From contig NKIM01000016.1 in assembly GCA_002255955.1 (NCBI GenBank), positions 62,001 to 126,000 of the forward strand: a stretch of DNA of 64,000 bases, given 5' to 3'. The position numbers were made by a program, and so were the translations under genes. The notes under the pieces are model-generated. The model was given only the letters and a program-made list of their open reading frames with translations. It ran no database searches and had not been told where the DNA came from. This stretch comes from Burkholderiales bacterium PBB2 (GTDB lineage Bacteria > Pseudomonadota > Gammaproteobacteria > Burkholderiales > Burkholderiaceae_C). This document shows positions 1 to 64,000 of the stretch, piece after piece (the first letter of the stretch is position 1; each line of letters opens with the position of its first letter).

Positions 1-1
1 C

Positions 2-463
2 CTGGCGACACGGCCTTTCAAGATCCCGGAATCGGTGCTGGTGGTCATCCACACGCCCGATTTGCAGGTGCTGATGCTGGAGCGGGCCGACCGGCCGGGC
101 TTCTGGCAATGCGTGACCGGCTCCAAGGACGCGCTGGACGAGCCGATCGCCGAGACCGCGCGCCGAGAGGTGCAGGAAGAAACCGGCATCGAGGCCAGCC
201 AGGGCCTGCTGCGCGACTGGGGCCTGGCCAATGAGTACGAGATCTACCCCGTCTGGCGCCACCGTTATGCGCCCGGCGTCACGCGCAACACCGAGCATGT
301 CTTCGGCCTGACCGTGCCGGCCGGCACGCCTGTGCGCCTGGCCCCGCGCGAGCATCTGCAGTACCGCTGGCTGCCTTGGCAGGAGGCGGCCGATCTGTGC
401 TTCTCGCCGTCCAATGCCGAGGCGGTGCTGCAGTTGCCGAACTTCGTGGCCGCGCTGACATGA
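2..463 (+). CDS. nudB: Dihydroneopterin triphosphate diphosphatase (Nudix), 5' end cut by the window
   Basis: Nudix hydrolase expected to remove pyrophosphate from 7,8-dihydroneopterin triphosphate in folate synthesis. The frame is open from base 2 and reads RPFKIPESVLVVIHT before the first internal Met-like codon, so the true start lies outside the window. The Nudix box is visible: GSKDALDEPIAETARREVQEETGIE, read in pieces as G-S-K...E...REVQEETG with the metal-binding E residues. The conserved YEIYPVWRHRY and NTEHVFGL segments are typical of NudB. The stop overlaps the ATG of the next gene (ATGA at 460-463). The order nudB-endonuclease-clsB is common in betaproteobacteria, often after aspS, and supports the call. 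Confidence 0.88.
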   Translation: MATRPFKIPESVLVVIHTPDLQVLMLERADRPGFWQCVTGSKDALDEPIAETARREVQEETGIEASQGLLRDWGLANEYEIYPVWRHRYAPGVTRNTEHVFGLTVPAGTPVRLAPREHLQYRWLPWQEAADLCFSPSNAEAVLQLPNFVAALT

Positions 464-1284
464 AAGGCAATGCCTTCAGCCAGTCGGTGCAGCACGAAAT
501 CCCGGCGACGTCCTCGGCGTCGGCGGCGCGCCTGCGCGTGGCCACCTACAACATCCACAAGGGCGTGCGCGGCATGGGGCCGCAAAAGCGTCTGGAGATC
601 CACAACCTGGGCTTGGGCATCGAGGCGCTCGATGCCGACCTGGTGTTCCTGCAAGAGGTGCGGCACTTCCACCACCGTGACGCCAAGCAGTTCGATCACA
701 CCTGGTTCGGCTGGCCCGATCAGGGCCAGGCCGAGTTTCTGGCGCCCGATGGCTACCAGGTGGCCTACCGCACCAATGCGGTGACCAAGCATGGCGAGCA
801 TGGCAATGCCTTGCTCTCGCGCTTCCCCATCGGCGATATCGGCCACCACGATGTGTCGGACCACCGCTTCGAGCAGCGGGGCCTGCTCCATGTGCCGGTG
901 CGTTGGCAGGGCCGCGAGGTGCACACCGTGGTGGCGCATCTGGGCCTGATGCACAGCGGCCGCGTGCGCCAGGTGCAGCGCTTGGCCGAGTTCATCGAGC
1001 ACCATGTGCCGGCCGATGCGGTGTTGCTGGTGGCGGGGGATTTCAACGACTGGGGCGAGCGCCTGGATGCACCCATGCGTGCCCACGGCCTGCAGCGCGC
1101 GGTGGCACCACAGGGGCGATCGCGCTACGCCACCTTTCCATCGCGCCTGCCGTTTTTCTCGCTCGATCGCATCTACACCCGCGGCCTGCGCTGCGTGAGC
1201 ATGCAGGTGCCCAAAGGCCCGGTCTGGGCCCGCATGTCCGATCACCTGCCTCTGCTGGCCGAGCTGGAGTTGGAGGGCGCGTGA
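460..1284 (+). CDS. Endonuclease/exonuclease/phosphatase family protein
   Basis: A 274-residue member of the EEP (DNase I-like) metal-dependent phosphodiesterase superfamily. Visible motifs are ATYNIHKG (Asn31), LVFLQEVR (metal-binding Glu66), a central HLGL, GDFNDW and the C-terminal SDHLPLLAEL. The start was set at ATG 460, which overlaps the nudB stop. The longer open frame from 376 would run far into nudB and is rejected. Its stop overlaps the GTG of clsB, so the three genes are probably translationally coupled. The family acts on DNA, RNA or phospholipid-type phosphodiesters. The substrate cannot be read from sequence; the clsB neighbour makes a lipid-related role conceivable but unproven. 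Confidence 0.82.
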   Translation: MKGNAFSQSVQHEIPATSSASAARLRVATYNIHKGVRGMGPQKRLEIHNLGLGIEALDADLVFLQEVRHFHHRDAKQFDHTWFGWPDQGQAEFLAPDGYQVAYRTNAVTKHGEHGNALLSRFPIGDIGHHDVSDHRFEQRGLLHVPVRWQGREVHTVVAHLGLMHSGRVRQVQRLAEFIEHHVPADAVLLVAGDFNDWGERLDAPMRAHGLQRAVAPQGRSRYATFPSRLPFFSLDRIYTRGLRCVSMQVPKGPVWARMSDHLPLLAELELEGA

Positions 1285-2615
1285 GCGGCCGTCCTGCTGC
1301 CGACGAGGCCGGAGGCCTCGAGCACGAATCCCTGCTGTCCTGGCACGCCCAGCCCAGCCCCGAGTTCAGCGGCGGCAATCAGCTGCAGCTGCTGCGCGGG
1401 GGCGACGAGCTGTTCCCCTTGCAGACGGCGGCCATCGCCGGTGCCTTGCGCGAGGTCTGGCTGGCCACCTATATCTTTCATGACGACGAGGCCGGCCAGG
1501 CCCTGGTGGCGGCGCTGCGTGCTGCGGCTGCGCGGCGGGTGCGGGTGCGGGTCGTCGTGGATGGCTTTGGCAGCAAGGCTTCGCTGGCCTGGCTGCAGGC
1601 CCAGCTGGAGGGCAGCGGCGTGGCCCTGGCCGTGTTCCGCCCCATCGATCGCTGGTACAGCTGGCTGCAGCCGGGGCAGCTGCGGCGCCTGCATCAGAAG
1701 CTCTGCGTGGTCGATGGCGAGCAGGGCTTTGTCGGTGGCATCAACATCATCGGCGACCGCATGGACCTGAATCACGGCGCCACCGAGCAGCCGCGCCTGG
1801 ACTTTGCCGTGGCCCTGCATGGCCCCGCCGTGCTGCCCATGGAGCAGGCCGCGCGCGCCGTCTGGACCCGGGCCTGGCTGGGCCGCGATTTTGGCGAAGA
1901 GCTGCGCGCCCTGGTGCGCAGCCCCGAGCCGCTGTCCCGCTTGCGGCGCCTGGTTCAGGGCCTGCGCATGCCGCGCCCGCACTGGCTGCGCCGCCGCCAG
2001 CGTGAAGGTGAACCCGCGCCGCAGCCCGAGCTGGAGCCGGTCTGCGCGGCCTTTGTGCTGCGCGACAACCTGCGCCAACGCCGCACCATCGAGCGGGCCT
2101 ACATCGACGCCATCCGTGCCGCGCGCGAGCGGGTGGACCTGATCACGCCTTACTTCTACCCCGGCCATGCTTTCCGCCGCGCCCTGCGCGACGCTGCCCG
2201 GCGTGGCGTGCGGGTGCGTTTGCTGCTGCAGGGCAAGGTCGACTATCTGCTGGCCGGCATGGCCGCGCAGGCGCTGTACACCGAGCTGCTGGGCCACGGC
2301 GTCGAGATCTTCGAGTACACGCCGGCCTTCTTGCATGCCAAGGTCTGCGTGGTCGATGAGAGCTGGGCCACGGTGGGCAGCTCCAACATCGACCCGCTGT
2401 CCCTGCTGCTCAACCTGGAGGCCAATGTCATCGTCCGTGACGCTGATTTTTCGCGGGCGCTGGCGGCCGAGTTCGAGCAGGCCTTGCAGGTCTCGCGTCA
2501 GGTGGACCAGCGCCATTTGCAGGGCCAGGGCTTGCGTGCCATGTTCAGCCGGGCACTGGTGGCCTGGGCGGCCTATGTCTACCTGCGGGTGGCCGGGGCA
2601 GCCGGGCGCTATTGA
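1281..2615 (+). CDS. clsB: Cardiolipin synthase B (phospholipase D family)
   Basis: A 444-residue protein with two PLD-type HxK(x4)D motifs: HQKLCVVD (H138, K140, D145) followed by GGINIIGDR, and HAKVCVVD (H352, K354, D359) followed by GSSNIDPLS. Two HKD motifs without N-terminal transmembrane helices fit ClsB rather than ClsA. The enzyme would make cardiolipin by phosphatidyl transfer at the inner membrane. The GTG start at 1281 overlaps the preceding stop (GTGA). The frame is open back to 903, but that would overlap the upstream enzyme deeply. A basic linker (residues about 225-245) separates the two halves. It is convergent with the binding-protein gene at 2645-3793. Confidence 0.87.
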   Translation: MSGRPAADEAGGLEHESLLSWHAQPSPEFSGGNQLQLLRGGDELFPLQTAAIAGALREVWLATYIFHDDEAGQALVAALRAAAARRVRVRVVVDGFGSKASLAWLQAQLEGSGVALAVFRPIDRWYSWLQPGQLRRLHQKLCVVDGEQGFVGGINIIGDRMDLNHGATEQPRLDFAVALHGPAVLPMEQAARAVWTRAWLGRDFGEELRALVRSPEPLSRLRRLVQGLRMPRPHWLRRRQREGEPAPQPELEPVCAAFVLRDNLRQRRTIERAYIDAIRAARERVDLITPYFYPGHAFRRALRDAARRGVRVRLLLQGKVDYLLAGMAAQALYTELLGHGVEIFEYTPAFLHAKVCVVDESWATVGSSNIDPLSLLLNLEANVIVRDADFSRALAAEFEQALQVSRQVDQRHLQGQGLRAMFSRALVAWAAYVYLRVAGAAGRY

Positions 2616-2644
2616 TGGCGTGACGGCGTCGCCGCCGGCCTGCT

Positions 2645-3793
2645 TCAGTGCTTGGCGCCGCTGTCCAGCAAGACCTGCGGGTTGAAGTCGTAGCGGCGCA
2701 GGCGCGGGTTGTGCACCTTGCTGAAGCGGCGGAAATCCAGCTCGCGCAGGTCGGGGCGGGCCAGGAAGCGCTGCGCCGCAGCGCGGTCGAAGCGCATGAA
2801 CAGGGGCCGCTCCAGGCTCAGGCCTTCGTCGATGAAGTCGCGGCCTTGGTGCAGGTCGTGCAGCATCACCAGGGCGAAGGCGCCGGTCAGGAAGTGGCCG
2901 CCGACCAAGGCCGAGAGGCGGCCGTCGATCAGGGCCTGCATGGCCTCGTCCGAGGTGTTGATGGCGGCGAACAGCAGATCACGGCCGGGCTTGAGGGCCC
3001 GGCTTTCAGCGGCTTCCATGGCCCCGAAGGCCATCAGATCGCTGCCGGCCCAGACCAGCTGCGGCGCCGCGCCGCGCTGCAGCAGGCCCAGCATGCGCTC
3101 GCGCGCCTGATCACGGCGCCAGTCGGCAAAGGTCTGCGCATCCAAATCGACCTGCGGATGCTCGGCCAGAGCCTGGCGCAGGCCCTGGTTGCGCTGGATG
3201 GAGCTGGGTGTGGAGCGATCCCCGGCGATGGACACCAGGTGCAGGCGCCCATCGGCGCCGTGCAAGCGTCGCGCCAGGCCTTGTTCGAGCAAGGCTCGGC
3301 CGCTCAGGTAGCCCGCGTCCTGGGCGCGCGGCTCCAGGCTGCCCACCAGCAAGGGCAGGCCGCGGCGCGGGCTGAAGCGCTGCTGCTCCTGCGGCAGCAG
3401 GCCCGAGAAGGCCGCAAAACTCTTGATGCCCGCCGCCGCCAGGTTCTGGGCGCAGGCCACCAGCACGCCTTTGTCATTGCTGAGCACGACATAGTCCGGG
3501 CGCTGCCCGGCGGGCCGCTGCGCCAGTTCGCGGCTCAGGGCGACGGTGCGTTCGGGGTCACGCTCGGCGTACAGCACCTCAAGCTTGAGCCCCAGGCTGC
3601 TCGCTGCGGCCTCCATGGCCTGGCTGGCGCTGCGCCAGAAGGCCTCGTCGGCATGGCCCGGGTTGATGAAGGCGATGCTTTGCGCCTGCAGCGGCGCGGC
3701 CAGCAGGAGCAGCCCGAGTGCAGCGAGAGCAGGCGGAGCCGAGCGTAGGGCGCGGAGGACGGCGTGGCGCAAGCAACGCAAGAGGCGAGACAT
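2645..3793 (-). CDS. Periplasmic sugar-binding-type protein (ABC transporter or sensor partner), orphan
   Basis: A 382-residue exported protein of the type I periplasmic binding fold (ribose/galactose-binding, LacI-like). After a signal peptide (LRSAPPALAALGLLLLAAPLQAQS) comes IAFINPGHADEAFWR, matching the first strand of Peripla_BP proteins. DYVVLSNDKG, LVWAGSDLMAFGAMEA and LLFAAINTSDEAMQALIDGRLSALVGGH are the usual hinge and ligand-pocket regions. The start is ATG 3793, whose next residues lead straight into the signal peptide; the extra 13 codons upstream look non-coding. It is separated by 106 bases from the sugar ABC operon upstream and has no permease of its own. It may feed a distant transporter or a periplasmic sensor domain. 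Ligand unknown. Confidence 0.75.
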   Translation of the reverse strand: MSRLLRCLRHAVLRALRSAPPALAALGLLLLAAPLQAQSIAFINPGHADEAFWRSASQAMEAAASSLGLKLEVLYAERDPERTVALSRELAQRPAGQRPDYVVLSNDKGVLVACAQNLAAAGIKSFAAFSGLLPQEQQRFSPRRGLPLLVGSLEPRAQDAGYLSGRALLEQGLARRLHGADGRLHLVSIAGDRSTPSSIQRNQGLRQALAEHPQVDLDAQTFADWRRDQARERMLGLLQRGAAPQLVWAGSDLMAFGAMEAAESRALKPGRDLLFAAINTSDEAMQALIDGRLSALVGGHFLTGAFALVMLHDLHQGRDFIDEGLSLERPLFMRFDRAAAQRFLARPDLRELDFRRFSKVHNPRLRRYDFNPQVLLDSGAKH

Positions 3794-3899
3794 GTCGGGG
3801 CCGTTGTGCACCTGGCGGCGCGAGCGAAACAAGTCGCCATTGTCGGCTTGTTTTCAGCCCCGTCCGGCGCCGTCGGAACCGGGGGCCCCGGCCCGGCGC

Positions 3900-4942
<1,043 letters not shown>

Positions 4943-4946
<4 letters not shown>

Positions 4947-5920
4947 AACGAGACCCTTTCGATGCGAAGGTGGGGGCGTGGTGCGGCGGCGCCGGGAATG
5001 AGGCGGGCGATGCGATGTGAGCTTGGGCGCGCGGGGGCTGGGGGCAAGGGCTGCAGGCGGTACAGCGCGGCTGGGGCGTAGTCGCGATGCACGCGCTCCA
5101 GCAGCTCCAGGATGCGCGCTTCGTCCACCTCCGGCTCGGGGCCGCTCGAGGCCTGCTGCGCCAGGCGATGCGGCAACACGGCCAGGAAGTCGCAGGGGCT
5201 GGCCATGCTGCGCAGGTCGCCGGGCAGCACCGTGGGCGCGTCCACGCCCAGGGCTTGCAGCACATCGCCGGGGTAGCCGCGGCCGAACAGCGGGTCCAGC
5301 CACCAGCGGTTGCGCAGTCCGTCCTGGCGCAGGGCGGTGGCGAGGTCGGCCGGGAGATGGCTGGCCGGGCGTATGGCTTGCAGGCTCAGCACGATGCCGA
5401 CCCGGGCACCTGGTGCTGCGCTGCGCAGGGCGCGCAGCGCCTCACCATGGCTGACCAGCCGGTGGTGAGCGATTTGCAGCTCGGTGTGCAATGCGCGCGC
5501 CAGGGCCTGCGGATGCGTGGTCGTCTGAGCCGGGTTTTCGTGGGTGATCCAGTGCCCCACCCGGTCACCGAGCTGCTCTCCCATCAGCCGGGCAAAGTCA
5601 GCAAAAGCACCGATGGTCGAACGTTTCATCCAGCCGCCCTGCGCCTGCAGCGCCGGGGGCAGCTCGCCCTGGTGCAGCGTCACCCAGGGCTGCTGGCCCT
5701 GAGCCAGCAAGGCGTCCACCTGGCGCGAGACTTGGCCCAGGGCGTCGGCATCGGGTCGGGCACCCATGCCCTTGGGAAAAATGCGGGCCCAGTCGATGGC
5801 GAGATGGCAAGCCGGCGACTCCGGCGCTGAGCCCGGGCCGGCCGCGCCCAAGGCTGTGGCGCCACTCCGGTGGTCGGGCCATAGCGATGTGTTTTGGGCG
5901 AGATGCCGGCTGACCTGCAT
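4943..5920 (-). CDS. GH1-like protein lacking both catalytic glutamates (probable pseudoenzyme)
   Basis: A 325-residue protein that resembles a glycoside hydrolase family 1 beta-glucosidase but is shortened at both ends. Recognisable GH1 segments are HLAIDWARIFPKG (residues 39-51), VDALLAQGQQPWVTLHQGELPPAL, GGWMKR, GDRVGHWITHENP (118-130) and RWWLDPLFGRGYP (205-217). The acid/base motif, THNEP in the neighbouring true enzyme, reads THENP here, so Asn and Glu are exchanged. Where the neighbour has LYITENG, this protein has LYRLQPL, with Gln290 at the nucleophile position. It then ends in a Pro/Arg-rich tail without the last barrel strands. The frame is intact and coupled to the genes on either side, which argues against simple decay. 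A binding, regulatory or scaffold role is possible; hydrolysis is unlikely. Confidence 0.7.
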
Positions 5921-5923
5921 GGC

Positions 5924-6835
5924 TCAGTCCTCTTTGTAAATGCGCACCCAGTCGACCCGCATTTCGGCCGGGAAGGGCGTGCTGGCATCGGGGTTGCCGG
6001 GCCAATCACCGCCGACGGCGAGATTGAGGATGACGAAGAAGGCGCGCTCGAACACCCAGGGTGCACCCGCGGGCAGGCCGGCCGGCGTGAGGCGATGGAA
6101 CTCGACCCCGTCGACCAGCCAGATCAGCTCCTGCGGACGCTTGATCAGGGTGAAGACATGAAAGTCCTCGGACAGCGGCTTGGCGTTGACGAAGCGTTTG
6201 CCGATGCCTTGGGCACCCGAGTAACCCGGACCATGGACGGTGCCGTAGGCATGGAGTGGCTCCTTGCCGATGTTCTCCAGCACGTCGATTTCGCCGGCGG
6301 CGGGCCAGGGCAGCTTGTCCTCGCCCAGGGTCCAGAAGGCCGGCCAGATGCCGGGGCCGCCGGGGATCTTGATGCGGGCTTCCAGCTTGCCGTAGCTGAA
6401 GCTGACCTTGCCGTCGCTGCGCAGGCGGCCCGAGCTGTACTCGCAAGGCTTGTCGTTCCAGCAGGGGCCGGCGTTGGCTTGCTTCTCGGCTCGCAGCAGC
6501 AGGTTCCCTTGGCCGTCGAGTGCGGCATTGCGGGCCGCCTGGGTGTAGTACTGCAGCTCGTGATTGCCCCAGCCATTGGCTTCCTTGTTGCCGAGGTCGT
6601 AGTTCCAGTGCTTGGCATCGGGCAAGGTGCCGGCCGCGCCTTCGAACTCATCGGCCCAGACCAGGGTCCAGCGATTGGATGGCGCAGGGGCAGGGGCTGG
6701 CGATGGAGCCGGGGCAGGGGCCGGAGCAGGTGTCGGAGAAGGCGAGGCTGTCGCGCCGCCGCCTCCGCAGGCGACCATCAGCGAGGCCAGGGCGGCCATC
6801 AGCGGCCGGGTGGGGTGCAGGGCAGCGTGGTGCAT
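5924..6835 (-). CDS. GH16 beta-glucanase (laminarinase-like) lipoprotein
   Basis: A 303-residue exported endo-beta-glucanase of glycoside hydrolase family 16. The N-terminus is a lipoprotein signal with lipobox MVAC (Cys23), then a Gly run and an Ala-Pro linker at residues 31-53. The catalytic domain has WADEFEG, the substrate-site segment WGNHELQYYT and the catalytic motif GEIDVLENIG (nucleophile Glu182, Asp184, acid/base Glu187). FWTLGE and HAYGTVHGPGYS are typical of laminarinase-type GH16. It probably cuts beta-1,3-glucan at the cell surface or in the periplasm. It lies 9 bases after the GH1 enzyme and 3 bases before the GH1-like gene, inside the ABC operon. Laminarin as substrate is inferred from the family; mixed-linkage glucan is an alternative. 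Confidence 0.86.
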   Translation of the reverse strand: MHHAALHPTRPLMAALASLMVACGGGGATASPSPTPAPAPAPAPSPAPAPAPSNRWTLVWADEFEGAAGTLPDAKHWNYDLGNKEANGWGNHELQYYTQAARNAALDGQGNLLLRAEKQANAGPCWNDKPCEYSSGRLRSDGKVSFSYGKLEARIKIPGGPGIWPAFWTLGEDKLPWPAAGEIDVLENIGKEPLHAYGTVHGPGYSGAQGIGKRFVNAKPLSEDFHVFTLIKRPQELIWLVDGVEFHRLTPAGLPAGAPWVFERAFFVILNLAVGGDWPGNPDASTPFPAEMRVDWVRIYKED

Positions 6836-6844
6836 GGCAGTGCC

Positions 6845-8215
6845 TCAGCCTTGGGCGCGCCACTGGCGCAGCAGGTCTTGGTACCAGAGCGCGCTGGCCT
6901 TGAGCGTGCGCACCTGGGTGTCGTAGTCGACATGGACGATGCCGAAGCGCTTGGAGTAGCCAAAGCCCCACTCGAAGTTGTCCATCAGGCTCCACACCAT
7001 ATAACCGTCCACCCGCACGCCACGGCGGCGGGCCTCGGCGGTGGCGGCGATGTGGGTGCGCAGGTAGTCGAGCCGGTCCAGGTCGTGCACATGGCCGTCG
7101 ACCACGGTCTGGTCGGGGAAAGCGCCGCCGTTCTCGGTGATGTAGAGCGGCGGCATGTCGGGGTAGTCGGCGTGCATGCGGCAGAGGATGTCGGTCAGGC
7201 CCTCGGGGTAGACCTCCCAGTCCATGTCCGAGGCGGGCAGGCCGTGCTCGCGCGCGACCCAGGGCTTGCCGTCGGCGTTGACCACGTAGCGGGTGTAGTA
7301 GTTGATGCCCAGGTGGTCCATGGGCGCGCGCATGGCGGCCATGTCGCCGGCTTCGATCTTGGGGGCATCGGCGCCCAGGTCGGCCAGGGCTTCGGCCGGG
7401 TACTCGCCCTTGAACAGCGGGTCGCTGTACCAGCGGCGGCTTTTGGCATCGGCCAGGCGGGCGGCGGCGATGTCGGCCGGGTGGGCAGTGGCGGGCACGC
7501 TGGGGCCCATGTTCAGGACGATGCCGAGGTTCTTGCAGCCACCTTCGGCGCGCATGGCTTGCATGGCCAGGCCGTGGCTGAGCAGCAGGTGGTGCGAAAC
7601 CTGCGCCGCCAGCGCGCGGTCGCGCAGGCCCGGCGCGTGCACGCCTTGATCATGGCCCAAGGTGGCGGTGCACCAGGGTTCGTTGTGGGTGGACAGGGCG
7701 AAGAGCCGGTCGCCCAGATGCTTTTGCACATGGCGGGCGTAGTCGACAAAGCGGTGCACCGTGTCGCGCGCAGCCCAGCCGCCTTGCTGGTCTTGCAGGG
7801 CTTGCGGCAGGTCCCAGTGGTAGAGCGTGGCCACCGGCTTGATGCCGCGCGCCAGCAGGCCGTCGACCAGGCGCTCGTAAAAGCCCAGGCCGGCGGCGTT
7901 CCACTCACCCCGGCCCGTGGGCTGGATGCGTGGCCAGGCCAGCGAGAAGCGGTAGCAGTTGACGCCCAGCGAGGCGATCAGGTCCAGGTCCTGTTCCAGG
8001 CGATCGAAATGCTCGCAGGCGGTGTCGCCATTGCTGCCGTCGGAGATGGCGCCGGGCTGGCGGCAGAAGCGGTCCCAGATGGATTCGCCGCGGCCGTCGA
8101 CATGGGTTGCGCCCTCGATCTGAAAGCTGCTGGTGGCCACGCCGAACAGGAAGTCGGCCGGGAAGCTGGCGGGAACGTCAGCCGATGAGGTGGAGGTGTG
8201 AGTTGCAGCGGACAT
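6845..8215 (-). CDS. GH1 beta-glucosidase
   Basis: A 456-residue GH1 retaining beta-glucosidase that would release glucose from imported beta-glucosides. Motifs are FLFGVATSSFQIEGA (residues 22-36), YHWDLPQAL, the acid/base motif THNEP with Glu179, the nucleophile motif YITENGG with Glu361, and WSLMDNFEW near the C-terminus. No signal peptide is visible, so it is probably cytoplasmic and works behind the ABC importer. The ATG start at 8215 shares its A with the stop codon of the permease gene. The much longer open frame up to 8899 is the shadow of that permease. This intact copy is the reference for judging the degenerate GH1-like neighbour. Confidence 0.93.
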   Translation of the reverse strand: MSAATHTSTSSADVPASFPADFLFGVATSSFQIEGATHVDGRGESIWDRFCRQPGAISDGSNGDTACEHFDRLEQDLDLIASLGVNCYRFSLAWPRIQPTGRGEWNAAGLGFYERLVDGLLARGIKPVATLYHWDLPQALQDQQGGWAARDTVHRFVDYARHVQKHLGDRLFALSTHNEPWCTATLGHDQGVHAPGLRDRALAAQVSHHLLLSHGLAMQAMRAEGGCKNLGIVLNMGPSVPATAHPADIAAARLADAKSRRWYSDPLFKGEYPAEALADLGADAPKIEAGDMAAMRAPMDHLGINYYTRYVVNADGKPWVAREHGLPASDMDWEVYPEGLTDILCRMHADYPDMPPLYITENGGAFPDQTVVDGHVHDLDRLDYLRTHIAATAEARRRGVRVDGYMVWSLMDNFEWGFGYSKRFGIVHVDYDTQVRTLKASALWYQDLLRQWRAQG

Positions 8216-9048
8216 TATTTGACAGCGCCAGCGGTCAGACCGGCGATCAGTTGGCGGGATGAAATGACGAAGAGGACGATCAGGGGCAGGGTCGCAATGG
8301 CCGAACCGGCCATGATGGCGCCCCACTCGGTGTTGACGGTGGCCTGCAAGCTGCGCAGGGCCAGGGGCAGGGTGTAGCTCTCGGCCTGGCGCAGCACCAC
8401 CAGCGGGGCCATGAAGTTGTTCCAGGAGGCGATGAAGGTGATCAGGCCCAGGGTGCCCAGGGCCGGGCGCAGCAGAGGCAGGGCGATGCGCCAGTAGATG
8501 CCGAACTCGCTGCAGCCATCCATGCGCGCGGCCTTGAGCAACTCCATGGGCACCGAGGCGGCCGCGAATTGCCGCACCAGGTAGATGCCGAAGGCGCCGG
8601 CCGCGCCGGGGATGTAGAGCGCGCGGTGGGTGTCCAGCCAGCCCAGGGCATCCATGACCATGAAGTTGGGGATCATGGTCATGAAGGGCGGCACCAGCAG
8701 GGTGCCCATGACGAGCAGGAACAGCGGCTGCTTGAAGCGGAACTCCAGCATGGCAAAGGCATAGCCGGCCATGGAGCAGAACAGCAGGGTGAGAACCGTG
8801 GACATCAGCGCCACGTAGAGGCTCCAGCCCAGATTGCGCCAGAAGGGCAGGCGGGTGGTCAGGGTCTGCAGATTGCGGCCCAGTTCGCCGTCGAACCACA
8901 GCGGCGGCGGCACATTGAAGATGGCCGCGTTCGATTGGGTGGCGAACACGAACATGAAGTAGAAGGGCGCCAGCATCAGTAGGGCACCGCCACCGACCAG
9001 CAGATAGGCGGCCCCACGTGAGAGGGTTTTTGTCGACAGGCGGCTCAT
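8215..9048 (-). CDS. Sugar ABC transporter permease (MalG type)
   Basis: A 277-residue inner-membrane permease with about six hydrophobic segments, starting GAAYLLVGGGALLMLAPFYFMFVFAT. The EAA loop reads MELLKAARMDGCSEFGIYWRIALPLLRPALG, the typical site contacting the ATPase. It ends LIAGLTAGAVK, as MalG/LacG-like proteins do. It overlaps the preceding permease by four bases (ATGA at 9045-9048) and the following GH1 gene by one base. It pairs with the MalF-type permease. Confidence 0.92.
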   Translation of the reverse strand: MSRLSTKTLSRGAAYLLVGGGALLMLAPFYFMFVFATQSNAAIFNVPPPLWFDGELGRNLQTLTTRLPFWRNLGWSLYVALMSTVLTLLFCSMAGYAFAMLEFRFKQPLFLLVMGTLLVPPFMTMIPNFMVMDALGWLDTHRALYIPGAAGAFGIYLVRQFAAASVPMELLKAARMDGCSEFGIYWRIALPLLRPALGTLGLITFIASWNNFMAPLVVLRQAESYTLPLALRSLQATVNTEWGAIMAGSAIATLPLIVLFVISSRQLIAGLTAGAVK

Positions 9049-9956
9049 GGCTTGCGATCCTTGAAAGCGCGGTTGGTCAGCCAGGTCATGGTGGCCAGCA
9101 GGGCGAACAGCAGCCAGGAGATGGCGTTGGCGGCGCCGAAGTCGCTGAAGTCAAAGGCCAGGCGGTAGACGTAGATGGCCACCGTCATGGCGGCCTGGTC
9201 GGGGCCGCCGCGGCCGTTGGTCAGAATGAACGGTTCTTCGAAAAGCTGCATGCCACCGATGATGCTCAGGGTTATTCCAAACAGCATCATGGGCTTGAGC
9301 GCCGGCAGGGTGATGTAGCGGAAGCAGGACCAGGATCCCGCGCCGTCCAGCTTGGCGGCTTGATACAGCTCGCGCGGAATGGTCTGCAGGGCGGCCAGGT
9401 AGAGCACCAGGTTGAAGCCGACATAGCGCCAGAACACCACCATGGCCACGGCCGGCTTGAGGGTCTGCGGCTGCCACAGCCAGTTGATCGCCTCCATGCC
9501 GAAGGCCCACTTGAGCATGGCGTTGATCAGGCCGTAGTCGGTGGACAGCAGGGAGGTGAACATCATGGCGATGGCCACTGTCGAGGTGATGTAAGGCAGG
9601 AAGTAGGCGGCCGCGACGCTGTGGCCGTGGCGCCCGAAGGCGCGGTTGATGAAGACGGCCAGCGGCAGGGCCACCAGATGCTGGGGCAGGCCCGAGAACA
9701 CGGCCAGCCAGAGCGTGTTGCCCAGGGCTTTCCAGAACCAGGCATCACCCAGCACAAAGATGAAGTTCTCCAGGCCGGTGAAGCGCATGGCCTCCAGCCC
9801 GGCCGTGGGTTCCCAGCTCTGGAAGGCCATCCACAGCGAGAACAGCAGGGGGAACAAGCCGAAGATCGAGAACAGCGCCAGGAAGGGGCTGAGCAGCAGA
9901 TAGGGCACCCAGGCGCGGGGCAGGCGAAATGACGGACGCGTCTTTTTCATCATCAT
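9045..9956 (-). CDS. Sugar ABC transporter permease (MalF type)
   Basis: A 303-residue inner-membrane permease of the MalF/LacF kind. Hydrophobic segments begin with WVPYLLLSPFLALFSIFGLFPLLFSLWMAF. The EAA loop is PRELYQAAKLDGAGSWSCFRYITLPALKPMM, followed by GGPDQAAMTVAIYVYRLAF, a usual ending of this subunit. The start region has three successive ATG codons (9956, 9953, 9950). The first overlaps the stop of the binding-protein gene as TGATG and was taken. The longer frame to 10124 lies inside the binding-protein gene. Confidence 0.9.
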   Translation of the reverse strand: MMMKKTRPSFRLPRAWVPYLLLSPFLALFSIFGLFPLLFSLWMAFQSWEPTAGLEAMRFTGLENFIFVLGDAWFWKALGNTLWLAVFSGLPQHLVALPLAVFINRAFGRHGHSVAAAYFLPYITSTVAIAMMFTSLLSTDYGLINAMLKWAFGMEAINWLWQPQTLKPAVAMVVFWRYVGFNLVLYLAALQTIPRELYQAAKLDGAGSWSCFRYITLPALKPMMLFGITLSIIGGMQLFEEPFILTNGRGGPDQAAMTVAIYVYRLAFDFSDFGAANAISWLLFALLATMTWLTNRAFKDRKP

Positions 9957-11251
9957 CACCGCGTGGCCCTGTGAACCAGCAAGGCCTGGGCATCGGCCAG
10001 GGCCTTGGGAATGGACTTGCCGTAGATCAGCACGTTGTCGAGCTCGCCATTGACCACCTCCTCGGCGAACTTGTTCTGCCGGTGCAGGGGCCGTGCGGGG
10101 ATGCGGCGGGCCGCGTCGCGCCACAACTGGCGGGCGCGTTGGCCGCCGAGGAAATCGACCGGTTCGTCAAAGAAGGGGTCGTCCTGGGCGCTGAGCAGGG
10201 CGGGGAAGGCGTCCTGGTTCTTGAAGGCGCTGAGCTGCAGCTCGCGGCTGAGAGTCAGGTGCTGGATCAGCGACCAGGCCAGGGCTTTGCGGCTGGGGTC
10301 GGAGCGGCGCGGGATGGCGTAGTAGCTGCCGCCCCAGCCGCCGAAGCTGCCGCCGGGCAGCTGGGCCGCGCGCCACAGGCCATGGGTGTTGGGCGCCACC
10401 GATTTGGCCATCTGGCTGGCCATCCAGGCGCCCGAGAGCTCGGTCGCCAGCTTGCCGCGGCGCAGGTGTTCGCTCCAGTCATTACGCCAGGTGTCGACGA
10501 TGGCGTCCAGACCCAGGCGCCGCACTTTTTGCGCCAGCTCGAAGGCACGCTGGAACAGCGGGCTGCTGATGCTGGGCCGGCCTTGGGCGTCGAAGTAAAT
10601 GCTCTGGCCGGCCGGGGTGCTGGAGAACAGCACGATGTCCTTCAGGTAGCGTGCATGCGCCAGCAGGTAGGCGCCGGTGCGGGCCTTGATCTGCACGCCG
10701 GCCTGCACGTAGGCCTCCCAGCTTTCGCTCAGGTCCTTCAGGCCCAGGCCGGCGCGCTCCAGCACATCGGCGCGGTAGAACATCGAGCCCGGGCCGATGT
10801 CGGCGGGAATCGCCACCACCGCGCCCTCGCGGTTGCGCGCTTGCTCAAAGGCGAAGGGCACGAAGCGTTCGCGCAGGCCTTCGGCCAGATAGGGCGGAAC
10901 AGACAAATCCTGCAGGCCGGCGCCCAGCGAGAAGCGGCCCATGTACATGGTTTCCAGCGCGATCACATCGGGCAGATGGCTGGCGCTGGCCGAAGACAGG
11001 GCCGTGGTCATGGCCGTGTGGTGGTCGTCGTACTGGCGGCTGATCACCTCGACCTGCACACCGCCATGCGCCTGACTCCAGGCGGGCAGGGCCTGCTTGA
11101 TGACCTGGTCCAGCAGCGGGAAGGCCGCGACCACCAGCTGCTGGCGCTGTTGCTGCGCGCTCTGGGCCGGCACCTGGCCGGCCAGCGGCGCCAGCGCCGC
11201 GGCCGCCAGCAACTGGCGCCGACGCGTGTCGGGTGACTTGTCTCGTGTCAT
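9956..11251 (-). CDS. Sugar ABC transporter substrate-binding protein (extracellular family 1), possible Tat export
   Basis: A 431-residue periplasmic binding protein, first gene of the sugar ABC operon. The N-terminus TRRRQLLAAAALAPLAGQVPAQS has an arginine cluster followed by a hydrophobic stretch, compatible with a Tat signal although the motif is not ideal. The mature part has the family 1 features YDDHHTAMTTALSSASASHLPDVIALE, LPGGSFGGWGGSYYAIPRRS and AWSLIQHLT. The ATG at 11251 was chosen because the signal peptide follows at once; the 56 codons upstream cover the operator and promoter. A perfect 14-bp palindrome lies 23 bases before the start. Confidence 0.88.
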   Translation of the reverse strand: MTRDKSPDTRRRQLLAAAALAPLAGQVPAQSAQQQRQQLVVAAFPLLDQVIKQALPAWSQAHGGVQVEVISRQYDDHHTAMTTALSSASASHLPDVIALETMYMGRFSLGAGLQDLSVPPYLAEGLRERFVPFAFEQARNREGAVVAIPADIGPGSMFYRADVLERAGLGLKDLSESWEAYVQAGVQIKARTGAYLLAHARYLKDIVLFSSTPAGQSIYFDAQGRPSISSPLFQRAFELAQKVRRLGLDAIVDTWRNDWSEHLRRGKLATELSGAWMASQMAKSVAPNTHGLWRAAQLPGGSFGGWGGSYYAIPRRSDPSRKALAWSLIQHLTLSRELQLSAFKNQDAFPALLSAQDDPFFDEPVDFLGGQRARQLWRDAARRIPARPLHRQNKFAEEVVNGELDNVLIYGKSIPKALADAQALLVHRATR

Positions 11252-11274
11252 TGCTTTTTTGTTTGTTGACGCTT

Positions 11275-11288
11275 TGAAAGCGCTTTCA
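11275..11288. promoter_or_regulatory. LacI-family operator in front of the sugar ABC operon
   Basis: TGAAAGCGCTTTCA is a perfect 14-bp palindrome between the divergent binding-protein gene and the lacI-type gene. It has the central CG and the half-site GAAAGC typical of LacI-family operators. Two related palindromes occur before the TonB receptor gene (12576-12593 and 12614-12627). The site lies immediately downstream of a possible -10 on the minus strand, a position expected to block transcription. Confidence 0.8.
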
Positions 11289-11290
11289 CA

Positions 11291-11319
11291 ATTCTGTGCC
11301 GGCAGGCCCGGCGCACCAA
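11291..11319 (-). promoter_or_regulatory. Possible sigma-70 promoter of the sugar ABC operon
   Basis: Read on the minus strand: TTGGTG (11319-11314), a 17-base spacer and CAGAAT (11296-11291). The -35 match is weak and the -10 matches 4 of 6 bases. The support is mainly the spacing and the operator that follows directly. Confidence 0.35.
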
Positions 11320-11413
11320 GCCGCGTAAACCCTAGTGGGACAAGCGCGGGGGGCGCGGCGTGGCCGTCCCTGGGGCCGCCTACACTGTCCAGCCCCCGTG
11401 GAAAGGACCGTCT

Positions 11414-12460
11414 GTGCAAGCCAAACCCGCAGCCAAGAAAGCGCCGTCAAGCCGAGCGGAGGGCGTGGTCACGCTCGAGCAGGTGGCGGCCCGGGCCGGG
11501 GTCTCGCCCAGCACGGTCTCGCGCATCCTCAATGGCACGGCCACGGTCAGCGAGCTCAAGCGGGCAGCGGTGGACGAGGCCATCCGCACCCTCGGTTTCC
11601 GCCCCAACCCGGTGGCGCGCGGCCTGGCCGGCGGGCGCACCATGAGCATCGGTGTGGTCACGCAGCGCATCAGCAGCCCGTTTTACGGCGAGGCGCTCAG
11701 CGGCATCGAGGTGGAGCTGGAGTCGGCCGGCTACGTGCCGCTGTTCGTCAGCGGCAACTGGAACGAGGCCGATGAGCGCAAGGCCATCGAGACCTTGCTG
11801 TCGCGCCGCGTGGACGGCGTCATCGTGCTGGCCGGCCGCCTGGACAACCGCGAGCTGGAGGCCTTGTCCGACAGCGTGCCCATGGTGGTGGTGGGTCGTC
11901 AGGTGGCGGGCGAGCGCCTGTTCAGCTTCAGCTTCGACAACCGCGCCGGCGCGCGCCTGGCCACCGAGCATCTGATCTCCCTGGGCCACCGCCGCATTGC
12001 GCTCTTGCTCGGCGATCTGATCCACGACGATGCCATCGATCGCCAGAACGGCTACTTCGATGCGCTGGCGGCGGCCGGCATTCCGGTCGAGCAGGAACTG
12101 ATTGTGCAAAGCGATTACACCGAGGCCGGCGGCATGCTGTCGGTCAGCCGCCTGATGGAGCGCGATGTGGCCTTCAGTGCCATCTTCAGCTCCAACGACC
12201 AGATGGCTTACGGCGCCATCCTGGGCCTGGCGAGGCGCAATCTGCGCGTGCCGGACGATGTCTCCATCGTCGGCTTCGACGACCTGATCATGTCGCGCTA
12301 CACCATGCCGCCACTCAGCACGGTGCGCCATTCCGTCTATGAAACCGGCGCCCAGGCGGCCGGTGCCATGCTCAGCCTCTTGCGCGGCGAGCGCCCGGCG
12401 GTGCAGCTGGCGGCGCCGGAGCTGGTGCTGCGCGAATCGGTGCGCCGGGCCATCCGCTGA
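11414..12460 (+). CDS. LacI-family transcriptional regulator
   Basis: A 348-residue sugar-responsive repressor. The N-terminal helix-turn-helix and hinge helix read VTLEQVAARAGVSPSTVSRILNG (residues 19-41) followed by FRPNPVARGLAGGRT. The effector domain has the Peripla_BP-like pattern IGVVTQRISSPFYGEALSGIE, VDGVIVLAGR, NRAGARLATEHLISLGHRRIALL, AIFSSNDQMAYGAI and DVSIVGFDDL. The start is GTG 11414, preceded by a GGAAAGGA Shine-Dalgarno stretch and giving a normal length; the frame is open to 11360. It is divergent from the ABC operon and just upstream of the TonB receptor gene. It is the obvious candidate for binding the three palindromes. The inducer is unknown, probably a beta-glucoside or glucose-containing disaccharide. 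Confidence 0.92.
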   Translation: MQAKPAAKKAPSSRAEGVVTLEQVAARAGVSPSTVSRILNGTATVSELKRAAVDEAIRTLGFRPNPVARGLAGGRTMSIGVVTQRISSPFYGEALSGIEVELESAGYVPLFVSGNWNEADERKAIETLLSRRVDGVIVLAGRLDNRELEALSDSVPMVVVGRQVAGERLFSFSFDNRAGARLATEHLISLGHRRIALLLGDLIHDDAIDRQNGYFDALAAAGIPVEQELIVQSDYTEAGGMLSVSRLMERDVAFSAIFSSNDQMAYGAILGLARRNLRVPDDVSIVGFDDLIMSRYTMPPLSTVRHSVYETGAQAAGAMLSLLRGERPAVQLAAPELVLRESVRRAIR

Positions 12461-12575
12461 GCCCTCCGCATGGCTGCGGCGGTCCGTGCGTGTGACTTTG
12501 CACTGAAACCGATTGCAGGCCGGTCAAGCTAGGGATTGGCGTTGCGAGGAGCGAGCAACCTAGGGTGTTGCCTAA

Positions 12576-12593
12576 TTTGAAAGCGCTTGCAAA
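12576..12593. promoter_or_regulatory. LacI-family operator 1 before the TonB receptor gene
   Basis: TTTGAAAGCGCTTGCAAA is an 18-bp inverted repeat with one mismatched pair and the same GAAAGCGCTT core as the site at 11275. It lies about 80 bases before the receptor start. Confidence 0.72.
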
Positions 12594-12613
12594 TGCGCGA
12601 TTCTTGACGGCAA

Positions 12614-12627
12614 TGAAAGCGCTTTCA
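12614..12627. promoter_or_regulatory. LacI-family operator 2 before the TonB receptor gene
   Basis: TGAAAGCGCTTTCA is identical to the site in front of the ABC operon. Its centre is about 36 bases from that of operator 1. A -35-like TTGACG (12604-12609) lies just upstream, so the palindrome would fall in the promoter spacer, although no clear -10 follows. Confidence 0.78.
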
Positions 12628-12673
12628 AGCGTTTCATTGGGCAGACCTTCAAAAAAAACCCGGAGACAAGTTC

Positions 12674-15658
12674 ATGAGAAATCCTCGACCCGTCACTCGT
12701 TTGTCCCGTTCGGCAAGCGCGGTGGGCTTGCTGGTGGCCAGCCTTGGCGCCCAGGCCCAGCAGGCCACGCCGCCCGCCGATACCAACAAGGCTCAGCTCG
12801 ATGCCGTCGTCGTGACGGGTATTCGCCAGAGTCTGGAGACCTCCCTCAACCTGAAGCGCAATGCGCGCGGCCTGGTCGACGGCATCGTGGCCGAAGACAT
12901 CGGCAAGTTCCCGGACACCAATCTGGCGGAGTCCATGCAGCGGATTTCGGGTGTGTCCATCGACCGCAGCAACGGCGAAGGCTCCAAGGTCACCGTGCGC
13001 GGCGTCGGCCCTGATTTCAACCTGGTGCTGCTCAATGGTCGCCAGATGCCCGCCTCCAGCATCGGTTCGACCTTTGCCTCCAATTCCCGCTCTTTCGACT
13101 TTGCCAACCTGGCGTCAGAAGGCGTGGCCGCCCTCGAGGTCTACAAGACCAGCCGGGCCGAGAGCCCCACGGGCGGCATCGGCGCCACCATCAACATCAA
13201 GACCGCCCGCCCGCTGGACAACAAGCAGCGTCTGGCCAGTGTCGGTGTGAAGCTGGTCAGCGACGACTCGAACAAGCGTCTGCCCGACAGCCTCAGCGGC
13301 AGCCAGCTGACGCCTGAGGTTTCGGGCATTTATAGCGACGTTTCGGCCGATGGTCGGTTCGGTATTGCCCTCATCGGCAGCATCCAGAAACGCAATGGCG
13401 GTTACAACCAGGCCGCAGTGGACGCCGGCTGGCGCACCTTCAAGGGCGATGAGCAGAACTGGGGCACCATTCCGCTTCCGGGTCAGCCGGGTGCCGACAA
13501 GATCACCAACCGCCCCAAGCCGACCGATCTGTATGTGGTGCCGCAGGAACTGCGTTACAGCCTGAACGCATTTGAGCGCACCCGCACCAACGGCCAGCTC
13601 GTGCTGCAATTCCGCCCGGTCCAGGATGTGACCGCCACGGTGGACCACACCTACTCGGAAAACAAGATTCACTCCAAGCGCAGCGAGCTGTCGGCCTGGT
13701 TCAATTTCGGCCCGTCCTCCTCGGCCTGGACCAATGGCCCCATCGCTGCACCGCTGACGTACACCGAAACCTACCCCGCCAACGGCCCCGCCGATGTGGC
13801 CATGGCTGGCAGTATTTTCGGCACCAAGAACAAGAACCAGTCCACCGGTGTGAACCTGGCTTGGAAGGCCAGCCAAGCCCTGAGCCTGGAATTTGATGCC
13901 CATCACTCCACGGCCACCTCGGGCGCCGACAGCCCGTTCGGCAGCAACTCGACTCTGGGCGTGTCGATGTACAACCGCGCCAGCGCCTCGGCCGACTTCT
14001 CGCAAAAGTTTCCGGTGCTGAGCATCGGTCTGGCCGGCGACCCCGCCGCCAGCCCCAGCCTGCTGCAAGTGACGGGTTCGTCCTTCCGCAACAGCTATAT
14101 GCGCAATCAGATCGACCAGGCGCAGTTCAAGGGCAAGTATGTGCTGTCCGAGAGCTCCGGTCTGGATTTCGGCGTGGGCATGACCAAGGTCAAGAACCGC
14201 ACCGCCTTTGCCAATGTCCAGCAGGACGACTGGGGTGGCCACAACAAGCCCAGTGACTATCCGGATACCCTCTGGCAAGCCGCGCAGCTGCAGAGTTATT
14301 TCGGCCATTCGCTCGGCAGCAATGGCGGCAATCTGTTCAACAACTTCTACCTCTGGGACTTCAATGCCGTGCGTGCCGCGGCCATCAAGGCCGATGGCAG
14401 CGACAAGTGGTTCGTGCCTTCGTACAACTTCACCGACGACCGGCGCACGCAGGAAAAGTCCAGCCACGCCTTCCTCCAGTACGGCAAGGACTGGGAGTGG
14501 GGCGTGCCCATGAACGCCACGATCGGTTTGCGCTACGAGCGCACCGAGGTCTATTCCCAGGCCCTGGTGCCCAAGGTGACCGGCATCAATTGGGTGTCGG
14601 CCAACGAGTTCGCCTTGGTCAAGGGGGCGGCCGATTTCACCGCGCTTTCCGGCAAGTACAACTATGTGCTGCCCAGCATCGACTGGGAGGCTGAGCTCAG
14701 CGACAAGGTCAAGATTCGCGCCAGCTATGGCGAGACCATCGGCCGACCGGACTGGGGTGCGATCCAGGGTGGCATCACCCTGTCGGACTTCCGTGTCAAC
14801 GGCGGCTCCGGCAGCCAGGGCAATCCGAGCCTGAAGCCGCTGCTGTCCAAGAATTTCGATTTCTCGGCTGAGTACTACTACGCCAAATCGAGCTATGCCT
14901 CGCTGTCGTTGTTCCGTAAGAACATCAGCAACTTCATTGGCACCAGCAGCACTCAAGCCACACCGGCAGGCCTGACTTCGCCGATCGGCGGGGCGTTGTA
15001 CAACGAAGCGGTCAGCAAGAACTGCCCGACCAAGGACGCTGCCTGCATCCGCAACTACATCCTCAACACCTACAACGGCAGCAAGGGCGTCGTTCGCACC
15101 GGCTTTGATGGCAATGGCAACCCGCTGGGTACCATCGCCGGCCAGGTGGGTGATCCGCAGGCCAGCTTCACCATCACCGCGCCGACCAACCAGCGCAGCG
15201 ATTCCATCAAGGGCATGGAGTTCAACATCCAGCACGCTTTTGGCAAGTCGGGTTTTGGCCTGGCCGCCAACTACACCTGGGTGCGTTCGGGCCTGAAATA
15301 CGACAACCTCAACCTGAAGGAGCAGAACGCACTGCTGGGACTGAGCAACTCGTCCAATTTGGTGGGTTTCTACGAGGACGACAAGTACAGCGCCCGCGTG
15401 GCCTACAACTGGCGTGGCGAGTTCCTGAGCAGCACCAGCGCCGATGTGTTCGGCAGTGCAGGTCCGGCTTATACCGAGGCCTACGGTCAATGGGACCTCA
15501 GCTTGGGCTATAAGTTCAACAAAAAGCTCAGCTTCAACTTCGAAGCCCTGAACCTGAACGACGGCACCCAGCGCGTTCACGGGCGTGCCAAGGAGGAAAC
15601 GCTGTACTTCACCCAGACCGGACGCCGCTACATGCTGGCCGCCCGCTACGCCTTCTGA
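12674..15658 (+). CDS. TonB-dependent receptor (Caulobacter/Xanthomonas type), probable glycan uptake
   Basis: A 994-residue outer-membrane receptor with signal peptide (SAVGLLVASLGAQAQQ). The TonB-box-like region LDAVVVTGIRQSLETSL leads into the plug domain: VAEDIGKFPDTNLAESMQRISGVSIDR, then KVTVRGVGPDFNLVLLNGRQMP. This is the pattern of the large TonB receptor subfamily often linked to plant or algal glycan uptake in Xanthomonas and Caulobacter. The C-terminus LYFTQTGRRYMLAARYAF ends in the expected beta-strand with terminal Phe. The start has GGAGA ten bases upstream. Two LacI-type palindromes precede it. SapC, cupin and halogenase genes follow within a few bases and are probably cotranscribed. 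The substrate is inferred from the GH16/GH1 genes nearby. Confidence 0.93.
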   Translation: MRNPRPVTRLSRSASAVGLLVASLGAQAQQATPPADTNKAQLDAVVVTGIRQSLETSLNLKRNARGLVDGIVAEDIGKFPDTNLAESMQRISGVSIDRSNGEGSKVTVRGVGPDFNLVLLNGRQMPASSIGSTFASNSRSFDFANLASEGVAALEVYKTSRAESPTGGIGATINIKTARPLDNKQRLASVGVKLVSDDSNKRLPDSLSGSQLTPEVSGIYSDVSADGRFGIALIGSIQKRNGGYNQAAVDAGWRTFKGDEQNWGTIPLPGQPGADKITNRPKPTDLYVVPQELRYSLNAFERTRTNGQLVLQFRPVQDVTATVDHTYSENKIHSKRSELSAWFNFGPSSSAWTNGPIAAPLTYTETYPANGPADVAMAGSIFGTKNKNQSTGVNLAWKASQALSLEFDAHHSTATSGADSPFGSNSTLGVSMYNRASASADFSQKFPVLSIGLAGDPAASPSLLQVTGSSFRNSYMRNQIDQAQFKGKYVLSESSGLDFGVGMTKVKNRTAFANVQQDDWGGHNKPSDYPDTLWQAAQLQSYFGHSLGSNGGNLFNNFYLWDFNAVRAAAIKADGSDKWFVPSYNFTDDRRTQEKSSHAFLQYGKDWEWGVPMNATIGLRYERTEVYSQALVPKVTGINWVSANEFALVKGAADFTALSGKYNYVLPSIDWEAELSDKVKIRASYGETIGRPDWGAIQGGITLSDFRVNGGSGSQGNPSLKPLLSKNFDFSAEYYYAKSSYASLSLFRKNISNFIGTSSTQATPAGLTSPIGGALYNEAVSKNCPTKDAACIRNYILNTYNGSKGVVRTGFDGNGNPLGTIAGQVGDPQASFTITAPTNQRSDSIKGMEFNIQHAFGKSGFGLAANYTWVRSGLKYDNLNLKEQNALLGLSNSSNLVGFYEDDKYSARVAYNWRGEFLSSTSADVFGSAGPAYTEAYGQWDLSLGYKFNKKLSFNFEALNLNDGTQRVHGRAKEETLYFTQTGRRYMLAARYAF

Positions 15659-15675
15659 CCGACGGAGTGCTCCTC

Positions 15676-16392
15676 ATGCGCCCAGTTCTGCTCGACAACG
15701 TCAACCATGCCGACCTGCGTCTGCAAACGCGGCTCGATGCCAGCTGGGGTGACGCCGCCAACGCCGTGCCCACGGTGCCGGCGGAGTTCCGGCAGATCCA
15801 GGCGCATTTCCCCATCGTGTTCCAGGAAAGCGGCGCCGATGCCGCGGCTCGTTTCCAGCCCGTGGCTTTGCTGGGCTTGTTCGAGCCCCACAACCGCTTT
15901 CTCGGCCCGCAGGGCTGGCGCGCCGGGCACCTGCCCTGGGCGCTGGAGCGCCAGCCTTTTCTGGTCGGCCGCGATGGGGAGGAATGGGTGGTTCATGTGG
16001 ACCTGGACAGTCCGCGCCTGAGCCGTGAGGCCGGGGAGCCCCTGTTCCTGCCGCAGGGCGGGCAGTCGGTCGTGCTCGAGCGCCGGCTGTCCGTGCTGCA
16101 GGCCTTGCACCAGGGCATGCTGGAGTTGCCGGACTTCATCGACGCCTTGCTGCGCCACCGCCTGCTGGAGCCGATGAATCTGGATGTCGAGCAGCCCGAC
16201 GGACAGCTGCGCCGCATGTCCGGCTATTTCGTGATCGATGAAGACCGCCTGGCCGGCCTGTCCGGTGCGGCCGTGGCCGAGCTGCATGAGGCCGGCCACT
16301 GGCTGCCCATCGCCATGGCCCTGGCTTCGCTGTCACATCTGCCGGCCTTGATCCTGGCCGAGCAGGCGCAGGGCGTGCGGCTCCATGCTTGA
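15676..16392 (+). CDS. SapC-family protein
   Basis: A 238-residue protein of the SapC family (named after a Campylobacter S-layer gene; function here unknown). Visible landmarks are VPAEFRQIQAHFPIVFQ, RFQPVALLGLFEPHNRFL, WRAGHLPWALERQPFLVG and the C-terminal GYFVIDEDRLAGLSG. No signal peptide or membrane segment is seen. The ATG at 15676 has GGAG eight bases upstream; a GTG at 15667 is an alternative. It lies 17 bases after the TonB receptor and overlaps the cupin gene by eight bases. SapC genes recur beside TonB receptors, cupin-like and halogenase-like genes in glycan loci. A second SapC gene lies at 63546. Confidence 0.8.
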   Translation: MRPVLLDNVNHADLRLQTRLDASWGDAANAVPTVPAEFRQIQAHFPIVFQESGADAAARFQPVALLGLFEPHNRFLGPQGWRAGHLPWALERQPFLVGRDGEEWVVHVDLDSPRLSREAGEPLFLPQGGQSVVLERRLSVLQALHQGMLELPDFIDALLRHRLLEPMNLDVEQPDGQLRRMSGYFVIDEDRLAGLSGAAVAELHEAGHWLPIAMALASLSHLPALILAEQAQGVRLHA

Positions 16393-17386
16393 AATCCAGG
16401 TGCCTGCCCCCGGGCAGGTGCCTTCCCATGTGCTGAATCTGGACCAGCCCTGCGTGATGCGCGGGCTGGTCTCGCATTGGCCGCTGGTGCGGGCCGCGGG
16501 GCAGGGCGCTGATGCGGCGGCTGCGTGCTTGCAAAGCCACTGGCGCGGCGCCACCGTCGGCGTCTTCCAGATGGCGCCTGAGACCAGCGGCCGTATCGCC
16601 TACACCGAGGACTTCAGCGGCTTCAACTTCAGCCGCCAGATCCTGCCTTTCGATCAGGTTCTGGCTCAGTTGCTGGCCGGGCAAGACCTGGCCCCCAGCC
16701 TCAGCCCCTATCTCTACATGGGTTCGACCACGGTCGACACCTGCCTGCCGGGCTTTGCCGCCGAGCACATGCTGGCCATGGACACGCCGGAGGCGCCGCT
16801 GGCCAGCCTCTGGATGGGCAACCGCATCACCGTGCCCGCGCACCAGGATTGGCCGTCCAACATCGCCTGCTGTGCTGCTGGCCGCCGCCGCTTCACCCTG
16901 TTCCCGCCCGATGCGGTCGGGGATCTCTACGTCGGCCCGCTGGATCTCACGCCCGCCGGCCAGCCCATCAGCCTGGCCAACCCGTCCGCGCCCGATCTGC
17001 AGCGCTTTCCGCGCTTTGCCAAGGCCCTGGCGCGTGCCCAGGTGGTCGAGTTGGCGCCAGGCGATGCGATCTACATTCCCAGCCTGTGGTGGCACCAGGT
17101 CGAAGGGCTGGATGACCTCAATGTGCTGATCAACTACTGGTGGCGGCGCAGCCCGGACTGGTCCGATTCGCCCAACACCGCGCTCTGGTTGGCCCTGGCC
17201 ACGGTGCGCGATCTGCCGCCGGCCGAGCGGGCGGCCTGGCGCGCCTTGTTCGACCATTACGTCTTTGAGGCCGATGTTCAGACGGCGGCCCACATTCCGG
17301 GGCCGGCACGCGGCCTGCTGGCGCCCTTCACCGAGCCGGGCATGCGCCGCATGCGCGCCTGGCTGCTCAAGAAACTCAATCGCTAG
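16385..17386 (+). CDS. JmjC-like cupin (cupin_8) protein, putative Fe(II)/2-oxoglutarate oxygenase
   Basis: A 333-residue protein with a cupin_8/JmjC-like fold. It carries the metal-binding facial triad: PAHQDW gives His153 and Asp155, and SLWWHQVE gives His237. The line ACCAAGRRRFTLFPPD and VVELAPGDAIYIPSLWWH are the usual surroundings in FIH/JmjC-type hydroxylases. Such enzymes hydroxylate protein side chains or small molecules; the substrate here is unknown. The start overlaps the sapC stop and the halogenase gene follows after nine bases, so the three are probably made together. Proteins of this kind beside TonB receptors are sometimes annotated PASS1-related. Confidence 0.8.
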   Translation: MLEIQVPAPGQVPSHVLNLDQPCVMRGLVSHWPLVRAAGQGADAAAACLQSHWRGATVGVFQMAPETSGRIAYTEDFSGFNFSRQILPFDQVLAQLLAGQDLAPSLSPYLYMGSTTVDTCLPGFAAEHMLAMDTPEAPLASLWMGNRITVPAHQDWPSNIACCAAGRRRFTLFPPDAVGDLYVGPLDLTPAGQPISLANPSAPDLQRFPRFAKALARAQVVELAPGDAIYIPSLWWHQVEGLDDLNVLINYWWRRSPDWSDSPNTALWLALATVRDLPPAERAAWRALFDHYVFEADVQTAAHIPGPARGLLAPFTEPGMRRMRAWLLKKLNR

Positions 17387-17395
17387 GTCCCCACC

Positions 17396-18919
17396 ATGAG
17401 TGTCCAAACCTTGTATTCCGACGGCGCCCGCCCGGTGCGCCGCGTCGTCATCGCCGGCGGCGGCACCGCCGGCTGGATGGTGGCCGCCCTGATGGGCAAG
17501 CTGATGGGCAAGCTGCTGGACATCCGCCTGGTCGAGTCCGAGGAGATCGGCACCGTGGGTGTCGGCGAAGCCACCATCCCGGCCCTGCACACCTACCACG
17601 AGCTGTTGGGCTTGAATGAGGCGGAGTTCATGGCCGCCACCCAGGCGACTTTCAAGCTCGGCATCAAGTTCGAAGGCTGGAAGGCGCCGGGTGAGGACTA
17701 CATCCACTCCTTCGGCCTGACCGGCAAGGACCACTGGAGCGCCGGCTTCCAGCATTTCTGGCTCAAGGGCCGCGAGCGCGGTCTGGCGGCGCCCTACGGC
17801 GACTACTGCCTGGAGCTGCGCGCCGCCGAAGAGCAGCGCTTCGCCCACCTGCCGAACAACGGCATGAACTACGCCTACCACCTGGATGCCACGCGCTATG
17901 CCCGCTTCCTGCGCGGCCTGGCCGAAGCCCATGGCGTGCGCCGCATCGAAGGCAAGATCGCCGCCGTGCTGCGCGAGCAGCCTGGCGCGGGCGATCTGAC
18001 GGCCTTGCAGATGGAAGACGGTAGCCGCATCGAGGGCGATCTGTTTGTCGACTGCACCGGCTTCCGTGCCTTGCTGCTGGGTCAGACCTTGGGCGTCGGC
18101 TATGAGGACTGGAGCCATTGGCTGCCCTGCGACCGCGCCGTGGCCGTGCAGACCGCCTCGGTGCGCGAGGCGCCGCCCTACACCCGCTCGATCGCCCACC
18201 CCTTCGGCTGGCAATGGCGCATCCCCCTGCAGCACCGCGTGGGCAACGGCCTGGTCTACAGCAGCCGCGAGCTCTCGGACGCCGATGCGCCCGAGATGCT
18301 GCGCCGCCATGTCGAGGGCGAGCTGATCACCGAGCCGCGCCTCTTGCGCTTCGAGCCGGGCCAGCGCCACGAGGTCTGGCACCGCAACTGCGTGGCCATG
18401 GGCCTGGCCAGTGGTTTCATCGAGCCGCTCGAATCCACCAGCATCCATCTGGTGCAGCGCGCCGCCATCCGGCTGATGCGCCTGTTCCCGGCCGGTGGCA
18501 TCCGCGAGGTGGACGTGCGCGAGTTCAACCAGCAGACCACGCAGGACCTGCAGCACATCCGCGATTTCATCATCCTGCACTACCACGTGACCGAGCGCGA
18601 CGATTCGGCCCTGTGGCGCCACGTGCGCACCATGGCCGTGCCCGAGACCCTGCGCCACCGCATCGAGCTGTTCCGCGAGACGGCGCGCGTGTTCCGCCCG
18701 CTGGACGAGTTGTTTGCCGAAAACTCCTGGATCCAGGTCATGATGGGCCAGGGCATCAGCCCGCAGCATCACCACCCGGTGGCCGATCTGATGGGTGACG
18801 CTGAGCTCTCACACTTCCTCAACAACATCCGCAGCCAGGTCAGCCGCCAGCTGGCCGGCCTGCCGCCCCACCAAGCCTATGTCGAGCGCCTGTGCGCGCC
18901 GTATCGCGCGGCCGCTTGA
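17396..18919 (+). CDS. FAD-dependent tryptophan-halogenase-family protein
   Basis: A 507-residue flavoprotein of the PrnA/RebH family. The FAD-binding GGGTAGW is at residues 21-27, followed by VGVGEATIP. The catalytic lysine that forms or guides HOCl is matched by Lys87 in QATFKLGIKF. The family signature WxWxIP is GWQWRIP (271-277). ASGFIEPLESTSIH supplies Glu346, Ser347 and Thr348. The halide-site Gly of PrnA is Ser349 here. Thus the residues needed for halogenation are present, unlike in monooxygenase relatives. Substrate and natural halide are unknown; its place behind a TonB receptor, SapC and a cupin points away from a classical antibiotic cluster. A flavin reductase is needed and is not encoded nearby. 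Confidence 0.87.
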   Translation: MSVQTLYSDGARPVRRVVIAGGGTAGWMVAALMGKLMGKLLDIRLVESEEIGTVGVGEATIPALHTYHELLGLNEAEFMAATQATFKLGIKFEGWKAPGEDYIHSFGLTGKDHWSAGFQHFWLKGRERGLAAPYGDYCLELRAAEEQRFAHLPNNGMNYAYHLDATRYARFLRGLAEAHGVRRIEGKIAAVLREQPGAGDLTALQMEDGSRIEGDLFVDCTGFRALLLGQTLGVGYEDWSHWLPCDRAVAVQTASVREAPPYTRSIAHPFGWQWRIPLQHRVGNGLVYSSRELSDADAPEMLRRHVEGELITEPRLLRFEPGQRHEVWHRNCVAMGLASGFIEPLESTSIHLVQRAAIRLMRLFPAGGIREVDVREFNQQTTQDLQHIRDFIILHYHVTERDDSALWRHVRTMAVPETLRHRIELFRETARVFRPLDELFAENSWIQVMMGQGISPQHHHPVADLMGDAELSHFLNNIRSQVSRQLAGLPPHQAYVERLCAPYRAAA

Positions 18920-18977
18920 GCGCCGTGCGGTTTTCTTTCAGCCTTCCTTTCTGCTTTTTGCTCACTGACCACCTGCC

Positions 18978-19961
18978 ATGTTGACTCCCGTTCCGAGCCC
19001 GGACACCTTCCCCCGCCTGCTGGCCGATATCGGCGGCACCAATGCCCGCTTTGCCTGGGTCGATGCACCGGGCGCCCCGCTGCGCGCCTGCGCCAACTAC
19101 CGCGGTGCCGAGCATGTGTCGCTGGCCGCGGCGGTTGAGGCCTATCTGCACAGCCATGCGCTGCCGCGCCCGCAAGCCCTGGCCATCGGCATCGCCTATC
19201 CGATCAGCGGTGATGAGGTGCGCATGACCAACGGCGCCTGGTCGTTTTCGATCAGCGGCCTGCAGCGTGAGCTGGGGCTCAAGCGTCTGACGGTGATCAA
19301 CGACTTCGCCGCCCTGGCCTTGGGCATCCCCGATCTGCAAGCGGCGCAGCTGCATGCGCTGGGCCCCGGTGAGGCCGTGGCCGGCGCGCCGCTGGCCGTG
19401 ATCGGCGCCGGCACCGGCCTCGGCGTGGCTGGCCTGATGCCGCTGCCCGGCGGCGGCTGGTGGCCGGTGTCGGGCGAGGGCGGCCATGCCACCCTGGCCG
19501 GCCTCGATGATTTCGAAGATGCCGTGATCGCCCGCCTGCGCCGCCGCTTCGGCCATGTCTCCGCCGAGCGGGCGCTCTCGGGCCCGGGCCTGGTCAATCT
19601 CTACCAAGCCTGCACCGAGCTGAACGGTCAGCCCCTGGTCACGCTGGAGCCCGCCGAGGTGCTCAGCCGCTCCGAGGCGGGCGACGCCACGGCTGCCCAG
19701 GCCATCGCCCTGTTCTGTGGCTTCCTGGGCAGCATGGCCGGCAACGTCACCTTGACCTTGGGCGCCCGCGGCGGCGTCTACATCGGCGGCGGTATCGCCC
19801 CGCGCCTCTTGAAAGAGCTGCGCAGCTCCACCTTCCGCAGCCGCTTCGAGGGCAAGGGCCGCCTGTCCGGCTTCCTCGCGCCGATTCCCTGCCACGTCAT
19901 CGACGCGGCGGTGTCGCCGGCGCTGGAGGGGGCCTCGCGGGCACTGGATCTGGGCTTGTGA
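18978..19961 (+). CDS. glk: Glucokinase
   Basis: A 327-residue glucokinase of the Glk (non-ROK) family that phosphorylates glucose to glucose 6-phosphate. LLADIGGTNARFAWVD near the N-terminus is the phosphate-binding motif. IGAGTGLGVAGL, PVSGEGGHATLAG and ERALSGPGLVNLYQA match the family. It lies 58 bases after the halogenase gene in the same direction, ends the carbohydrate block and would use the glucose released by the GH1 enzyme. A strong bidirectional hairpin follows. Confidence 0.93.
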   Translation: MLTPVPSPDTFPRLLADIGGTNARFAWVDAPGAPLRACANYRGAEHVSLAAAVEAYLHSHALPRPQALAIGIAYPISGDEVRMTNGAWSFSISGLQRELGLKRLTVINDFAALALGIPDLQAAQLHALGPGEAVAGAPLAVIGAGTGLGVAGLMPLPGGGWWPVSGEGGHATLAGLDDFEDAVIARLRRRFGHVSAERALSGPGLVNLYQACTELNGQPLVTLEPAEVLSRSEAGDATAAQAIALFCGFLGSMAGNVTLTLGARGGVYIGGGIAPRLLKELRSSTFRSRFEGKGRLSGFLAPIPCHVIDAAVSPALEGASRALDLGL

Positions 19962-20020
19962 GCCTGGGCCGAGAAGACGTCGGCGCACCTGGCGTTTGAG
20001 CCTTCTCCGCCCCTGAAAAG

Positions 20021-20049
20021 AAAAGCCGGCGCGAGGCCGGCTTTTCTCT
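20021..20049. terminator. Bidirectional rho-independent terminator between glk and hutH
   Basis: A ten-base stem AAAAGCCGGC / GCCGGCTTTT with loop GCGAG (20021-20045), continued by a T-rich stretch on the plus strand and an A-rich stretch before it that serves the minus strand. It separates two convergent genes. Confidence 0.88.
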
Positions 20050-20089
20050 TTCTTTCTTTCTTGTGGGCGCTGGGTTCAGCGCCCCACCG

Positions 20090-21634
20090 TCACGGCAGCA
20101 CGACGATGCGGGCTTCGCGTTCCACCAGGGCGGCCAGCTGACCCGAGGCCACCAGAGCCGTCGCGGCTTCAATGCTGGGCGCCAGGTAATGGTCGGTGGG
20201 CATGGCCGGGCTGGTCTGGCGCACCATGGCATGCACTTCTTCGAGCGCGGCCGAGCTCTTCAGCGGGCGCAGGAACTCGATGCCCTGGGCGGCGGCCAGC
20301 AGTTCGATGCCGATGATGTGGGCCGTGTTGTCCAGCATCTGCCCCAAGCGGCGCGCGCCGAAGGTGGCCATGGAGACATGGTCTTCCTGGTTGGCGCTGG
20401 TGGGCAGGCTGTCCACGCTGGCCGGGTGGGCCAGGCTCTTGTTCTCGCTGGCCAGGGCGGCGGCGGTGACGTGGGCGATCATGAAGCCCGAATTCAGGCC
20501 GGCGTTCTCGGTCAGGAAGGGCGGCAGGCGCGAGACGCTGGCGTCGATCAGCATGGCGATGCGGCGCTCGGCGATGGCGCCGACCTCGGCAATCGCGCAG
20601 GCCAGCGCGTCAGCGGCCAGGGCCACCGGCTCGGCGTGGAAGTTGCCGCCGCTGACCATATAGCTGCTGCCGTCTTCACCCGCAAACACCAGCGGGTTGT
20701 CGGTCACGGCATTGGCTTCGCGGATCAGCACATCGCGGACATAACGCGCCTGGTCCAGGCATGCGCCCATGACCTGCGGTTGGCAGCGCAGGCAGTAGGG
20801 GTCTTGCACGCGCTCGTCGCCTTCCTTGTGCGACTCGCGGATGGCGCTGCCGGCCAGGATCTGGCGGTAGGCGCGGGCGGCTTCGATCTGACCGGGCTGA
20901 CCGCGCACCTCGTGGATGCGCGGGTCAAACGGGCCGTCGCTGCCGCGTGCGGCGTCCAGGCTCAGCGCACCGGAGACGAGGGCCGAGGCATAGACCTGCT
21001 CGAAACGGATCAGGCCTTCCAGCGCCAACGCGGTGCTGGTCTGCGTGCCGTTGATCAGCGCCAGGCCTTCCTTGGCTTGCAGCACCAGGGGTGCGATGCC
21101 GTGCTTTTGCAGCTCGGGCAGGGCGGGCAGGCGCTTGCCATCGACCAGCATTTCGCCTTCGCCCAGCAGGGCCAGGGTCATGTGCGAGAGCGGGGCCAGG
21201 TCACCCGAGGCGCCGACCGAGCCTTGTGCCGGCACGTAAGGGATGAGGCCGGCATTGAAGACGTCGAGCAGGCTTTGCACCACCTCCGGGCGCACGCCCG
21301 AGTGGCCGCGGGCGAGCGAGGCGGCCTTGGTGGCCAGCATCAGGCGCACGACTTCAGGCTGCAGCGGCGCGCCGACGCCAACGCAGTGCGAGCGGATCAG
21401 ATTGAACTGCAGCGTGGCCAGCTCTTCCTTGCTGATGCGCTTGGAGGCCAGCTTGCCGAAGCCGGTGTTGACGCCATAGACGGGCGCGTCGCCGGCCGCT
21501 GCGGCCTGCACCACGGCCGCGCTGCGGCGGATGATGGCGTCGGCACTGGCGTGCAGGCTCAAGGTGATATCGCCGCTGCGGATCTGGCGCAGCTGGGCCA
21601 GGGATAGCTGGCCAGGGGTGATTTCGATGTTCAT
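20090..21634 (-). CDS. hutH: Histidine ammonia-lyase
   Basis: A 514-residue enzyme that converts L-histidine to urocanate and ammonia, the first step of histidine degradation. The MIO prosthetic group comes from the Ala-Ser-Gly in [15 protein letters not shown] (residues 142-144). [12 protein letters not shown] near residue 52 and the central [15 protein letters not shown] are other conserved parts of the active site. Length is normal for bacterial HutH. It is preceded 24 bases upstream by hutU, so both come from the promoter at 23402-23430. Confidence 0.96.
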
Positions 21635-21658
21635 GGGTCGGTCGTTTTCGGGTGTCTT

Positions 21659-23368
<1,710 letters not shown>

Positions 23369-23401
23369 GACGGGCTCCTGTGGGGCTGCGGAATGTGGCG
23401 A

Positions 23402-23430
23402 ACTCTAGTTGTCTATACAAGTAAAGTCAA
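23402..23430 (-). promoter_or_regulatory. hutU-hutH promoter
   Basis: On the minus strand: TTGACT (23430-23425), a spacer of exactly 17 bases, and TAGAGT (23407-23402). This is a good sigma-70 match 34 bases before the hutU start. The spacer contains the palindrome TTGTATAGACAA. Confidence 0.72.
23409..23420. promoter_or_regulatory. HutC-type operator
   Basis: TTGTCTATACAA fits the GntR/HutC-subfamily half-site pattern GTnTAnAC. It lies between the -35 and -10 of the hutU promoter and 23 bases before the hutC start, so bound HutC would block hutUH and probably its own gene. Urocanate is the usual inducer. Confidence 0.8.
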
Positions 23431-23443
23431 CTACGATCCGGCC

Positions 23444-24166
23444 ATGGTCAGAAAATCGCCCGACAGCCCGGAACCGCAGTACCTGAAGGTGCAGAACCAT
23501 CTGCGCGAACGCATCGCCTCGGGTCACTGGGTGGCCGGTGATCTGCTGCCCTCTGAGGCCGAACTGGTGCAGACCTTTGGCGTCAGCCGCATGACGGTGA
23601 ACCGCGCCCTGCGCGAGTTGCATCAGGAAGGTCTGATCGAGCGGGTGCAAGGCGTGGGCACTTTTGTGGCCCAGCTGCATCGCATTTCCTCGACCCTGAC
23701 CGTGCGCGATGTGCACGACGAAATCGCGGAGCGCGGCCACCGCCACGAGGCCGTGCTGCACCGCCTGGAATCGCTGAAGGCCACGGCCGAGCAGGCGGCC
23801 GAGTTCGAACTGCCGGCCGGCGCTGAGCTCTTCCACAGCGTCATCGTGCACCTGGAAAACGGCGTGGCCATTCAGTGCGAAGACCGCCTGGTCAACCCGC
23901 TCTGCGCGCCGGACTACCTGGCCCAGGACTTCAGCCAGAGCACGCCCACCCACTACTTGTTACAAGTTGCCCCCCTCAGCGAGGCCCGCTACACCATCGA
24001 ATCGACGCTGCCGAGCGAATCCGAGGCTAAGCTTCTGGGCATTTCGCGGCGCGACCCCTGTCTGGTGGTCAAGCGCAGCACCCTGAGCCGCGGGCGCATC
24101 GTCACCACCGTCCGTTTGACCCACCCCGGCTCGCGTTATCTGTTGCAGGGGAGTTTTCAGGCATGA
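23444..24166 (+). CDS. hutC: Histidine utilisation repressor, GntR family
   Basis: A 240-residue GntR/HutC-type repressor. The winged helix-turn-helix is in PSEAELVQTFGVSRMTVNRALRELHQEGLIERVQGVGTFVA, and the C-terminal UTRA domain has the ligand-binding pattern ending TVRLTHPGSRYLLQGSF. The start is ATG 23444; an in-frame ATG at 23393 would place the operator inside the coding region and is rejected. It is first in hutC-(mini-ORF)-hutD-hutI-hutG-hutF and divergent from hutUH. Confidence 0.92.
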   Translation: MVRKSPDSPEPQYLKVQNHLRERIASGHWVAGDLLPSEAELVQTFGVSRMTVNRALRELHQEGLIERVQGVGTFVAQLHRISSTLTVRDVHDEIAERGHRHEAVLHRLESLKATAEQAAEFELPAGAELFHSVIVHLENGVAIQCEDRLVNPLCAPDYLAQDFSQSTPTHYLLQVAPLSEARYTIESTLPSESEAKLLGISRRDPCLVVKRSTLSRGRIVTTVRLTHPGSRYLLQGSFQA

Positions 24167-24243
24167 GCACAATGATCGGCCGCCCGGATTTGGGCGTGCA
24201 CCCGCTTGGCGGGTCGGAGCGCAGCGACGGGGTGCACCCATGA
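24163..24243 (+). CDS. Possible 26-residue mini-ORF coupling hutC to hutD
   Basis: An open frame of 26 codons begins at ATG 24163, overlapping the hutC stop as ATGA, and ends with TGA 24241-24243, overlapping the hutD ATG at 24240. The predicted product begins MSTMIGRPDLGVHPLGG and ends SDGVHP. An AGGGGAG Shine-Dalgarno-like stretch lies nine bases before its start, while hutD itself has a poor one. It may be a leader that carries ribosomes to hutD, or chance. I recognise no protein family. Confidence 0.4.
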   Translation: MSTMIGRPDLGVHPLGGSERSDGVHP

Positions 24244-24806
24244 GTTGGAGTGTGATTTCGGCGGAGGACTTGGCTCCGCAGCCGTGGAAAAACGGCGGTG
24301 GCCAGACCCGCGAACTGCTGGCCTGGCCGAATCCCAGCGACTGGATCGTGCGCCTGAGCGTGGCCGATATCGAGCGCGACGGGCCGTTCTCGGCCTTCGA
24401 AGGCATCCAGCGCTGGTTCGCCGTGCTGCGCGGCGATGGCGTTCGCTTGTATGAGTATGAGCTGCGCGTCGGCGACGAGTTGCTGAGTTTCGATGGCGCT
24501 CTGGCGCCTGAGTGCAGCTTGATCGGCGGCGCCACCCGTGACTTCAATCTGATGCACCGGCGCAGCCGCGGCCGCCTGCTGGTGCAGCCGGCCGATCACC
24601 CCTTTCTGCCCGAGGCGGGCAACAGCCGCTGGTTCGGCTTGTTCACCGCCGGCGGAGGCCTGCTCAGCCATGGCGCGCGTGCCATGCCGCTGCGCCCCTT
24701 GAGCCTGGCCTGGTGCGAAAGCCCGGCGCGGCAGAGCTGCATTTTTGACGGCGAAGGTGCCGCCTGGTGGATGGCCTGGAGCGAGGCAGAGGACGCTGGC
24801 GACTGA
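24240..24806 (+). CDS. hutD: HutD family protein
   Basis: A 188-residue cupin-like protein of the HutD/Ves family. Conserved parts are [16 protein letters not shown] near the N-terminus, [31 protein letters not shown], and [13 protein letters not shown] in the middle. HutD has been proposed to limit the level of a histidine-pathway intermediate, possibly by binding formylglutamate or urocanate; its exact role is not settled. It sits between hutC and hutI and is translated in the same direction with a 26-codon mini-ORF in front. Confidence 0.88.
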
Positions 24807-24828
24807 CGATGCAACAAGCAGGAGCTCA

Positions 24829-26043
24829 ATGACCATGAAGACGCAGCTGTGGACCGGTGGCCGTTTGGCCACGCTGGCGGGTGACACCGCCTGGGGTTGG
24901 CTGGAGCAGGGCGCGGTGCTGACCCAGGGCGAGCACATCCTCTGGGTCGGCGCCACCGCCGACCTGACGCCCGAGCTGCGCGCCACCGTGGCTCAGACCC
25001 ACGATTTGGGCGGCGCCGTGGTGACCCCAGGCTTGATCGACTGCCACACCCATCTGGTCTACGGTGGCCAGCGCGCGCGTGAGTTCGAGTTGCGCCTGCA
25101 GGGTGCCAGTTATGAAGAGATCGCCAAGGCCGGTGGCGGCATCCGCTCCAGCGTCGCCGCCACGCGCCAGGCCACCGAGCACCAGCTCTACGCCCAGGCC
25201 GCCCACCGGCTGCTGAACCTGTTGAAAGAAGGCGTCACCACGGTCGAGGTGAAATCGGGCTATGGCCTGAGCCAGTCGTCCGAAGCCAAGATGCTGCGCG
25301 TGGCGCGGCGCCTGGCCGGCCTCGGTGTCGACGTGCGCACCACCTACCTGGGCGCCCATGCCGTGCCGCCGGAGTTCGACGGCCGGCCGGACGAGTACGT
25401 GCAAGCCGTCTGTGACTGGCTGCCCCTGCTGCAACGCGAGGGCCTGGTCGATGCCGTCGATGCCTTCTGCGAGGGCATCGGCTTCACGCCGGCGCAGACG
25501 CGCAAGATCTTTGAGGCCGCGCGCGCCGCCGGCCTGCCGGTCAAGCTCCATGCCGAGCAGCTCAGCGACCAGGGCGGCAGCCAGCTGGCGGCCGAGTTCA
25601 AGGCCTTGTCCTGCGACCACCTGGAGTACCTGAGTGCCGAGGGTGTGGCCGCCATGGCGGCCGCTGGCACCGTGGCCGTGCTGCTGCCGGGCGCCTACTA
25701 CTTCCTGCGCGAGACGAAACTGCCGCCGGTGCAGGCGCTGCGCGAGGCCGGTGTGCCCATCGCCATCTCCACCGACCACAACCCCGGCACCTCGCCGACG
25801 CTGTCCCTGCTGCTGATGCTGAACATGGCCTGCACCCTGTTCCGCCTGACGCCGGAAGAGGCGCTGCGCGGCGTGACCGTCAACGCGGCCCGCGCCCTGG
25901 GCCTGGCCGACCGCGGCCAGCTGGCTCCGGGCCAGCGCGCTGACTTCTGCCTCTGGGATGTGGAGCATCCCAATGAGCTGGCCTATTACTTCGGCCGTAA
26001 CCCGCTGCGCCAGGTGGTGCGTGGCGCCAAGTTGCGCGGCTGA
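24829..26043 (+). CDS. hutI: Imidazolonepropionase
   Basis: A 404-residue amidohydrolase that opens imidazolone-5-propionate to formimino-L-glutamate. Metal-binding residues lie in [21 protein letters not shown] and later in [13 protein letters not shown] and [11 protein letters not shown]. The start ATG 24829 has AGGAG just upstream; ATG 24835 is an in-frame alternative. It lies 22 bases after hutD and 26 bases before hutG. Confidence 0.95.
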
Positions 26044-26069
26044 CCGAACCCGAGACTGTCTGCCCCATC

Positions 26070-26879
26070 ATGAGTCCTGTTTTCCAGCTGCGGCAGGGCC
26101 GCACGCCTTTGCTGATCAGCATGCCCCATGTGGGCCACCAGATCCCTGCGGACCAGCAGGCCCGCTACCAGCCCCGCGCGCTGGACAGCGAGGACACCGA
26201 CTGGCATCTGGAGCGCCTCTACGGCGGCATCGTCGAAGAGCTGGGCGCCAGCCTGATCGTGCCGAGCTACTCACGTTATCTGATCGACCTGAACCGCCCG
26301 CCCGAGGACACGCCCATGTACCCGGGCGCCTCCAACACCGAGCTCTGCCCGACCCGCTTCTTCACCGGCGAGCCGCTCTACCTGGCCGGCCAGGAGCCCG
26401 ACGAGGCCGAGAAGCTGCGCCGCCGCCAGCTCTACTGGTTGCCCTATCACCGTGCGCTCCATGCCGAGCTGCAGCGGCTCAAGAACCTGTTTGGTTACGC
26501 CTTGCTCTTCGACGCGCACAGCATCCGCTCCGAGCTGCCTTGGTTGTTTGAGGGGCGTCTGCCCGATCTGAATCTCGGCACGGTCGAGGGGCAGTCCTGC
26601 GCGCCCGAGATCACCGCAGCCCTGGGCCAGGTGCAGGCCAGCCAGAGCGCGTACACCCAGGTGGTCAATGGCCGCTTCAAGGGCGGCTACATCACCCGCC
26701 ATTACGGCCAGCCGGCCGAGCAGATTCACGCCGTGCAGCTGGAGATGTGTCAGCGCTGCTATATGAGCGAACAGCCGCCCTACGCCTACGACCCCGAGCT
26801 GGCCGCCCAGGTGCAGCCCCTGATCCGCCAACTGCTGAGCAGCTTGCTGCAGTGGCAGCCCCAGAACCCCCAGGTCTGA
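26070..26879 (+). CDS. hutG: N-formylglutamate deformylase
   Basis: A 269-residue N-formylglutamate amidohydrolase family protein, producing glutamate and formate in the last step of the pathway. Key segments are LLISMPHVGHQIP, YSRYLIDLNRPPEDTPMYPG, ALLFDAHSIRSELPWLFEGRLPDLNLGT and GYITRHYGQPAEQIHAVQLEMCQRCYMSE. Together with hutF two bases downstream it shows that histidine is degraded by the five-step route via formylglutamate rather than by the formiminoglutamase route. Confidence 0.93.
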   Translation: MSPVFQLRQGRTPLLISMPHVGHQIPADQQARYQPRALDSEDTDWHLERLYGGIVEELGASLIVPSYSRYLIDLNRPPEDTPMYPGASNTELCPTRFFTGEPLYLAGQEPDEAEKLRRRQLYWLPYHRALHAELQRLKNLFGYALLFDAHSIRSELPWLFEGRLPDLNLGTVEGQSCAPEITAALGQVQASQSAYTQVVNGRFKGGYITRHYGQPAEQIHAVQLEMCQRCYMSEQPPYAYDPELAAQVQPLIRQLLSSLLQWQPQNPQV

Positions 26880-26881
26880 GC

Positions 26882-28258
26882 ATGAACGCGATCAACAAGA
26901 AGTTCTGGGCGGCGCAAGCCTGGGTCGAAGGGCGCTGGCAGCACGATGTGCTGCTGGAGGTGGGTGCCGATGGCCATTGGCTGCACGTGCAGCCAGGCCA
27001 AGCCTGCCCCGAGGGTGCGACGCGCCTGGAGGGCCCGGTCATCCCCAGCCTGGTCGACACCCACAGCCATGCCTTCCAGCGCGCCTTTGCCGGCCTGGCC
27101 GAGAGGCGCGAGGCGGGCGAGGACGATTTCTGGTCCTGGCGCGACCGCATGTACGGCCTGGCCTTGCGCGTCACGCCCGGGCAGCTGCGCGACATCGGCG
27201 CCCAGCTCTACCTGGAGCTGCTGCAGGGCGGCTACACCCAGGTCTGCGAGTTCCACTATCTGCAGCATCGGGAGGACGGCAGCGCCTACCCCGATGAGCT
27301 GGCCATGAGCTGGGCCCTGGCCGACGCGGCCGCCGAAGTGGGTCTGGGCCTGACCCTGCTGCCGGTGCTGTACGCCCATGCCGGTTTTGCCGAGCCGGCC
27401 CTGCGCCGCGACCAGCGCCGCTTCGCCACCGATGCGGCCTGGGTCTGGCGCGCCAGCGAGCGCATCCGCGCCGCCGGCCGGCCGCTGCTCCATGCCGGCG
27501 TGGCCCTGCATTCCCTGCGCGCCGCCCATGCCGGCGACATCCAGGAGCTGCAGGCCCTGGTCGGCGAGGCCGATATCCCGATTCACATCCACATCTCCGA
27601 GCAGCAGCAAGAGGTGCGCGACTGCCTGGCCGCCACCGGCCAGCGGCCCATGCAGCTGCTTTGCAATGACTTCCAGCCCGATAGTCGCTGGCACCTGGTG
27701 CACGCCACCCACAGCACGCCCGAGGAGATCGCCCAGGTGGCGGCCACGGGCGCTTCGGTGGTGATCTGCCCCGGCACCGAGGGCAATCTGGGCGATGGCC
27801 TCTGCGATCTCTCCGGCTGGCTGGAGGCCGGCGTGCCCATCAGCATCGGCTCGGACAGCCATGTCACCCGCAACTGGGTGGAAGAGCTGCGCTGGCTGGA
27901 GTACGGCCAGCGCCTGGGTCTGCAGCAGCGCAATGTGGCGGCGGCCCCGGGCCGCGAGGCCAGCACGGCGGCACGTTTGTTTGAAGCCGTGCGTGCCGGC
28001 AGTGCGGCGCCGGCCGGCTTTCAGCAATGGGGGCTGGAGGCCGGCGCCCGGGCAGACTTCCTGGTGCTGGACCCACTGGCCAGCGGCGTCGCCGGTCTGC
28101 CCGATTCGGCCGTGCTGGACGGCCTGGTGTTTGCCTCCCAGGGTCAGGTCTTGCTGGCGGTCTATGTGGCCGGCCAGCGGCGCCTGCACCAGGGCCAGCA
28201 TGAGTCGCGCGCCGAGATTGGCGCCCGCTTCCTGAAGACCATGGCGGCCCTGGCCTGA
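26882..28258 (+). CDS. hutF: Formimidoylglutamate deiminase
   Basis: A 458-residue amidohydrolase that converts N-formimino-L-glutamate to N-formyl-L-glutamate plus ammonia. Metal and active-site motifs are [53 protein letters not shown] and [26 protein letters not shown]. The ATG at 26882 lies two bases after the hutG stop; the open frame further upstream is inside hutG. It ends the hut operon; a GC-rich hairpin follows. Confidence 0.94.
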
Positions 28259-28264
28259 GCGGCC

Positions 28265-28284
28265 GCGCCCGAGGTTTCGGGCGC
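28265..28284 (+). terminator. GC-rich hairpin after hutF
   Basis: GCGCCCGA (28265-28272) pairs with TCGGGCGC (28277-28284) around a GGTT loop, seven bases after the hutF stop. There is no T-run behind it, so termination is uncertain. Confidence 0.4.
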
Positions 28285-28336
28285 CCGGCAGGCCATGCCG
28301 GATGTTGCGATTTGGTAGATTTCCCGCGCGCTTTTC

Positions 28337-28365
28337 TTGAGTGTGCGATTAGCGTTTCGAATATG
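28337..28365 (+). promoter_or_regulatory. Possible sigma-70 promoter of the chemoreceptor gene
   Basis: TTGAGT (28337-28342), 17-base spacer, AATATG (28360-28365), about 40 bases before the start. I found no convincing flagellar sigma-28 promoter in this gap. Confidence 0.35.
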
Positions 28366-28404
28366 CTCTGCGGGCAAAGGGTTTTTCACCTTTGGGAGCT
28401 GACG

Positions 28405-29958
28405 ATGCTGAATCTCCAGGATTTCACGGTGCGCGCTCGTTTGTATGCCTTGGCGGCCGTGTCCATGTGCATGCTTTTGCTGGTCGGTGGGGCCGGGCTG
28501 TACAGCCTGAATGAGGCCAAGACCACCTTCAGGCATTTTGTCGACAACGACAACCAGTCCCTGATCTACGCCTCGCGCCTGCGCGCGGAAGCCGGCAATT
28601 TGCGGCGTTATGAAAAAGACATGGTAATCAACCTCGAGGACGCTGCGGCGGTCGAGAAATACCGTGCCGACTGGAACAAGTCCTACGACATCTTCTTGAG
28701 CACCGGCAAGCAGTTGGGCGAGCTGGACATCCCGCCCGAGGAACGCAAGATCATCCAATCCGTCGAAGACGGCCTCAAGCAGTACAAGGCCGAGATGGAA
28801 CCCTTCATGACCAAGCTGCTGGCCAAGGGCTTTGCCGATCCGTCCGAGGCCAACAAGGCGCTCGGTGCGGCCAAGAAAGCCATCCGCCCGATGGAGGAAA
28901 AGCTGGCCGAGCTGGTGCGTCTGATCGACAAGGACGCCGACGAGGGCGTGGCCGAGATCGCCCGCCATGAGCAGCGCACGCGCATGACCCTGATCTCCAT
29001 CCTGGTCATCAGCCTGACCCTGATTGGCTTTTACACCTTCTTCAATCTGCGCTCCATCTTGCAGCCCCTGAGCCAGGTCAAGGAGTCGGCCGAGCGTATC
29101 GCCGGCCAGGATTTGAGCGAACGCATCCATGTCACCGGCCGCTCGGAAACATCGGACCTGATGCGTGGTGTGCAGGCCATGCAGGAGTCCTTGCGCGAGG
29201 TCGTGGGCAAGGTGCGCAGCGCCACCGACAACATCGCCAACGCCTCGGCCGAGGTGGCCATGGGCGGCAATGATCTCAGCCACCGCACCGAGCAGGCGGC
29301 CTCGAATCTGGAGGAAACCGCTTCGGCCATGGAGCAGCTGACCGCCAGCGTCAAGCACAACGCCGAGTCGGCCCGCCAGGCCAACCAGATGGCGGCCGAA
29401 GCCGCCGGCGTGGCCCAGCGTGGCGGTGAGGTGGTGGGCGAGGTGGTCAGCACCATGAGCCGCATCAGCGCTTCGTCCAGCAAGATCAGCGACATCATCT
29501 CCACCATCGACGGCATCGCCTTCCAGACCAATATCCTGGCCCTGAACGCGGCGGTCGAGGCCGCGCGTGCCGGCGAGCAGGGCCGTGGTTTTGCGGTGGT
29601 GGCCAGCGAGGTGCGCTCCCTGGCTCAGCGCAGCGCCGAGGCCGCCAAGGAGATCAAGGGCTTGATCACTGCCAGCAGCGAAAGCGTGGAGGCGGGCGCG
29701 GCCCTGGTGGAGCGCGCCGGCGGCACCATGCAGGATGTCATCGCCTCGATCGGCCGGGTCGGCAGCATCGTCGCCGAGATCAGCCACGCCACCGCCGAGC
29801 AAAGCACCGGCATCGGCCAGATCGGCCAGGCCATCAGCCAGCTAGACACCATGACCCAGCAGAACGCGGCGCTGGTCGAGCAATCGGCTGCCGCCGCACA
29901 GAGCTTGCAGACCCAGGCCGACGAGCTCTCGCGAGCGGTGGCGGTGTTCCGCCTCTGA
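28405..29958 (+). CDS. Methyl-accepting chemotaxis protein
   Basis: A 517-residue inner-membrane chemoreceptor. Domains in order: transmembrane segment (residues about 12-30), periplasmic four-helix-bundle sensor to about 190, second transmembrane segment ([25 protein letters not shown]), HAMP, then the methylation and signalling helices. The hairpin tip reads [38 protein letters not shown], as in all MCPs. There is no CheR/CheB-tethering pentapeptide; it ends RAVAVFRL. The ATG 28405 directly precedes the first transmembrane helix. No other chemotaxis gene is nearby, so it is an orphan receptor; ligand unknown, though histidine or urocanate is conceivable from the neighbouring operon. Confidence 0.94.
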
Positions 29959-29980
29959 GCCTCGGCCGCTTGCGCCGCAC

Positions 29981-30016
29981 AGGCCCTGCCGTTCCGACGG
30001 CCAGGGCCTTTTTTTC
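29981..30016. terminator. Rho-independent terminator between the chemoreceptor and peptidase genes
   Basis: AGGCCCTGCCGT pairs with ACGGCCAGGGCCT (one bulged base) and is followed by seven T residues on the plus strand. It terminates the chemoreceptor gene and may also serve the convergent peptidase gene. Confidence 0.85.
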
Positions 30017-30025
30017 TTTGGCGCC

Positions 30026-31552
30026 TCAGCGGCCCGTGTCTGCGCCGCCGCGCACGAACTCACGCAGCTCCTGCGCCATGCGCGCCAGCGAAGGCGGGTG
30101 GATGTACATCATGTGGCCGGCCTCGAAGTAGCTGACCTGGATCTTGCCGTGCAGGCTGCCGTGCAGGCCCAGGTGGCTGAGGGTGTAGTCGCCCGCCGCG
30201 TGCGGCGTGGCCAGGTCGTAGTAGCCGCTGGCCACATAGATGCGCATGTCCGGGTTGGCATGCATGGCGCGGCGCAGGCTGTCGCCGACATTGACGTACT
30301 TGCCCTCGAAGCCCTTCCAGGCCCAGGTGTTCCAGAGCGGTGCGATCACCAGATAGGGCTCATCGCGCTCGTACTTGAGCTGCTCGCGCAGCACCCGGTT
30401 GATGCCCACGGCGTAGGCGCCGACCAGGTTGTTCATGCCGGCATCGTCCTCGGGGTGCTCGCCAGCATCGTCGCGGTCCAGGCCCAGGAAGCGGCTGTCC
30501 AGCCGGCCAACGGTCTGGCCGCGCTCGCGCAGCAGTTCCTTGAAGAAGCGGAACTCGGTCGGCCGCAGATCGCAGCGCAGCAGGTAGGCCACGCTCAGGC
30601 CGCTGTAGGTCGAGAGGGTTTCGGCCACCTTTTGCCGGCGCTCCGGGCTCAGGCGTGAGCCCTGCATCAAGGCCAGCCAGTACTCGCCGTTGGCGAACTC
30701 CTCGGCCTCGCTGACGACTTGTTTCAGCGGCTTCTTCAGCTGCGCCGGTTTCAAGGCCTTGTGGTACCAGGCGGTGGCGGCGTAAGTGGGAAGAAAGAGC
30801 GGGAAGGGCAGTTCATTGCCGTGATCGAAGCCCAGGGTCTGGAAGTCCACGGCCATGGACACCAGCATCAGGCCGTTGAGGTGGATGTTGTGCTTGTCTT
30901 GCAAATGGCGCGACAGGCCGGCGGCGCGGGTCGTGCCATAGCTCTCGCCGATCAGGTACTTGGGGCTGGCCCAGCGGCCATTGCGGGTCAGGTAGAGGCG
31001 GATGAACTCGCCCACGGCGTCGAGGTCACGCTGGTATTCGTGGTATTCAGCCAGCTTCTCGCCCTCGGCCACGCGCGAGTGGCCGGTACCCACCGGGTCG
31101 ATGAAGACCAGGTCGGAGTCGCTCAGCAAGCTGAACTCGTTGTCGGTGAGGGCGTAGGGCGGGGCGCCGCATTGGCCCATCTCATCGGTGGGCACACGCT
31201 GGGGCCCGAGCAGGCCCAGATGCAGCCAGACGCTGGACGAACCCGGGCCACCGTTGAAACTGAAGGTCAGGGGGCGCTCTGAGGCCGAGGCGGCCTTCTT
31301 GCCCTCGCGCTTCAGCGTGTAGGCGATGAAGAACACGCTGGCCCGGGTCTTATGCCCCTTGAACTGGCCTTTCTGGGCGCCCTCGGCTTCGCTGTGCACC
31401 TCTTGCAGGAGCAGCGTGCCGCAGGTGGCGGTGTATTCCAGCGTGCGCTTGCCCAGCACCAGCTTGTGTTCGGTGACCACCAGATGTTCGACGGGCGCCT
31501 TGTGGGCGTTGTCGCTGGCGGCGGGAGTGGAGGGGTGTTCGGCCGCGGACAT
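30026..31552 (-). CDS. S10-family serine carboxypeptidase-like protein
   Basis: A 508-residue alpha/beta hydrolase of peptidase family S10. The substrate and oxyanion segment is LTFSFNGGPGSSSVWLHLG. The catalytic serine lies in LIGESYGTTRAAGL, the aspartate in SGYYDLATPHAAG and the histidine in EAGHMMYIHPPS. I see no signal peptide, although most S10 enzymes are exported or lysosomal, so it may act in the cytoplasm. It is convergent with the chemoreceptor and divergent from the DUF429 gene. Natural peptide substrates are unknown. Confidence 0.87.
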   Translation of the reverse strand: MSAAEHPSTPAASDNAHKAPVEHLVVTEHKLVLGKRTLEYTATCGTLLLQEVHSEAEGAQKGQFKGHKTRASVFFIAYTLKREGKKAASASERPLTFSFNGGPGSSSVWLHLGLLGPQRVPTDEMGQCGAPPYALTDNEFSLLSDSDLVFIDPVGTGHSRVAEGEKLAEYHEYQRDLDAVGEFIRLYLTRNGRWASPKYLIGESYGTTRAAGLSRHLQDKHNIHLNGLMLVSMAVDFQTLGFDHGNELPFPLFLPTYAATAWYHKALKPAQLKKPLKQVVSEAEEFANGEYWLALMQGSRLSPERRQKVAETLSTYSGLSVAYLLRCDLRPTEFRFFKELLRERGQTVGRLDSRFLGLDRDDAGEHPEDDAGMNNLVGAYAVGINRVLREQLKYERDEPYLVIAPLWNTWAWKGFEGKYVNVGDSLRRAMHANPDMRIYVASGYYDLATPHAAGDYTLSHLGLHGSLHGKIQVSYFEAGHMMYIHPPSLARMAQELREFVRGGADTGR

Positions 31553-31602
31553 GGCTTTCCTTTTCGGTGAGCGTGAACTGGGCAGCAGTTAGAGTGTCGC
31601 CC

Positions 31603-32439
31603 ATGCACTCTAGCGCGCCCTTGGCCCCGTCCGACTCCCCCTTGCTGGGGCTTGATTTCAGCAGCGCACCGACGCGCCGCAAACCCGTCACCGTGGCCCA
31701 GGGCCGCCGCCAGGGTCAGGTCTTGCGCCTGGATGGTTTGCTGGCTTTTGAGACCCTGGCTCAGCTGTCCGAGTTCCTGAGCCGGCCCGAACCCTGGCTG
31801 GGTGGTTTTGACTTTCCCTTCGGCCTGCCGCGCGAGCTGGTGCAGGCGCTGGGCTGGCCGCAGGAATGGCGGGCCTTGATGGCGCATTACAGCGGCCTGA
31901 GCCGCGCCGAAATCCGCGCCACCTTTGCTGCATTCTGTGACGCCCGCCCAGCGGGCCAGAAGTTCGCCCACCGGGCCTGCGATCTGCCGGCTGGCTCTTC
32001 GCCCAGCATGAAGTGGGTGAACCCGCCGGTGGCCTATATGCTCCACGCGGGCGTCCCTGTGCTGCTGCAGGCCGGCGTGCACCTGCCGGGTCTGTGTGAG
32101 GGCGACCGCCAACGCGTGGCGCTGGAGGCCTACCCGGGCTTGTTGGCGCGTGAGTTTCTCGGCCGACGCAGCTACAAAAGCGACGAGCGCGCCAAGCAGA
32201 CACCGGAGCGCCTGATCGCCCGCAAGGACTTGATCGATGCCCTGGAGCAGGGCCGCAGCCGCCTGGGCCTGCGCCTCAAGCTCAGCCACAGCCAGCGCGA
32301 GGCCCTGATCGACGACGCCAGCGGCGACCGTCTGGATGCCGTCTTGTGCCTGATGCAGGCCGGCTGGGCGCAGACCCAGCCCGGCTACGGCCTGCCGGCG
32401 GCGATGGACCCGCTGGAAGGTTGGATCCTCAGTGCCTGA
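31603..32439 (+). CDS. DUF429 domain protein
   Basis: A 278-residue protein with the N-terminal signature LGLDFSSAPTRRKP and the motifs WLGGFDFPFGLPRELV and SPSMKWVNPPVAYMLHAG. Later parts are VALEAYPGLLAREFLGRRSYKSD and the C-terminal DDASGDRLDAVLCLMQA. These fit the DUF429 family, an RNase H-like fold of unknown function. The start ATG 31603 was preferred to a GTG at 31567 because LGLDFSS then lies close to the N-terminus. It is divergent from the S10 peptidase with a 50-base gap. Confidence 0.72.
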   Translation: MHSSAPLAPSDSPLLGLDFSSAPTRRKPVTVAQGRRQGQVLRLDGLLAFETLAQLSEFLSRPEPWLGGFDFPFGLPRELVQALGWPQEWRALMAHYSGLSRAEIRATFAAFCDARPAGQKFAHRACDLPAGSSPSMKWVNPPVAYMLHAGVPVLLQAGVHLPGLCEGDRQRVALEAYPGLLAREFLGRRSYKSDERAKQTPERLIARKDLIDALEQGRSRLGLRLKLSHSQREALIDDASGDRLDAVLCLMQAGWAQTQPGYGLPAAMDPLEGWILSA

Positions 32440-32543
32440 AACAAATTCGAACAGCTGCGCCGAGCCGCGCTGACAACCCGGCCCAGAGCGCCCGCGTTGC
32501 CAGGGCCAGGGACACTAAAAATCCACCATCGAGAGGGACGTTT

Positions 32544-33521
32544 GTGAATCGACAGCGCTTTGTACGAATGATGGGCGCCGCCCTTTGCCTGGGTGCCTTG
32601 CCTGCGGCTCGGGCACGCGACCGTGATTCCTGGGACGCGGGCGACTACCTGATTCTTCATGCCCGATATGGCACGGCGCAGCAGCACGTGGATGTCAGCG
32701 CGCAGCTGCGTCGTCTGGCGCGCCGCGATGGCCATTTCCAGGTCAACAACGAGGTGCTGGGCGTGGACCCCGACCCCGGTCAGCGCAAGACCTTGCGCAT
32801 CATGACCCGCGATCGGGACGGGCAGCGACGCTTGTTCGAGTATGCCGAGTACAGCCTGGTCGATGGCAGCCACTTCATCGGCTGGCGGCAAGGCGATTGG
32901 GGCCATGCCGAGGGGGGCGATTGGGACTTCATCGAGCACCGTGATCCGAGTCCGCCTGGCGGCGGGCGTGGCCAGGACGATGGGCAGTATGAGATCGTCC
33001 GCGCGCTCTATGGCACCGAGCGCCATCAGATCGATGTGACGCAGGAGCTGCGCCGCGTGGCACGCCGCGACCGGCGCGTGCGGGTGGTCAACGACCTGTT
33101 CGGCGGCGCCGATCCGGCGCCCGGCCGAGGCAAGACCCTGTGGCTGGAGACGCGCACGCTCAGCGGTCGCCAGCGCCGCTTCGAGTATGAGGAAGGCAGC
33201 TGGATCGACGGTGAGATGTTCCTGGGCTGGGGCTCGGGCGGCCCTTGGCGCGAGGATGACAGCGGCCCGCCGCGGCCGGGATATCGGCCCCTGCGCATCA
33301 TCAGCGCCCGCTACGGCGAGGGTGGCCGCAGCGCCGACGTCAGCGATCTGCTGCGCGCCCGGATTCAGCGCAACAGCCTGCGCCTGCGGGTGGACAACGG
33401 CTCTATGGGCGGCGATCCTTCGCCTGGCCGGCGCAAGCAGCTGACGCTGACCTACGCCTTCGAGGGCGAGGACATCCGCCAACTGCGTGTGGATGAAGGC
33501 GAGTGGCTGAGCCTGCCCTGA
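32544..33521 (+). CDS. Exported protein made of three repeats resembling DUF3395
   Basis: A 325-residue protein with a short export signal (MNRQRFVRMMGAALCLGALPAARA). The rest is three repeats at about residues 35-113, 149-228 and 250-325. Each has the plan I-x-x-A-RYG-x(5)-DV-x(2)-LRR-x-ARRD-x(4)-V-N-x(3)-G-x-DP-x-PG-x(2)-K-x-L, followed by a Tyr/Phe-rich strand and a final EG/DG. The pattern resembles the DUF3395 domain at the C-terminus of eukaryotic DNAJC11, where a YG...DVT...DP..GE.K.L line is also found. I infer this from memory of the family; it needs a profile search. No enzyme motif is visible. The GTG start at 32544 has GAGAGGGA upstream. Function unknown; a protein-binding or envelope role is possible. 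Confidence 0.65.
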   Translation: MNRQRFVRMMGAALCLGALPAARARDRDSWDAGDYLILHARYGTAQQHVDVSAQLRRLARRDGHFQVNNEVLGVDPDPGQRKTLRIMTRDRDGQRRLFEYAEYSLVDGSHFIGWRQGDWGHAEGGDWDFIEHRDPSPPGGGRGQDDGQYEIVRALYGTERHQIDVTQELRRVARRDRRVRVVNDLFGGADPAPGRGKTLWLETRTLSGRQRRFEYEEGSWIDGEMFLGWGSGGPWREDDSGPPRPGYRPLRIISARYGEGGRSADVSDLLRARIQRNSLRLRVDNGSMGGDPSPGRRKQLTLTYAFEGEDIRQLRVDEGEWLSLP

Positions 33522-33530
33522 AGGCGGGAC

Positions 33531-34142
33531 TCAAGCGAAACGCAGAATTTCTGCCAGTGGTTTGCGCGGCTTTTGCGGCCAGTTGCCTTCCGCGGCGTAG
33601 CCGACCGGCAGCAGCATCACCGGCAGGACCTCAGGCGCCAAGCCAAAAGCCAGGCTCAGTCCTTCGGCATCGAAGCCGCTCATGGGGCAGGACGCCAGCC
33701 CCATCCCCTCAGCGGCCAGCATCAAGGTCATGGCCGCCAGGGAGGCGGAGCGAATCGCCTCGTCGCGTTGCGCTTGCGCTTGCTGCTCCAGCGCGGTGGT
33801 GGCCATCTGCTGCCAGCTCTGGCTGACGGTGGCTGGCAACTGCCCGGCTGCGACCATGGGCTCCAGGGTCTGTGCGAGTTTGCGGTGGGCGTTTAGGGTG
33901 CCGCAGATGATGAAGGTGACAGCGGCGTCTTCGACCTTGTGCTGGCCATAGGCCAGCTTCGCGAGCCGGGCCTTGGCCTCGGCGGTCTGCACGGCGATGA
34001 ACTGCCAGTTTTGCAAATGAAAGGCCGAGGGCGCCCGCCCGGCCAAGCTGGCCAGCAACTCGATCTGGGCAGGGCTCAAGCTGCGATGTCGATCGAAGTG
34101 GTTGCTGGAGGCGCGTTGTTCAATCAAGGTCTGGATGTTCAT
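33531..34142 (-). CDS. Nitroreductase family protein
   Basis: A 203-residue FMN-dependent nitroreductase-fold protein. The N-terminal RASSNHFDRHRSLS, then LASLAGRAPSAFHLQNWQFIAVQ and the C-terminal AAEGMGLASCPMSGFDAEGLSLAFGL and VMLLPVGYAAEG are the conserved FMN and dimer regions. It probably reduces quinones, nitro compounds or a similar acceptor with NAD(P)H. It is convergent with the triple-repeat gene with only nine bases between stops. Confidence 0.87.
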   Translation of the reverse strand: MNIQTLIEQRASSNHFDRHRSLSPAQIELLASLAGRAPSAFHLQNWQFIAVQTAEAKARLAKLAYGQHKVEDAAVTFIICGTLNAHRKLAQTLEPMVAAGQLPATVSQSWQQMATTALEQQAQAQRDEAIRSASLAAMTLMLAAEGMGLASCPMSGFDAEGLSLAFGLAPEVLPVMLLPVGYAAEGNWPQKPRKPLAEILRFA

Positions 34143-34211
34143 GGCATGTGGGGGGCTTTAAGCCGGGAGTGAGAAAGAAGGCATGGAAGGAGCTTGCGTT
34201 GCACATCGCCG

Positions 34212-35105
34212 TCAAGCCTTGGTGCCTGGTGCTGCGCTGCTCAGGCTGGCGCGCTGCACCAACGCGATGCTGATCAGCACACCCAGAAAACCGAGCGCGC
34301 CGATCGGGCTGAGGCCTTGATCCAGCCAGAGCCAGCCCAGCAGCACGGCGCACAGCGGGCTCAGCAAGCCCAGGGACGCCACCGAAACGGGCGGCAGCAC
34401 CCGCAGGCCGCGGAACCACAGGGCGTAGCTCAGCAAGGTGCCGATCAAGCTGAGGTAGAGGTAGGCGCCGGCTTCGCTGGCGCTGATCTGCGTCAGCGCC
34501 GGGTCCAGCCAGAGTGCCCAGGGCAGCAACATCAGGCCACCGAGCAGCAGCTGCCAGCCTGTCAGAGGCAGTACCGGCAGATCGGTGCGCCAGCGTCGTG
34601 ACAGAAACGTGCCTGCCGCCATGCAGGCGGCGCCAGCCAGGGCTGCGCTCACACCCACGGCATCCCAGGCCGCCCCGGGTGCCAGCAGCAAGGCGGCCAT
34701 GCTCAGCACCCCGCCCGTGCCGGCCGCCAGGGCCAGGCGGCGCGGCCTCCGGCCATCCATCGCCCAGGCCATGGCCATCACCAAGAGTGGCTGGATGGCC
34801 CCCACCACCGCCGCCACGCCGCCGGGCAGGCGGTAGGCGGCCACGAAGAGCAAGGCCTGGAAGGCGCCGATATTGAGCGCTGAAAGCAGGGCCAGCGGAC
34901 CCCAGTCTTGGCGTCTCGGCCACTGGCGAAAGCACAGCAGCAGCAAGAGCCCCGCTGGCAGGCAGCGCAGGGCGGCGGCGGTGAAGGGGCGGCCGGCTGG
35001 CAGCCATTCACTGGTCACCAGATAGGTCGTGCCCCAAATCAGAGGGGCGACGGCGGTCAGCAAGAGCTGCGTGCCGAGCGGCGTTTTTGTCGTGTTTGGC
35101 TTCAT
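34212..35105 (-). CDS. EamA/DMT-family transporter
   Basis: A 297-residue membrane protein with about ten hydrophobic segments in two EamA repeats, of the drug/metabolite transporter superfamily. Marks are APLIWGTTYLVTSEWLPAGRP in the first helix and LLSPLCAVLLGWLWLDQGLSPIGALGFLGVLISI in the second repeat. It is probably an exporter of amino acids, toxins or metabolites; the substrate cannot be read. It is divergent from a MarR-type gene, with two palindromes covering its promoter, so it is the likely target of that regulator. Confidence 0.88.
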   Translation of the reverse strand: MKPNTTKTPLGTQLLLTAVAPLIWGTTYLVTSEWLPAGRPFTAAALRCLPAGLLLLLCFRQWPRRQDWGPLALLSALNIGAFQALLFVAAYRLPGGVAAVVGAIQPLLVMAMAWAMDGRRPRRLALAAGTGGVLSMAALLLAPGAAWDAVGVSAALAGAACMAAGTFLSRRWRTDLPVLPLTGWQLLLGGLMLLPWALWLDPALTQISASEAGAYLYLSLIGTLLSYALWFRGLRVLPPVSVASLGLLSPLCAVLLGWLWLDQGLSPIGALGFLGVLISIALVQRASLSSAAPGTKA

Positions 35106-35109
35106 GGAT

Positions 35110-35129
35110 TTATCTTGAATTCAAGATAA
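35110..35129. promoter_or_regulatory. MarR-type operator 1 (perfect palindrome)
   Basis: TTATCTTGAATTCAAGATAA is a perfect 20-bp palindrome located five bases before the transporter start codon. Its half-site TTATCTTGA recurs in operator 2, exactly 33 bases away, three helical turns. Confidence 0.85.
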
Positions 35130-35157
35130 ATATCGCAGGAGATAATCTTGAAGTCAA
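35129..35157 (-). promoter_or_regulatory. Possible promoter of the EamA transporter gene
   Basis: On the minus strand: TTGACT (35157-35152), 17-base spacer, GATATT (35134-35129). The -35 lies inside operator 2 and the start point would fall inside operator 1, so a bound regulator would shut the promoter. Confidence 0.55.
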
Positions 35158-35162
35158 GATAA
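35143..35162. promoter_or_regulatory. MarR-type operator 2
   Basis: TAATCTTGAAGTCAAGATAA matches operator 1 at 18 of 20 positions and keeps the TCTTGA...TCAAGA inverted repeat. It lies 15 bases before the marR-type gene and overlaps the putative -35 of the transporter promoter. Confidence 0.82.
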
Positions 35163-35177
35163 TTTGGAGATCAGGCC

Positions 35178-35699
35178 ATGGCACGAGAGACAAGCGCTGG
35201 CGCGGAGGACGCAGTTGATCGCATCCTGAAGCAGTGGCAGGTAGAGCGGCCGGATCTGGCGCTGGAAGCCATGGCCACGATTGGTCGCTTGAAGCGCTGC
35301 GCACAGCTGCTGCAGCGCCGGCTGGAGGCTAGGTTCGAGCAGTTCGGCCTGAGTGCCTGGGAATTCGATGTCCTGGCCACTTTGCGGCGCTCCGGCGAGC
35401 CCTATTGCCTCTCGCCCTCGGTTCTGCTCAATTCCCTGATGGTGAGCTCGGGCACCATGACTCATCGAATGCAGCGCCTGGAATCCGCCGGCTGGGTGGA
35501 GCGGGTGCCCAACCCGGAAGATGCACGCAGCCTGCTGCTGCGCCTGTCACCTCAGGGCTTGGCCCTGATCGATCAGGCGGTGGAGGCTCATGTCGCCAAC
35601 GAAGAGGCGATTCTGGCGCCGCTCAAGAGCAGCGAGTGGCGCGCCCTGGATGCTGGCTTGGTGGCCTTGCTGGCGACACTGGAGCCTGCGGCCTCCTGA
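35178..35699 (+). CDS. MarR-family transcriptional regulator
   Basis: A 173-residue winged-helix regulator. The DNA-binding part is LSAWEFDVLATLRRSG, SPSVLLNSLMVSSGTMTHRMQRLESAGWVERVPNPEDARSLLLRLSPQG, with the wing at residues about 112-125. A rather long N-terminal helix region (about 40 residues) and a C-terminal helix form the dimer interface. The gene is divergent from the EamA transporter, with two almost identical palindromes in the 72-base gap. It probably represses both genes until a small phenolic or other ligand binds. Confidence 0.92.
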   Translation: MARETSAGAEDAVDRILKQWQVERPDLALEAMATIGRLKRCAQLLQRRLEARFEQFGLSAWEFDVLATLRRSGEPYCLSPSVLLNSLMVSSGTMTHRMQRLESAGWVERVPNPEDARSLLLRLSPQGLALIDQAVEAHVANEEAILAPLKSSEWRALDAGLVALLATLEPAAS

Positions 35700-35781
35700 T
35701 TGGCCTGTAGGGCACCTGAGGAGTCGATTCGGCGGTGCTCGCATCCCGCGGCGCCGCCGAGTCCCGGTCGATCAGCCTTGC

Positions 35782-36702
35782 TTACTTGCGCATGAGGGTG
35801 GATTTGCCGAAGAGAGATTCGATCAAGTCCACCGCCACCTTGGCCGTCTTGTTCTGCAGGTCCAGCGCCGGGTTCAGCTCCATCACGTCCAGCGAGGCCA
35901 GGAAGCCGGTGTCGGCGATCATTTCCATGCAGAGCTGGGCTTCGCGATAGGTCGGGCCGCCGGGCACGGTGGTGCCCACGCCGGGGGCGATGTCGGGGTC
36001 GAGGAAGTCCACGTCGAAGCTGACGTGCAGATGGGTGTTGGCGTCCAGCGTGGCCAGGGCCAGTTCCATGGTGTGGCGCATGCCCATCTCGTCGATGTAG
36101 CGCATGTCGAAGACTTCCAGCTCCTGCTCGTTGACGAAGCGCTTTTCGCCGGCGTCCACGCTGCGGATGCCGATCTGACGCACCCACTTGGGGCTGATGG
36201 CCGGCACCTTGCCGCCGATCTCGATCAGCTGCTGCGGGCCAAAGCCGCACAGGCAGGCGACCGGCATGCCGTGGATGTTGCCGCTGGGCGTGAGGGCGCT
36301 GGTGTTGAAGTCGGCGTGGGCGTCCAGCCAGAGCACGCGCAGCTTCTTGCCCACATCGCGGCAGTGCCGGGCCACGGCGCTGATCGAGCCCAGACCCAGG
36401 CAGTGGTCACCGCCGAGCAGGATGGGCATGCGGCCGGTCTTGAGCTCGGCGTAGACCGCGTCGTGCACGGTCTGGTTCCAGGCCGTCACCTCGTTCAGAT
36501 GTCGGTAACCATCGACCGGCGGCAGCCAGGGGTTGGACGGGCCGCTGAGGTTGCCACGGTCCAGCACATCGACGCCGTGGCTCTGCAGCGCCGCGGCCAG
36601 GTCGGCCACGCGCAGGGCTTCCGGGCCCATGCTGGCACCGCGCGCACCCGCACCGATGTCGGTGGGCGCGCCGATCAGGGAGACGGATCGAAGTGTGGTC
36701 AT
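35782..36702 (-). CDS. rocF: Arginase
   Basis: A 306-residue binuclear manganese ureohydrolase cleaving arginine to ornithine and urea. All metal-binding motifs are present: GGDHCLGLGSI, WLDAHADFNT and SFDVDFLDPDIAPGVGT. SGNIHGMP and the N-terminal GAPTDIGAGARGASMGPEALR match arginase rather than agmatinase. No arginine uptake or ornithine gene is next to it. It lies 49 bases downstream of the start of the LOG-family gene's stop, in the same direction. Confidence 0.92.
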   Translation of the reverse strand: MTTLRSVSLIGAPTDIGAGARGASMGPEALRVADLAAALQSHGVDVLDRGNLSGPSNPWLPPVDGYRHLNEVTAWNQTVHDAVYAELKTGRMPILLGGDHCLGLGSISAVARHCRDVGKKLRVLWLDAHADFNTSALTPSGNIHGMPVACLCGFGPQQLIEIGGKVPAISPKWVRQIGIRSVDAGEKRFVNEQELEVFDMRYIDEMGMRHTMELALATLDANTHLHVSFDVDFLDPDIAPGVGTTVPGGPTYREAQLCMEMIADTGFLASLDVMELNPALDLQNKTAKVAVDLIESLFGKSTLMRK

Positions 36703-36751
36703 GTCAGTGGTCCTGTGTTGTTATGTGTGGGGTGGGTCGGGGAGGGCGGTG

Positions 36752-37657
36752 TCAGTCGGCAGCGTCGCAGTCGAGGGCGCCGGGGTTCATGTCGTATTCC
36801 GATTCGAGCAGGGCCCAGGCTTCCTCGGCGCTCTCGACGAAATGGAAGAGCTTCTCGTCGCCGGGGCTGATCATGCCGGTCTCGACCAGCCAGTCGAAGT
36901 TGATCAGCCGGGTCCAGAACTCGCGGCCGAACATCAGGATGGGCCGGCGCCGGCTCTTGCCCGTCTGGATCAGCGTCATGGTCTCGAACAGCTCGTCCAG
37001 GGTGCCAAAGCCTCCGGGGAAGCAGACCAGGGCCACCGAGCGCATCAGGAAATGCATCTTGCGCAGGGCGAAGTAGTGGAAGCGGAAGCACAGCTCCGGC
37101 GTGATGTAGGGGTTGGGGTGCTGCTCGTGCGGCAGCACGATGTTCAGGCCGATGCTCTTGCCGCCCACCTCGTAGGCGCCGCGGTTGCCCGCTTCCATGA
37201 TGCCCGGGCCGCCGCCGGTGACCACGTAGATGGGGTTGTGGCGCTGCGTGGAGACGGTGGTGACCAGGCTCGAAAAGCGCCGCGCTTCCTCGTAGTAATG
37301 GCTCATGGTGAGCTGCATCTCGGCGCGTTTGAGCGCCTCGGCGTCGCCGCTCTGGCGGGCTTGCTCAACCTTCTGCTCGGCCGCTTCGCGCGGCAGGATG
37401 CGGGCGCTGCCGAACATCACGATGGTGGACTTGATGCCCAGCTCCTGCTGGATCAGCTCGGGCTTGAGCAATTCGAGCTGCATGCGCACCGGGCGCAGAT
37501 CGTCGCGCAGCAGGAACTCGTTGTCGTCAAAGGCCAGGCGGTAGGCGCTGCCGGGCTGGTCATAGTTGGGCTGCGGCACGCCGCGCCGCGCTTCCTGGAC
37601 TTCTTCCTTGGCGCTGGGGAAATTGCGGGCGATCAGGGGTTTGCGCTTGTGGCTCAT
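36752..37657 (-). CDS. LOG-family protein (long form of the TIGR00730 group)
   Basis: A 301-residue Rossmann-fold protein of the LOG family, often mis-annotated as lysine decarboxylase. Diagnostic motifs are GGGPGIMEAGNRGA and FPGGFGTLDELFE. LOG proteins release a base from nucleoside 5'-monophosphates, the step that makes active cytokinins in plants and some bacteria. This form has an extra N-terminal region of about 80 residues (to FGSARILP), so its substrate may differ. The start MSHKRKPL at 37657 was chosen over an upstream start 14 codons earlier because the extra residues are not family-like. The arginase gene follows. Confidence 0.85.
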   Translation of the reverse strand: MSHKRKPLIARNFPSAKEEVQEARRGVPQPNYDQPGSAYRLAFDDNEFLLRDDLRPVRMQLELLKPELIQQELGIKSTIVMFGSARILPREAAEQKVEQARQSGDAEALKRAEMQLTMSHYYEEARRFSSLVTTVSTQRHNPIYVVTGGGPGIMEAGNRGAYEVGGKSIGLNIVLPHEQHPNPYITPELCFRFHYFALRKMHFLMRSVALVCFPGGFGTLDELFETMTLIQTGKSRRRPILMFGREFWTRLINFDWLVETGMISPGDEKLFHFVESAEEAWALLESEYDMNPGALDCDAAD

Positions 37658-37800
37658 ATCGGGGTCGTGGCTGCGGCATGTGGGAGGCCGCTGCGGCAAG
37701 TCAGAGACGGTGTGTCACCGCCGGGCGGCAGCTTACGGGAAGCTGCGAGGAATTTTCTTTCGTAAATTTCTTGGAAATCGATGTTTCGTGTGTGTTTCAG

Positions 37801-38553
37801 TCAGGCGTTGCATTGGCAAACGCTGCAGCCGGGGTCTTTCTGCACGAGTATTTCGCTCCATTCCATGCGTTTGCCGTCCAGCATGAGCAGGCGGCCTGAC
37901 AAGGGCTCACCGGCACCCAGCAGCACTTTCAGGGCCTCGGCGGCCTGCATGCTGCCGATGATGCCCACCAGCGGCGCCAACACGCCCATGAGGGCGCAGT
38001 GGGCCTCTTCAAAGCGGCTGTCGGGTGGGAACAGGCAGGCGTAGCAGGGGGCGTGGCCGCTGCGGCTGTCGTAAACGCTGATCTGGCCATGCCAGCCGGT
38101 GGCCGCGCCCGACACCAAGGGCACGCCGTGGCGCACACAGGCCCGGTTGACCGCCTGGCGGGTGTCGAAGTTATCGCAGCAGTCCAGCACCACATCGGCG
38201 CTGCCCACCAGCTCATCGAGCAAGGCCGCATCGGCGCGTGTCTGCAGCGTGCGCAGCTGGGGATCGGGGTTGATGGCGGCCATGGCCTCGGCGGCCGATT
38301 CGACTTTGGGGCGGCCGATGCGCGCTTGCGTGTGGGCGATCTGGCGCTGCAGATTGGTCAGCTCGACCGTGTCGTCATCGACTAAGCTGATGTGGCCGAC
38401 GCCGGCGGAGGCCAGGTAAAGCGCGGCCGGTGAACCGAGGCCGCCGGCGCCGATGATCAGAGCCCGGGATTGCAGCAGGCGCTGCTGGCCTTCGATGCCG
38501 ATCTCGTCCAGCAGGATGTGGCGCGAGTAGCGCAGCAACTGTTCGTCGTTCAT
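37801..38553 (-). CDS. moeB: MoeB/ThiF-family E1-like adenylyltransferase
   Basis: A 250-residue enzyme that adenylates the C-terminal glycine of a small sulfur-carrier protein (MoaD or ThiS). It has YSRHILLDEIGIEGQQRL, the nucleotide-binding GAGGLGSPAALYLASAGVG, DDDTVELTNLQRQI and the structural zinc cysteines CYAC and CSVC near the end. There is no C-terminal rhodanese domain. The start is ATG 38553. With no thi or moa gene nearby, MoeB and ThiF cannot be told apart safely; the name is the more common one for this length. Confidence 0.8.
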   Translation of the reverse strand: MNDEQLLRYSRHILLDEIGIEGQQRLLQSRALIIGAGGLGSPAALYLASAGVGHISLVDDDTVELTNLQRQIAHTQARIGRPKVESAAEAMAAINPDPQLRTLQTRADAALLDELVGSADVVLDCCDNFDTRQAVNRACVRHGVPLVSGAATGWHGQISVYDSRSGHAPCYACLFPPDSRFEEAHCALMGVLAPLVGIIGSMQAAEALKVLLGAGEPLSGRLLMLDGKRMEWSEILVQKDPGCSVCQCNA

Positions 38554-38580
38554 GGCGCGAGCATAGCGCGCGGCGCCCAT

Positions 38581-38607
38581 GAAAAAGGCCCGCTGGAGGG
38601 CGGGCCT
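38581..38607 (-). terminator. Rho-independent terminator after ctpA
   Basis: On the minus strand, AGGCCCGC and GCGGGCCT pair around a six-base loop, followed by a T-run (A residues at 38582-38586 of the plus strand). It lies 18 bases after the ctpA stop. Confidence 0.78.
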
Positions 38608-38624
38608 GATCGGGGGAGCTGGGC

Positions 38625-40061
38625 TTACTCGGCCGTCTTGGCCTCGGCCTTGCGCTCCACCGCGGTCTTGGACACCAGCACTGGCTGGCCCTTGAGCTGG
38701 TTCAGGGCTTGCGCCAGCTGGAAGTCCTCGGCGCTGCCGAACTCGGGCAGGGGCTTGGGCGGCTCGTTCTTCTTGGCGTACTCGGCTTCGAGCTTCTGGC
38801 GCGCTTCTTCGCGGGCCTTCTCGCGGGCTTCGTCCTTGACCTCGTCCTTGCCGCCCAGGTGCTTTTCCAGATCGGCTTCGCGGGTGCGCAGGGCGGCGAA
38901 GACATTGCCTTCGGCGGTTTCGTCCAGCTGGATGTCGGGCACGATGCCCGTGGCCTGGATGGAACGGCCGCTCGGCGTGTAGTAGCGCGCGGTGGTGATC
39001 TTGAGGGCCGTGTCCGGGCTCAGCTGGCGCACGGTCTGCACCGAGCCCTTGCCAAAGGTCTGGGCACCCATGATCAGTGCACGCTTGTGGTCTTGCAGGG
39101 CGCCGGCGACGATCTCGCTGGCCGAGGCCGAGCCTTCGTTGACCAGCACCACCAGCGGCACCTTCTTCAGTGCAGCCGGCAGGCGCTTGAGCGGGTCGTT
39201 GCCGCCGCGGCGCAGGTAGTAATCGGGGCTAGCCTTGAAGCTGGCCTTGGAGTCGGCGATCTGGCCGTTGGTGCTGACCACTTCGACATCCTTGCTCAGG
39301 AAGGCCGAGGAGATGGCCACCGAGGCTTCCAGCAGGCCGCCCGGGTCATTGCGCAGGTCCAGCACCAGACCCTTGAGATTGGGTTCCTGCTTGTAGATCT
39401 CTTCCAGCTTCTTGGCGAAGTCTTCGACCGTGCGGTCCTGGAACTGACTCACGCGCAGCCAGGCGTAGCCTGGCTCGATGACCTTGCCGCGCACGCTCTG
39501 GGCGCGGATTTCTTCGCGCACGATGGTGACGGGGAAGCTGCGGTTCTCGCTCTTGCGGTAGATGGTCAGCTGCACCTTGGTATTGAGCTCACCGCGCATG
39601 CGCTTGACGGCTTGGTCCAGGCCCAGGCCGCGCACCAGGGTGTCGTCGATCTTGCTGATCAGGTCGCCGCTCTTGAGGCCGGCGCGGAAGGCGGGCGAAC
39701 CTTCAATCGGCGAGACGATCTTGACCAGACCGTCTTCCATGCCGATCTCGATGCCCACACCGACGAATTTGCCGGTCGTGCCTTCGCGGAATTCCTTGAA
39801 GTTCTTCTTGTCGAAGAACTGCGAATGCGGGTCCAGGCCAGACACCATGCCGGCGATGGCGTCGTTGATCAGCTTTTTCTCATCGACCGGTTCGACGTAA
39901 TCGGACTTGACCATGCCGAACACGGCGGCGAGCTGCTGCAGCTCTTCCAGCGGCAGCGGCGAAAGACTGCTGCGGGCATTGGCCTGCAATTGCATCGTGG
40001 TCAACGCGCCTGCAACGGCGCCCAGAGCGAGCCAGCCGGCAACTTTCAATTTGGCACTCAT
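38625..40061 (-). CDS. ctpA: Carboxyl-terminal processing protease (S41)
   Basis: A 478-residue periplasmic serine protease. An N-terminal hydrophobic segment (VAGWLALGAVAGALTTM) serves as signal or anchor. The PDZ domain lies at about residues 95-185 (GVGIEI...GSPAFRAGLKSGDLISKID). The S41 domain has DLRNDPGG, the catalytic serine Ser313 in NEGSASASEI and the catalytic Lys338 in TFGKGS, 25 residues later, as in this family. The C-terminal region from about residue 400 is charged and rich in Lys/Glu/Ala. It trims C-termini of envelope proteins or controls murein hydrolases. It has its own terminator. Confidence 0.94.
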   Translation of the reverse strand: MSAKLKVAGWLALGAVAGALTTMQLQANARSSLSPLPLEELQQLAAVFGMVKSDYVEPVDEKKLINDAIAGMVSGLDPHSQFFDKKNFKEFREGTTGKFVGVGIEIGMEDGLVKIVSPIEGSPAFRAGLKSGDLISKIDDTLVRGLGLDQAVKRMRGELNTKVQLTIYRKSENRSFPVTIVREEIRAQSVRGKVIEPGYAWLRVSQFQDRTVEDFAKKLEEIYKQEPNLKGLVLDLRNDPGGLLEASVAISSAFLSKDVEVVSTNGQIADSKASFKASPDYYLRRGGNDPLKRLPAALKKVPLVVLVNEGSASASEIVAGALQDHKRALIMGAQTFGKGSVQTVRQLSPDTALKITTARYYTPSGRSIQATGIVPDIQLDETAEGNVFAALRTREADLEKHLGGKDEVKDEAREKAREEARQKLEAEYAKKNEPPKPLPEFGSAEDFQLAQALNQLKGQPVLVSKTAVERKAEAKTAE

Positions 40062-40304
40062 GATGCGAGCCTGTCCTGTCGGTGAAATTCAGCGAGATCG
40101 TGGAGTCTGTAGCGTAACAGTCGCGCCAAAACCACGCCTTCAGTATATGCCCGTGGGGCTTTCGCTTGCTGGACAGACGGGCGGTTTTGGGGTCTCAAAT
40201 CGCTGAAAACCGGTGAACAAAGCGACGAAACGCAGGGCTTTCATGCGGCTTTACCGCGGCTTTACGTTTCGGGTGACTTTCGACACCGGCCTGGCGGACC
40301 GGCT

Positions 40305-41477
40305 TCAGGCGGCCGCGCTTTCGTTCGTCGCCGCGGCCGGCGCCGGGAAGGTCACCACATGGTCAACCAGGGGGCGGATGCCAATCCACTCGCCCACCTG
40401 GTGGTCGTGGTGCGAGGGCACATGGGCCTTGATGCGGTCGCCGGTGGCCAGGCGCAAGGTGTAGAGGAAATCGGCGCCGCGGAAAATCTTGCGTTCGATT
40501 TGCGCTTTCACCGGCGCGGCGTCGTCGTGAATGATGTCGTCGGCACGCAGCAGGACCTCGCACAGACCACCCTCGAAAGCGCTGGCCAAGGCGCAGGCAT
40601 CGGCGTCCACCAGGGCGCCCAGGGGCGTCAGCACCTCGGGGCCCGATTCACCCTGGACGATGCGGCCGGGCGTGAAGACGCTGTGGCCGATGAAATCCGC
40701 CACAAAGCGCGTGGCCGGGCGGTGGTAGACGGTGTAGGGCGCATCCCACTGCTCCAGCCGGCCCTTGTTCATCACGCCGACCACATCGCCGATGGCAAAG
40801 GCCTCGGACTGGTCGTGGGTCACGAACAAGGCGGTGGTGCCGCTGGCGTGGAGGATGGCGCGCAGCTCTTGCGAGAGGTGCTCGCGCAGATCCACATCGA
40901 GGCTGGAGAAGGGTTCATCCAGCAGCAGCAGGCGCGGCGCCGGTGCCAGGGCGCGGGCCAGGGCCACGCGTTGCTGCTGGCCGCCGGAGAGCTGGTGCGG
41001 AGCTCGCTTGGCCGCATGGGCCAGGCCGACCAGATCGAGCATGTCGCCGATGCGGCGCTCGCGCTCGCTGCGGCTCAGGTGGCGCAGACCAAAGGCGATG
41101 TTGTCGGCCACCGACAGGTGGGGAAAGAGGGCGTAGTCCTGGAACACCATGCCGATGCGCCGGGCCTCGGGGGCCAGATGCAGGCCGCGGGCGGCATCGG
41201 CCAGGGGCTCGTGTTCGATCAGGATGCGGCCGCTGTTCAGTCGCTCCAGGCCGGCGATGCAGCGCAGCAGTGAGGTCTTGCCGCAGCCCGAGGGGCCAAT
41301 CAGCACGCCGATCTGGCCGCGCGCCAGGCTCAGGCTGACGCCGTCGACCGCGCCGGGCCGGGCCGTGCTTGTTGTCGTGGCAGTGCCGGGTGTGCCGGTG
41401 GCCGCGGCCGGGCCTGGCTGTGGGCTGTGGGCGGCACCGGGGTAGCGCAGGCCGATCTGGTCGAGGGCAAGAAACAT
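40305..41477 (-). CDS. fbpC: Iron(III) ABC transporter ATP-binding protein
   Basis: A 390-residue ATPase of the FbpC/iron(III) and sulfate/polyamine type. Walker A GPSGCGKTS starts at residue 61, then the signature LSGGQQQR, Walker B LLLLDEPFSSLD and VTHDQSEA. A TOBE-like C-terminus follows. An Ala/Pro/Thr-rich insertion of about 30 residues (15-44) stands between the first strand (LALDQIGLRYPG) and VDGVSLSLARGQ; it is unusual for this family. The start ATG 41477 is the first plausible one after the divergent control region. It pairs with the permease on the other strand; a Fur-box-like palindrome lies between them. Confidence 0.85.
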   Translation of the reverse strand: MFLALDQIGLRYPGAAHSPQPGPAAATGTPGTATTTSTARPGAVDGVSLSLARGQIGVLIGPSGCGKTSLLRCIAGLERLNSGRILIEHEPLADAARGLHLAPEARRIGMVFQDYALFPHLSVADNIAFGLRHLSRSERERRIGDMLDLVGLAHAAKRAPHQLSGGQQQRVALARALAPAPRLLLLDEPFSSLDVDLREHLSQELRAILHASGTTALFVTHDQSEAFAIGDVVGVMNKGRLEQWDAPYTVYHRPATRFVADFIGHSVFTPGRIVQGESGPEVLTPLGALVDADACALASAFEGGLCEVLLRADDIIHDDAAPVKAQIERKIFRGADFLYTLRLATGDRIKAHVPSHHDHQVGEWIGIRPLVDHVVTFPAPAAATNESAAA

Positions 41478-41512
41478 GGCCTTTATGATAGCCGCCTGCG
41501 CCGTTTGTTTCG

Positions 41513-41531
41513 AATGCGGATCGTTCGCATT
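41513..41531. promoter_or_regulatory. Fur-box-like palindrome between fbpC and fbpB
   Basis: AATGCGGATCGTTCGCATT is a 19-bp imperfect palindrome in the 187-base gap between the two divergent transporter genes. Against the AATGAGAATCATTCTCATT form of the Fur box I count 14 of 19 identical positions. Iron repression of both genes would be expected. Confidence 0.6.
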
Positions 41532-41664
41532 TGCTTGACTCAGCTCAAGTCGGTGTGTGGCGGCGCAGGCCGGGCGCGCTGCGCTGGCAGTGGCTTTGTC
41601 GGCTGCCCGGTTTGCCTGTGCCTTGTTAGTTGCTGTTCCTTTCTGCCTTCCGCCCACCGTTCGC

Positions 41665-43296
41665 ATGCTGCGTCTGATCACTGTTGTTTGCCTCTTGCTG
41701 GCTGTGCCGGTGTTCGGTGTGCTCGGCTCCTGGTTCGGTCTCGATGCGCAAAGCCTGGCTTTGTTGCGCCACCAGCTGGAGACGGTGCTGCCGGCGTATG
41801 CCGCCTCGTCTCTTGTGTTGTCGGTGTCGGTGGCTTTGGGTGTGGCGGTGCTCGGTGGGGCCACCGCGGCCGCCGTCAGCCTCTTTGATTTTCCGGGCCG
41901 GCGCTTGTTCGAATGGGCTTTGCTCCTGCCCATGGCCATGCCGGCTTATGTGGCTGCGTATGCCTACACCGATGCGCTGCAGTACAGCGGCGTGCTGCAG
42001 ACCTGGCTGCGTGAGCTCATCGGCAGCAGCAAACCCATGTGGTCCGATGTGCGCAGCCTGCCGGGTGCGGTGCTGCTGTTCGTGCTCTGCCTCTACCCCT
42101 ACGTCTACCTGCTTACCCGTACGGCGCTCAGCGAGCGCGGCGTGACGCTGATGGAGACCGCTCGCATCCTCGGCGCCGGCACCTTGCGCCGCGTGCGCGA
42201 GGTGGCCTTGCCCCTGGCCCGCCCGGCCCTGGCTGCCGGCGTGGCGCTGGCGCTGATGGAGACCCTGGCCGATTACGGCGTGGGCTCTTACTTTGGCTTG
42301 AACACCTTAACCACCGGCATCTACAAGGCCTGGCTGGTGATGAACGACCGCATGGCCGCTGCGCAGCTGGCCTCGGTGCTGCTGCTGGCCGTGGCGGGCT
42401 TGCTCTGGCTGGAGCGGCGCGCGCAGGCCCGCTTGCGCTTTTCCAGCAGCCGCGCCGGCGCCCAGCATGCGGCCGAGGCGCGGCCGCTGCGCCTGCACGG
42501 CGCGGCTGCGGCCCTGGCCGTGGGCCTGTGTGCGCTGCCCATCCTCCTGGGCTTTGTGCTGCCGGTGCTGGCCTTGCTCAAGCTGATGTGGCTTGAGGCG
42601 CGCTACGGCGAGTTCGGCCTGCCTCTGGCCCGGTTCGCGCAGTGGGCCTGGACCAGCTTGCAGCTGGCCGGCCTGTCCGCCGCCCTGGCCGTGGCCATGG
42701 CCCTGGTGCTGGCCTACGCCGGCCGCATGAGCGCCGGTGCTGCGGCCCAGCGCGGGCCAGGAACCGGGCTGCTGAAGCTGTCCACGCGCGTGGTGTCTCT
42801 CGGTTATGCCGTGCCTGGCGCGGTGATCGCGGTAGGCATTCTGCTGCCCCTGGGCTGGCTGCAAACCCATGCGCCGCAGCTGGGCCTGACGGGCGTGGTG
42901 ACCGGCACGATTGTCGGCCTGATCTATGCCTATCTGGTGCGCTTCTCGGGCGTGGCCTTGCAATCGGTCGAGGCCGGCTATGCCCGCATCTCACCCAATG
43001 TGGACGAAACCGCCCGTCTGCTGGGCGCCAGCCGCCGGCGTGTGTTCTGGGAGCTGCATGCGCCGCTGCTGGCGCGCTCCAGCCTGGCCGCCGCCTTGCT
43101 GGTGTTTGTGGATGTGATGAAAGAGCTGCCCGCCACCTTGGTGCTGCGCCCCTTCAATAGCGACACCCTGGCCGTGGTGGCCTACCAGATGGCGCGCGAC
43201 GAGCGCCTGGGCGAGGCTGCGTTGCCCTCGCTGGCCATCGTGCTGGTGGGGCTGGTGCCGGTGCTGATGCTCTCGCGGGCGATGCGCCAGCGATGA
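41665..43296 (+). CDS. fbpB: Iron(III) ABC transporter permease, double length
   Basis: A 543-residue permease with two fused membrane domains of about six helices each, as in FbpB/HitB. EAA loops are visible as TLMETARILGAGTLRRVREVALPLARPAL in the first half and DETARLLGASRRRVFWELHAPLLARSSLAA in the second. VVAYQMARDERLGEAALPSLAIVLVGLVPVL closes the protein. The start ATG 41665 precedes the first helix; the frame is open 108 bases further upstream. No iron-binding protein gene (fbpA) lies in the window, so that partner must be encoded elsewhere. Confidence 0.88.
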   Translation: MLRLITVVCLLLAVPVFGVLGSWFGLDAQSLALLRHQLETVLPAYAASSLVLSVSVALGVAVLGGATAAAVSLFDFPGRRLFEWALLLPMAMPAYVAAYAYTDALQYSGVLQTWLRELIGSSKPMWSDVRSLPGAVLLFVLCLYPYVYLLTRTALSERGVTLMETARILGAGTLRRVREVALPLARPALAAGVALALMETLADYGVGSYFGLNTLTTGIYKAWLVMNDRMAAAQLASVLLLAVAGLLWLERRAQARLRFSSSRAGAQHAAEARPLRLHGAAAALAVGLCALPILLGFVLPVLALLKLMWLEARYGEFGLPLARFAQWAWTSLQLAGLSAALAVAMALVLAYAGRMSAGAAAQRGPGTGLLKLSTRVVSLGYAVPGAVIAVGILLPLGWLQTHAPQLGLTGVVTGTIVGLIYAYLVRFSGVALQSVEAGYARISPNVDETARLLGASRRRVFWELHAPLLARSSLAAALLVFVDVMKELPATLVLRPFNSDTLAVVAYQMARDERLGEAALPSLAIVLVGLVPVLMLSRAMRQR

Positions 43297-43419
43297 GCGC
43301 TCTTCTGCCTCTGGCCGCGCAAACAAGGGGTCAGTTCGGGGCCTGATCGCCCGATCCCCAAGGCCGGCCCGGCGTTACCGTAGCTTCACATTGATTGCCT
43401 CGTTTGCAAAGGTGTGCCC

Positions 43420-44079
43420 ATGAGCTCAAGCCCCGTGCTGCCGGTCAAGACCTACCAGGACATCGTCCCGGACTACACGACCTATGTGCAGTTCCAGACC
43501 GAGAAATGGGCCTCGCACGAGATCACCGTGCCCAAATGGGAGCAGGGGCAGCAGCGTTATCTGAACGCGGTGTTTGCCGAGGTGCCCCGCGATCTGCGCA
43601 TTGCCGACATCGCCTGCGGCGACGGCGTCGGCCTGCGCTATTTCAAGCAGATGGGCTTCAGCGATGTGATTGGTGTCGAGTTCAACGAATCCAAGCTCGA
43701 GCGCGCCCGTGAGAGCGGCTACCCGGTGATTGCCGGCGATATGCACGAGCTGGTCAATTTCGAAGATGCGAGCGTGGACATCGTCTACTCCTCCCACACG
43801 CTCGAGCACGCCTATCAGCCGGCCAAGGTGCTGGCCGAGTTCCGCCGCATCCTGCAGCCCAATGGCGCGCTCTTCATCGTCTTGCCCTATCCCGACCCGG
43901 GTCACTGGAACGACGAGGCCCATGGCGCCAAGTACGAGCTGGGCACCCATCTGGACGACGAAGGCGCCAGCGTGATCCGCTACTTCGAGAACGCCGGCTT
44001 CAAGCTCTTGAGCGGCATGTTCGACAACTTCCGCGAACCCGAGATCTGGTTGATCTTCGCGCGCAGCAGCGACAACTGA
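43420..44079 (+). CDS. Class I SAM-dependent methyltransferase
   Basis: A 219-residue methyltransferase. The SAM-binding motif I is IADIACGDGVGLRYF, motif II GVEFNESKLERA, and VDIVYSSHTLEHAYQPAKVLAEFRRILQPNGALFIVLPYPDPGHWND is the typical post-motif region of the Methyltransf_11 group. ATG 43420 was used; an in-frame GTG lies six bases upstream. No pathway partner is nearby and the substrate is unknown. Confidence 0.83.
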   Translation: MSSSPVLPVKTYQDIVPDYTTYVQFQTEKWASHEITVPKWEQGQQRYLNAVFAEVPRDLRIADIACGDGVGLRYFKQMGFSDVIGVEFNESKLERARESGYPVIAGDMHELVNFEDASVDIVYSSHTLEHAYQPAKVLAEFRRILQPNGALFIVLPYPDPGHWNDEAHGAKYELGTHLDDEGASVIRYFENAGFKLLSGMFDNFREPEIWLIFARSSDN

Positions 44080-44095
44080 AGGGCTCAGGGCTGCG

Positions 44096-44170
44096 TGGTC
44101 CCTCCGACAGGAATCGAACCTGTATTTGCCGCTTAGGAGGCGGCCGTTCTATCCATTGAACTACGGAGAG
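44096..44170 (-). tRNA. tRNA-Arg(CCT)
   Basis: A complete cloverleaf on the minus strand: acceptor CTCTCCG pairs with CGGAGGG, D-stem GTTC/GAAC, anticodon stem GCCGC/GCGGC with loop CTCCTAA (anticodon CCT, reading AGG), T-stem ACAGG/CCTGT with loop TTCGATT, and an encoded CCA end. Length 75 bases. Confidence 0.96.
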
Positions 44171-44286
44171 ACGCGCCCGGTGGCCCAGGCGGCGCGAATT
44201 CTCGCATGAAAGATCGGCAGGCCACGCGGCTCCGGCGCTGATGCTGCCGACTTCCGCTGCAATCCTGCGTTAGGCGTCGGCGGCTT

Positions 44287-47200
44287 TCACTCCCACTTCC
44301 ACTGCCAGATCAGGTCGAGCGCGTTTTCATCGCCGGCTTGGCCGCGCAGGGTGAAGCGCTGGGCGATGCGGTAGATCAGCTGCCAGCTGCCTTGCGTGGC
44401 GTTGAGGCCGCGCTCAAACGCCACATACCAGCGCTTGGACAGCTGCTTGCCCACACGCACCACGGTGCCGCGCACCTCGCCATTGCCCTCGCTGACCGAC
44501 AACTCATCCAGGCCGATGGACTTGATGACCTTGCCGGTGCGGCTCTCGCCACCGCCGTTGAGCAGGGCCATGGCGGCTTTTTGCAGCAGGGCGGTGTCGC
44601 TGCGCTCGAGGTTGTCGGGCGCGCGGCCCAGCAGCAGCCAGGAGAGCTTGGCCGTGTCGGCCATATCGGGGTCGGAGAAGAGCTTGATGCGCGGTGACTG
44701 GGCGCTGCCGCCGATGGTCACGCCCACGCGCACCTCTTCTTCGCCGGGGCGGATGGCCAGGATGTCCAGGCGCGGGTTGTCCATCACGCCGCTGAAGGTG
44801 ACCTGGCCTTTTTCGATCGTGAGCTTTTGGCCGTAGGCATCGACGCTGCCGTTGACGGTGCGGATGCTGCCGTGCAGCTGGGGCCGGCCCTGGGCCTGGG
44901 TCATCTGCAGCTCGCCGGCCAGCAAGGTGTCCACGCCGTGGCCGCGCACGCGCAGCTTCTGGCCCAGGTCGATGTCCAGCTTGAGCTTGATTTGCCGCCG
45001 TGCCGCGGTGGGTTCCGCCGGTGCCGCTGGTGCCTGCGCCACGCGCCGCACCTCAACGTCGTCATCCAGCTCGGGCGCATTGCCGCGCGAGAAATCAAAC
45101 AGCCCGTCTTCGACATCAAGCTTGCCCTGCAGATCCAGGGCCTGGGCGTCCATGTGCAGGCGCAGCTGGCCGTTCACCGCCAGGCGACGGTCGACCCGGC
45201 GCAGCAGGGCGAACTTGCTGGCCTGGGCCTGGATGTCGGCCTGCGGCTTGGCGCCCAGCTGCAGCTTTCCTTGGGCATTGAGCTCGCCGTCGCCGGCGCG
45301 CAGGCGCAGCTGCTGCAGCTCGGCATGGCTGCCCTTGAGCTGCAGGGCAAAGCTGCCGTCTTGCACATCGATGCCCAGCAGCGGGTTGCGCAGGCCCAGC
45401 TTGCTGCCCTGGATCTGGCCCACCACCTGCGGGTCGTTGAGCTTGCCGGCAAAGCTGGCGCTGGCGGCCAGGCCGCCGGCCACGCGCCAGCCCGAGGGCA
45501 CCCAGGCGCCCCAGGTGCTGAGGTTGTCCACCCGCGCTTCCAGCACGCCCTCCAGATGCGACTGCGCCGAAGGCCAGGGGTTGGCGTCGCCGCCCTCGTT
45601 GCGCGCCGTCACCGCACCGGCCAGCACGCCGATATTGCTGCCGGCAAAGGACTGGGTCAGGTGCCAGCGGCCGGGCGCGCCGATCACGCCCAGGCGCAGT
45701 TCACTAAGGCCCAGGGCCTGGGTGCCGCCATCATCGGTGACCTTGAGGTCGCCGCTGCGGCGCTGCAGGGACAGCTCCACGCCCAGCTGGGGCAGGGTGT
45801 GGATGCGGGCGCTGCCGTCCACCACCAGATCACCGCCCCAGCCGAAATCGGGCTGCCAGCGGGCCATCAGGGGCGCCACGGCCAGGGGTTCCAGGGCCAG
45901 GTCGAGCTGCAGCTGATCGGGCCCCTCGGCCGGCTTCCAGGCCAGCTGCTGCCAGCGCAGTCCGGCGCCCAGCAACTCCAGCCGACCGGGCTCCACCTGT
46001 GCGGCGCTGAGCTGGCCTTGCGGGCCGCTGTCCACGCGCAGGGCCAGGTCTTGCGCTTGCAGCCAGGGGGCGGGGGCTTTGTCGGCCGGTTTGGCAATTT
46101 TGCTGGCCGCTGTGGAGGCGGGCACGCGCGCGTCGAGCTTGAGGCCGCTGGCGCGCCACTGGCCGCCCTGGGCCCAGAGCTGGGCCAGTTCGCTCGCCGC
46201 AGGGCTGGCGGTTCCGGCCGTGCCCAGGCTGCCTTTGAGTCCGATCTGGAACTGGCTGCGGGAGGGCTGGTCGGCCGGCTGGTGCGCGGGGCGCAGGGCG
46301 GCGGGCAGCAGCGCCGTGCCCAGGCCGCTGAGCTGCAGCTGGTGCTGGGCCCAGCTGCCGCTGAGGTTCAGCTGAGCCTGGGGCAGCTGGGCCTCGGGGC
46401 TCTTGAGCTGCTCCAGGTCTAGCTGCAGGGCCAGCGGCGCGCTCAGGGCACTGGTGAGCTTGGCGTTCAGCCGGGCCTTGTCCAGGCTCAGCTGGTCGAG
46501 CTTGATCGCCTGGCCTTGCAGCTCGGTCTGGCTTTGCCAGCTCCAGCGTAAGGTGCTGCTGCTGGCGTTCTTGCCATTGGGCTTGTCCGCTTCGGCTCGG
46601 CCCTGCCAGGCCAGCTGTCCGCTCAAACTGCCGGCCAACTGGTGGGCGGGCTCGCCCTTGGCCAGGGCCGGAGCCAGGGCCTGCCAGAGCGGCTGCAAGG
46701 CTTGCAGCTGGGGCGCTTGCAGCTGCAGCTGGCCTTCCAGGCTGTGGTCGGCCAGCAGCTGGGCGCGGCCTTGCAGCTGGTTGCCGCCGGCCTGCAGATC
46801 GGCGCGCAGGGTGGGCACTTGCTGATCGTTGGCGCGCTCGTAGCTGAGGTCGGCGGCCAGCTCCATGCCGGCCTGGCTGCCGGGCAGCAGGCGCAGGCGG
46901 GCCTGGCCACGCGGGGCTTGGGCGAGCAGGCCGGCATTGCTTTGTTGGGCCGGGGCCTGCAGGTCGGCGCTGAGGTCCAGATCCAGGCGGGCGCTGGGGC
47001 CCGGCGCTTGGGGCCAGAGGCGGCGCAGCTCCGGCACCATGCCGCGGGCATTGGCCTGCAGCTGCCAGCCGCCGGCCAGGCTGCCGGGGCGGCTGAAGGC
47101 CAGCTTGGCACTGCCCTTGAGCTGGGCTTCGCCGGCCTGCATCAGCAGCTCTTGCAGGTCCAGGCCTTGCATGGACGCGACGGCGCTGGCTTGCAGGCGC

Positions 47201-48705
47201 ACGGGGCTGTGGGCATTGAGCGGGGCGTTCTGCGGGCTGGTCGCCGCCGGTGCGGCCAGCTGGGCGCGCGCCGCAGCCGGCGTCACCGGGCCTGGCGGCA
47301 GCCAGCGGCCTTGCAGATCGGTCTTCATGCGCAGCTGCAGCGGCGGCGAGCTGGCGGCCGATTTCTTGTCGTGTTGGCCTGATGCGTCGTTGCTTGCTTC
47401 GATCAGCCCCTGCGAGGTGCTGAGCTCCACCGTGCCCGCGGCCAGCAAGCCGGCGGCGCGCGCATCCAGGCCCTCGCTGCGCAGGTTCTCCAGGCTCAAC
47501 GTGAGCTGGCTGCCGCCGGCGCTGCTGCTCTTGCCGCTGCCACGCAGGCGGCCGGCGGGCAGGGCGCTGCTGCCCAGCAGCACATCGAAGGCGCGCAGCT
47601 GGATCTGGCTGGGGTCCTGGGCCGAGGCTTCGGCGTCCAGGCTCAGCTGGCGCACCGGCAGGCGCTGCTCGTTCCAGAGGCCGGCCGCGTGGTTGGCGAG
47701 TTGGGCTTTGATCAGCAGGGCGGGCTGCTTCGAATTTTTCTTGCCAGCCGTGCTGCTGTCGGCCTGCAGGCTCACTTGGCCGCTCAGCGCAGTTTTGGGC
47801 AGGCCCGACATCAGGGCCGAGAGGTCCAGCTGCTGCGTGTCCAGCTGCAGCTGGGGCAGGGGCCAGGCGGCGAAGGGGCGCAGCTGAGCCTGGGCCTGCA
47901 GCTGCTGGTTCTGGGCGCTCAGCGCGGCCTGGAGCTGCAGCTGGGCCAAGGGGCCGTGCAGCTCCAGCTGCGCGCCCCAAGCCGGCAGATCGGCCTGGGC
48001 GGCCGACTTCAGGCCCAGGCTGGCCTGCAGGGGCAGGCCGCTGCCGGCGCCCAGCGTGGCGCTGCCACTGAGCTGCATTTGGTCCCAGGTCAGCTGCTGA
48101 ATCTGCAGTCGGTGCTCGGCGCCGGGGCTGTGGTCGGTCACCGTGCTGAGGTCCACCCGGGCCTGCAGCCCGCGCACCGGCAAGGGGCTCAGCGTGGGCA
48201 GAGACAGGCGTTCGACCTGCAGCTGCGCGATGTGCACGCCCAGGGGGATGGGCAGCTCCTCGGGCACCGGGCTGGGCTCGGCGCTGGGCGCCAGATGCAC
48301 CGTCACCTGGCGGGCACTCAGGCGCTCGACCATCAGGTCGCCCCAGAGTAGGGGCGAGCGGTTCCAGGCCAGGCTCAGGCCAGTCCAGCGCAGATCGTCG
48401 ATCTCGATGCGGTCCTGGCCGCCGGGGATGGTGAGGCTCAGGCGCTGGGCCGAGAAGTCGCCGATCAGGCTGCCCTTCGGCGCCTCGACCTGCAGGCCGG
48501 GCACTTGCTGCAGCAGCCAGCGGCTGCCCGCCTCGCTGCCCAGGCCCCACCAAAGGCCCAGGCCGGCGCTGCCGGCCAGCACCGGCAGGGTCATCAGTCC
48601 CAGCAGCAGGCCGCGGCCGCGGCGGGCTGGGGCGGGCTTGGGCGCAGGGCTGCTGTCGCCAGCGGGGGCGGCGGGCGTGCCAGGTGTGGATTCGGGTTCG
48701 CTCAT
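44287..48705 (-). CDS. tamB: TamB-like translocation and assembly module inner-membrane protein
   Basis: A very large protein (1472 residues from ATG 48705) with a short cytoplasmic N-terminus, one transmembrane segment (LLLGLMTLPVLAGSAGLGLWWGLG), a long periplasmic beta-rich region with many alternating Leu/Gln strands, and the conserved C-terminal DUF490/TamB domain. The last has ANVGKQLSKRWYVAFERGLN-like features (VRVGKQLSKRWYVAFERG) and ends DLIWQWKWE. TamB bridges the inner membrane to TamA and helps outer-membrane protein or lipid transport. An in-frame TTG at 48768, within the end of tamA, would add 21 residues with an Asp run; neither start has a strong Shine-Dalgarno. It follows tamA directly. 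Confidence 0.9.
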   Translation of the reverse strand: MSEPESTPGTPAAPAGDSSPAPKPAPARRGRGLLLGLMTLPVLAGSAGLGLWWGLGSEAGSRWLLQQVPGLQVEAPKGSLIGDFSAQRLSLTIPGGQDRIEIDDLRWTGLSLAWNRSPLLWGDLMVERLSARQVTVHLAPSAEPSPVPEELPIPLGVHIAQLQVERLSLPTLSPLPVRGLQARVDLSTVTDHSPGAEHRLQIQQLTWDQMQLSGSATLGAGSGLPLQASLGLKSAAQADLPAWGAQLELHGPLAQLQLQAALSAQNQQLQAQAQLRPFAAWPLPQLQLDTQQLDLSALMSGLPKTALSGQVSLQADSSTAGKKNSKQPALLIKAQLANHAAGLWNEQRLPVRQLSLDAEASAQDPSQIQLRAFDVLLGSSALPAGRLRGSGKSSSAGGSQLTLSLENLRSEGLDARAAGLLAAGTVELSTSQGLIEASNDASGQHDKKSAASSPPLQLRMKTDLQGRWLPPGPVTPAAARAQLAAPAATSPQNAPLNAHSPVRLQASAVASMQGLDLQELLMQAGEAQLKGSAKLAFSRPGSLAGGWQLQANARGMVPELRRLWPQAPGPSARLDLDLSADLQAPAQQSNAGLLAQAPRGQARLRLLPGSQAGMELAADLSYERANDQQVPTLRADLQAGGNQLQGRAQLLADHSLEGQLQLQAPQLQALQPLWQALAPALAKGEPAHQLAGSLSGQLAWQGRAEADKPNGKNASSSTLRWSWQSQTELQGQAIKLDQLSLDKARLNAKLTSALSAPLALQLDLEQLKSPEAQLPQAQLNLSGSWAQHQLQLSGLGTALLPAALRPAHQPADQPSRSQFQIGLKGSLGTAGTASPAASELAQLWAQGGQWRASGLKLDARVPASTAASKIAKPADKAPAPWLQAQDLALRVDSGPQGQLSAAQVEPGRLELLGAGLRWQQLAWKPAEGPDQLQLDLALEPLAVAPLMARWQPDFGWGGDLVVDGSARIHTLPQLGVELSLQRRSGDLKVTDDGGTQALGLSELRLGVIGAPGRWHLTQSFAGSNIGVLAGAVTARNEGGDANPWPSAQSHLEGVLEARVDNLSTWGAWVPSGWRVAGGLAASASFAGKLNDPQVVGQIQGSKLGLRNPLLGIDVQDGSFALQLKGSHAELQQLRLRAGDGELNAQGKLQLGAKPQADIQAQASKFALLRRVDRRLAVNGQLRLHMDAQALDLQGKLDVEDGLFDFSRGNAPELDDDVEVRRVAQAPAAPAEPTAARRQIKLKLDIDLGQKLRVRGHGVDTLLAGELQMTQAQGRPQLHGSIRTVNGSVDAYGQKLTIEKGQVTFSGVMDNPRLDILAIRPGEEEVRVGVTIGGSAQSPRIKLFSDPDMADTAKLSWLLLGRAPDNLERSDTALLQKAAMALLNGGGESRTGKVIKSIGLDELSVSEGNGEVRGTVVRVGKQLSKRWYVAFERGLNATQGSWQLIYRIAQRFTLRGQAGDENALDLIWQWKWE

Positions 48706-48751
48706 GGGGCCGGGTCGGGGTTCGCGGCGTTGGCGCTCTTCATCATCATCA

Positions 48752-50623
48752 TCAAAGCGCGATGCCAACGCTGAAATGCAGGCGCCATTTTTGGGTCTCC
48801 TGGCCGCGGGCCAGGTCCAGGCGCAAGGTGCCCAGGGGGCTGCGGTAGCGCATGCCGAAGCCGTAGCCGATGCTGGGCTTCAGGTCACGCCAGTGCTGGG
48901 CCGCCTGGCCGGCGTCCACGAACACGGCGCCGAGCAGGGCGGGCATGCTGGCGGTCAGGCCATGGGCCAGCTCGACGCTGCCGTTCCACAGGATGCGGCC
49001 GCCGGTGGCATTGCCATCGGCATCGCGCGGGCCCAGGTCGTCGAGGCCGTAGCCGCGCACCGTGTCATCGCCACCGGTGCGAAAGCGCAGCTTCTCGGGC
49101 AGGCCGACCTCCTGCGAAGCAAAGATCTGGCCCCACTCGCTGCGGGCGCTGCCGAACCAGCCGCCGGGCAGGGGCTGGTAGGCCTGCAGACGCACATGGC
49201 TGCGCAGAAATCCGCCGTTACGGGCTTCGGAGCTGTCGGCCCGACCGACGCCCAGCAGCAGGCTGGCGCTGTAGCCCCGGGTGGGGGTCAGCGGGCTGTC
49301 GAGCCGGCGGTGGATCCATTGCACATTGGCCGAGGCAGCGCCGGCGCTGATGGTGCCTTGCGGGTCGGTCTCGCGGGCGCGCAGCAGCTCCAGGTAGTAG
49401 GTGCGGTCCTGCCGCTCGGTCTCGCGGGTGCGGCCGGCGCGGGCGCGCAGATTGACCGTGGTCTTGTTGTCCACCACCAGGCGCTCCAGGAACAGGGCGC
49501 CCACATTGCGCTGCATATCGGGCTGCGGGTGCGAGCTCAGCTCCAGGTCATAGGAGCTGTTCTTCTGGCTGAGCTTGAGCTTGCTGCGCGCACGCAGGTC
49601 CAGGCCGAAGGGGCGGCGGTGGATGTAATCGGCGCCCAGGCGCGGGCCGCTGCCGGTGTCGTAGCCGATGCTGGCGGTCAGCTGCTGGCGCGGCGCCTCG
49701 CGCAGCTTGATGTGCACGGGCGCAGCTTCGGGCGGATCGCTGAGCGGCTGGATGTCGACATTGACGCTGTCGAACAAGGTGGTGCGGACCAGGCGCTCCT
49801 GGAAATCCAGCAGCAGCTGCTCGGTGTAGGGCTGGCCCACGCTGAAGCCGGCCAGGCGCTCGACGCTGCTGCGCGGTTGGTACTTGAGGCCCTCGATCTG
49901 TAGCTCGCCGAGGCGGAACAGCGGGCCGCTGTCCAGCTTCAAGTCCAGTTCGGCGCTCTGGGTCTCGGCATCGATGCGGGCGCTGTGGGTGTCCAGTGTG
50001 GCGAGCGGGAAGCCGCGCGCGCGGGCCGTGGCCAGCAGCTCGTTCTTGGCCTGCGACCAGCGCGGCTGTGAGAAGCCCTGGCCCAGGCCCAGCGACCATT
50101 GGCCTTGCAGGCGCTCGCGCAGGGCGGCCAGATCGGCGCCCGCCACCGGGGGCTGGTCCGGGGCCAGGGCACCGGCGAACTCGATCTGCAGCACCTTGAC
50201 CCGGGTCTGCGGGCCGGGCTCGACCTTCACCGTCACCACCACCGGGCTGCCTTCGTTGCGGCTGACCTGCACCTGGGCGTTGAAGAAACCTTCGGTCTCC
50301 AGCAAGGCCTGGGCCTGCTGGGGCGCGGCCTGGATCAGGCGGCCCAGCTCCTGGCGGCTCAGTCGCTGGTCTTCGGGGGCGCTGCGGAAACGGGCCAGGT
50401 CCAGATGTTCCTGCAACAGATCGCGCAGATCGCCGGGCGCCTCGACCACCAAGTCGTACTCGGCCACCAGGCGCACTGGCGCGGCATCGGCGGCGGCGCC
50501 AGGCGCGGCGCTGGCCGGCGGTGGCTCGCTCTTCCAGAGGCTGCTGATCGAGGCGCAGCCAGTCAGGCCCGCCGCCGCGAACAGCAGGGCGCCGCGCAGC
50601 AGCCGGGGCAGGGTGTGGCTCAT
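48752..50623 (-). CDS. tamA: TamA-like outer-membrane assembly factor (Omp85 family) with a lipobox
   Basis: A 623-residue Omp85-family protein: signal peptide, POTRA repeats (about residues 50-290), then a beta-barrel with the conserved GRTRETERQDRTYYLE and FRTGGDDTVRGYGLDDLGPRD region (the FxxGG...RGY motif of TamA/BamA). It ends WRLHFSVGIAL. The signal ends AAAGLTGCAS, a good lipobox (Cys23), so the barrel may also be lipid-anchored. The start ATG 50623 overlaps the stop of the VWA gene. It works with TamB encoded next. Confidence 0.9.
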   Translation of the reverse strand: MSHTLPRLLRGALLFAAAGLTGCASISSLWKSEPPPASAAPGAAADAAPVRLVAEYDLVVEAPGDLRDLLQEHLDLARFRSAPEDQRLSRQELGRLIQAAPQQAQALLETEGFFNAQVQVSRNEGSPVVVTVKVEPGPQTRVKVLQIEFAGALAPDQPPVAGADLAALRERLQGQWSLGLGQGFSQPRWSQAKNELLATARARGFPLATLDTHSARIDAETQSAELDLKLDSGPLFRLGELQIEGLKYQPRSSVERLAGFSVGQPYTEQLLLDFQERLVRTTLFDSVNVDIQPLSDPPEAAPVHIKLREAPRQQLTASIGYDTGSGPRLGADYIHRRPFGLDLRARSKLKLSQKNSSYDLELSSHPQPDMQRNVGALFLERLVVDNKTTVNLRARAGRTRETERQDRTYYLELLRARETDPQGTISAGAASANVQWIHRRLDSPLTPTRGYSASLLLGVGRADSSEARNGGFLRSHVRLQAYQPLPGGWFGSARSEWGQIFASQEVGLPEKLRFRTGGDDTVRGYGLDDLGPRDADGNATGGRILWNGSVELAHGLTASMPALLGAVFVDAGQAAQHWRDLKPSIGYGFGMRYRSPLGTLRLDLARGQETQKWRLHFSVGIAL

Positions 50624-51801
50624 TGGCTGAGCAAACGCATCGCGCCTTCCAGGCCTTGCAGGGACAGGGGGAACATGCGGTGCTGCATCAGGTTCTGGAT
50701 CAGGGACACGCTCTGGCGGTACTGCCAGACGCCTTGCGGCTCCGGGTTGATCCAGGCGTATTTGGGGAAGGCGTGGGTCAGGCGTTGCAACCATTCGGCG
50801 CCGGGTTCTTCATTGTTGTATTCGACACTGCCGCCGGGCTGCAGGATCTCGTAGGGGCTCATCGTGGCATCGCCGACAAAGATCAGCTTGTAGTCACGGT
50901 TGTATTTGCGGATCAGGTCCCAGGTGGGGGTCTTCTCGGCGAAGCGGCGGCGGTTGTTCTTCCAGACAAAGTCGTAGACGCAGTTGTGGAAGTAGAAGAA
51001 CTCCAGGTGCTTGAACTCCGTCTTGGCGGCCGAGAACAGCTCTTCGACGCGGTGCACATGCTCGTCCATGGTGCCGCCCACATCCATCAGCAGCAGCACC
51101 TTCACCTTGTTGTGGCGCTCGGGCACCATGCGGATGTCCAGCATGCCGGCGTTGGCGGCGGTCTTGCTGATGGTGTCGCCCAGGTCCAGCTCCAGGTCCG
51201 AGCCCTCGCGGGCAAAGCGGCGCAGGCGGCGCAGGGCGACCTTGATATTGCGTGTGCCCAGCTCGAGCTGGTCGTCGTAGTCCTTGTAGGCCCGCTGCTC
51301 CCAGACCTTGACGGCGCTCTTGTTCTTGCTGGCGCCACCGATGCGTATGCCTTGCGGGTTGTAGCCGCTGTTCCCGAAGGGGCTGGTGCCGCCGGTGCCG
51401 ATCCATTTGTTGCCGCCCTCGTGACGCTCTTTCTGCTCCTCGAAGCGCTTTTTGAGCGTCTCCATCAGCTCGTTCCAGCCCATCTTCTCGATGGCGGCTT
51501 TTTGCTCGTCGCTCAGTTCCAGCTGCAGATGCTGGCGCAGCCATTCCAGCGGCACCTCCTGGCTGAAATCGCTGAGCAGCTCCACGCCCTTGAAATAGGC
51601 GGCAAAGGCGCGATCGAACTTGTCGAACTGCGTCTCATCCTTGATCAGGGTGGTGCGGGCAAGGAAGTAGAAGTCGTCGATGGTGGCGGCGCCCTCGCTG
51701 CCGATCACGCCTTTCTCCAGGCCTTCAAGCAGGCTGAGGAATTCCCGCACCGACACCGGCAGCTTGGCCGCCCGCAGGGTGTAGAAGAATTTGATCAGCA
51801 T
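50620..51801 (-). CDS. CoxE-like VWA-domain protein, partner of the MoxR ATPase
   Basis: A 393-residue protein of the CoxE/VWA family. The N-terminal part (LIKFFYTLRAAKLPVSVREFLSLLEGL) is characteristic. The VWA metal-ion-dependent site reads LLMDVGGTMDEHV: the usual DxSxS is DxGxT (Asp240, Gly242, Thr244), so metal binding may be weaker or different. Later segments are FFYFHNCVYDFVW and KLIFVGDATMSPYEI. The start MLIKFFY at 51801 fits the family; the frame is open to 51948. VWA proteins of this type usually work with a MoxR AAA+ ATPase, which is encoded at 54234-55088. Its stop overlaps the tamA start. Confidence 0.87.
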   Translation of the reverse strand: MLIKFFYTLRAAKLPVSVREFLSLLEGLEKGVIGSEGAATIDDFYFLARTTLIKDETQFDKFDRAFAAYFKGVELLSDFSQEVPLEWLRQHLQLELSDEQKAAIEKMGWNELMETLKKRFEEQKERHEGGNKWIGTGGTSPFGNSGYNPQGIRIGGASKNKSAVKVWEQRAYKDYDDQLELGTRNIKVALRRLRRFAREGSDLELDLGDTISKTAANAGMLDIRMVPERHNKVKVLLLMDVGGTMDEHVHRVEELFSAAKTEFKHLEFFYFHNCVYDFVWKNNRRRFAEKTPTWDLIRKYNRDYKLIFVGDATMSPYEILQPGGSVEYNNEEPGAEWLQRLTHAFPKYAWINPEPQGVWQYRQSVSLIQNLMQHRMFPLSLQGLEGAMRLLSQ

Positions 51802-51868
51802 GGGAGGAGGGGCAAGAAAGGTGGTGGCGCGCGCAGCGCGGGTGGGGCTTTGATTATCGGTGTCTGGC

Positions 51869-53950
51869 TTAACGCGGCTTGGCGGCTTTGGTGGACGAGG
51901 CCGCCTTCTTGGCTGCTGGCCCGCCATCATGGCGGGCCAGCCAGGCAAAGAACTCGCCGTACCACTGACGGCTGTTGCGTGGCTTGAGGATCCAGTGGTT
52001 CTCGTCAGGGAACCAGAGCAGGCGGCTGTCCACGCCGCGCGCCTTGAGGGTGTTGTAGTAGGCCAGGCCTTGGGCGTCGGGCACGCGGTAGTCCATGGCG
52101 CCGTGGATCACCAGGGTGGGCGTATTCATGTGCTGGGCAAAGCTGTGCGGGCTTTGCGAGGCGATCTTGGCCGGGTCGTCCCAGTACCAGCTGCCCAGCT
52201 CCTTGGCATGCCAGGTGTAGGCGTCGTCGGCAAACATGGCCTGCCAGTCGAAGCAGCCGGCATGGCACACATAGGCCTGGTATCGGCCGGCCGGCACATG
52301 GCCGTTCATCCAGGCGACCATGTATCCGCCGTAGCTGCCGCCGGTGGCGAACACGCGTTTCGCATCGGCCCAGGGCTGGGCCAGCAGCCAGTCGGTGCCG
52401 GCCTCGATGTCCTGCAGCTCCAGCTCACCCCAGCGGTGGGTGATGGAATCCAGGAAGGCGTGGCCGAAGCTGGACGAGCCGTGGTAGTTCACGCAGGCCA
52501 CCACATAGCCTTGGGCGGCGAACACCTGGTGGTTCCAGCGCCAGTGCCAGCTGTCGCCAAAGGCGGTGTGCGGGCCGCCGTGGATGACATGCATCACCGG
52601 GTAGGCCTTTTTCTTCTTCGGGTTGAAGCCGGGCGGGTAGATCAGCCACATCTGGACCTCATCGCCCTGGCCGCCCTTGAGCATCACCTCCTGGTGCTGG
52701 CCGAACTCATGACGCTTCAAATGCTCGGTGTTGAAGCGCTCGATGCGCGCGCTGCTGCCGTCCTCCAGGAGGCGCGAGAGCCGCGGTGGGAACTGCACGC
52801 TGTCATGGTTCAGCACCACGGTGCCGGCGGCCAGCGCGAAGCTGCCCACATGGCCGCCCTCGAACAGAATCTCGGCCTGGCAGCGGCCCAGGTCGAAGCG
52901 CCAGAGGTGGCGGTGGCCGGCCTGTTCGGCGGCCAGCAGGATGGACAGATCGTCTTCATCCCAGACCAGGGGCGCGCTGACTTCATGGTCCCAGTCGGCC
53001 GACATCACGGCCCAGTGGCCGGCCGTGTCCAGCACGGCCAGCTGGCCCGGCATGGTGTGCTTCAAGCCCTGGTGGCTGGCGACGAAGGCCAGGTGCTGGC
53101 CGGCGTGGCTGTGGCGCGGCGCGCGGAAATCCCATCCCTCCACGTGCAAGAGCACGCGGTGCTGAGCGCTCTTGACCTCGACTTCGCCGAGGGCCAGGTC
53201 ATGGTCCAGGCGCTTGTCTGCCTCGGGGTCGAAGGCGTAGACGATGCGGCGGCCATCGGGCGAGATGTCGAAGCTGTGCTCGTCGGGGTCGGCCAGGCTC
53301 AGGGCCAGGTCCGTGCCCTCGAAGAGATCGCGCACCTTGCCGCTGTCCACATCGACGACCAGCAGATGCGGCACCCGGCCCATGGGCACATGGTGATCCC
53401 AGTAGCGGTAGACGGCGTCTGCCGTGACGTAGCCGCTTTCCTTGCGGTCCTTGAAGTCCTTGAGCGCCTGCGCCTGAGCGGCCTGGCCTTTCAGCTCGGG
53501 CCAGACCCAGGAGATGAAGGCGATGCGCCGGCCATCCGGAAACCATTTGAAAGCCTGCACGCCAGTGGCGACGCCGACGCCGGGCAGGCCGATGCGACGG
53601 GCCTCGCCGCCGTCGGGGGCGATGACATAGAGCTGCGGCTCGCTGTCCTTGGCGCCTTCCTGCTCGCGCCGGGCGATGAAGGCAATGCGGTCGCCGCGCG
53701 GGCTCCATTGCGGGGCGCCGTCCTTGCTGTCGGGGCTGCCGGCCTGGGTCAGCTGGCGTGGCTCGCCGCCCAGGGTGGACAGCAGGTAGAGGTGGGACTC
53801 GGTCTTGTTGCTCGCCATGTCGCAGCGGCTGACGCTGGCCACGGCCTGGGCGCCATCGGGCGAGAGGCTGGGCGCGCCGATGCGCGCCAGGTCCCAGAGG
53901 GCCTCCACATCAAAAATTGTGTGTTTTGCTGCGCGTGGGGATGCCGCCAT
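51869..53950 (-). CDS. S9-family prolyl oligopeptidase-like serine peptidase
   Basis: A 693-residue alpha/beta-hydrolase peptidase with an N-terminal beta-propeller (SLSPDGAQAVASVSR, PQWSPRGDRIAFIARR, FKWFPDGRRIAFISW, DISPDGRRIVYAFD) and a C-terminal hydrolase domain. The catalytic serine is in ATGGSYGGYMVAWMNG, the aspartate in HGAMDYRVPDAQG and the histidine in FPDENHWILK. No signal peptide is seen. It ends in a short Ala/Lys-rich tail (GGPAAKKAASSTKAAKPR). It probably removes dipeptides or cuts short peptides in the cytoplasm. Its link to the surrounding moxR/VWA genes is positional only. Confidence 0.93.
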   Translation of the reverse strand: MAASPRAAKHTIFDVEALWDLARIGAPSLSPDGAQAVASVSRCDMASNKTESHLYLLSTLGGEPRQLTQAGSPDSKDGAPQWSPRGDRIAFIARREQEGAKDSEPQLYVIAPDGGEARRIGLPGVGVATGVQAFKWFPDGRRIAFISWVWPELKGQAAQAQALKDFKDRKESGYVTADAVYRYWDHHVPMGRVPHLLVVDVDSGKVRDLFEGTDLALSLADPDEHSFDISPDGRRIVYAFDPEADKRLDHDLALGEVEVKSAQHRVLLHVEGWDFRAPRHSHAGQHLAFVASHQGLKHTMPGQLAVLDTAGHWAVMSADWDHEVSAPLVWDEDDLSILLAAEQAGHRHLWRFDLGRCQAEILFEGGHVGSFALAAGTVVLNHDSVQFPPRLSRLLEDGSSARIERFNTEHLKRHEFGQHQEVMLKGGQGDEVQMWLIYPPGFNPKKKKAYPVMHVIHGGPHTAFGDSWHWRWNHQVFAAQGYVVACVNYHGSSSFGHAFLDSITHRWGELELQDIEAGTDWLLAQPWADAKRVFATGGSYGGYMVAWMNGHVPAGRYQAYVCHAGCFDWQAMFADDAYTWHAKELGSWYWDDPAKIASQSPHSFAQHMNTPTLVIHGAMDYRVPDAQGLAYYNTLKARGVDSRLLWFPDENHWILKPRNSRQWYGEFFAWLARHDGGPAAKKAASSTKAAKPR

Positions 53951-53989
53951 GGTCGGTTCTCGAAAGAGGGAGGAGGGAAAGAGGAGGCG

Positions 53990-54226
53990 CTACTTGCGGT
54001 TCAGGCCGTCGAGCTGGGCCAGCAGCGCGCGGGCCGCCCAGCGCCCGACACCACAGCCGCCCAGGATGAAGCCCAGGCCCAGCAGCTGGGGCAGCTGCCA
54101 CTCGGTGCTGCCGATGAAATCAAAGCCCAGCGCGCGGCCCAGCTCCCAGCCGGCCAGGGCGCCCAGCACAAAGCCGCAGGCATCGGCCAGGCCTTGCTTC
54201 AGGCCTTGTTGCAGGTTCTTATCCAT
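53990..54226 (-). CDS. Small protein with two hydrophobic segments, unknown
   Basis: A 78-residue protein with two Gly/Leu-rich stretches (ADACGFVLGALAGWELGRALGF and LPQLLGLGFILGGCGVGRWAARALLA) that could form membrane helices, and charged ends. It lies seven bases after moxR and 39 bases before the S9 peptidase gene in the same direction. I do not recognise the family. Confidence 0.6.
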   Translation of the reverse strand: MDKNLQQGLKQGLADACGFVLGALAGWELGRALGFDFIGSTEWQLPQLLGLGFILGGCGVGRWAARALLAQLDGLNRK

Positions 54227-54233
54227 AGCGGCT

Positions 54234-55088
<855 letters not shown>

Positions 55089-55136
55089 GGTTTGGATCAA
55101 AGTCCGGAAGGTGACGATTCAGTATAAGTGGCCCCC

Positions 55137-55142
55137 TATAAT
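55137..55142 (+). promoter_or_regulatory. -10 element (TATAAT) before the cytochrome gene
   Basis: A perfect TATAAT lies 35 bases before the cytochrome start. No good -35 at 17 bases is visible; GTGACG at 55111-55116 would leave a 20-base spacer. Confidence 0.45.
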
Positions 55143-55176
55143 GCCCGTCGGTACAAGATCTAGACACCCCGGGACC

Positions 55177-55833
55177 ATGAAAAAACTGCTGCAGATCTCG
55201 CTCGCTCTGGCCACTTTGTTCGGCGCCAGCGCTTCCGTTCTCGCCAAGGATGCCGCGCCTGCGGTGGCCGGCCAGGACAAGATCGCCATGTGCATTGGCT
55301 GCCATGGCATCCCGGGCTACCAAGCCAGCTTTCCTGAAGTGCACAAAGTGCCCATGATCGCCGGCCAGAATGCCAAGTACATCGCCGCAGCCCTGACGGC
55401 CTACGCCAAGGGCGAGCGCAAGCACCCGACCATGCGCGGCATCGCTCAAACCCTGAGCGAGCAAGACATCGCCGACATCTCGGCCCTGTACGAAAAGCAA
55501 GCCCCCGCCCAGGCCCTGCCGGAAACCCCGGCCGCTCCCTCGGCCCAGGTGGCCGAGCTGCTGACCAAGGGTGCCTGCGCCTCCTGCCACGGCGCCAACT
55601 TCAGCAAGCCCATCGACGGCGCTTATCCCAAGATCGCCGGCCAGCACGCCGACTACCTGAACGTGGCCCTGAAGTCCTACCAGACCGAAGGCAACGCCGT
55701 GGTCGGTCGCAGCAACGCCATCATGGCCGGCCAGGTCAAGCAGTTCAGCCATGCCGAACTGAAGGCCATCGCCAAGTACCTGGCTTCGTTGCCTGGCGAT
55801 CTGCGCACCGTGCCGCAAAGCAAGTTCCGCTGA
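55177..55833 (+). CDS. Dihaem cytochrome c4-like protein
   Basis: A 218-residue periplasmic cytochrome with signal peptide (LLQISLALATLFGASASVLA). It has two CxxCH haem sites, CIGCH in the first half and CASCH in the second, each followed by a conserved PKIAGQ/PMIAGQ-type sequence, and Met ligands probably in PTMRG and NAIMAGQ. Two c-type domains of about 90 residues identify the cytochrome c4 group, electron carriers to terminal oxidases. The start is ATG 55177; a strong terminator follows. Confidence 0.92.
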   Translation: MKKLLQISLALATLFGASASVLAKDAAPAVAGQDKIAMCIGCHGIPGYQASFPEVHKVPMIAGQNAKYIAAALTAYAKGERKHPTMRGIAQTLSEQDIADISALYEKQAPAQALPETPAAPSAQVAELLTKGACASCHGANFSKPIDGAYPKIAGQHADYLNVALKSYQTEGNAVVGRSNAIMAGQVKQFSHAELKAIAKYLASLPGDLRTVPQSKFR

Positions 55834-55855
55834 TCCCGGCTTCTGCCGCAGCGTC

Positions 55856-55884
55856 AAAAAGCCGCCAATTTGGCGGCTTTTTTG
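55856..55884 (+). terminator. Rho-independent terminator after the cytochrome gene
   Basis: GCCGCCA and TGGCGGC pair around a three-base loop, with five A residues before and six T residues after, so the stem can extend to 12 pairs. It lies 22 bases after the stop. Confidence 0.9.
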
Positions 55885-55978
55885 TGCCTGATCGCCGGGT
55901 CGTGTCGGGCCGCTCTGGCCCATACTGGGTGGAAAGTTTTTGTGCTTCACCCCAGCGATTCGCTTTTCAGCCAGGCTC

Positions 55979-57235
55979 ATGCTCAAGAAGATTCCCATCC
56001 AACAGGTTCAGCTGGGCATGTACCTCCAGTCCATGGAGGGCTCGTGGTTGTCGCACCCCTTCTGGAAGACCAAGTTCGTGCTGCGCGATCCGGCCGATCT
56101 GGAGGCGCTGCTGACCAGTGGTGTGCCCATGGTCTGGATCGATGTCAGCAAGGGCCATGATGTGCAGGATCAGGCCGTGCCTGACACCTTGGTCCAGGAT
56201 CTGGTCGATGCACCCAGCCCGGCCCCGGTAGCGCCGCCGCCTGTCGAGGCGGCGCCAGCCGCCACCGTGGCTCCCGGCCCGGCGCGGGTCGAGCGGGTCA
56301 GCATGGGGTCTGAGATGGGCCGTGCCGCCCAGGTGGTCAACCGCTCGCGTCAGGCCGTCACGGCCTTGTTCGGTGAAGCCCGCATGGGCAAGGCCATCGA
56401 TCCCGAGATGTGCCTGCCGTTGGTGGAAGAAGTCGCCGATTCGGTGTCTCGCAACCCCTCGGCCTTGATCAGCCTGGCCCGACTCAAGACCAAGGACGAT
56501 TACACCTATATGCACTCGGTGGCCGTGTGCGCGCTGATGGTGTCGCTGAGCCGCCAGCTCGGTCTGGACGACACGCAAACGCGTGAAGCCGGCCTGGCCG
56601 GCCTGTTGCATGACATTGGCAAGATGATGATGCCGCTCGATGTGCTGAACAAGCCGGGGCAGCTGACCGAAGCCGAGTTTGACATCATGCGCTCCCACCC
56701 CATGCGCGGCTACATGATGCTGAAAGAGGGTGGGGCCGTGCCTGAGGCCGCGCTCGATGTCTGCCTGCACCACCACGAGAAGATGGACGGCACCGGCTAT
56801 CCGCAAAAGCTCAAGGGTGAGCAGATCAGCCTGCTCGCGCGCATGGGCGCGGTCTGCGATGTCTACGACGCGATCACCTCCACCCGGCCCTACAAGGCCG
56901 CGTGGGACCCGGCCGGCTCCATTCAGCGCATGGCGCAGTGGACCGGGCAGTTCGACCCGGTGGTGTTCAAGGCCTTTGTGAAGAGCGTGGGCATCTATCC
57001 GGTCGGCAGCCTGGTCAAGCTGGAATCGGGTCGCCTGGCGGTCGTGATCGACCTGAACCCGCAGAACCTGGCTGCACCCGTGGTGCGGGTGTTCTATTCC
57101 ACCAAGTCCAAGCTGCCGATTCCGGTGCAGATGCTGGACTTGGCCAACCCGGCCAACTCGGACCGGGTGGTGGGGCGCGAGTCACCGCAGGATTGGGGCT
57201 TCACCCATCTCGACGACATCTGGCGCAAGACCTGA
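55979..57235 (+). CDS. HD-GYP domain protein, probable cyclic-di-GMP phosphodiesterase
   Basis: A 418-residue protein. The N-terminal DUF3391-type region (IPIQQVQLGMYLQSMEGSWL) is followed by an Ala/Pro-rich stretch at about residues 75-100. The HD-GYP domain has the metal motif GLLHDIGKMMMPLDVLNK, then HPMRGYMMLKE and LHHHEKMDGTGYPQKLKG, and DVYDAITSTRPYK. All residues for c-di-GMP hydrolysis are present. The start at ATG 55979 opens directly into DUF3391. No receiver or sensor domain is fused, so the signal is unknown. Confidence 0.92.
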   Translation: MLKKIPIQQVQLGMYLQSMEGSWLSHPFWKTKFVLRDPADLEALLTSGVPMVWIDVSKGHDVQDQAVPDTLVQDLVDAPSPAPVAPPPVEAAPAATVAPGPARVERVSMGSEMGRAAQVVNRSRQAVTALFGEARMGKAIDPEMCLPLVEEVADSVSRNPSALISLARLKTKDDYTYMHSVAVCALMVSLSRQLGLDDTQTREAGLAGLLHDIGKMMMPLDVLNKPGQLTEAEFDIMRSHPMRGYMMLKEGGAVPEAALDVCLHHHEKMDGTGYPQKLKGEQISLLARMGAVCDVYDAITSTRPYKAAWDPAGSIQRMAQWTGQFDPVVFKAFVKSVGIYPVGSLVKLESGRLAVVIDLNPQNLAAPVVRVFYSTKSKLPIPVQMLDLANPANSDRVVGRESPQDWGFTHLDDIWRKT

Positions 57236-57382
57236 CCCCCCCCTTTTTTTCCTTTCCCCATTTCTTTGCGCAGTCCTCGCCGCGTGCGCAGCCACTCGGC
57301 TGAGGGCCAAGGTTTACCCCATGCGGCAGCTCATGCCGCGCTACCTACACTCGCGAAGTTCCTGGCTTGAGAGGTGCTCGCA

Positions 57383-58981
57383 ATGAAGACCGCGTTCCGT
57401 TTGGTTCCGCTCTTGGCCGCTGTGGCCATGTCCTTGATGCTGCCGAGCATGGCCACGCGGGCGCAGACCCTGAAATGGGCCAGCCAGGGCGACCCCCAGA
57501 CCATGGATCCGCACTCGCAGAACGAGAGCATGACCAATATGGTCAATGGCCAGGTCTATGAGCGCCTGACCAGCCGCGACCGCAAGCTCAACATCGTGCC
57601 GGGCCTGGCCACCGAATGGACCCAGGTCAACCCTTTGCTGTGGCGCGTGAAGCTGCGCCAGGGCGTTAAATTCCATGGCGGCCAGCCCTTCACCGCCGAC
57701 GATGTGGTGTATTCCATTCAGCGTGCCAAGGAGTCGACCTCGCAGCTGTCCATCTACGCCAATGCCGTGGGCACGCCCCGCAAGGTGGACGAGCAGACGG
57801 TGGAGTTCGTGCTGACCGCCTTCAACCCGATCTTTCTGCAGCACCTGGACACGCTCTGGATCATGAGCAAGCCCTGGTCTGAGGCCAACCGCGCCACCCG
57901 GCCGCTGGACTTCAAGAACAAGGAAGAGGGCTTCACCAGCATGAATGCCAACGGCACCGGCCCCTACATGCTGGTCACCCGCCAACCTGGCATCAAGACG
58001 GTGTACAAGCGCAACCCGAACTGGTGGGGCAAGTTCGAGGGCAATGTGCAGGAGATTGTCCTGACGCCGATCTCGAACGACGCCACCCGTCTGGCCGCTC
58101 TGGTCTCGGGCGAGCTGGACTTTGTGCTCGACCCGGCGCCACGTGACATTGCACGCTTGCGCAACACCCAGGGCGTCAAGGTCGTCGACGGCCCCGAGAA
58201 CCGCATCATCTTCATCGGCATGGACCAGGGGCGCGACAAGCTGCTCTACGGTCAGGTGCCCGGCGACAAGAATCCCTTCAAGGACCTGCGCGTGCGCCGT
58301 GCGCTCTACCAGGCGGTGGACATTGAGACCTTGCGCAGCAAGCTGATGAATGGCTTGAGCGTGCCGACGGGTGGGCTGACGCCGGCCTCCATCGCCGCCT
58401 ACGACGACCCCAAGATCGAGGCGCGCTATCCCTTCGACATCGCCGCTGCGCGCAAGCTCATGGCCGAGGCCGGCTATGCCGATGGTTTCGAGGTCACGCT
58501 CGATTGTCCCAACAACCGCTACATCAACGACGAAGAGATCTGCCAGGCGCTGGCCGCCATGTGGGCGCAGCTCAAGATCAAGGTGCGGGTCTCGGCCATG
58601 CCGCGGGTGCTGTTCTTCCCCAAGGTGGAAAAGCTCGACACCAGCCTGTATCTCTATGGCTGGGGCGGCGCCATCACCGATGCCGAGTCCATTTTTGCGC
58701 CGGTGTTTCGCAACCGCGGCGAGCGCGGCATTGGTGCCTACAACTACGGCAACTGGCGCAATGACAAGTTCGACAGCCTGGCCGCCCAGTCCAGCGTCGA
58801 GATCGATCCCAAGAAGCGCGAGCAGCTGATCAAGTCGGCGCTGATGGAGCTGAAAGAGCAGTTCCAGGTTCTGCCCCTGCACCGCCAGATGATTCCTTGG
58901 GCGGCGCGCAGCAATGTGAGCGTGGTCCACCGGCCCGACAACTGGTTCGAGGTGGCCTGGGTGAACATCGGGCCGAAATGA
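57383..58981 (+). CDS. Peptide/nickel-type ABC transporter substrate-binding protein, orphan
   Basis: A 532-residue periplasmic solute-binding protein of family 5 (DppA/OppA type). It has a signal peptide (LLAAVAMSLMLPSMATRAQ), then TLKWASQGDPQTMDPHSQNES, GLATEWTQVNPLLWRVKLRQGVKFHGGQPFTADDVVYSIQRA and ALYQAVDIETLRSKLMNG, all conserved. The start ATG 57383 has GAGAGG upstream. No permease or ATPase gene of this class lies in the window, so it must share a transporter encoded elsewhere. A ligand cannot be assigned. Confidence 0.91.
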   Translation: MKTAFRLVPLLAAVAMSLMLPSMATRAQTLKWASQGDPQTMDPHSQNESMTNMVNGQVYERLTSRDRKLNIVPGLATEWTQVNPLLWRVKLRQGVKFHGGQPFTADDVVYSIQRAKESTSQLSIYANAVGTPRKVDEQTVEFVLTAFNPIFLQHLDTLWIMSKPWSEANRATRPLDFKNKEEGFTSMNANGTGPYMLVTRQPGIKTVYKRNPNWWGKFEGNVQEIVLTPISNDATRLAALVSGELDFVLDPAPRDIARLRNTQGVKVVDGPENRIIFIGMDQGRDKLLYGQVPGDKNPFKDLRVRRALYQAVDIETLRSKLMNGLSVPTGGLTPASIAAYDDPKIEARYPFDIAAARKLMAEAGYADGFEVTLDCPNNRYINDEEICQALAAMWAQLKIKVRVSAMPRVLFFPKVEKLDTSLYLYGWGGAITDAESIFAPVFRNRGERGIGAYNYGNWRNDKFDSLAAQSSVEIDPKKREQLIKSALMELKEQFQVLPLHRQMIPWAARSNVSVVHRPDNWFEVAWVNIGPK

Positions 58982-59009
58982 GGCGTTCTCGCTGCAGCGG
59001 GCAGCAATA

Positions 59010-59048
59010 ACGCGCCAAAAGCGCGTGCTTCTTCGGCGCTGGCGCCGA
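59010..59048. terminator. Two adjacent hairpins between a binding-protein and a lipoprotein gene
   Basis: ACGCGC-CAAAA-GCGCGT (59010-59026) and TCGGCGC-TG-GCGCCGA (59033-59048) lie 28 bases after the binding-protein stop. Only a short TT separates them and no long T-run follows, so they may end transcription weakly or act in the RNA leader of the next gene. Confidence 0.4.
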
Positions 59049-59099
59049 GAACTTGATGCCTAAGATGAGGGGAATAGCAGCCCGAGCGAGCCTCATCTC

Positions 59100-61115
59100 A
59101 TGTCTTCCACGCCGCACCGTTCTCCTCCTGTCTTGCCGGGCCTCAAGGCCGGCTTGATCCTGCTGTCCAGCCTGGCTTTGGGTCTGGTGCTCAGCGCCTG
59201 TGGTGGCGGCGGGGGCGGCAGCAGCGGCGATTCCAGCAGCGGCGGCACCGACAGCGCGGCCGGCAGCACCACCTTCAGCGTGACGCCCACCCTCAGCGGC
59301 GTGGCTGCCGTCGGTGCGCCCCTGGCCAATGCCCAGATCAAGGTCATCGATGCCGCCGGCACCGCCCTGGGCAGCACCAGCACGCAGGCCAGCGATGGCA
59401 GCTACAGCCTCAGCCTGAGCAGCAAGACCGTCAAAGGCCCTTTGCTGGTGCAGGCCGTCGGCGTGGATTCGCAAGGCGTGCCCCAGGTTCTGCACTCCAT
59501 CGTGCCGATTCTGGACGCCGCCAAGACCAGCATGGTCGCCAACATCACACCCCTGAGTCAGGCCATCGTGGCCTTGTCGGTGGGCAGCGATCCACTCCCT
59601 TTGTTTGCCAGCGCCGCGGCCAGCGCGGCCCAGATCGCGCCGGCCGCCTCGGCCGCCAGCGCGGCGGGCGAGTTCCTCAAGGCGCTGATCAAGACCCAGC
59701 TCAGTGACCTCAAGATCACCAACACGGCCAGCCTCGACCTGCTGGGCGATGCCAGTTTCACCGCCAACAAGAGCACGCAAGACCTGTTGCTCGAAGCCCT
59801 GCGCGTGCAGGTGGTTCGCAGCAACAAGGGCGTGGACCAATTGCTGGTCAGCAACAAGCTCTTGCCCACGGCCGTGCCTGAGGTGGTGGTGGGCCTGTCC
59901 ACGGCGCAGGGCGAGCTGCTCAAGACCGGCGGCGTGCCGGCGAATGCCATCAGCTCCACGCTCAAGCTGGCCTCCAGCGCAAAGGCCACGACCGACAACC
60001 TGGCCACCTTGGATGACCTCAGCGCGGGGCTCAATGCCCTCATCGCCCAGGGCAAGACGGCCGCCGATTTCAGTGCATCCACCTGGCTGGGCACCTATGA
60101 GAGCCACAACTCCGCGACCAAGGCTGAGCTGGCCGCCCGCCTGGCTGCGTTGGCCACGGCCAAGCGTCAGCTGGGCCGTCTGATGGTGACCGGTTGTGGC
60201 GACGATGTACTGACCGGCGGCCTGTGCAAGCGCCTGCTGGTGGCCGCCACCGTCAGCGATTCGACGGGCACGGTGCAGGAGTACTTCACCGATGCGGCCA
60301 CCTTCACCAAGGCCGCCGCTCCGGCCACCACGGGCGGCACCTGGAGCCTGATCGGCAATGCCCGCAAGGTGGATGCCAAGATTTATCCCGTCAGCGTGCA
60401 GGCCTTGGCTGCGGATGCTGTGCTGGCTCCGGCGAGTGCTGCCAGCGCGGCCAACCCTTGGGTGGGCATTCAGTTGGAAGTGCAATCCCGCACCGCCGCC
60501 GCAACACCGGTGCAATTGCTGAGCACGGCCAATGTGCAGATGCCCAGCGGCTACAGCATCGGCCTGTCTTACTGCAACCGGCCTTTCCTGTGCATCTCCA
60601 GCACGCCGGGCTCGGCCACAGTGGCGCCCACCGGCGACATCGCCGACAGCGCCTTGCAGCAATCGGCCCTGGGCTGGTTGGGCAGCGCCGAAAGCCAGCG
60701 TGGCGCCAAATACGTGGCCAGCTACACCATCGCTGGCACGGCCGAGACACGGTCCATGTTCCTGCCCGCCGATGTGCCTGCCGACAGCGGCCGCAGCCGT
60801 TACCCGACCCTGGACGGCATCAGCAGCAGCCAGCCGCTCAAGGCCTCGGCCCTGCGCCAGGACCTGGTGCTCAACTACGCCAGCTGGGCCAGTGCCAACC
60901 CTGATATGCGCTTGATCAGCGTGCGCACCCGCCTGACCGGCGGCATCATCCCTTTGTTCACCGACGCTACGCCGCCGCTGCCGCCCAAGACCACGCTCAC
61001 CCTGGCCGGCTTGAGCCTGCCCACGCCGCTAACCATGACAGCCGAAATCTGGCTGGGCGCGCAGGACATGCAGGGGCGGCGTTACTACAGCAAGTACACC
61101 TTGCAGGCGGAGTGA
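59100..61115 (+). CDS. Large exported lipoprotein of unknown function
   Basis: A 671-residue protein with a lipoprotein signal (LLSSLALGLVLSAC, Cys34) followed by a Gly/Ser-rich linker. Residues about 60-130 look like a carboxypeptidase-regulatory or Big-type beta fold: VAAVGAPLANAQIKVIDAAGTALGSTSTQASDGSYSL. The next part is Ala-rich and probably helical. The last third has scattered cysteines (GCGDDVLTGGLCKR, SYCNRPFLCIS) that could form disulfides. No catalytic motif was found. It stands alone and ends before a strong terminator. Role unknown, presumably at the outer membrane. Confidence 0.72.
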   Translation: MSSTPHRSPPVLPGLKAGLILLSSLALGLVLSACGGGGGGSSGDSSSGGTDSAAGSTTFSVTPTLSGVAAVGAPLANAQIKVIDAAGTALGSTSTQASDGSYSLSLSSKTVKGPLLVQAVGVDSQGVPQVLHSIVPILDAAKTSMVANITPLSQAIVALSVGSDPLPLFASAAASAAQIAPAASAASAAGEFLKALIKTQLSDLKITNTASLDLLGDASFTANKSTQDLLLEALRVQVVRSNKGVDQLLVSNKLLPTAVPEVVVGLSTAQGELLKTGGVPANAISSTLKLASSAKATTDNLATLDDLSAGLNALIAQGKTAADFSASTWLGTYESHNSATKAELAARLAALATAKRQLGRLMVTGCGDDVLTGGLCKRLLVAATVSDSTGTVQEYFTDAATFTKAAAPATTGGTWSLIGNARKVDAKIYPVSVQALAADAVLAPASAASAANPWVGIQLEVQSRTAAATPVQLLSTANVQMPSGYSIGLSYCNRPFLCISSTPGSATVAPTGDIADSALQQSALGWLGSAESQRGAKYVASYTIAGTAETRSMFLPADVPADSGRSRYPTLDGISSSQPLKASALRQDLVLNYASWASANPDMRLISVRTRLTGGIIPLFTDATPPLPPKTTLTLAGLSLPTPLTMTAEIWLGAQDMQGRRYYSKYTLQAE

Positions 61116-61140
61116 TCGCGCCCGGGCGTGCGCCATGAAA

Positions 61141-61172
61141 AACGGCCTGCTTGTGAAAGCAGGCCGTTCTTT
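61141..61172 (+). terminator. Rho-independent terminator after the lipoprotein gene
   Basis: AACGGCCTGCTT pairs perfectly with AAGCAGGCCGTT around a GTGA loop and is followed by CTTTATT. It sits directly beside the 3' end of the convergent tRNA-Ser gene. Confidence 0.85.
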
Positions 61173-61174
61173 AT

Positions 61175-61264
61175 TGGCGGAAGCTGTGAGATTCGAACTC
61201 ACGGAGGGGATAAACCCTCGCCGGTTTTCAAGACCGGTGCCTTAAACCGCTCGGCCAAGCTTCC
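61175..61264 (-). tRNA. tRNA-Ser(TGA)
   Basis: A complete 90-base class II tRNA on the minus strand. Acceptor GGAAGCT pairs with AGCTTCC, the anticodon stem ACCGGT/ACCGGC carries the loop CTTGAAA (anticodon TGA, reading UCA), a long variable arm GAGGGTTTATCCCCTC follows, and the T-stem-loop has GTTCGAATC. CCA is encoded. Confidence 0.96.
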
Positions 61265-61318
61265 CAAGAACTTGTGCGTGTGTCGCGGCGGAGTCGCATT
61301 CTAGCTGCATTGCCAGCC

Positions 61319-62143
61319 TCAGCCTGGCTTCTGGGCTTGCTCGCATTGCACCTGGACCAAGGCCAGGCAGCGGCCGTGTTCGACGCGCGCGGCGCTGAGC
61401 TGGCCGCCCCAGATGCAGCCGGTGTCCAGGGCCAGGAGGTCAGGGCGTTGCAGCAGGCCCAGGGTGGACCAGTGGCCAAAGGCGATCGGCTGGCCTGCGG
61501 TGCGGCGGCCCGGGGCGTCGAACCAGGGCAGCCAGCCGGGCGGGGCGCTGGCGCTGTCGCCCTTGGTCTTGAGATCCATGCGGCCCTCGGCGTCGCAAAA
61601 GCGCAGCCGGGTCAGGGCGTTGATGATGAGGCGCAGGCGCTCGGTGCCGCGCAGCTCGTCGCGCCAGCGGTCGGGCTCGTTGCCGTACATCTGGGGCAGG
61701 AATTCGGCCAGGTCCGGGCCGCGCAGCAGGGCTTCCACCTCGGCGGCCAGGCTCAGGGTCTGGCCCACGCTCCAGTCGGGCAGCACACCGGCATGCACCA
61801 TCAGCCAGCCCTGGGCCTGCACCGCGAGGCGCTGCTGGCGCAGCCAGTCGAGCAGGGCAGGGCGGTCGGGGGCGTCGAGGATGTCGCCCAGGGTGTCGCC
61901 CTTGGAGGCCTTGCGCGCACCATGCGCCACGGCCAGCAGATGCAGGTCGTGGTTGCCAAGCAGGCAGGTGGCGGCGGCGCTCAGGCCACTGAGGCGGCGC
62001 AGGGTTTGCAGCGAGGCCGGGCCGCGGTTGACCAGATCGCCGAGAAAGTAGAGCTGGTCGCGCGAGGGCGAGAAATCGATGTGCTGAAGCAGGCGCTCGA
62101 GTGCGTCGCAACAGCCTTGCAGGTCTCCGACAAGATAGTTCAT
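61319..62143 (-). CDS. apaH: Symmetrical diadenosine tetraphosphatase
   Basis: A 274-residue metallophosphoesterase that splits Ap4A into two ADP. The metal-binding motifs are YLVGDLQGCCDAL, LYFLGDLVNRGPASL, CLLGNHDLHLLAVA and a C-terminal FGHWSTLG with ALDTGCIWGG. LMVHAGVLPDW is also typical of ApaH. Length matches the family. It is divergent from the CNNM/CorC-type gene. Confidence 0.93.
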   Translation of the reverse strand: MNYLVGDLQGCCDALERLLQHIDFSPSRDQLYFLGDLVNRGPASLQTLRRLSGLSAAATCLLGNHDLHLLAVAHGARKASKGDTLGDILDAPDRPALLDWLRQQRLAVQAQGWLMVHAGVLPDWSVGQTLSLAAEVEALLRGPDLAEFLPQMYGNEPDRWRDELRGTERLRLIINALTRLRFCDAEGRMDLKTKGDSASAPPGWLPWFDAPGRRTAGQPIAFGHWSTLGLLQRPDLLALDTGCIWGGQLSAARVEHGRCLALVQVQCEQAQKPG

Positions 62144-62246
62144 TGCGGGATTGTGCTGCCTTCGCTGTCAAACGCTTCTGCTACGCTTGCGGCCTCTTGC
62201 AATCGCCCGCGCCCAGATCCGGGTTTTCCCGGTGGTGGCGCCTTCA

Positions 62247-63545
62247 ATGGATACCGCGCTCGTTCTCTTTCTGATTCTGCTCAACGGCTTGTTTGCGATG
62301 TCGGAGATGGCGCTGACCGCCAGCCGGAAAGCGCGTTTGCAGGTCATGGTCGAAAGTGACGAAGCCGGGGCGCAGGCCGCCATGGACCTGCACGAGAACC
62401 CGACCAAATTCCTTTCGACCGTGCAGATCGGCATCACCTCGATCGGCGTGCTGAACGGCATCGTCGGCGATGCCGCCTTCTCGGGCCCGTTGGCCGCCTG
62501 GCTGACCGCCACCTTTGAGCTGCATGCCAAGGCGGCCGAGATCACCTCCACCGGCTTGGTGGTGGTGATCCTGACGGTGCTGACCATCGTCTTCGGCGAG
62601 CTGGTGCCCAAGCGCATCGGCCAGATCTATCCCGAGACGGTGGCTCGCCTGGTGGCGCCGCCGATGGAGCTGCTGTCGCTGACCGTGCGCCCCCTGGTGC
62701 GCCTGTTGACCTTTTTCACCGAGGCCACGCTGGGCCTGATCGGCCTGCGCGGCCGTGCCCAGCGCGGGGTGACGGAAGAAGAAATCGCCGCCAGCCTGGA
62801 AGAGGGCCTGGACGCCGGCGTGATCGAGGAGCATGAGCACCAGATGGTGCGCAATGTCTTCCGCCTGGATGAGCGCGAGATCGGCTCGATGATGATTCCG
62901 CGCGCCGAAATCGCCTGGCTCGATGCCGACGATTCGCCCGAGCAGGTGCTGGCCGTGCTGCGCGCCCATGGCTACAGCCGCTACCCGGTCTGCCGTGGCG
63001 ACCTCAGCGAGGTGCTGGGCGTGGTGTCGGCCCAGGCCTTGTTGCAGCGCGCCCTCAGCGGCGAGGAGCTGGCCCTGGTGCAGGACCTGGAGCAGCCGGT
63101 GTTTGTGCCGGAGACGCTCTCGGGCATGGAGCTGCTGGAGCACTTCCGGGCCTCGGACGCGCCCCTGGTGTTTGTGGTGGATGAATACGGCGAGGTGCAG
63201 GGCGTGATCTCTGTGCGCGACGTGCTGGAAGCGATCGCGGGCGAGTTCAATGCGCCCGGTGATGGTGATGCCTGGGCGGTGCAACGCGAGGACGGGAGCT
63301 GGCTGCTCGATGGCCTGATCCCCGTGCCCGAGCTGAAAGACCGCCTGGAGCTCAAGGAACTGCCCGAAGAAGACCGTGGGCGCTACAACACCCTGGCCGG
63401 CATGATCATGCTGCTGCTGGGGCGCTTGCCGCGCACGGCCGATGTGGTGGAGTGGAACGCCTGGAGATTCGAGGTCGTGGACCTCGATGGCAAGCGTGTG
63501 GACAAAGTGCTGGTCAGTCGACTGGCAGTAGATGGAGAAGAGTAA
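62247..63545 (+). CDS. CNNM/CorC-family membrane protein (hemolysin C-like)
   Basis: A 432-residue protein with an N-terminal CNNM/DUF21 membrane domain (TALVLFLILLNGLFAMSEMALTASRKARL, GITSIGVLNGIVGDAAFSGPLAAW, LVVVILTVLTIVFGELVPKRI). A CBS pair follows (MIPRAEIAWLDADDSPEQVLAVLRAHGYSRYPVCRGDLSEVLGVV and FVVDEYGEVQGVISVRDVLEAI). The C-terminal CorC_HlyC domain ends with the NAWRFEVVDLDGKRVDKVLVSR region. These proteins are linked to magnesium or other cation export. The ATG at 62247 begins the first helix. The next gene starts at the base after its stop. Confidence 0.9.
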   Translation: MDTALVLFLILLNGLFAMSEMALTASRKARLQVMVESDEAGAQAAMDLHENPTKFLSTVQIGITSIGVLNGIVGDAAFSGPLAAWLTATFELHAKAAEITSTGLVVVILTVLTIVFGELVPKRIGQIYPETVARLVAPPMELLSLTVRPLVRLLTFFTEATLGLIGLRGRAQRGVTEEEIAASLEEGLDAGVIEEHEHQMVRNVFRLDEREIGSMMIPRAEIAWLDADDSPEQVLAVLRAHGYSRYPVCRGDLSEVLGVVSAQALLQRALSGEELALVQDLEQPVFVPETLSGMELLEHFRASDAPLVFVVDEYGEVQGVISVRDVLEAIAGEFNAPGDGDAWAVQREDGSWLLDGLIPVPELKDRLELKELPEEDRGRYNTLAGMIMLLLGRLPRTADVVEWNAWRFEVVDLDGKRVDKVLVSRLAVDGEE

Positions 63546-64000
63546 ATGAGTACACCCCCGCTGTATGGGAATCTGGTGCCCCTGGACCGCGAGGCCCACA
63601 AGAAACTGCGTCTGAAGACGGACCTGTCGACCGTGGAGCGCGTGGTCGGCCAGAACTCGCTGTTCCTGGCAGCGGTCGAGTTCGCCGAAGCCTGCAAGGA
63701 ATACCCGATCGTGTTCGTGCGCGTCGGCGAAACCCCCACCGACGGCTCCAAGCAAGCCGTGGCTCCGCTGGCCGTGCTGGGCCTGAAGCCCGCCACCAAT
63801 CTGTTCATCAAGGACGGCAAGTGGACCGGCAACTACGTGCCCGCCTTCCTGCGCCGCTACCCCTTCGCCATGGCCCGTCTGGACCAGAACGAAGAGCAGA
63901 TCGCCCTGTGCTTTGACAGCGAATGGCCCGGGTTCTCCGAGACCGAAGGCAACTCCCTGTTCGCCGAAGACGGCCAGCCGACCGAGTTCCTGCTGAACGC
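63546..64000 (+). CDS. SapC-family protein, 3' end cut by the window
   Basis: An open frame begins with ATG at 63546, immediately after the previous stop, and runs to the window edge without a stop (151 codons). It reads YGNLVPLDREAHKKLRLK, EYPIVFVRVG, QAVAPLAVLGLKPATNLFIKDGKWTGNYVPAFLRRYPFAMARL. This is the standard SapC pattern and is closer to the consensus than the SapC at 15676. Here it follows a CNNM/CorC gene and not a TonB receptor. Function unknown. Confidence 0.82.
   Translation, partial: MSTPPLYGNLVPLDREAHKKLRLKTDLSTVERVVGQNSLFLAAVEFAEACKEYPIVFVRVGETPTDGSKQAVAPLAVLGLKPATNLFIKDGKWTGNYVPAFLRRYPFAMARLDQNEEQIALCFDSEWPGFSETEGNSLFAEDGQPTEFLLN

Follow-up and report, generated by a model that had tools for sequence, protein, structure and literature searches.

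On the evidence of its sequence, a 325-residue protein encoded in an ABC sugar-import operon of a Paucibacter-like bacterium is a maintained pseudoenzyme derived from a GH1 enzyme, and not the product of a decaying gene. Its gene lies on the minus strand of the window (the whole stretch of 64,000 nucleotides analysed here), between the genes of a GH16 enzyme and a MalK-type ATPase, and truncated orthologues are present in three of 18 genomes of the genus: that of the window (G000), G002 and G009. We favour, with a probability of about one half, a role for this protein, hereafter pseudo-GH1, as a scaffold that contacts another protein via its conserved helices, and that would neither hydrolyse sugars nor bind them in the old GH1 pocket.

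The operon and its truncated GH1-like gene

The frame runs intact from an ATG at 5918-5920 to a TGA at 4943-4945. In order of transcription, the operon codes for a sugar-binding protein, two permeases, a GH1, a GH16, pseudo-GH1 and the MalK-type ATPase, and is accompanied by a LacI regulator, divergently oriented, and by a TonB-dependent receptor. The family membership of the GH16, the GH1 and the receptor points to beta-glucan use. The features are given below, with the evidence for each in brackets.

4943..5920, minus strand: pseudo-GH1 gene (Pfam GH1 profile positions 76-292 of 453; orthologues in G002 and G009; omega)
5813..5920, minus strand: leader, residues 1-36, poorly conserved (beyond the Pfam GH1 match; omega 0.40; pLDDT)
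5537..5812, minus strand: core I, residues 37-128, conserved; predicted strands beta2-beta4 and helices (omega 0.072; model elements)
5480..5536, minus strand: former acid/base loop, residues 129-147, variable, with indels (omega 0.50; alignment)
5057..5479, minus strand: core II, residues 148-288, conserved; predicted beta5 to beta7, with the beta6/alpha6 deletion (omega 0.058; alignments)
4943..4960, minus strand: last codons (ERVSF) and stop; likely MalK ribosome-binding site, overlapping the TTG start (GAAAGGG, by eye)
3900..4946, minus strand: MalK-type ABC ATPase (Pfam ABC_tran, TOBE_2)
5924..6835, minus strand: GH16 enzyme with a lipobox-like N-terminus, by eye (Pfam PF00722; translation)
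6845..8215, minus strand: the operon's own full-length GH1, with motifs THNEP and ITENG (Pfam, 504.1 bits; translation)
8215..9048, minus strand: ABC permease 2 (Pfam BPD_transp_1)
9045..10067, minus strand: ABC permease 1 (Pfam BPD_transp_1; start picked by eye within a longer frame)
9956..11239, minus strand: sugar-binding protein of the importer (Pfam SBP_bac_8; listed frame to 11419, start provisional)
11360..12460, plus strand: divergent LacI-type regulator (Pfam LacI, Peripla_BP_3)
12674..15658, plus strand: TonB-dependent receptor (Pfam TonB_dep_Rec_b-barrel, Plug)

A separate periplasmic binding protein gene (Peripla_BP_4; 2645-3832 of the window) adjoins MalK, as it also does in G002 and G009.

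GH1 descent and loss of the active site

GH1 (PF00232) is the only Pfam family found in the protein. The match is significant (128.5 bits, E 3.2e-37, cut-off 22.6) and aligns residues 39-248 with profile positions 76-292 of 453, which makes pseudo-GH1 a GH1 protein by descent; the neighbouring GH1, with which it shares 38% identity over 268 alignment columns, matches positions 3-449. Against the NCBIfam BGL equivalog (TIGR03356) it scores 161.5 bits, below the cut-off of 478.5.

The catalytic motif of the active homologues is lost in all three orthologues. The acid/base Glu of TxNEP is absent, the motif reading THENP (residues 126-130 of the window copy), THDDP and THDDA in G000, G002 and G009, and the column of the nucleophile Glu of TENG holds Q (Q290), R and S, respectively. 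Strands beta1 and beta8 are missing, so the complete eight-stranded barrel is absent as well, and about 14-19 residues are deleted at beta6-alpha6 (14 relative to the neighbouring GH1, 19 relative to the GH1 on contig C65 of the same genome). The initial annotation had described an intact frame with a reversed Asn-Glu pair, Gln290 at the nucleophile position and missing terminal barrel strands, all of which we recover. It had also named restored catalytic Glu residues in orthologues as a sign against a pseudoenzyme, and we see none in either of the other two.

Conservation was counted over 54 full-length active GH1s, with the very long-branched L022_G011 omitted. Of the columns conserved at 95% or more, 87 align with residues of the window protein, and 40 of those 87 are unchanged in all three orthologues; some of the 87 belong to the leader or tail, for which the alignment is unreliable. 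At 27 columns conserved at 80% or more in 26 parent-type GH1s, the three orthologues share another residue. Most of the hydrophobic core is retained: of the 52 GH1 core columns that are strongly hydrophobic, 47 stay so.

The losses extend over the sugar-binding pocket. In the numbering of the C65 GH1, we take the -1 subsite to involve R90, H134, W135, N178, E179, N305, Y307 and E365, and further Q33, W412, E419 and W420. Each of the first eight, which lie in the aligned core, is replaced in all three orthologues (in the order G000/G002/G009): R by H; H by Q/Q/R; W by G; N by E/D/D; the acid/base E by N/D/D; N by L/R/R; Y by H/Q/Q; and the nucleophile E by Q/R/S. Under these assumed roles, the -1-subsite contacts of a glycan-binding pseudoglycosidase are thus not retained at any of the eight positions. 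The counterparts of W412, E419 and W420 would fall within the missing C-terminal segment. In two orthologues, the Q33 column is occupied by the leader residue Gln2; this pairing is probably an alignment artefact, given that the remainder of strand beta1 is absent, and Q33 has no reliable counterpart. Six of the eight pocket positions differ among the orthologues, against 59 of 246 other positions between residues 37 and 290 (Fisher p 0.004), and with loop 129-147 left aside the figures are 5 of 7 against 45 of 228 (p 0.005), both tests being post hoc since the pocket positions were picked from general knowledge of GH1 enzymes once the alignment had been seen. Being both replaced and variable, the old pocket is gone and is not conserved for a common ligand.

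These results bear on the earlier suggestion of a sugar sensor or carbohydrate-binding protein, which would have lost catalysis, kept the binding of beta-gluco-oligosaccharides and reported to the transporter or a regulator. Its setting in an importer operon with a GH16 and a GH1 speaks for such a protein, as does the frequent retention of glycan binding by pseudoglycosidases described in a section of PMC7828330. However, the replacement of the eight core positions, the loss of the W412/E419/W420 segment and the differences between orthologues at six of the eight make it unlikely, and a sensor using the GH1 pocket finds no support in our data. A new site elsewhere on the surface of pseudo-GH1 is conceivable.

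Purifying selection on the core

Identity to the window copy is 73% for the G002 orthologue and 67% for that of G009 (MAFFT alignment), and the frame is open, with no internal stops, in all three. Under a three-taxon codon model (G000, G002 and G009; 2dlnL against omega=1), omega is 0.134 for the whole gene (2dlnL 243) and 0.064 for the core (2dlnL 263), as expected of a pseudoenzyme that is kept by selection and not decaying. A dN/dS near 1, which had been proposed as the mark of plain decay, is therefore far from what we measure, and the idea of a catalytically dead GH1 relative maintained in the operon is borne out by the core omega together with the absence of the catalytic Glu from all three species.

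Constraint is unevenly distributed. The leader varies freely or nearly so (2dlnL 4.0), and in the former acid/base loop 2dlnL is 0.7. For residues 289-318, the omega of 0.096 is unusable because synonymous change is saturated (tree dS 11, tree dN 1.1), and the last seven residues are too few for an estimate. Runs of 11-23 invariant residues occur in the core at 99-121, 157-172, 178-188, 191-213, 231-247 and 268-278, several of which coincide with helices of the predicted structure, although with three orthologues known the invariance of single residues is weak evidence. Variable core sites number 32, 25 and 113 at the first, second and third codon positions. This concentration of changes at third positions, together with the one to seven stops that each of the other five frames holds per orthologue, led us to reject constraint by another reading frame.

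Pseudo-GH1 evolves faster than the five operon genes compared with it. Control omegas in the same genomes are 0.026 for the GH1, 0.014 for a permease, 0.032 for the binding protein, 0.047 for the GH16 and 0.067 for MalK; that of the BMP-type binding protein gene beyond MalK is 0.078 (dS 1.7). Protein identity among the three species is 67-74%, as opposed to 90.5-99.6% for five other operon genes, and tree dS is 2.0 as opposed to 0.30-1.1; in synonymous divergence the BMP-type gene comes close to pseudo-GH1. Fourfold-site divergence between G000 and G002 reaches 0.26-0.47 in thirds of the gene, compared with 0.07-0.19 for GH1, GH16 and MalK and 0.18-0.23 for the BMP-type gene. The high synonymous divergence could stem from weaker codon selection or from the exchange of divergent alleles, and a minor role, or one to which the protein is still adapting, would also agree with the faster evolution.

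A decaying pseudogene with a frame left open by chance would be in keeping with this faster evolution, with the truncation of both ends, the internal deletion and the lost active site, and with the absence of the gene from sister genomes. We nevertheless regard it as highly improbable in view of the strong departure of the core from neutrality, the lack of internal stops in three species and the preponderance of third-position changes.

Predicted structure

AlphaFold2 models were built from five sequence rows, two of which are full-length GH1s and may pull the model towards the GH1 fold. Confidence is middling for the window protein (mean pLDDT 61.1, pTM 0.65; 31.7-61.1 over the five models) and similar for the G002 orthologue (62.6 and 0.66). 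Both models contain six strands corresponding to beta2-beta7, with helices between them, plus one further short strand towards the C-terminus. In the window model, pLDDT averaged over ten residues is 73-90 for residues 41-130 and 151-180, 73-76 for 231-250, and low in the leader (25-27 over 1-30), the loop, residues 182-211 and the tail. Foldseek matches this model best to GH1 glucosidases (E 4.6e-19, TMq 0.61, rmsd 4.7), and the 50 matches listed are GH1-type glucosidases by title, a few titles consisting only of a name. The models thus support a GH1-type partial barrel, without proving independent folding. The invariant runs span the predicted helices after beta3, beta4, beta5 and beta6 as well as strand beta5, that at 191-213 lying mostly within the low-confidence stretch 182-211.

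Another reading is a relocated site at or near the mouth of strands beta2-beta4, where C38, H39, D43 and H83 together with H127 would form a metal, ligand or catalytic site of a different chemistry. The first four are fixed in all three orthologues and occur in none of the 54 active GH1s at those columns, and in the model they lie in or just past strands 37-42 and 77-82, with H127 closing strand 123-127. However, invariance is the rule in the core when three orthologues are compared (59 of 246 non-pocket positions vary), and by strand alternation H83 may point outward; we consider such a site quite improbable. If true, the importer operon would have acquired a regulator that binds a metal or a ligand, or else a new enzyme, fixed by selection following a burst of change.

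Junctions with the flanking genes

In the window, the GH16 stop and the pseudo-GH1 ATG are 3 nt apart, and the last codon and stop of pseudo-GH1 (TTTTGA) contain the TTG start of MalK. This stop/start overlap is found in all three species. In G000 and G002, a likely ribosome-binding site, AAAGAGGA (by eye), lies in the GH16 tail directly before the pseudo-GH1 ATG. The tight contact on this side is common to G002 but not to G009, where a gap of about 150 bp holds a dispersed repeat of about 130 bp, so the tight packing at the 5' end is not conserved. The overlap or near-contact with both neighbours pointed out in the initial annotation therefore holds in the window and, on the MalK side, in all three species, but fails on the GH16 side in G009.

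The repeat is palindrome-like, about 120-130 bp long, with ends GTTTTTC...GAAAAAC (L033:6755-6885, on contig C5 of G009), and looks REP- or MITE-like. It also occurs on G000 contig C38:61767-61885, just ahead of the window start, and has 20 matches in G000, at least 40 in G009 and 7 in G002, some of them partial; its G009 core has no match inside the window. The first third of the GH16 gene (window 5924-6835; L033:6896-7810) shows a fourfold-site difference of 0.44-0.47 between G009 and G000/G002, and the remainder one of 0.10-0.31, so this first third is a possible recombination patch.

The codons for ERVSF likely serve as the MalK ribosome-binding site, which would explain the invariance of the last residues by MalK; we have accordingly set aside their conservation as a protein feature. 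This site and the stop/start overlap in all three species would also suit a frame that matters only for carrying ribosomes to the MalK TTG start. Coupling of this kind would not conserve amino acids 37-288, though, and in four genomes without pseudo-GH1 the MalK gene also has a similar G-rich site ahead of it and begins with the identical TTGAGCC, so MalK does not need pseudo-GH1. We find this explanation very doubtful.

Origin and distribution

In the sister operon of G007, G008, G012 and G015, the gene is absent and MalK follows GH16 with 50-74 bp from stop to start; in G013, whose operon is more distant, there is no pseudo-GH1 beside MalK either. The four empty sites suggest that the gene was gained. 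Absence from close relatives had been put forward as evidence of decay, and it is indeed what we see in the four sister-operon genomes, but it is probably the outcome of a single gain before the three species diverged and not of losses, a direction that we infer; a less simple alternative would be a gain with subsequent losses in other lineages. In the G008 sister operon (L086:10681-11761; G008:C1:1433173-1434237), LacI matches in two overlapping pieces and the MalK match holds one TAG, so this operon may be broken or contain sequencing errors.

In a GH1 tree of 58 rows, the three pseudo-GH1s form one group (100/100) with a stem of 1.24 changes per site and terminal branches of 0.03-0.15. Together with 26 C65-type GH1s they make up one side of a branch (100/100), within which the long stem leaves their exact placement unsure. 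In the four genomes looked at (L088-L091; in G000, contig C65), C65-type GH1s lie near permease-like genes and a second MalK, and both the operon GH1 and a C65-type GH1 are present in all three species. An origin as a tandem duplicate of the neighbouring GH1 was rejected: forcing the pseudo-GH1s to group with the seven operon GH1s lowers the log-likelihood by 50.9 units (AU p 0.00027). Among parent candidates, the AU test does not reject an own-genus group of six (p 0.37) and gives p 0.10 for a G013/G016/G017 group (all AU tests without L022_G011 and the duplicate L003_G000). By its sequence affinities, pseudo-GH1 goes back to the type of GH1 found in a second sugar operon and not to its neighbour. 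In the simplest history, the single gain would be followed by a long burst of change, in which both ends were lost, and then by constraint.

Searches of wider collections added little. A search of genome contigs returned three loci, G002, G009 and L053, the last of which is a weak match (28%, E 1e-5) that we deemed unrelated by eye from the frame at the locus. With up to five candidates scored per genome, the frames found in 21 of 399 genomes of a family sample (E 1e-50) and in 6 of 399 of an order sample (E 1e-60) all have at least 454 codons, except the window gene. Among viral contigs, 12 stretches matched the pattern for GH1 relatives and none was confirmed; among plasmids, 859 records matched, all below 60% identity and none with 80% query coverage.

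A proposed role as a protein-binding scaffold

We propose that, in the ancestor of the three Paucibacter-like species, a copy of a GH1 gene of the second-sugar-operon type came to lie between GH16 and MalK, cut down to roughly beta2-beta7, and that, after a phase of rapid change, purifying selection came to hold it. Pseudo-GH1 would be translated from the operon transcript, in which its stop overlaps the start of MalK, and would fold as a partial barrel in the cytosol, together with the GH1 and MalK; by eye, its N-terminus does not resemble a signal peptide. Candidate partners would be the operon GH1, another GH1 copy, MalK and the LacI regulator; the GH or ATPase partner suggested in the initial annotation may thus be among them. 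With constraint on the scaffold helices and a variable leader, tail and former catalytic mouth, the conservation pattern is the reverse of that expected for a GH1-type sugar sensor, and this leads us to favour protein binding over sugar sensing.

A narrower form of the scaffold role would make pseudo-GH1 an inhibitory or stabilising subunit in mixed oligomers with a GH1 enzyme. Pseudo-GH1 retains the scaffold's helices and its hydrophobic core, and possible partners, the operon GH1 and the C65-type GH1, are encoded in all three species; oligomerisation of GH1 enzymes is taken here as general background. We regard this form as tentative, and on balance rather unlikely.

Relation to known pseudoenzymes

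If our reading of a protein-binding scaffold is correct, pseudo-GH1 would be a clear example, in bacteria, of a glycosidase that has become a non-catalytic protein, with the parent type, the empty sites, the burst of change and the later constraint all readable within one genus. It would make testable, in a small operon, how a barrel fragment devoid of its ends and its pocket gains a selectable function. It would also be a warning for annotation, in that short GH1 matches in sugar operons may be working non-enzymes and not broken genes.

The closest known proteins are GH1 beta-glucosidases (PF00232; TIGR03356), to which pseudo-GH1 is homologous over about 210-250 residues and whose barrel it is predicted to share in part. 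The nearest solved structures are Td2F2 (3wh5) by sequence and UnBGl1 (9j3y) by fold; unlike these enzymes, pseudo-GH1 has neither acid/base nor nucleophile, nor beta1 and beta8. No bacterial GH1 pseudoenzyme, truncated or otherwise, appears among the papers listed from the open-access literature, as judged by titles and abstract starts, and a term search of PMC10211241 finds no passage on glycosidases.

Non-catalytic glycosidase relatives are known from other families as well. The GH18 protein YKL-39 has a complete fold; in contrast, pseudo-GH1 is devoid of about half of the landmark columns and of the old pocket. YKL-39 is non-catalytic and binds chitooligosaccharides, and pseudoglycosidases are treated as an accepted class, in excerpts of PMC7828330. 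According to a portion of PMC6549527, GH28 pseudoenzymes of beetles act in the same pathway as their active kin. Within GH1, alpha- and beta-Klotho carry inactive GH1-like repeats and take part in FGF receptor complexes through protein binding (PMC7828330, in part), and Klotho chains are among the sequence matches of pseudo-GH1. The Klothos are animal receptors with tandem GH1-like repeats, whereas pseudo-GH1 is one truncated bacterial domain, a single protein of 325 residues with one partial GH1 match and, by eye, no membrane segment.
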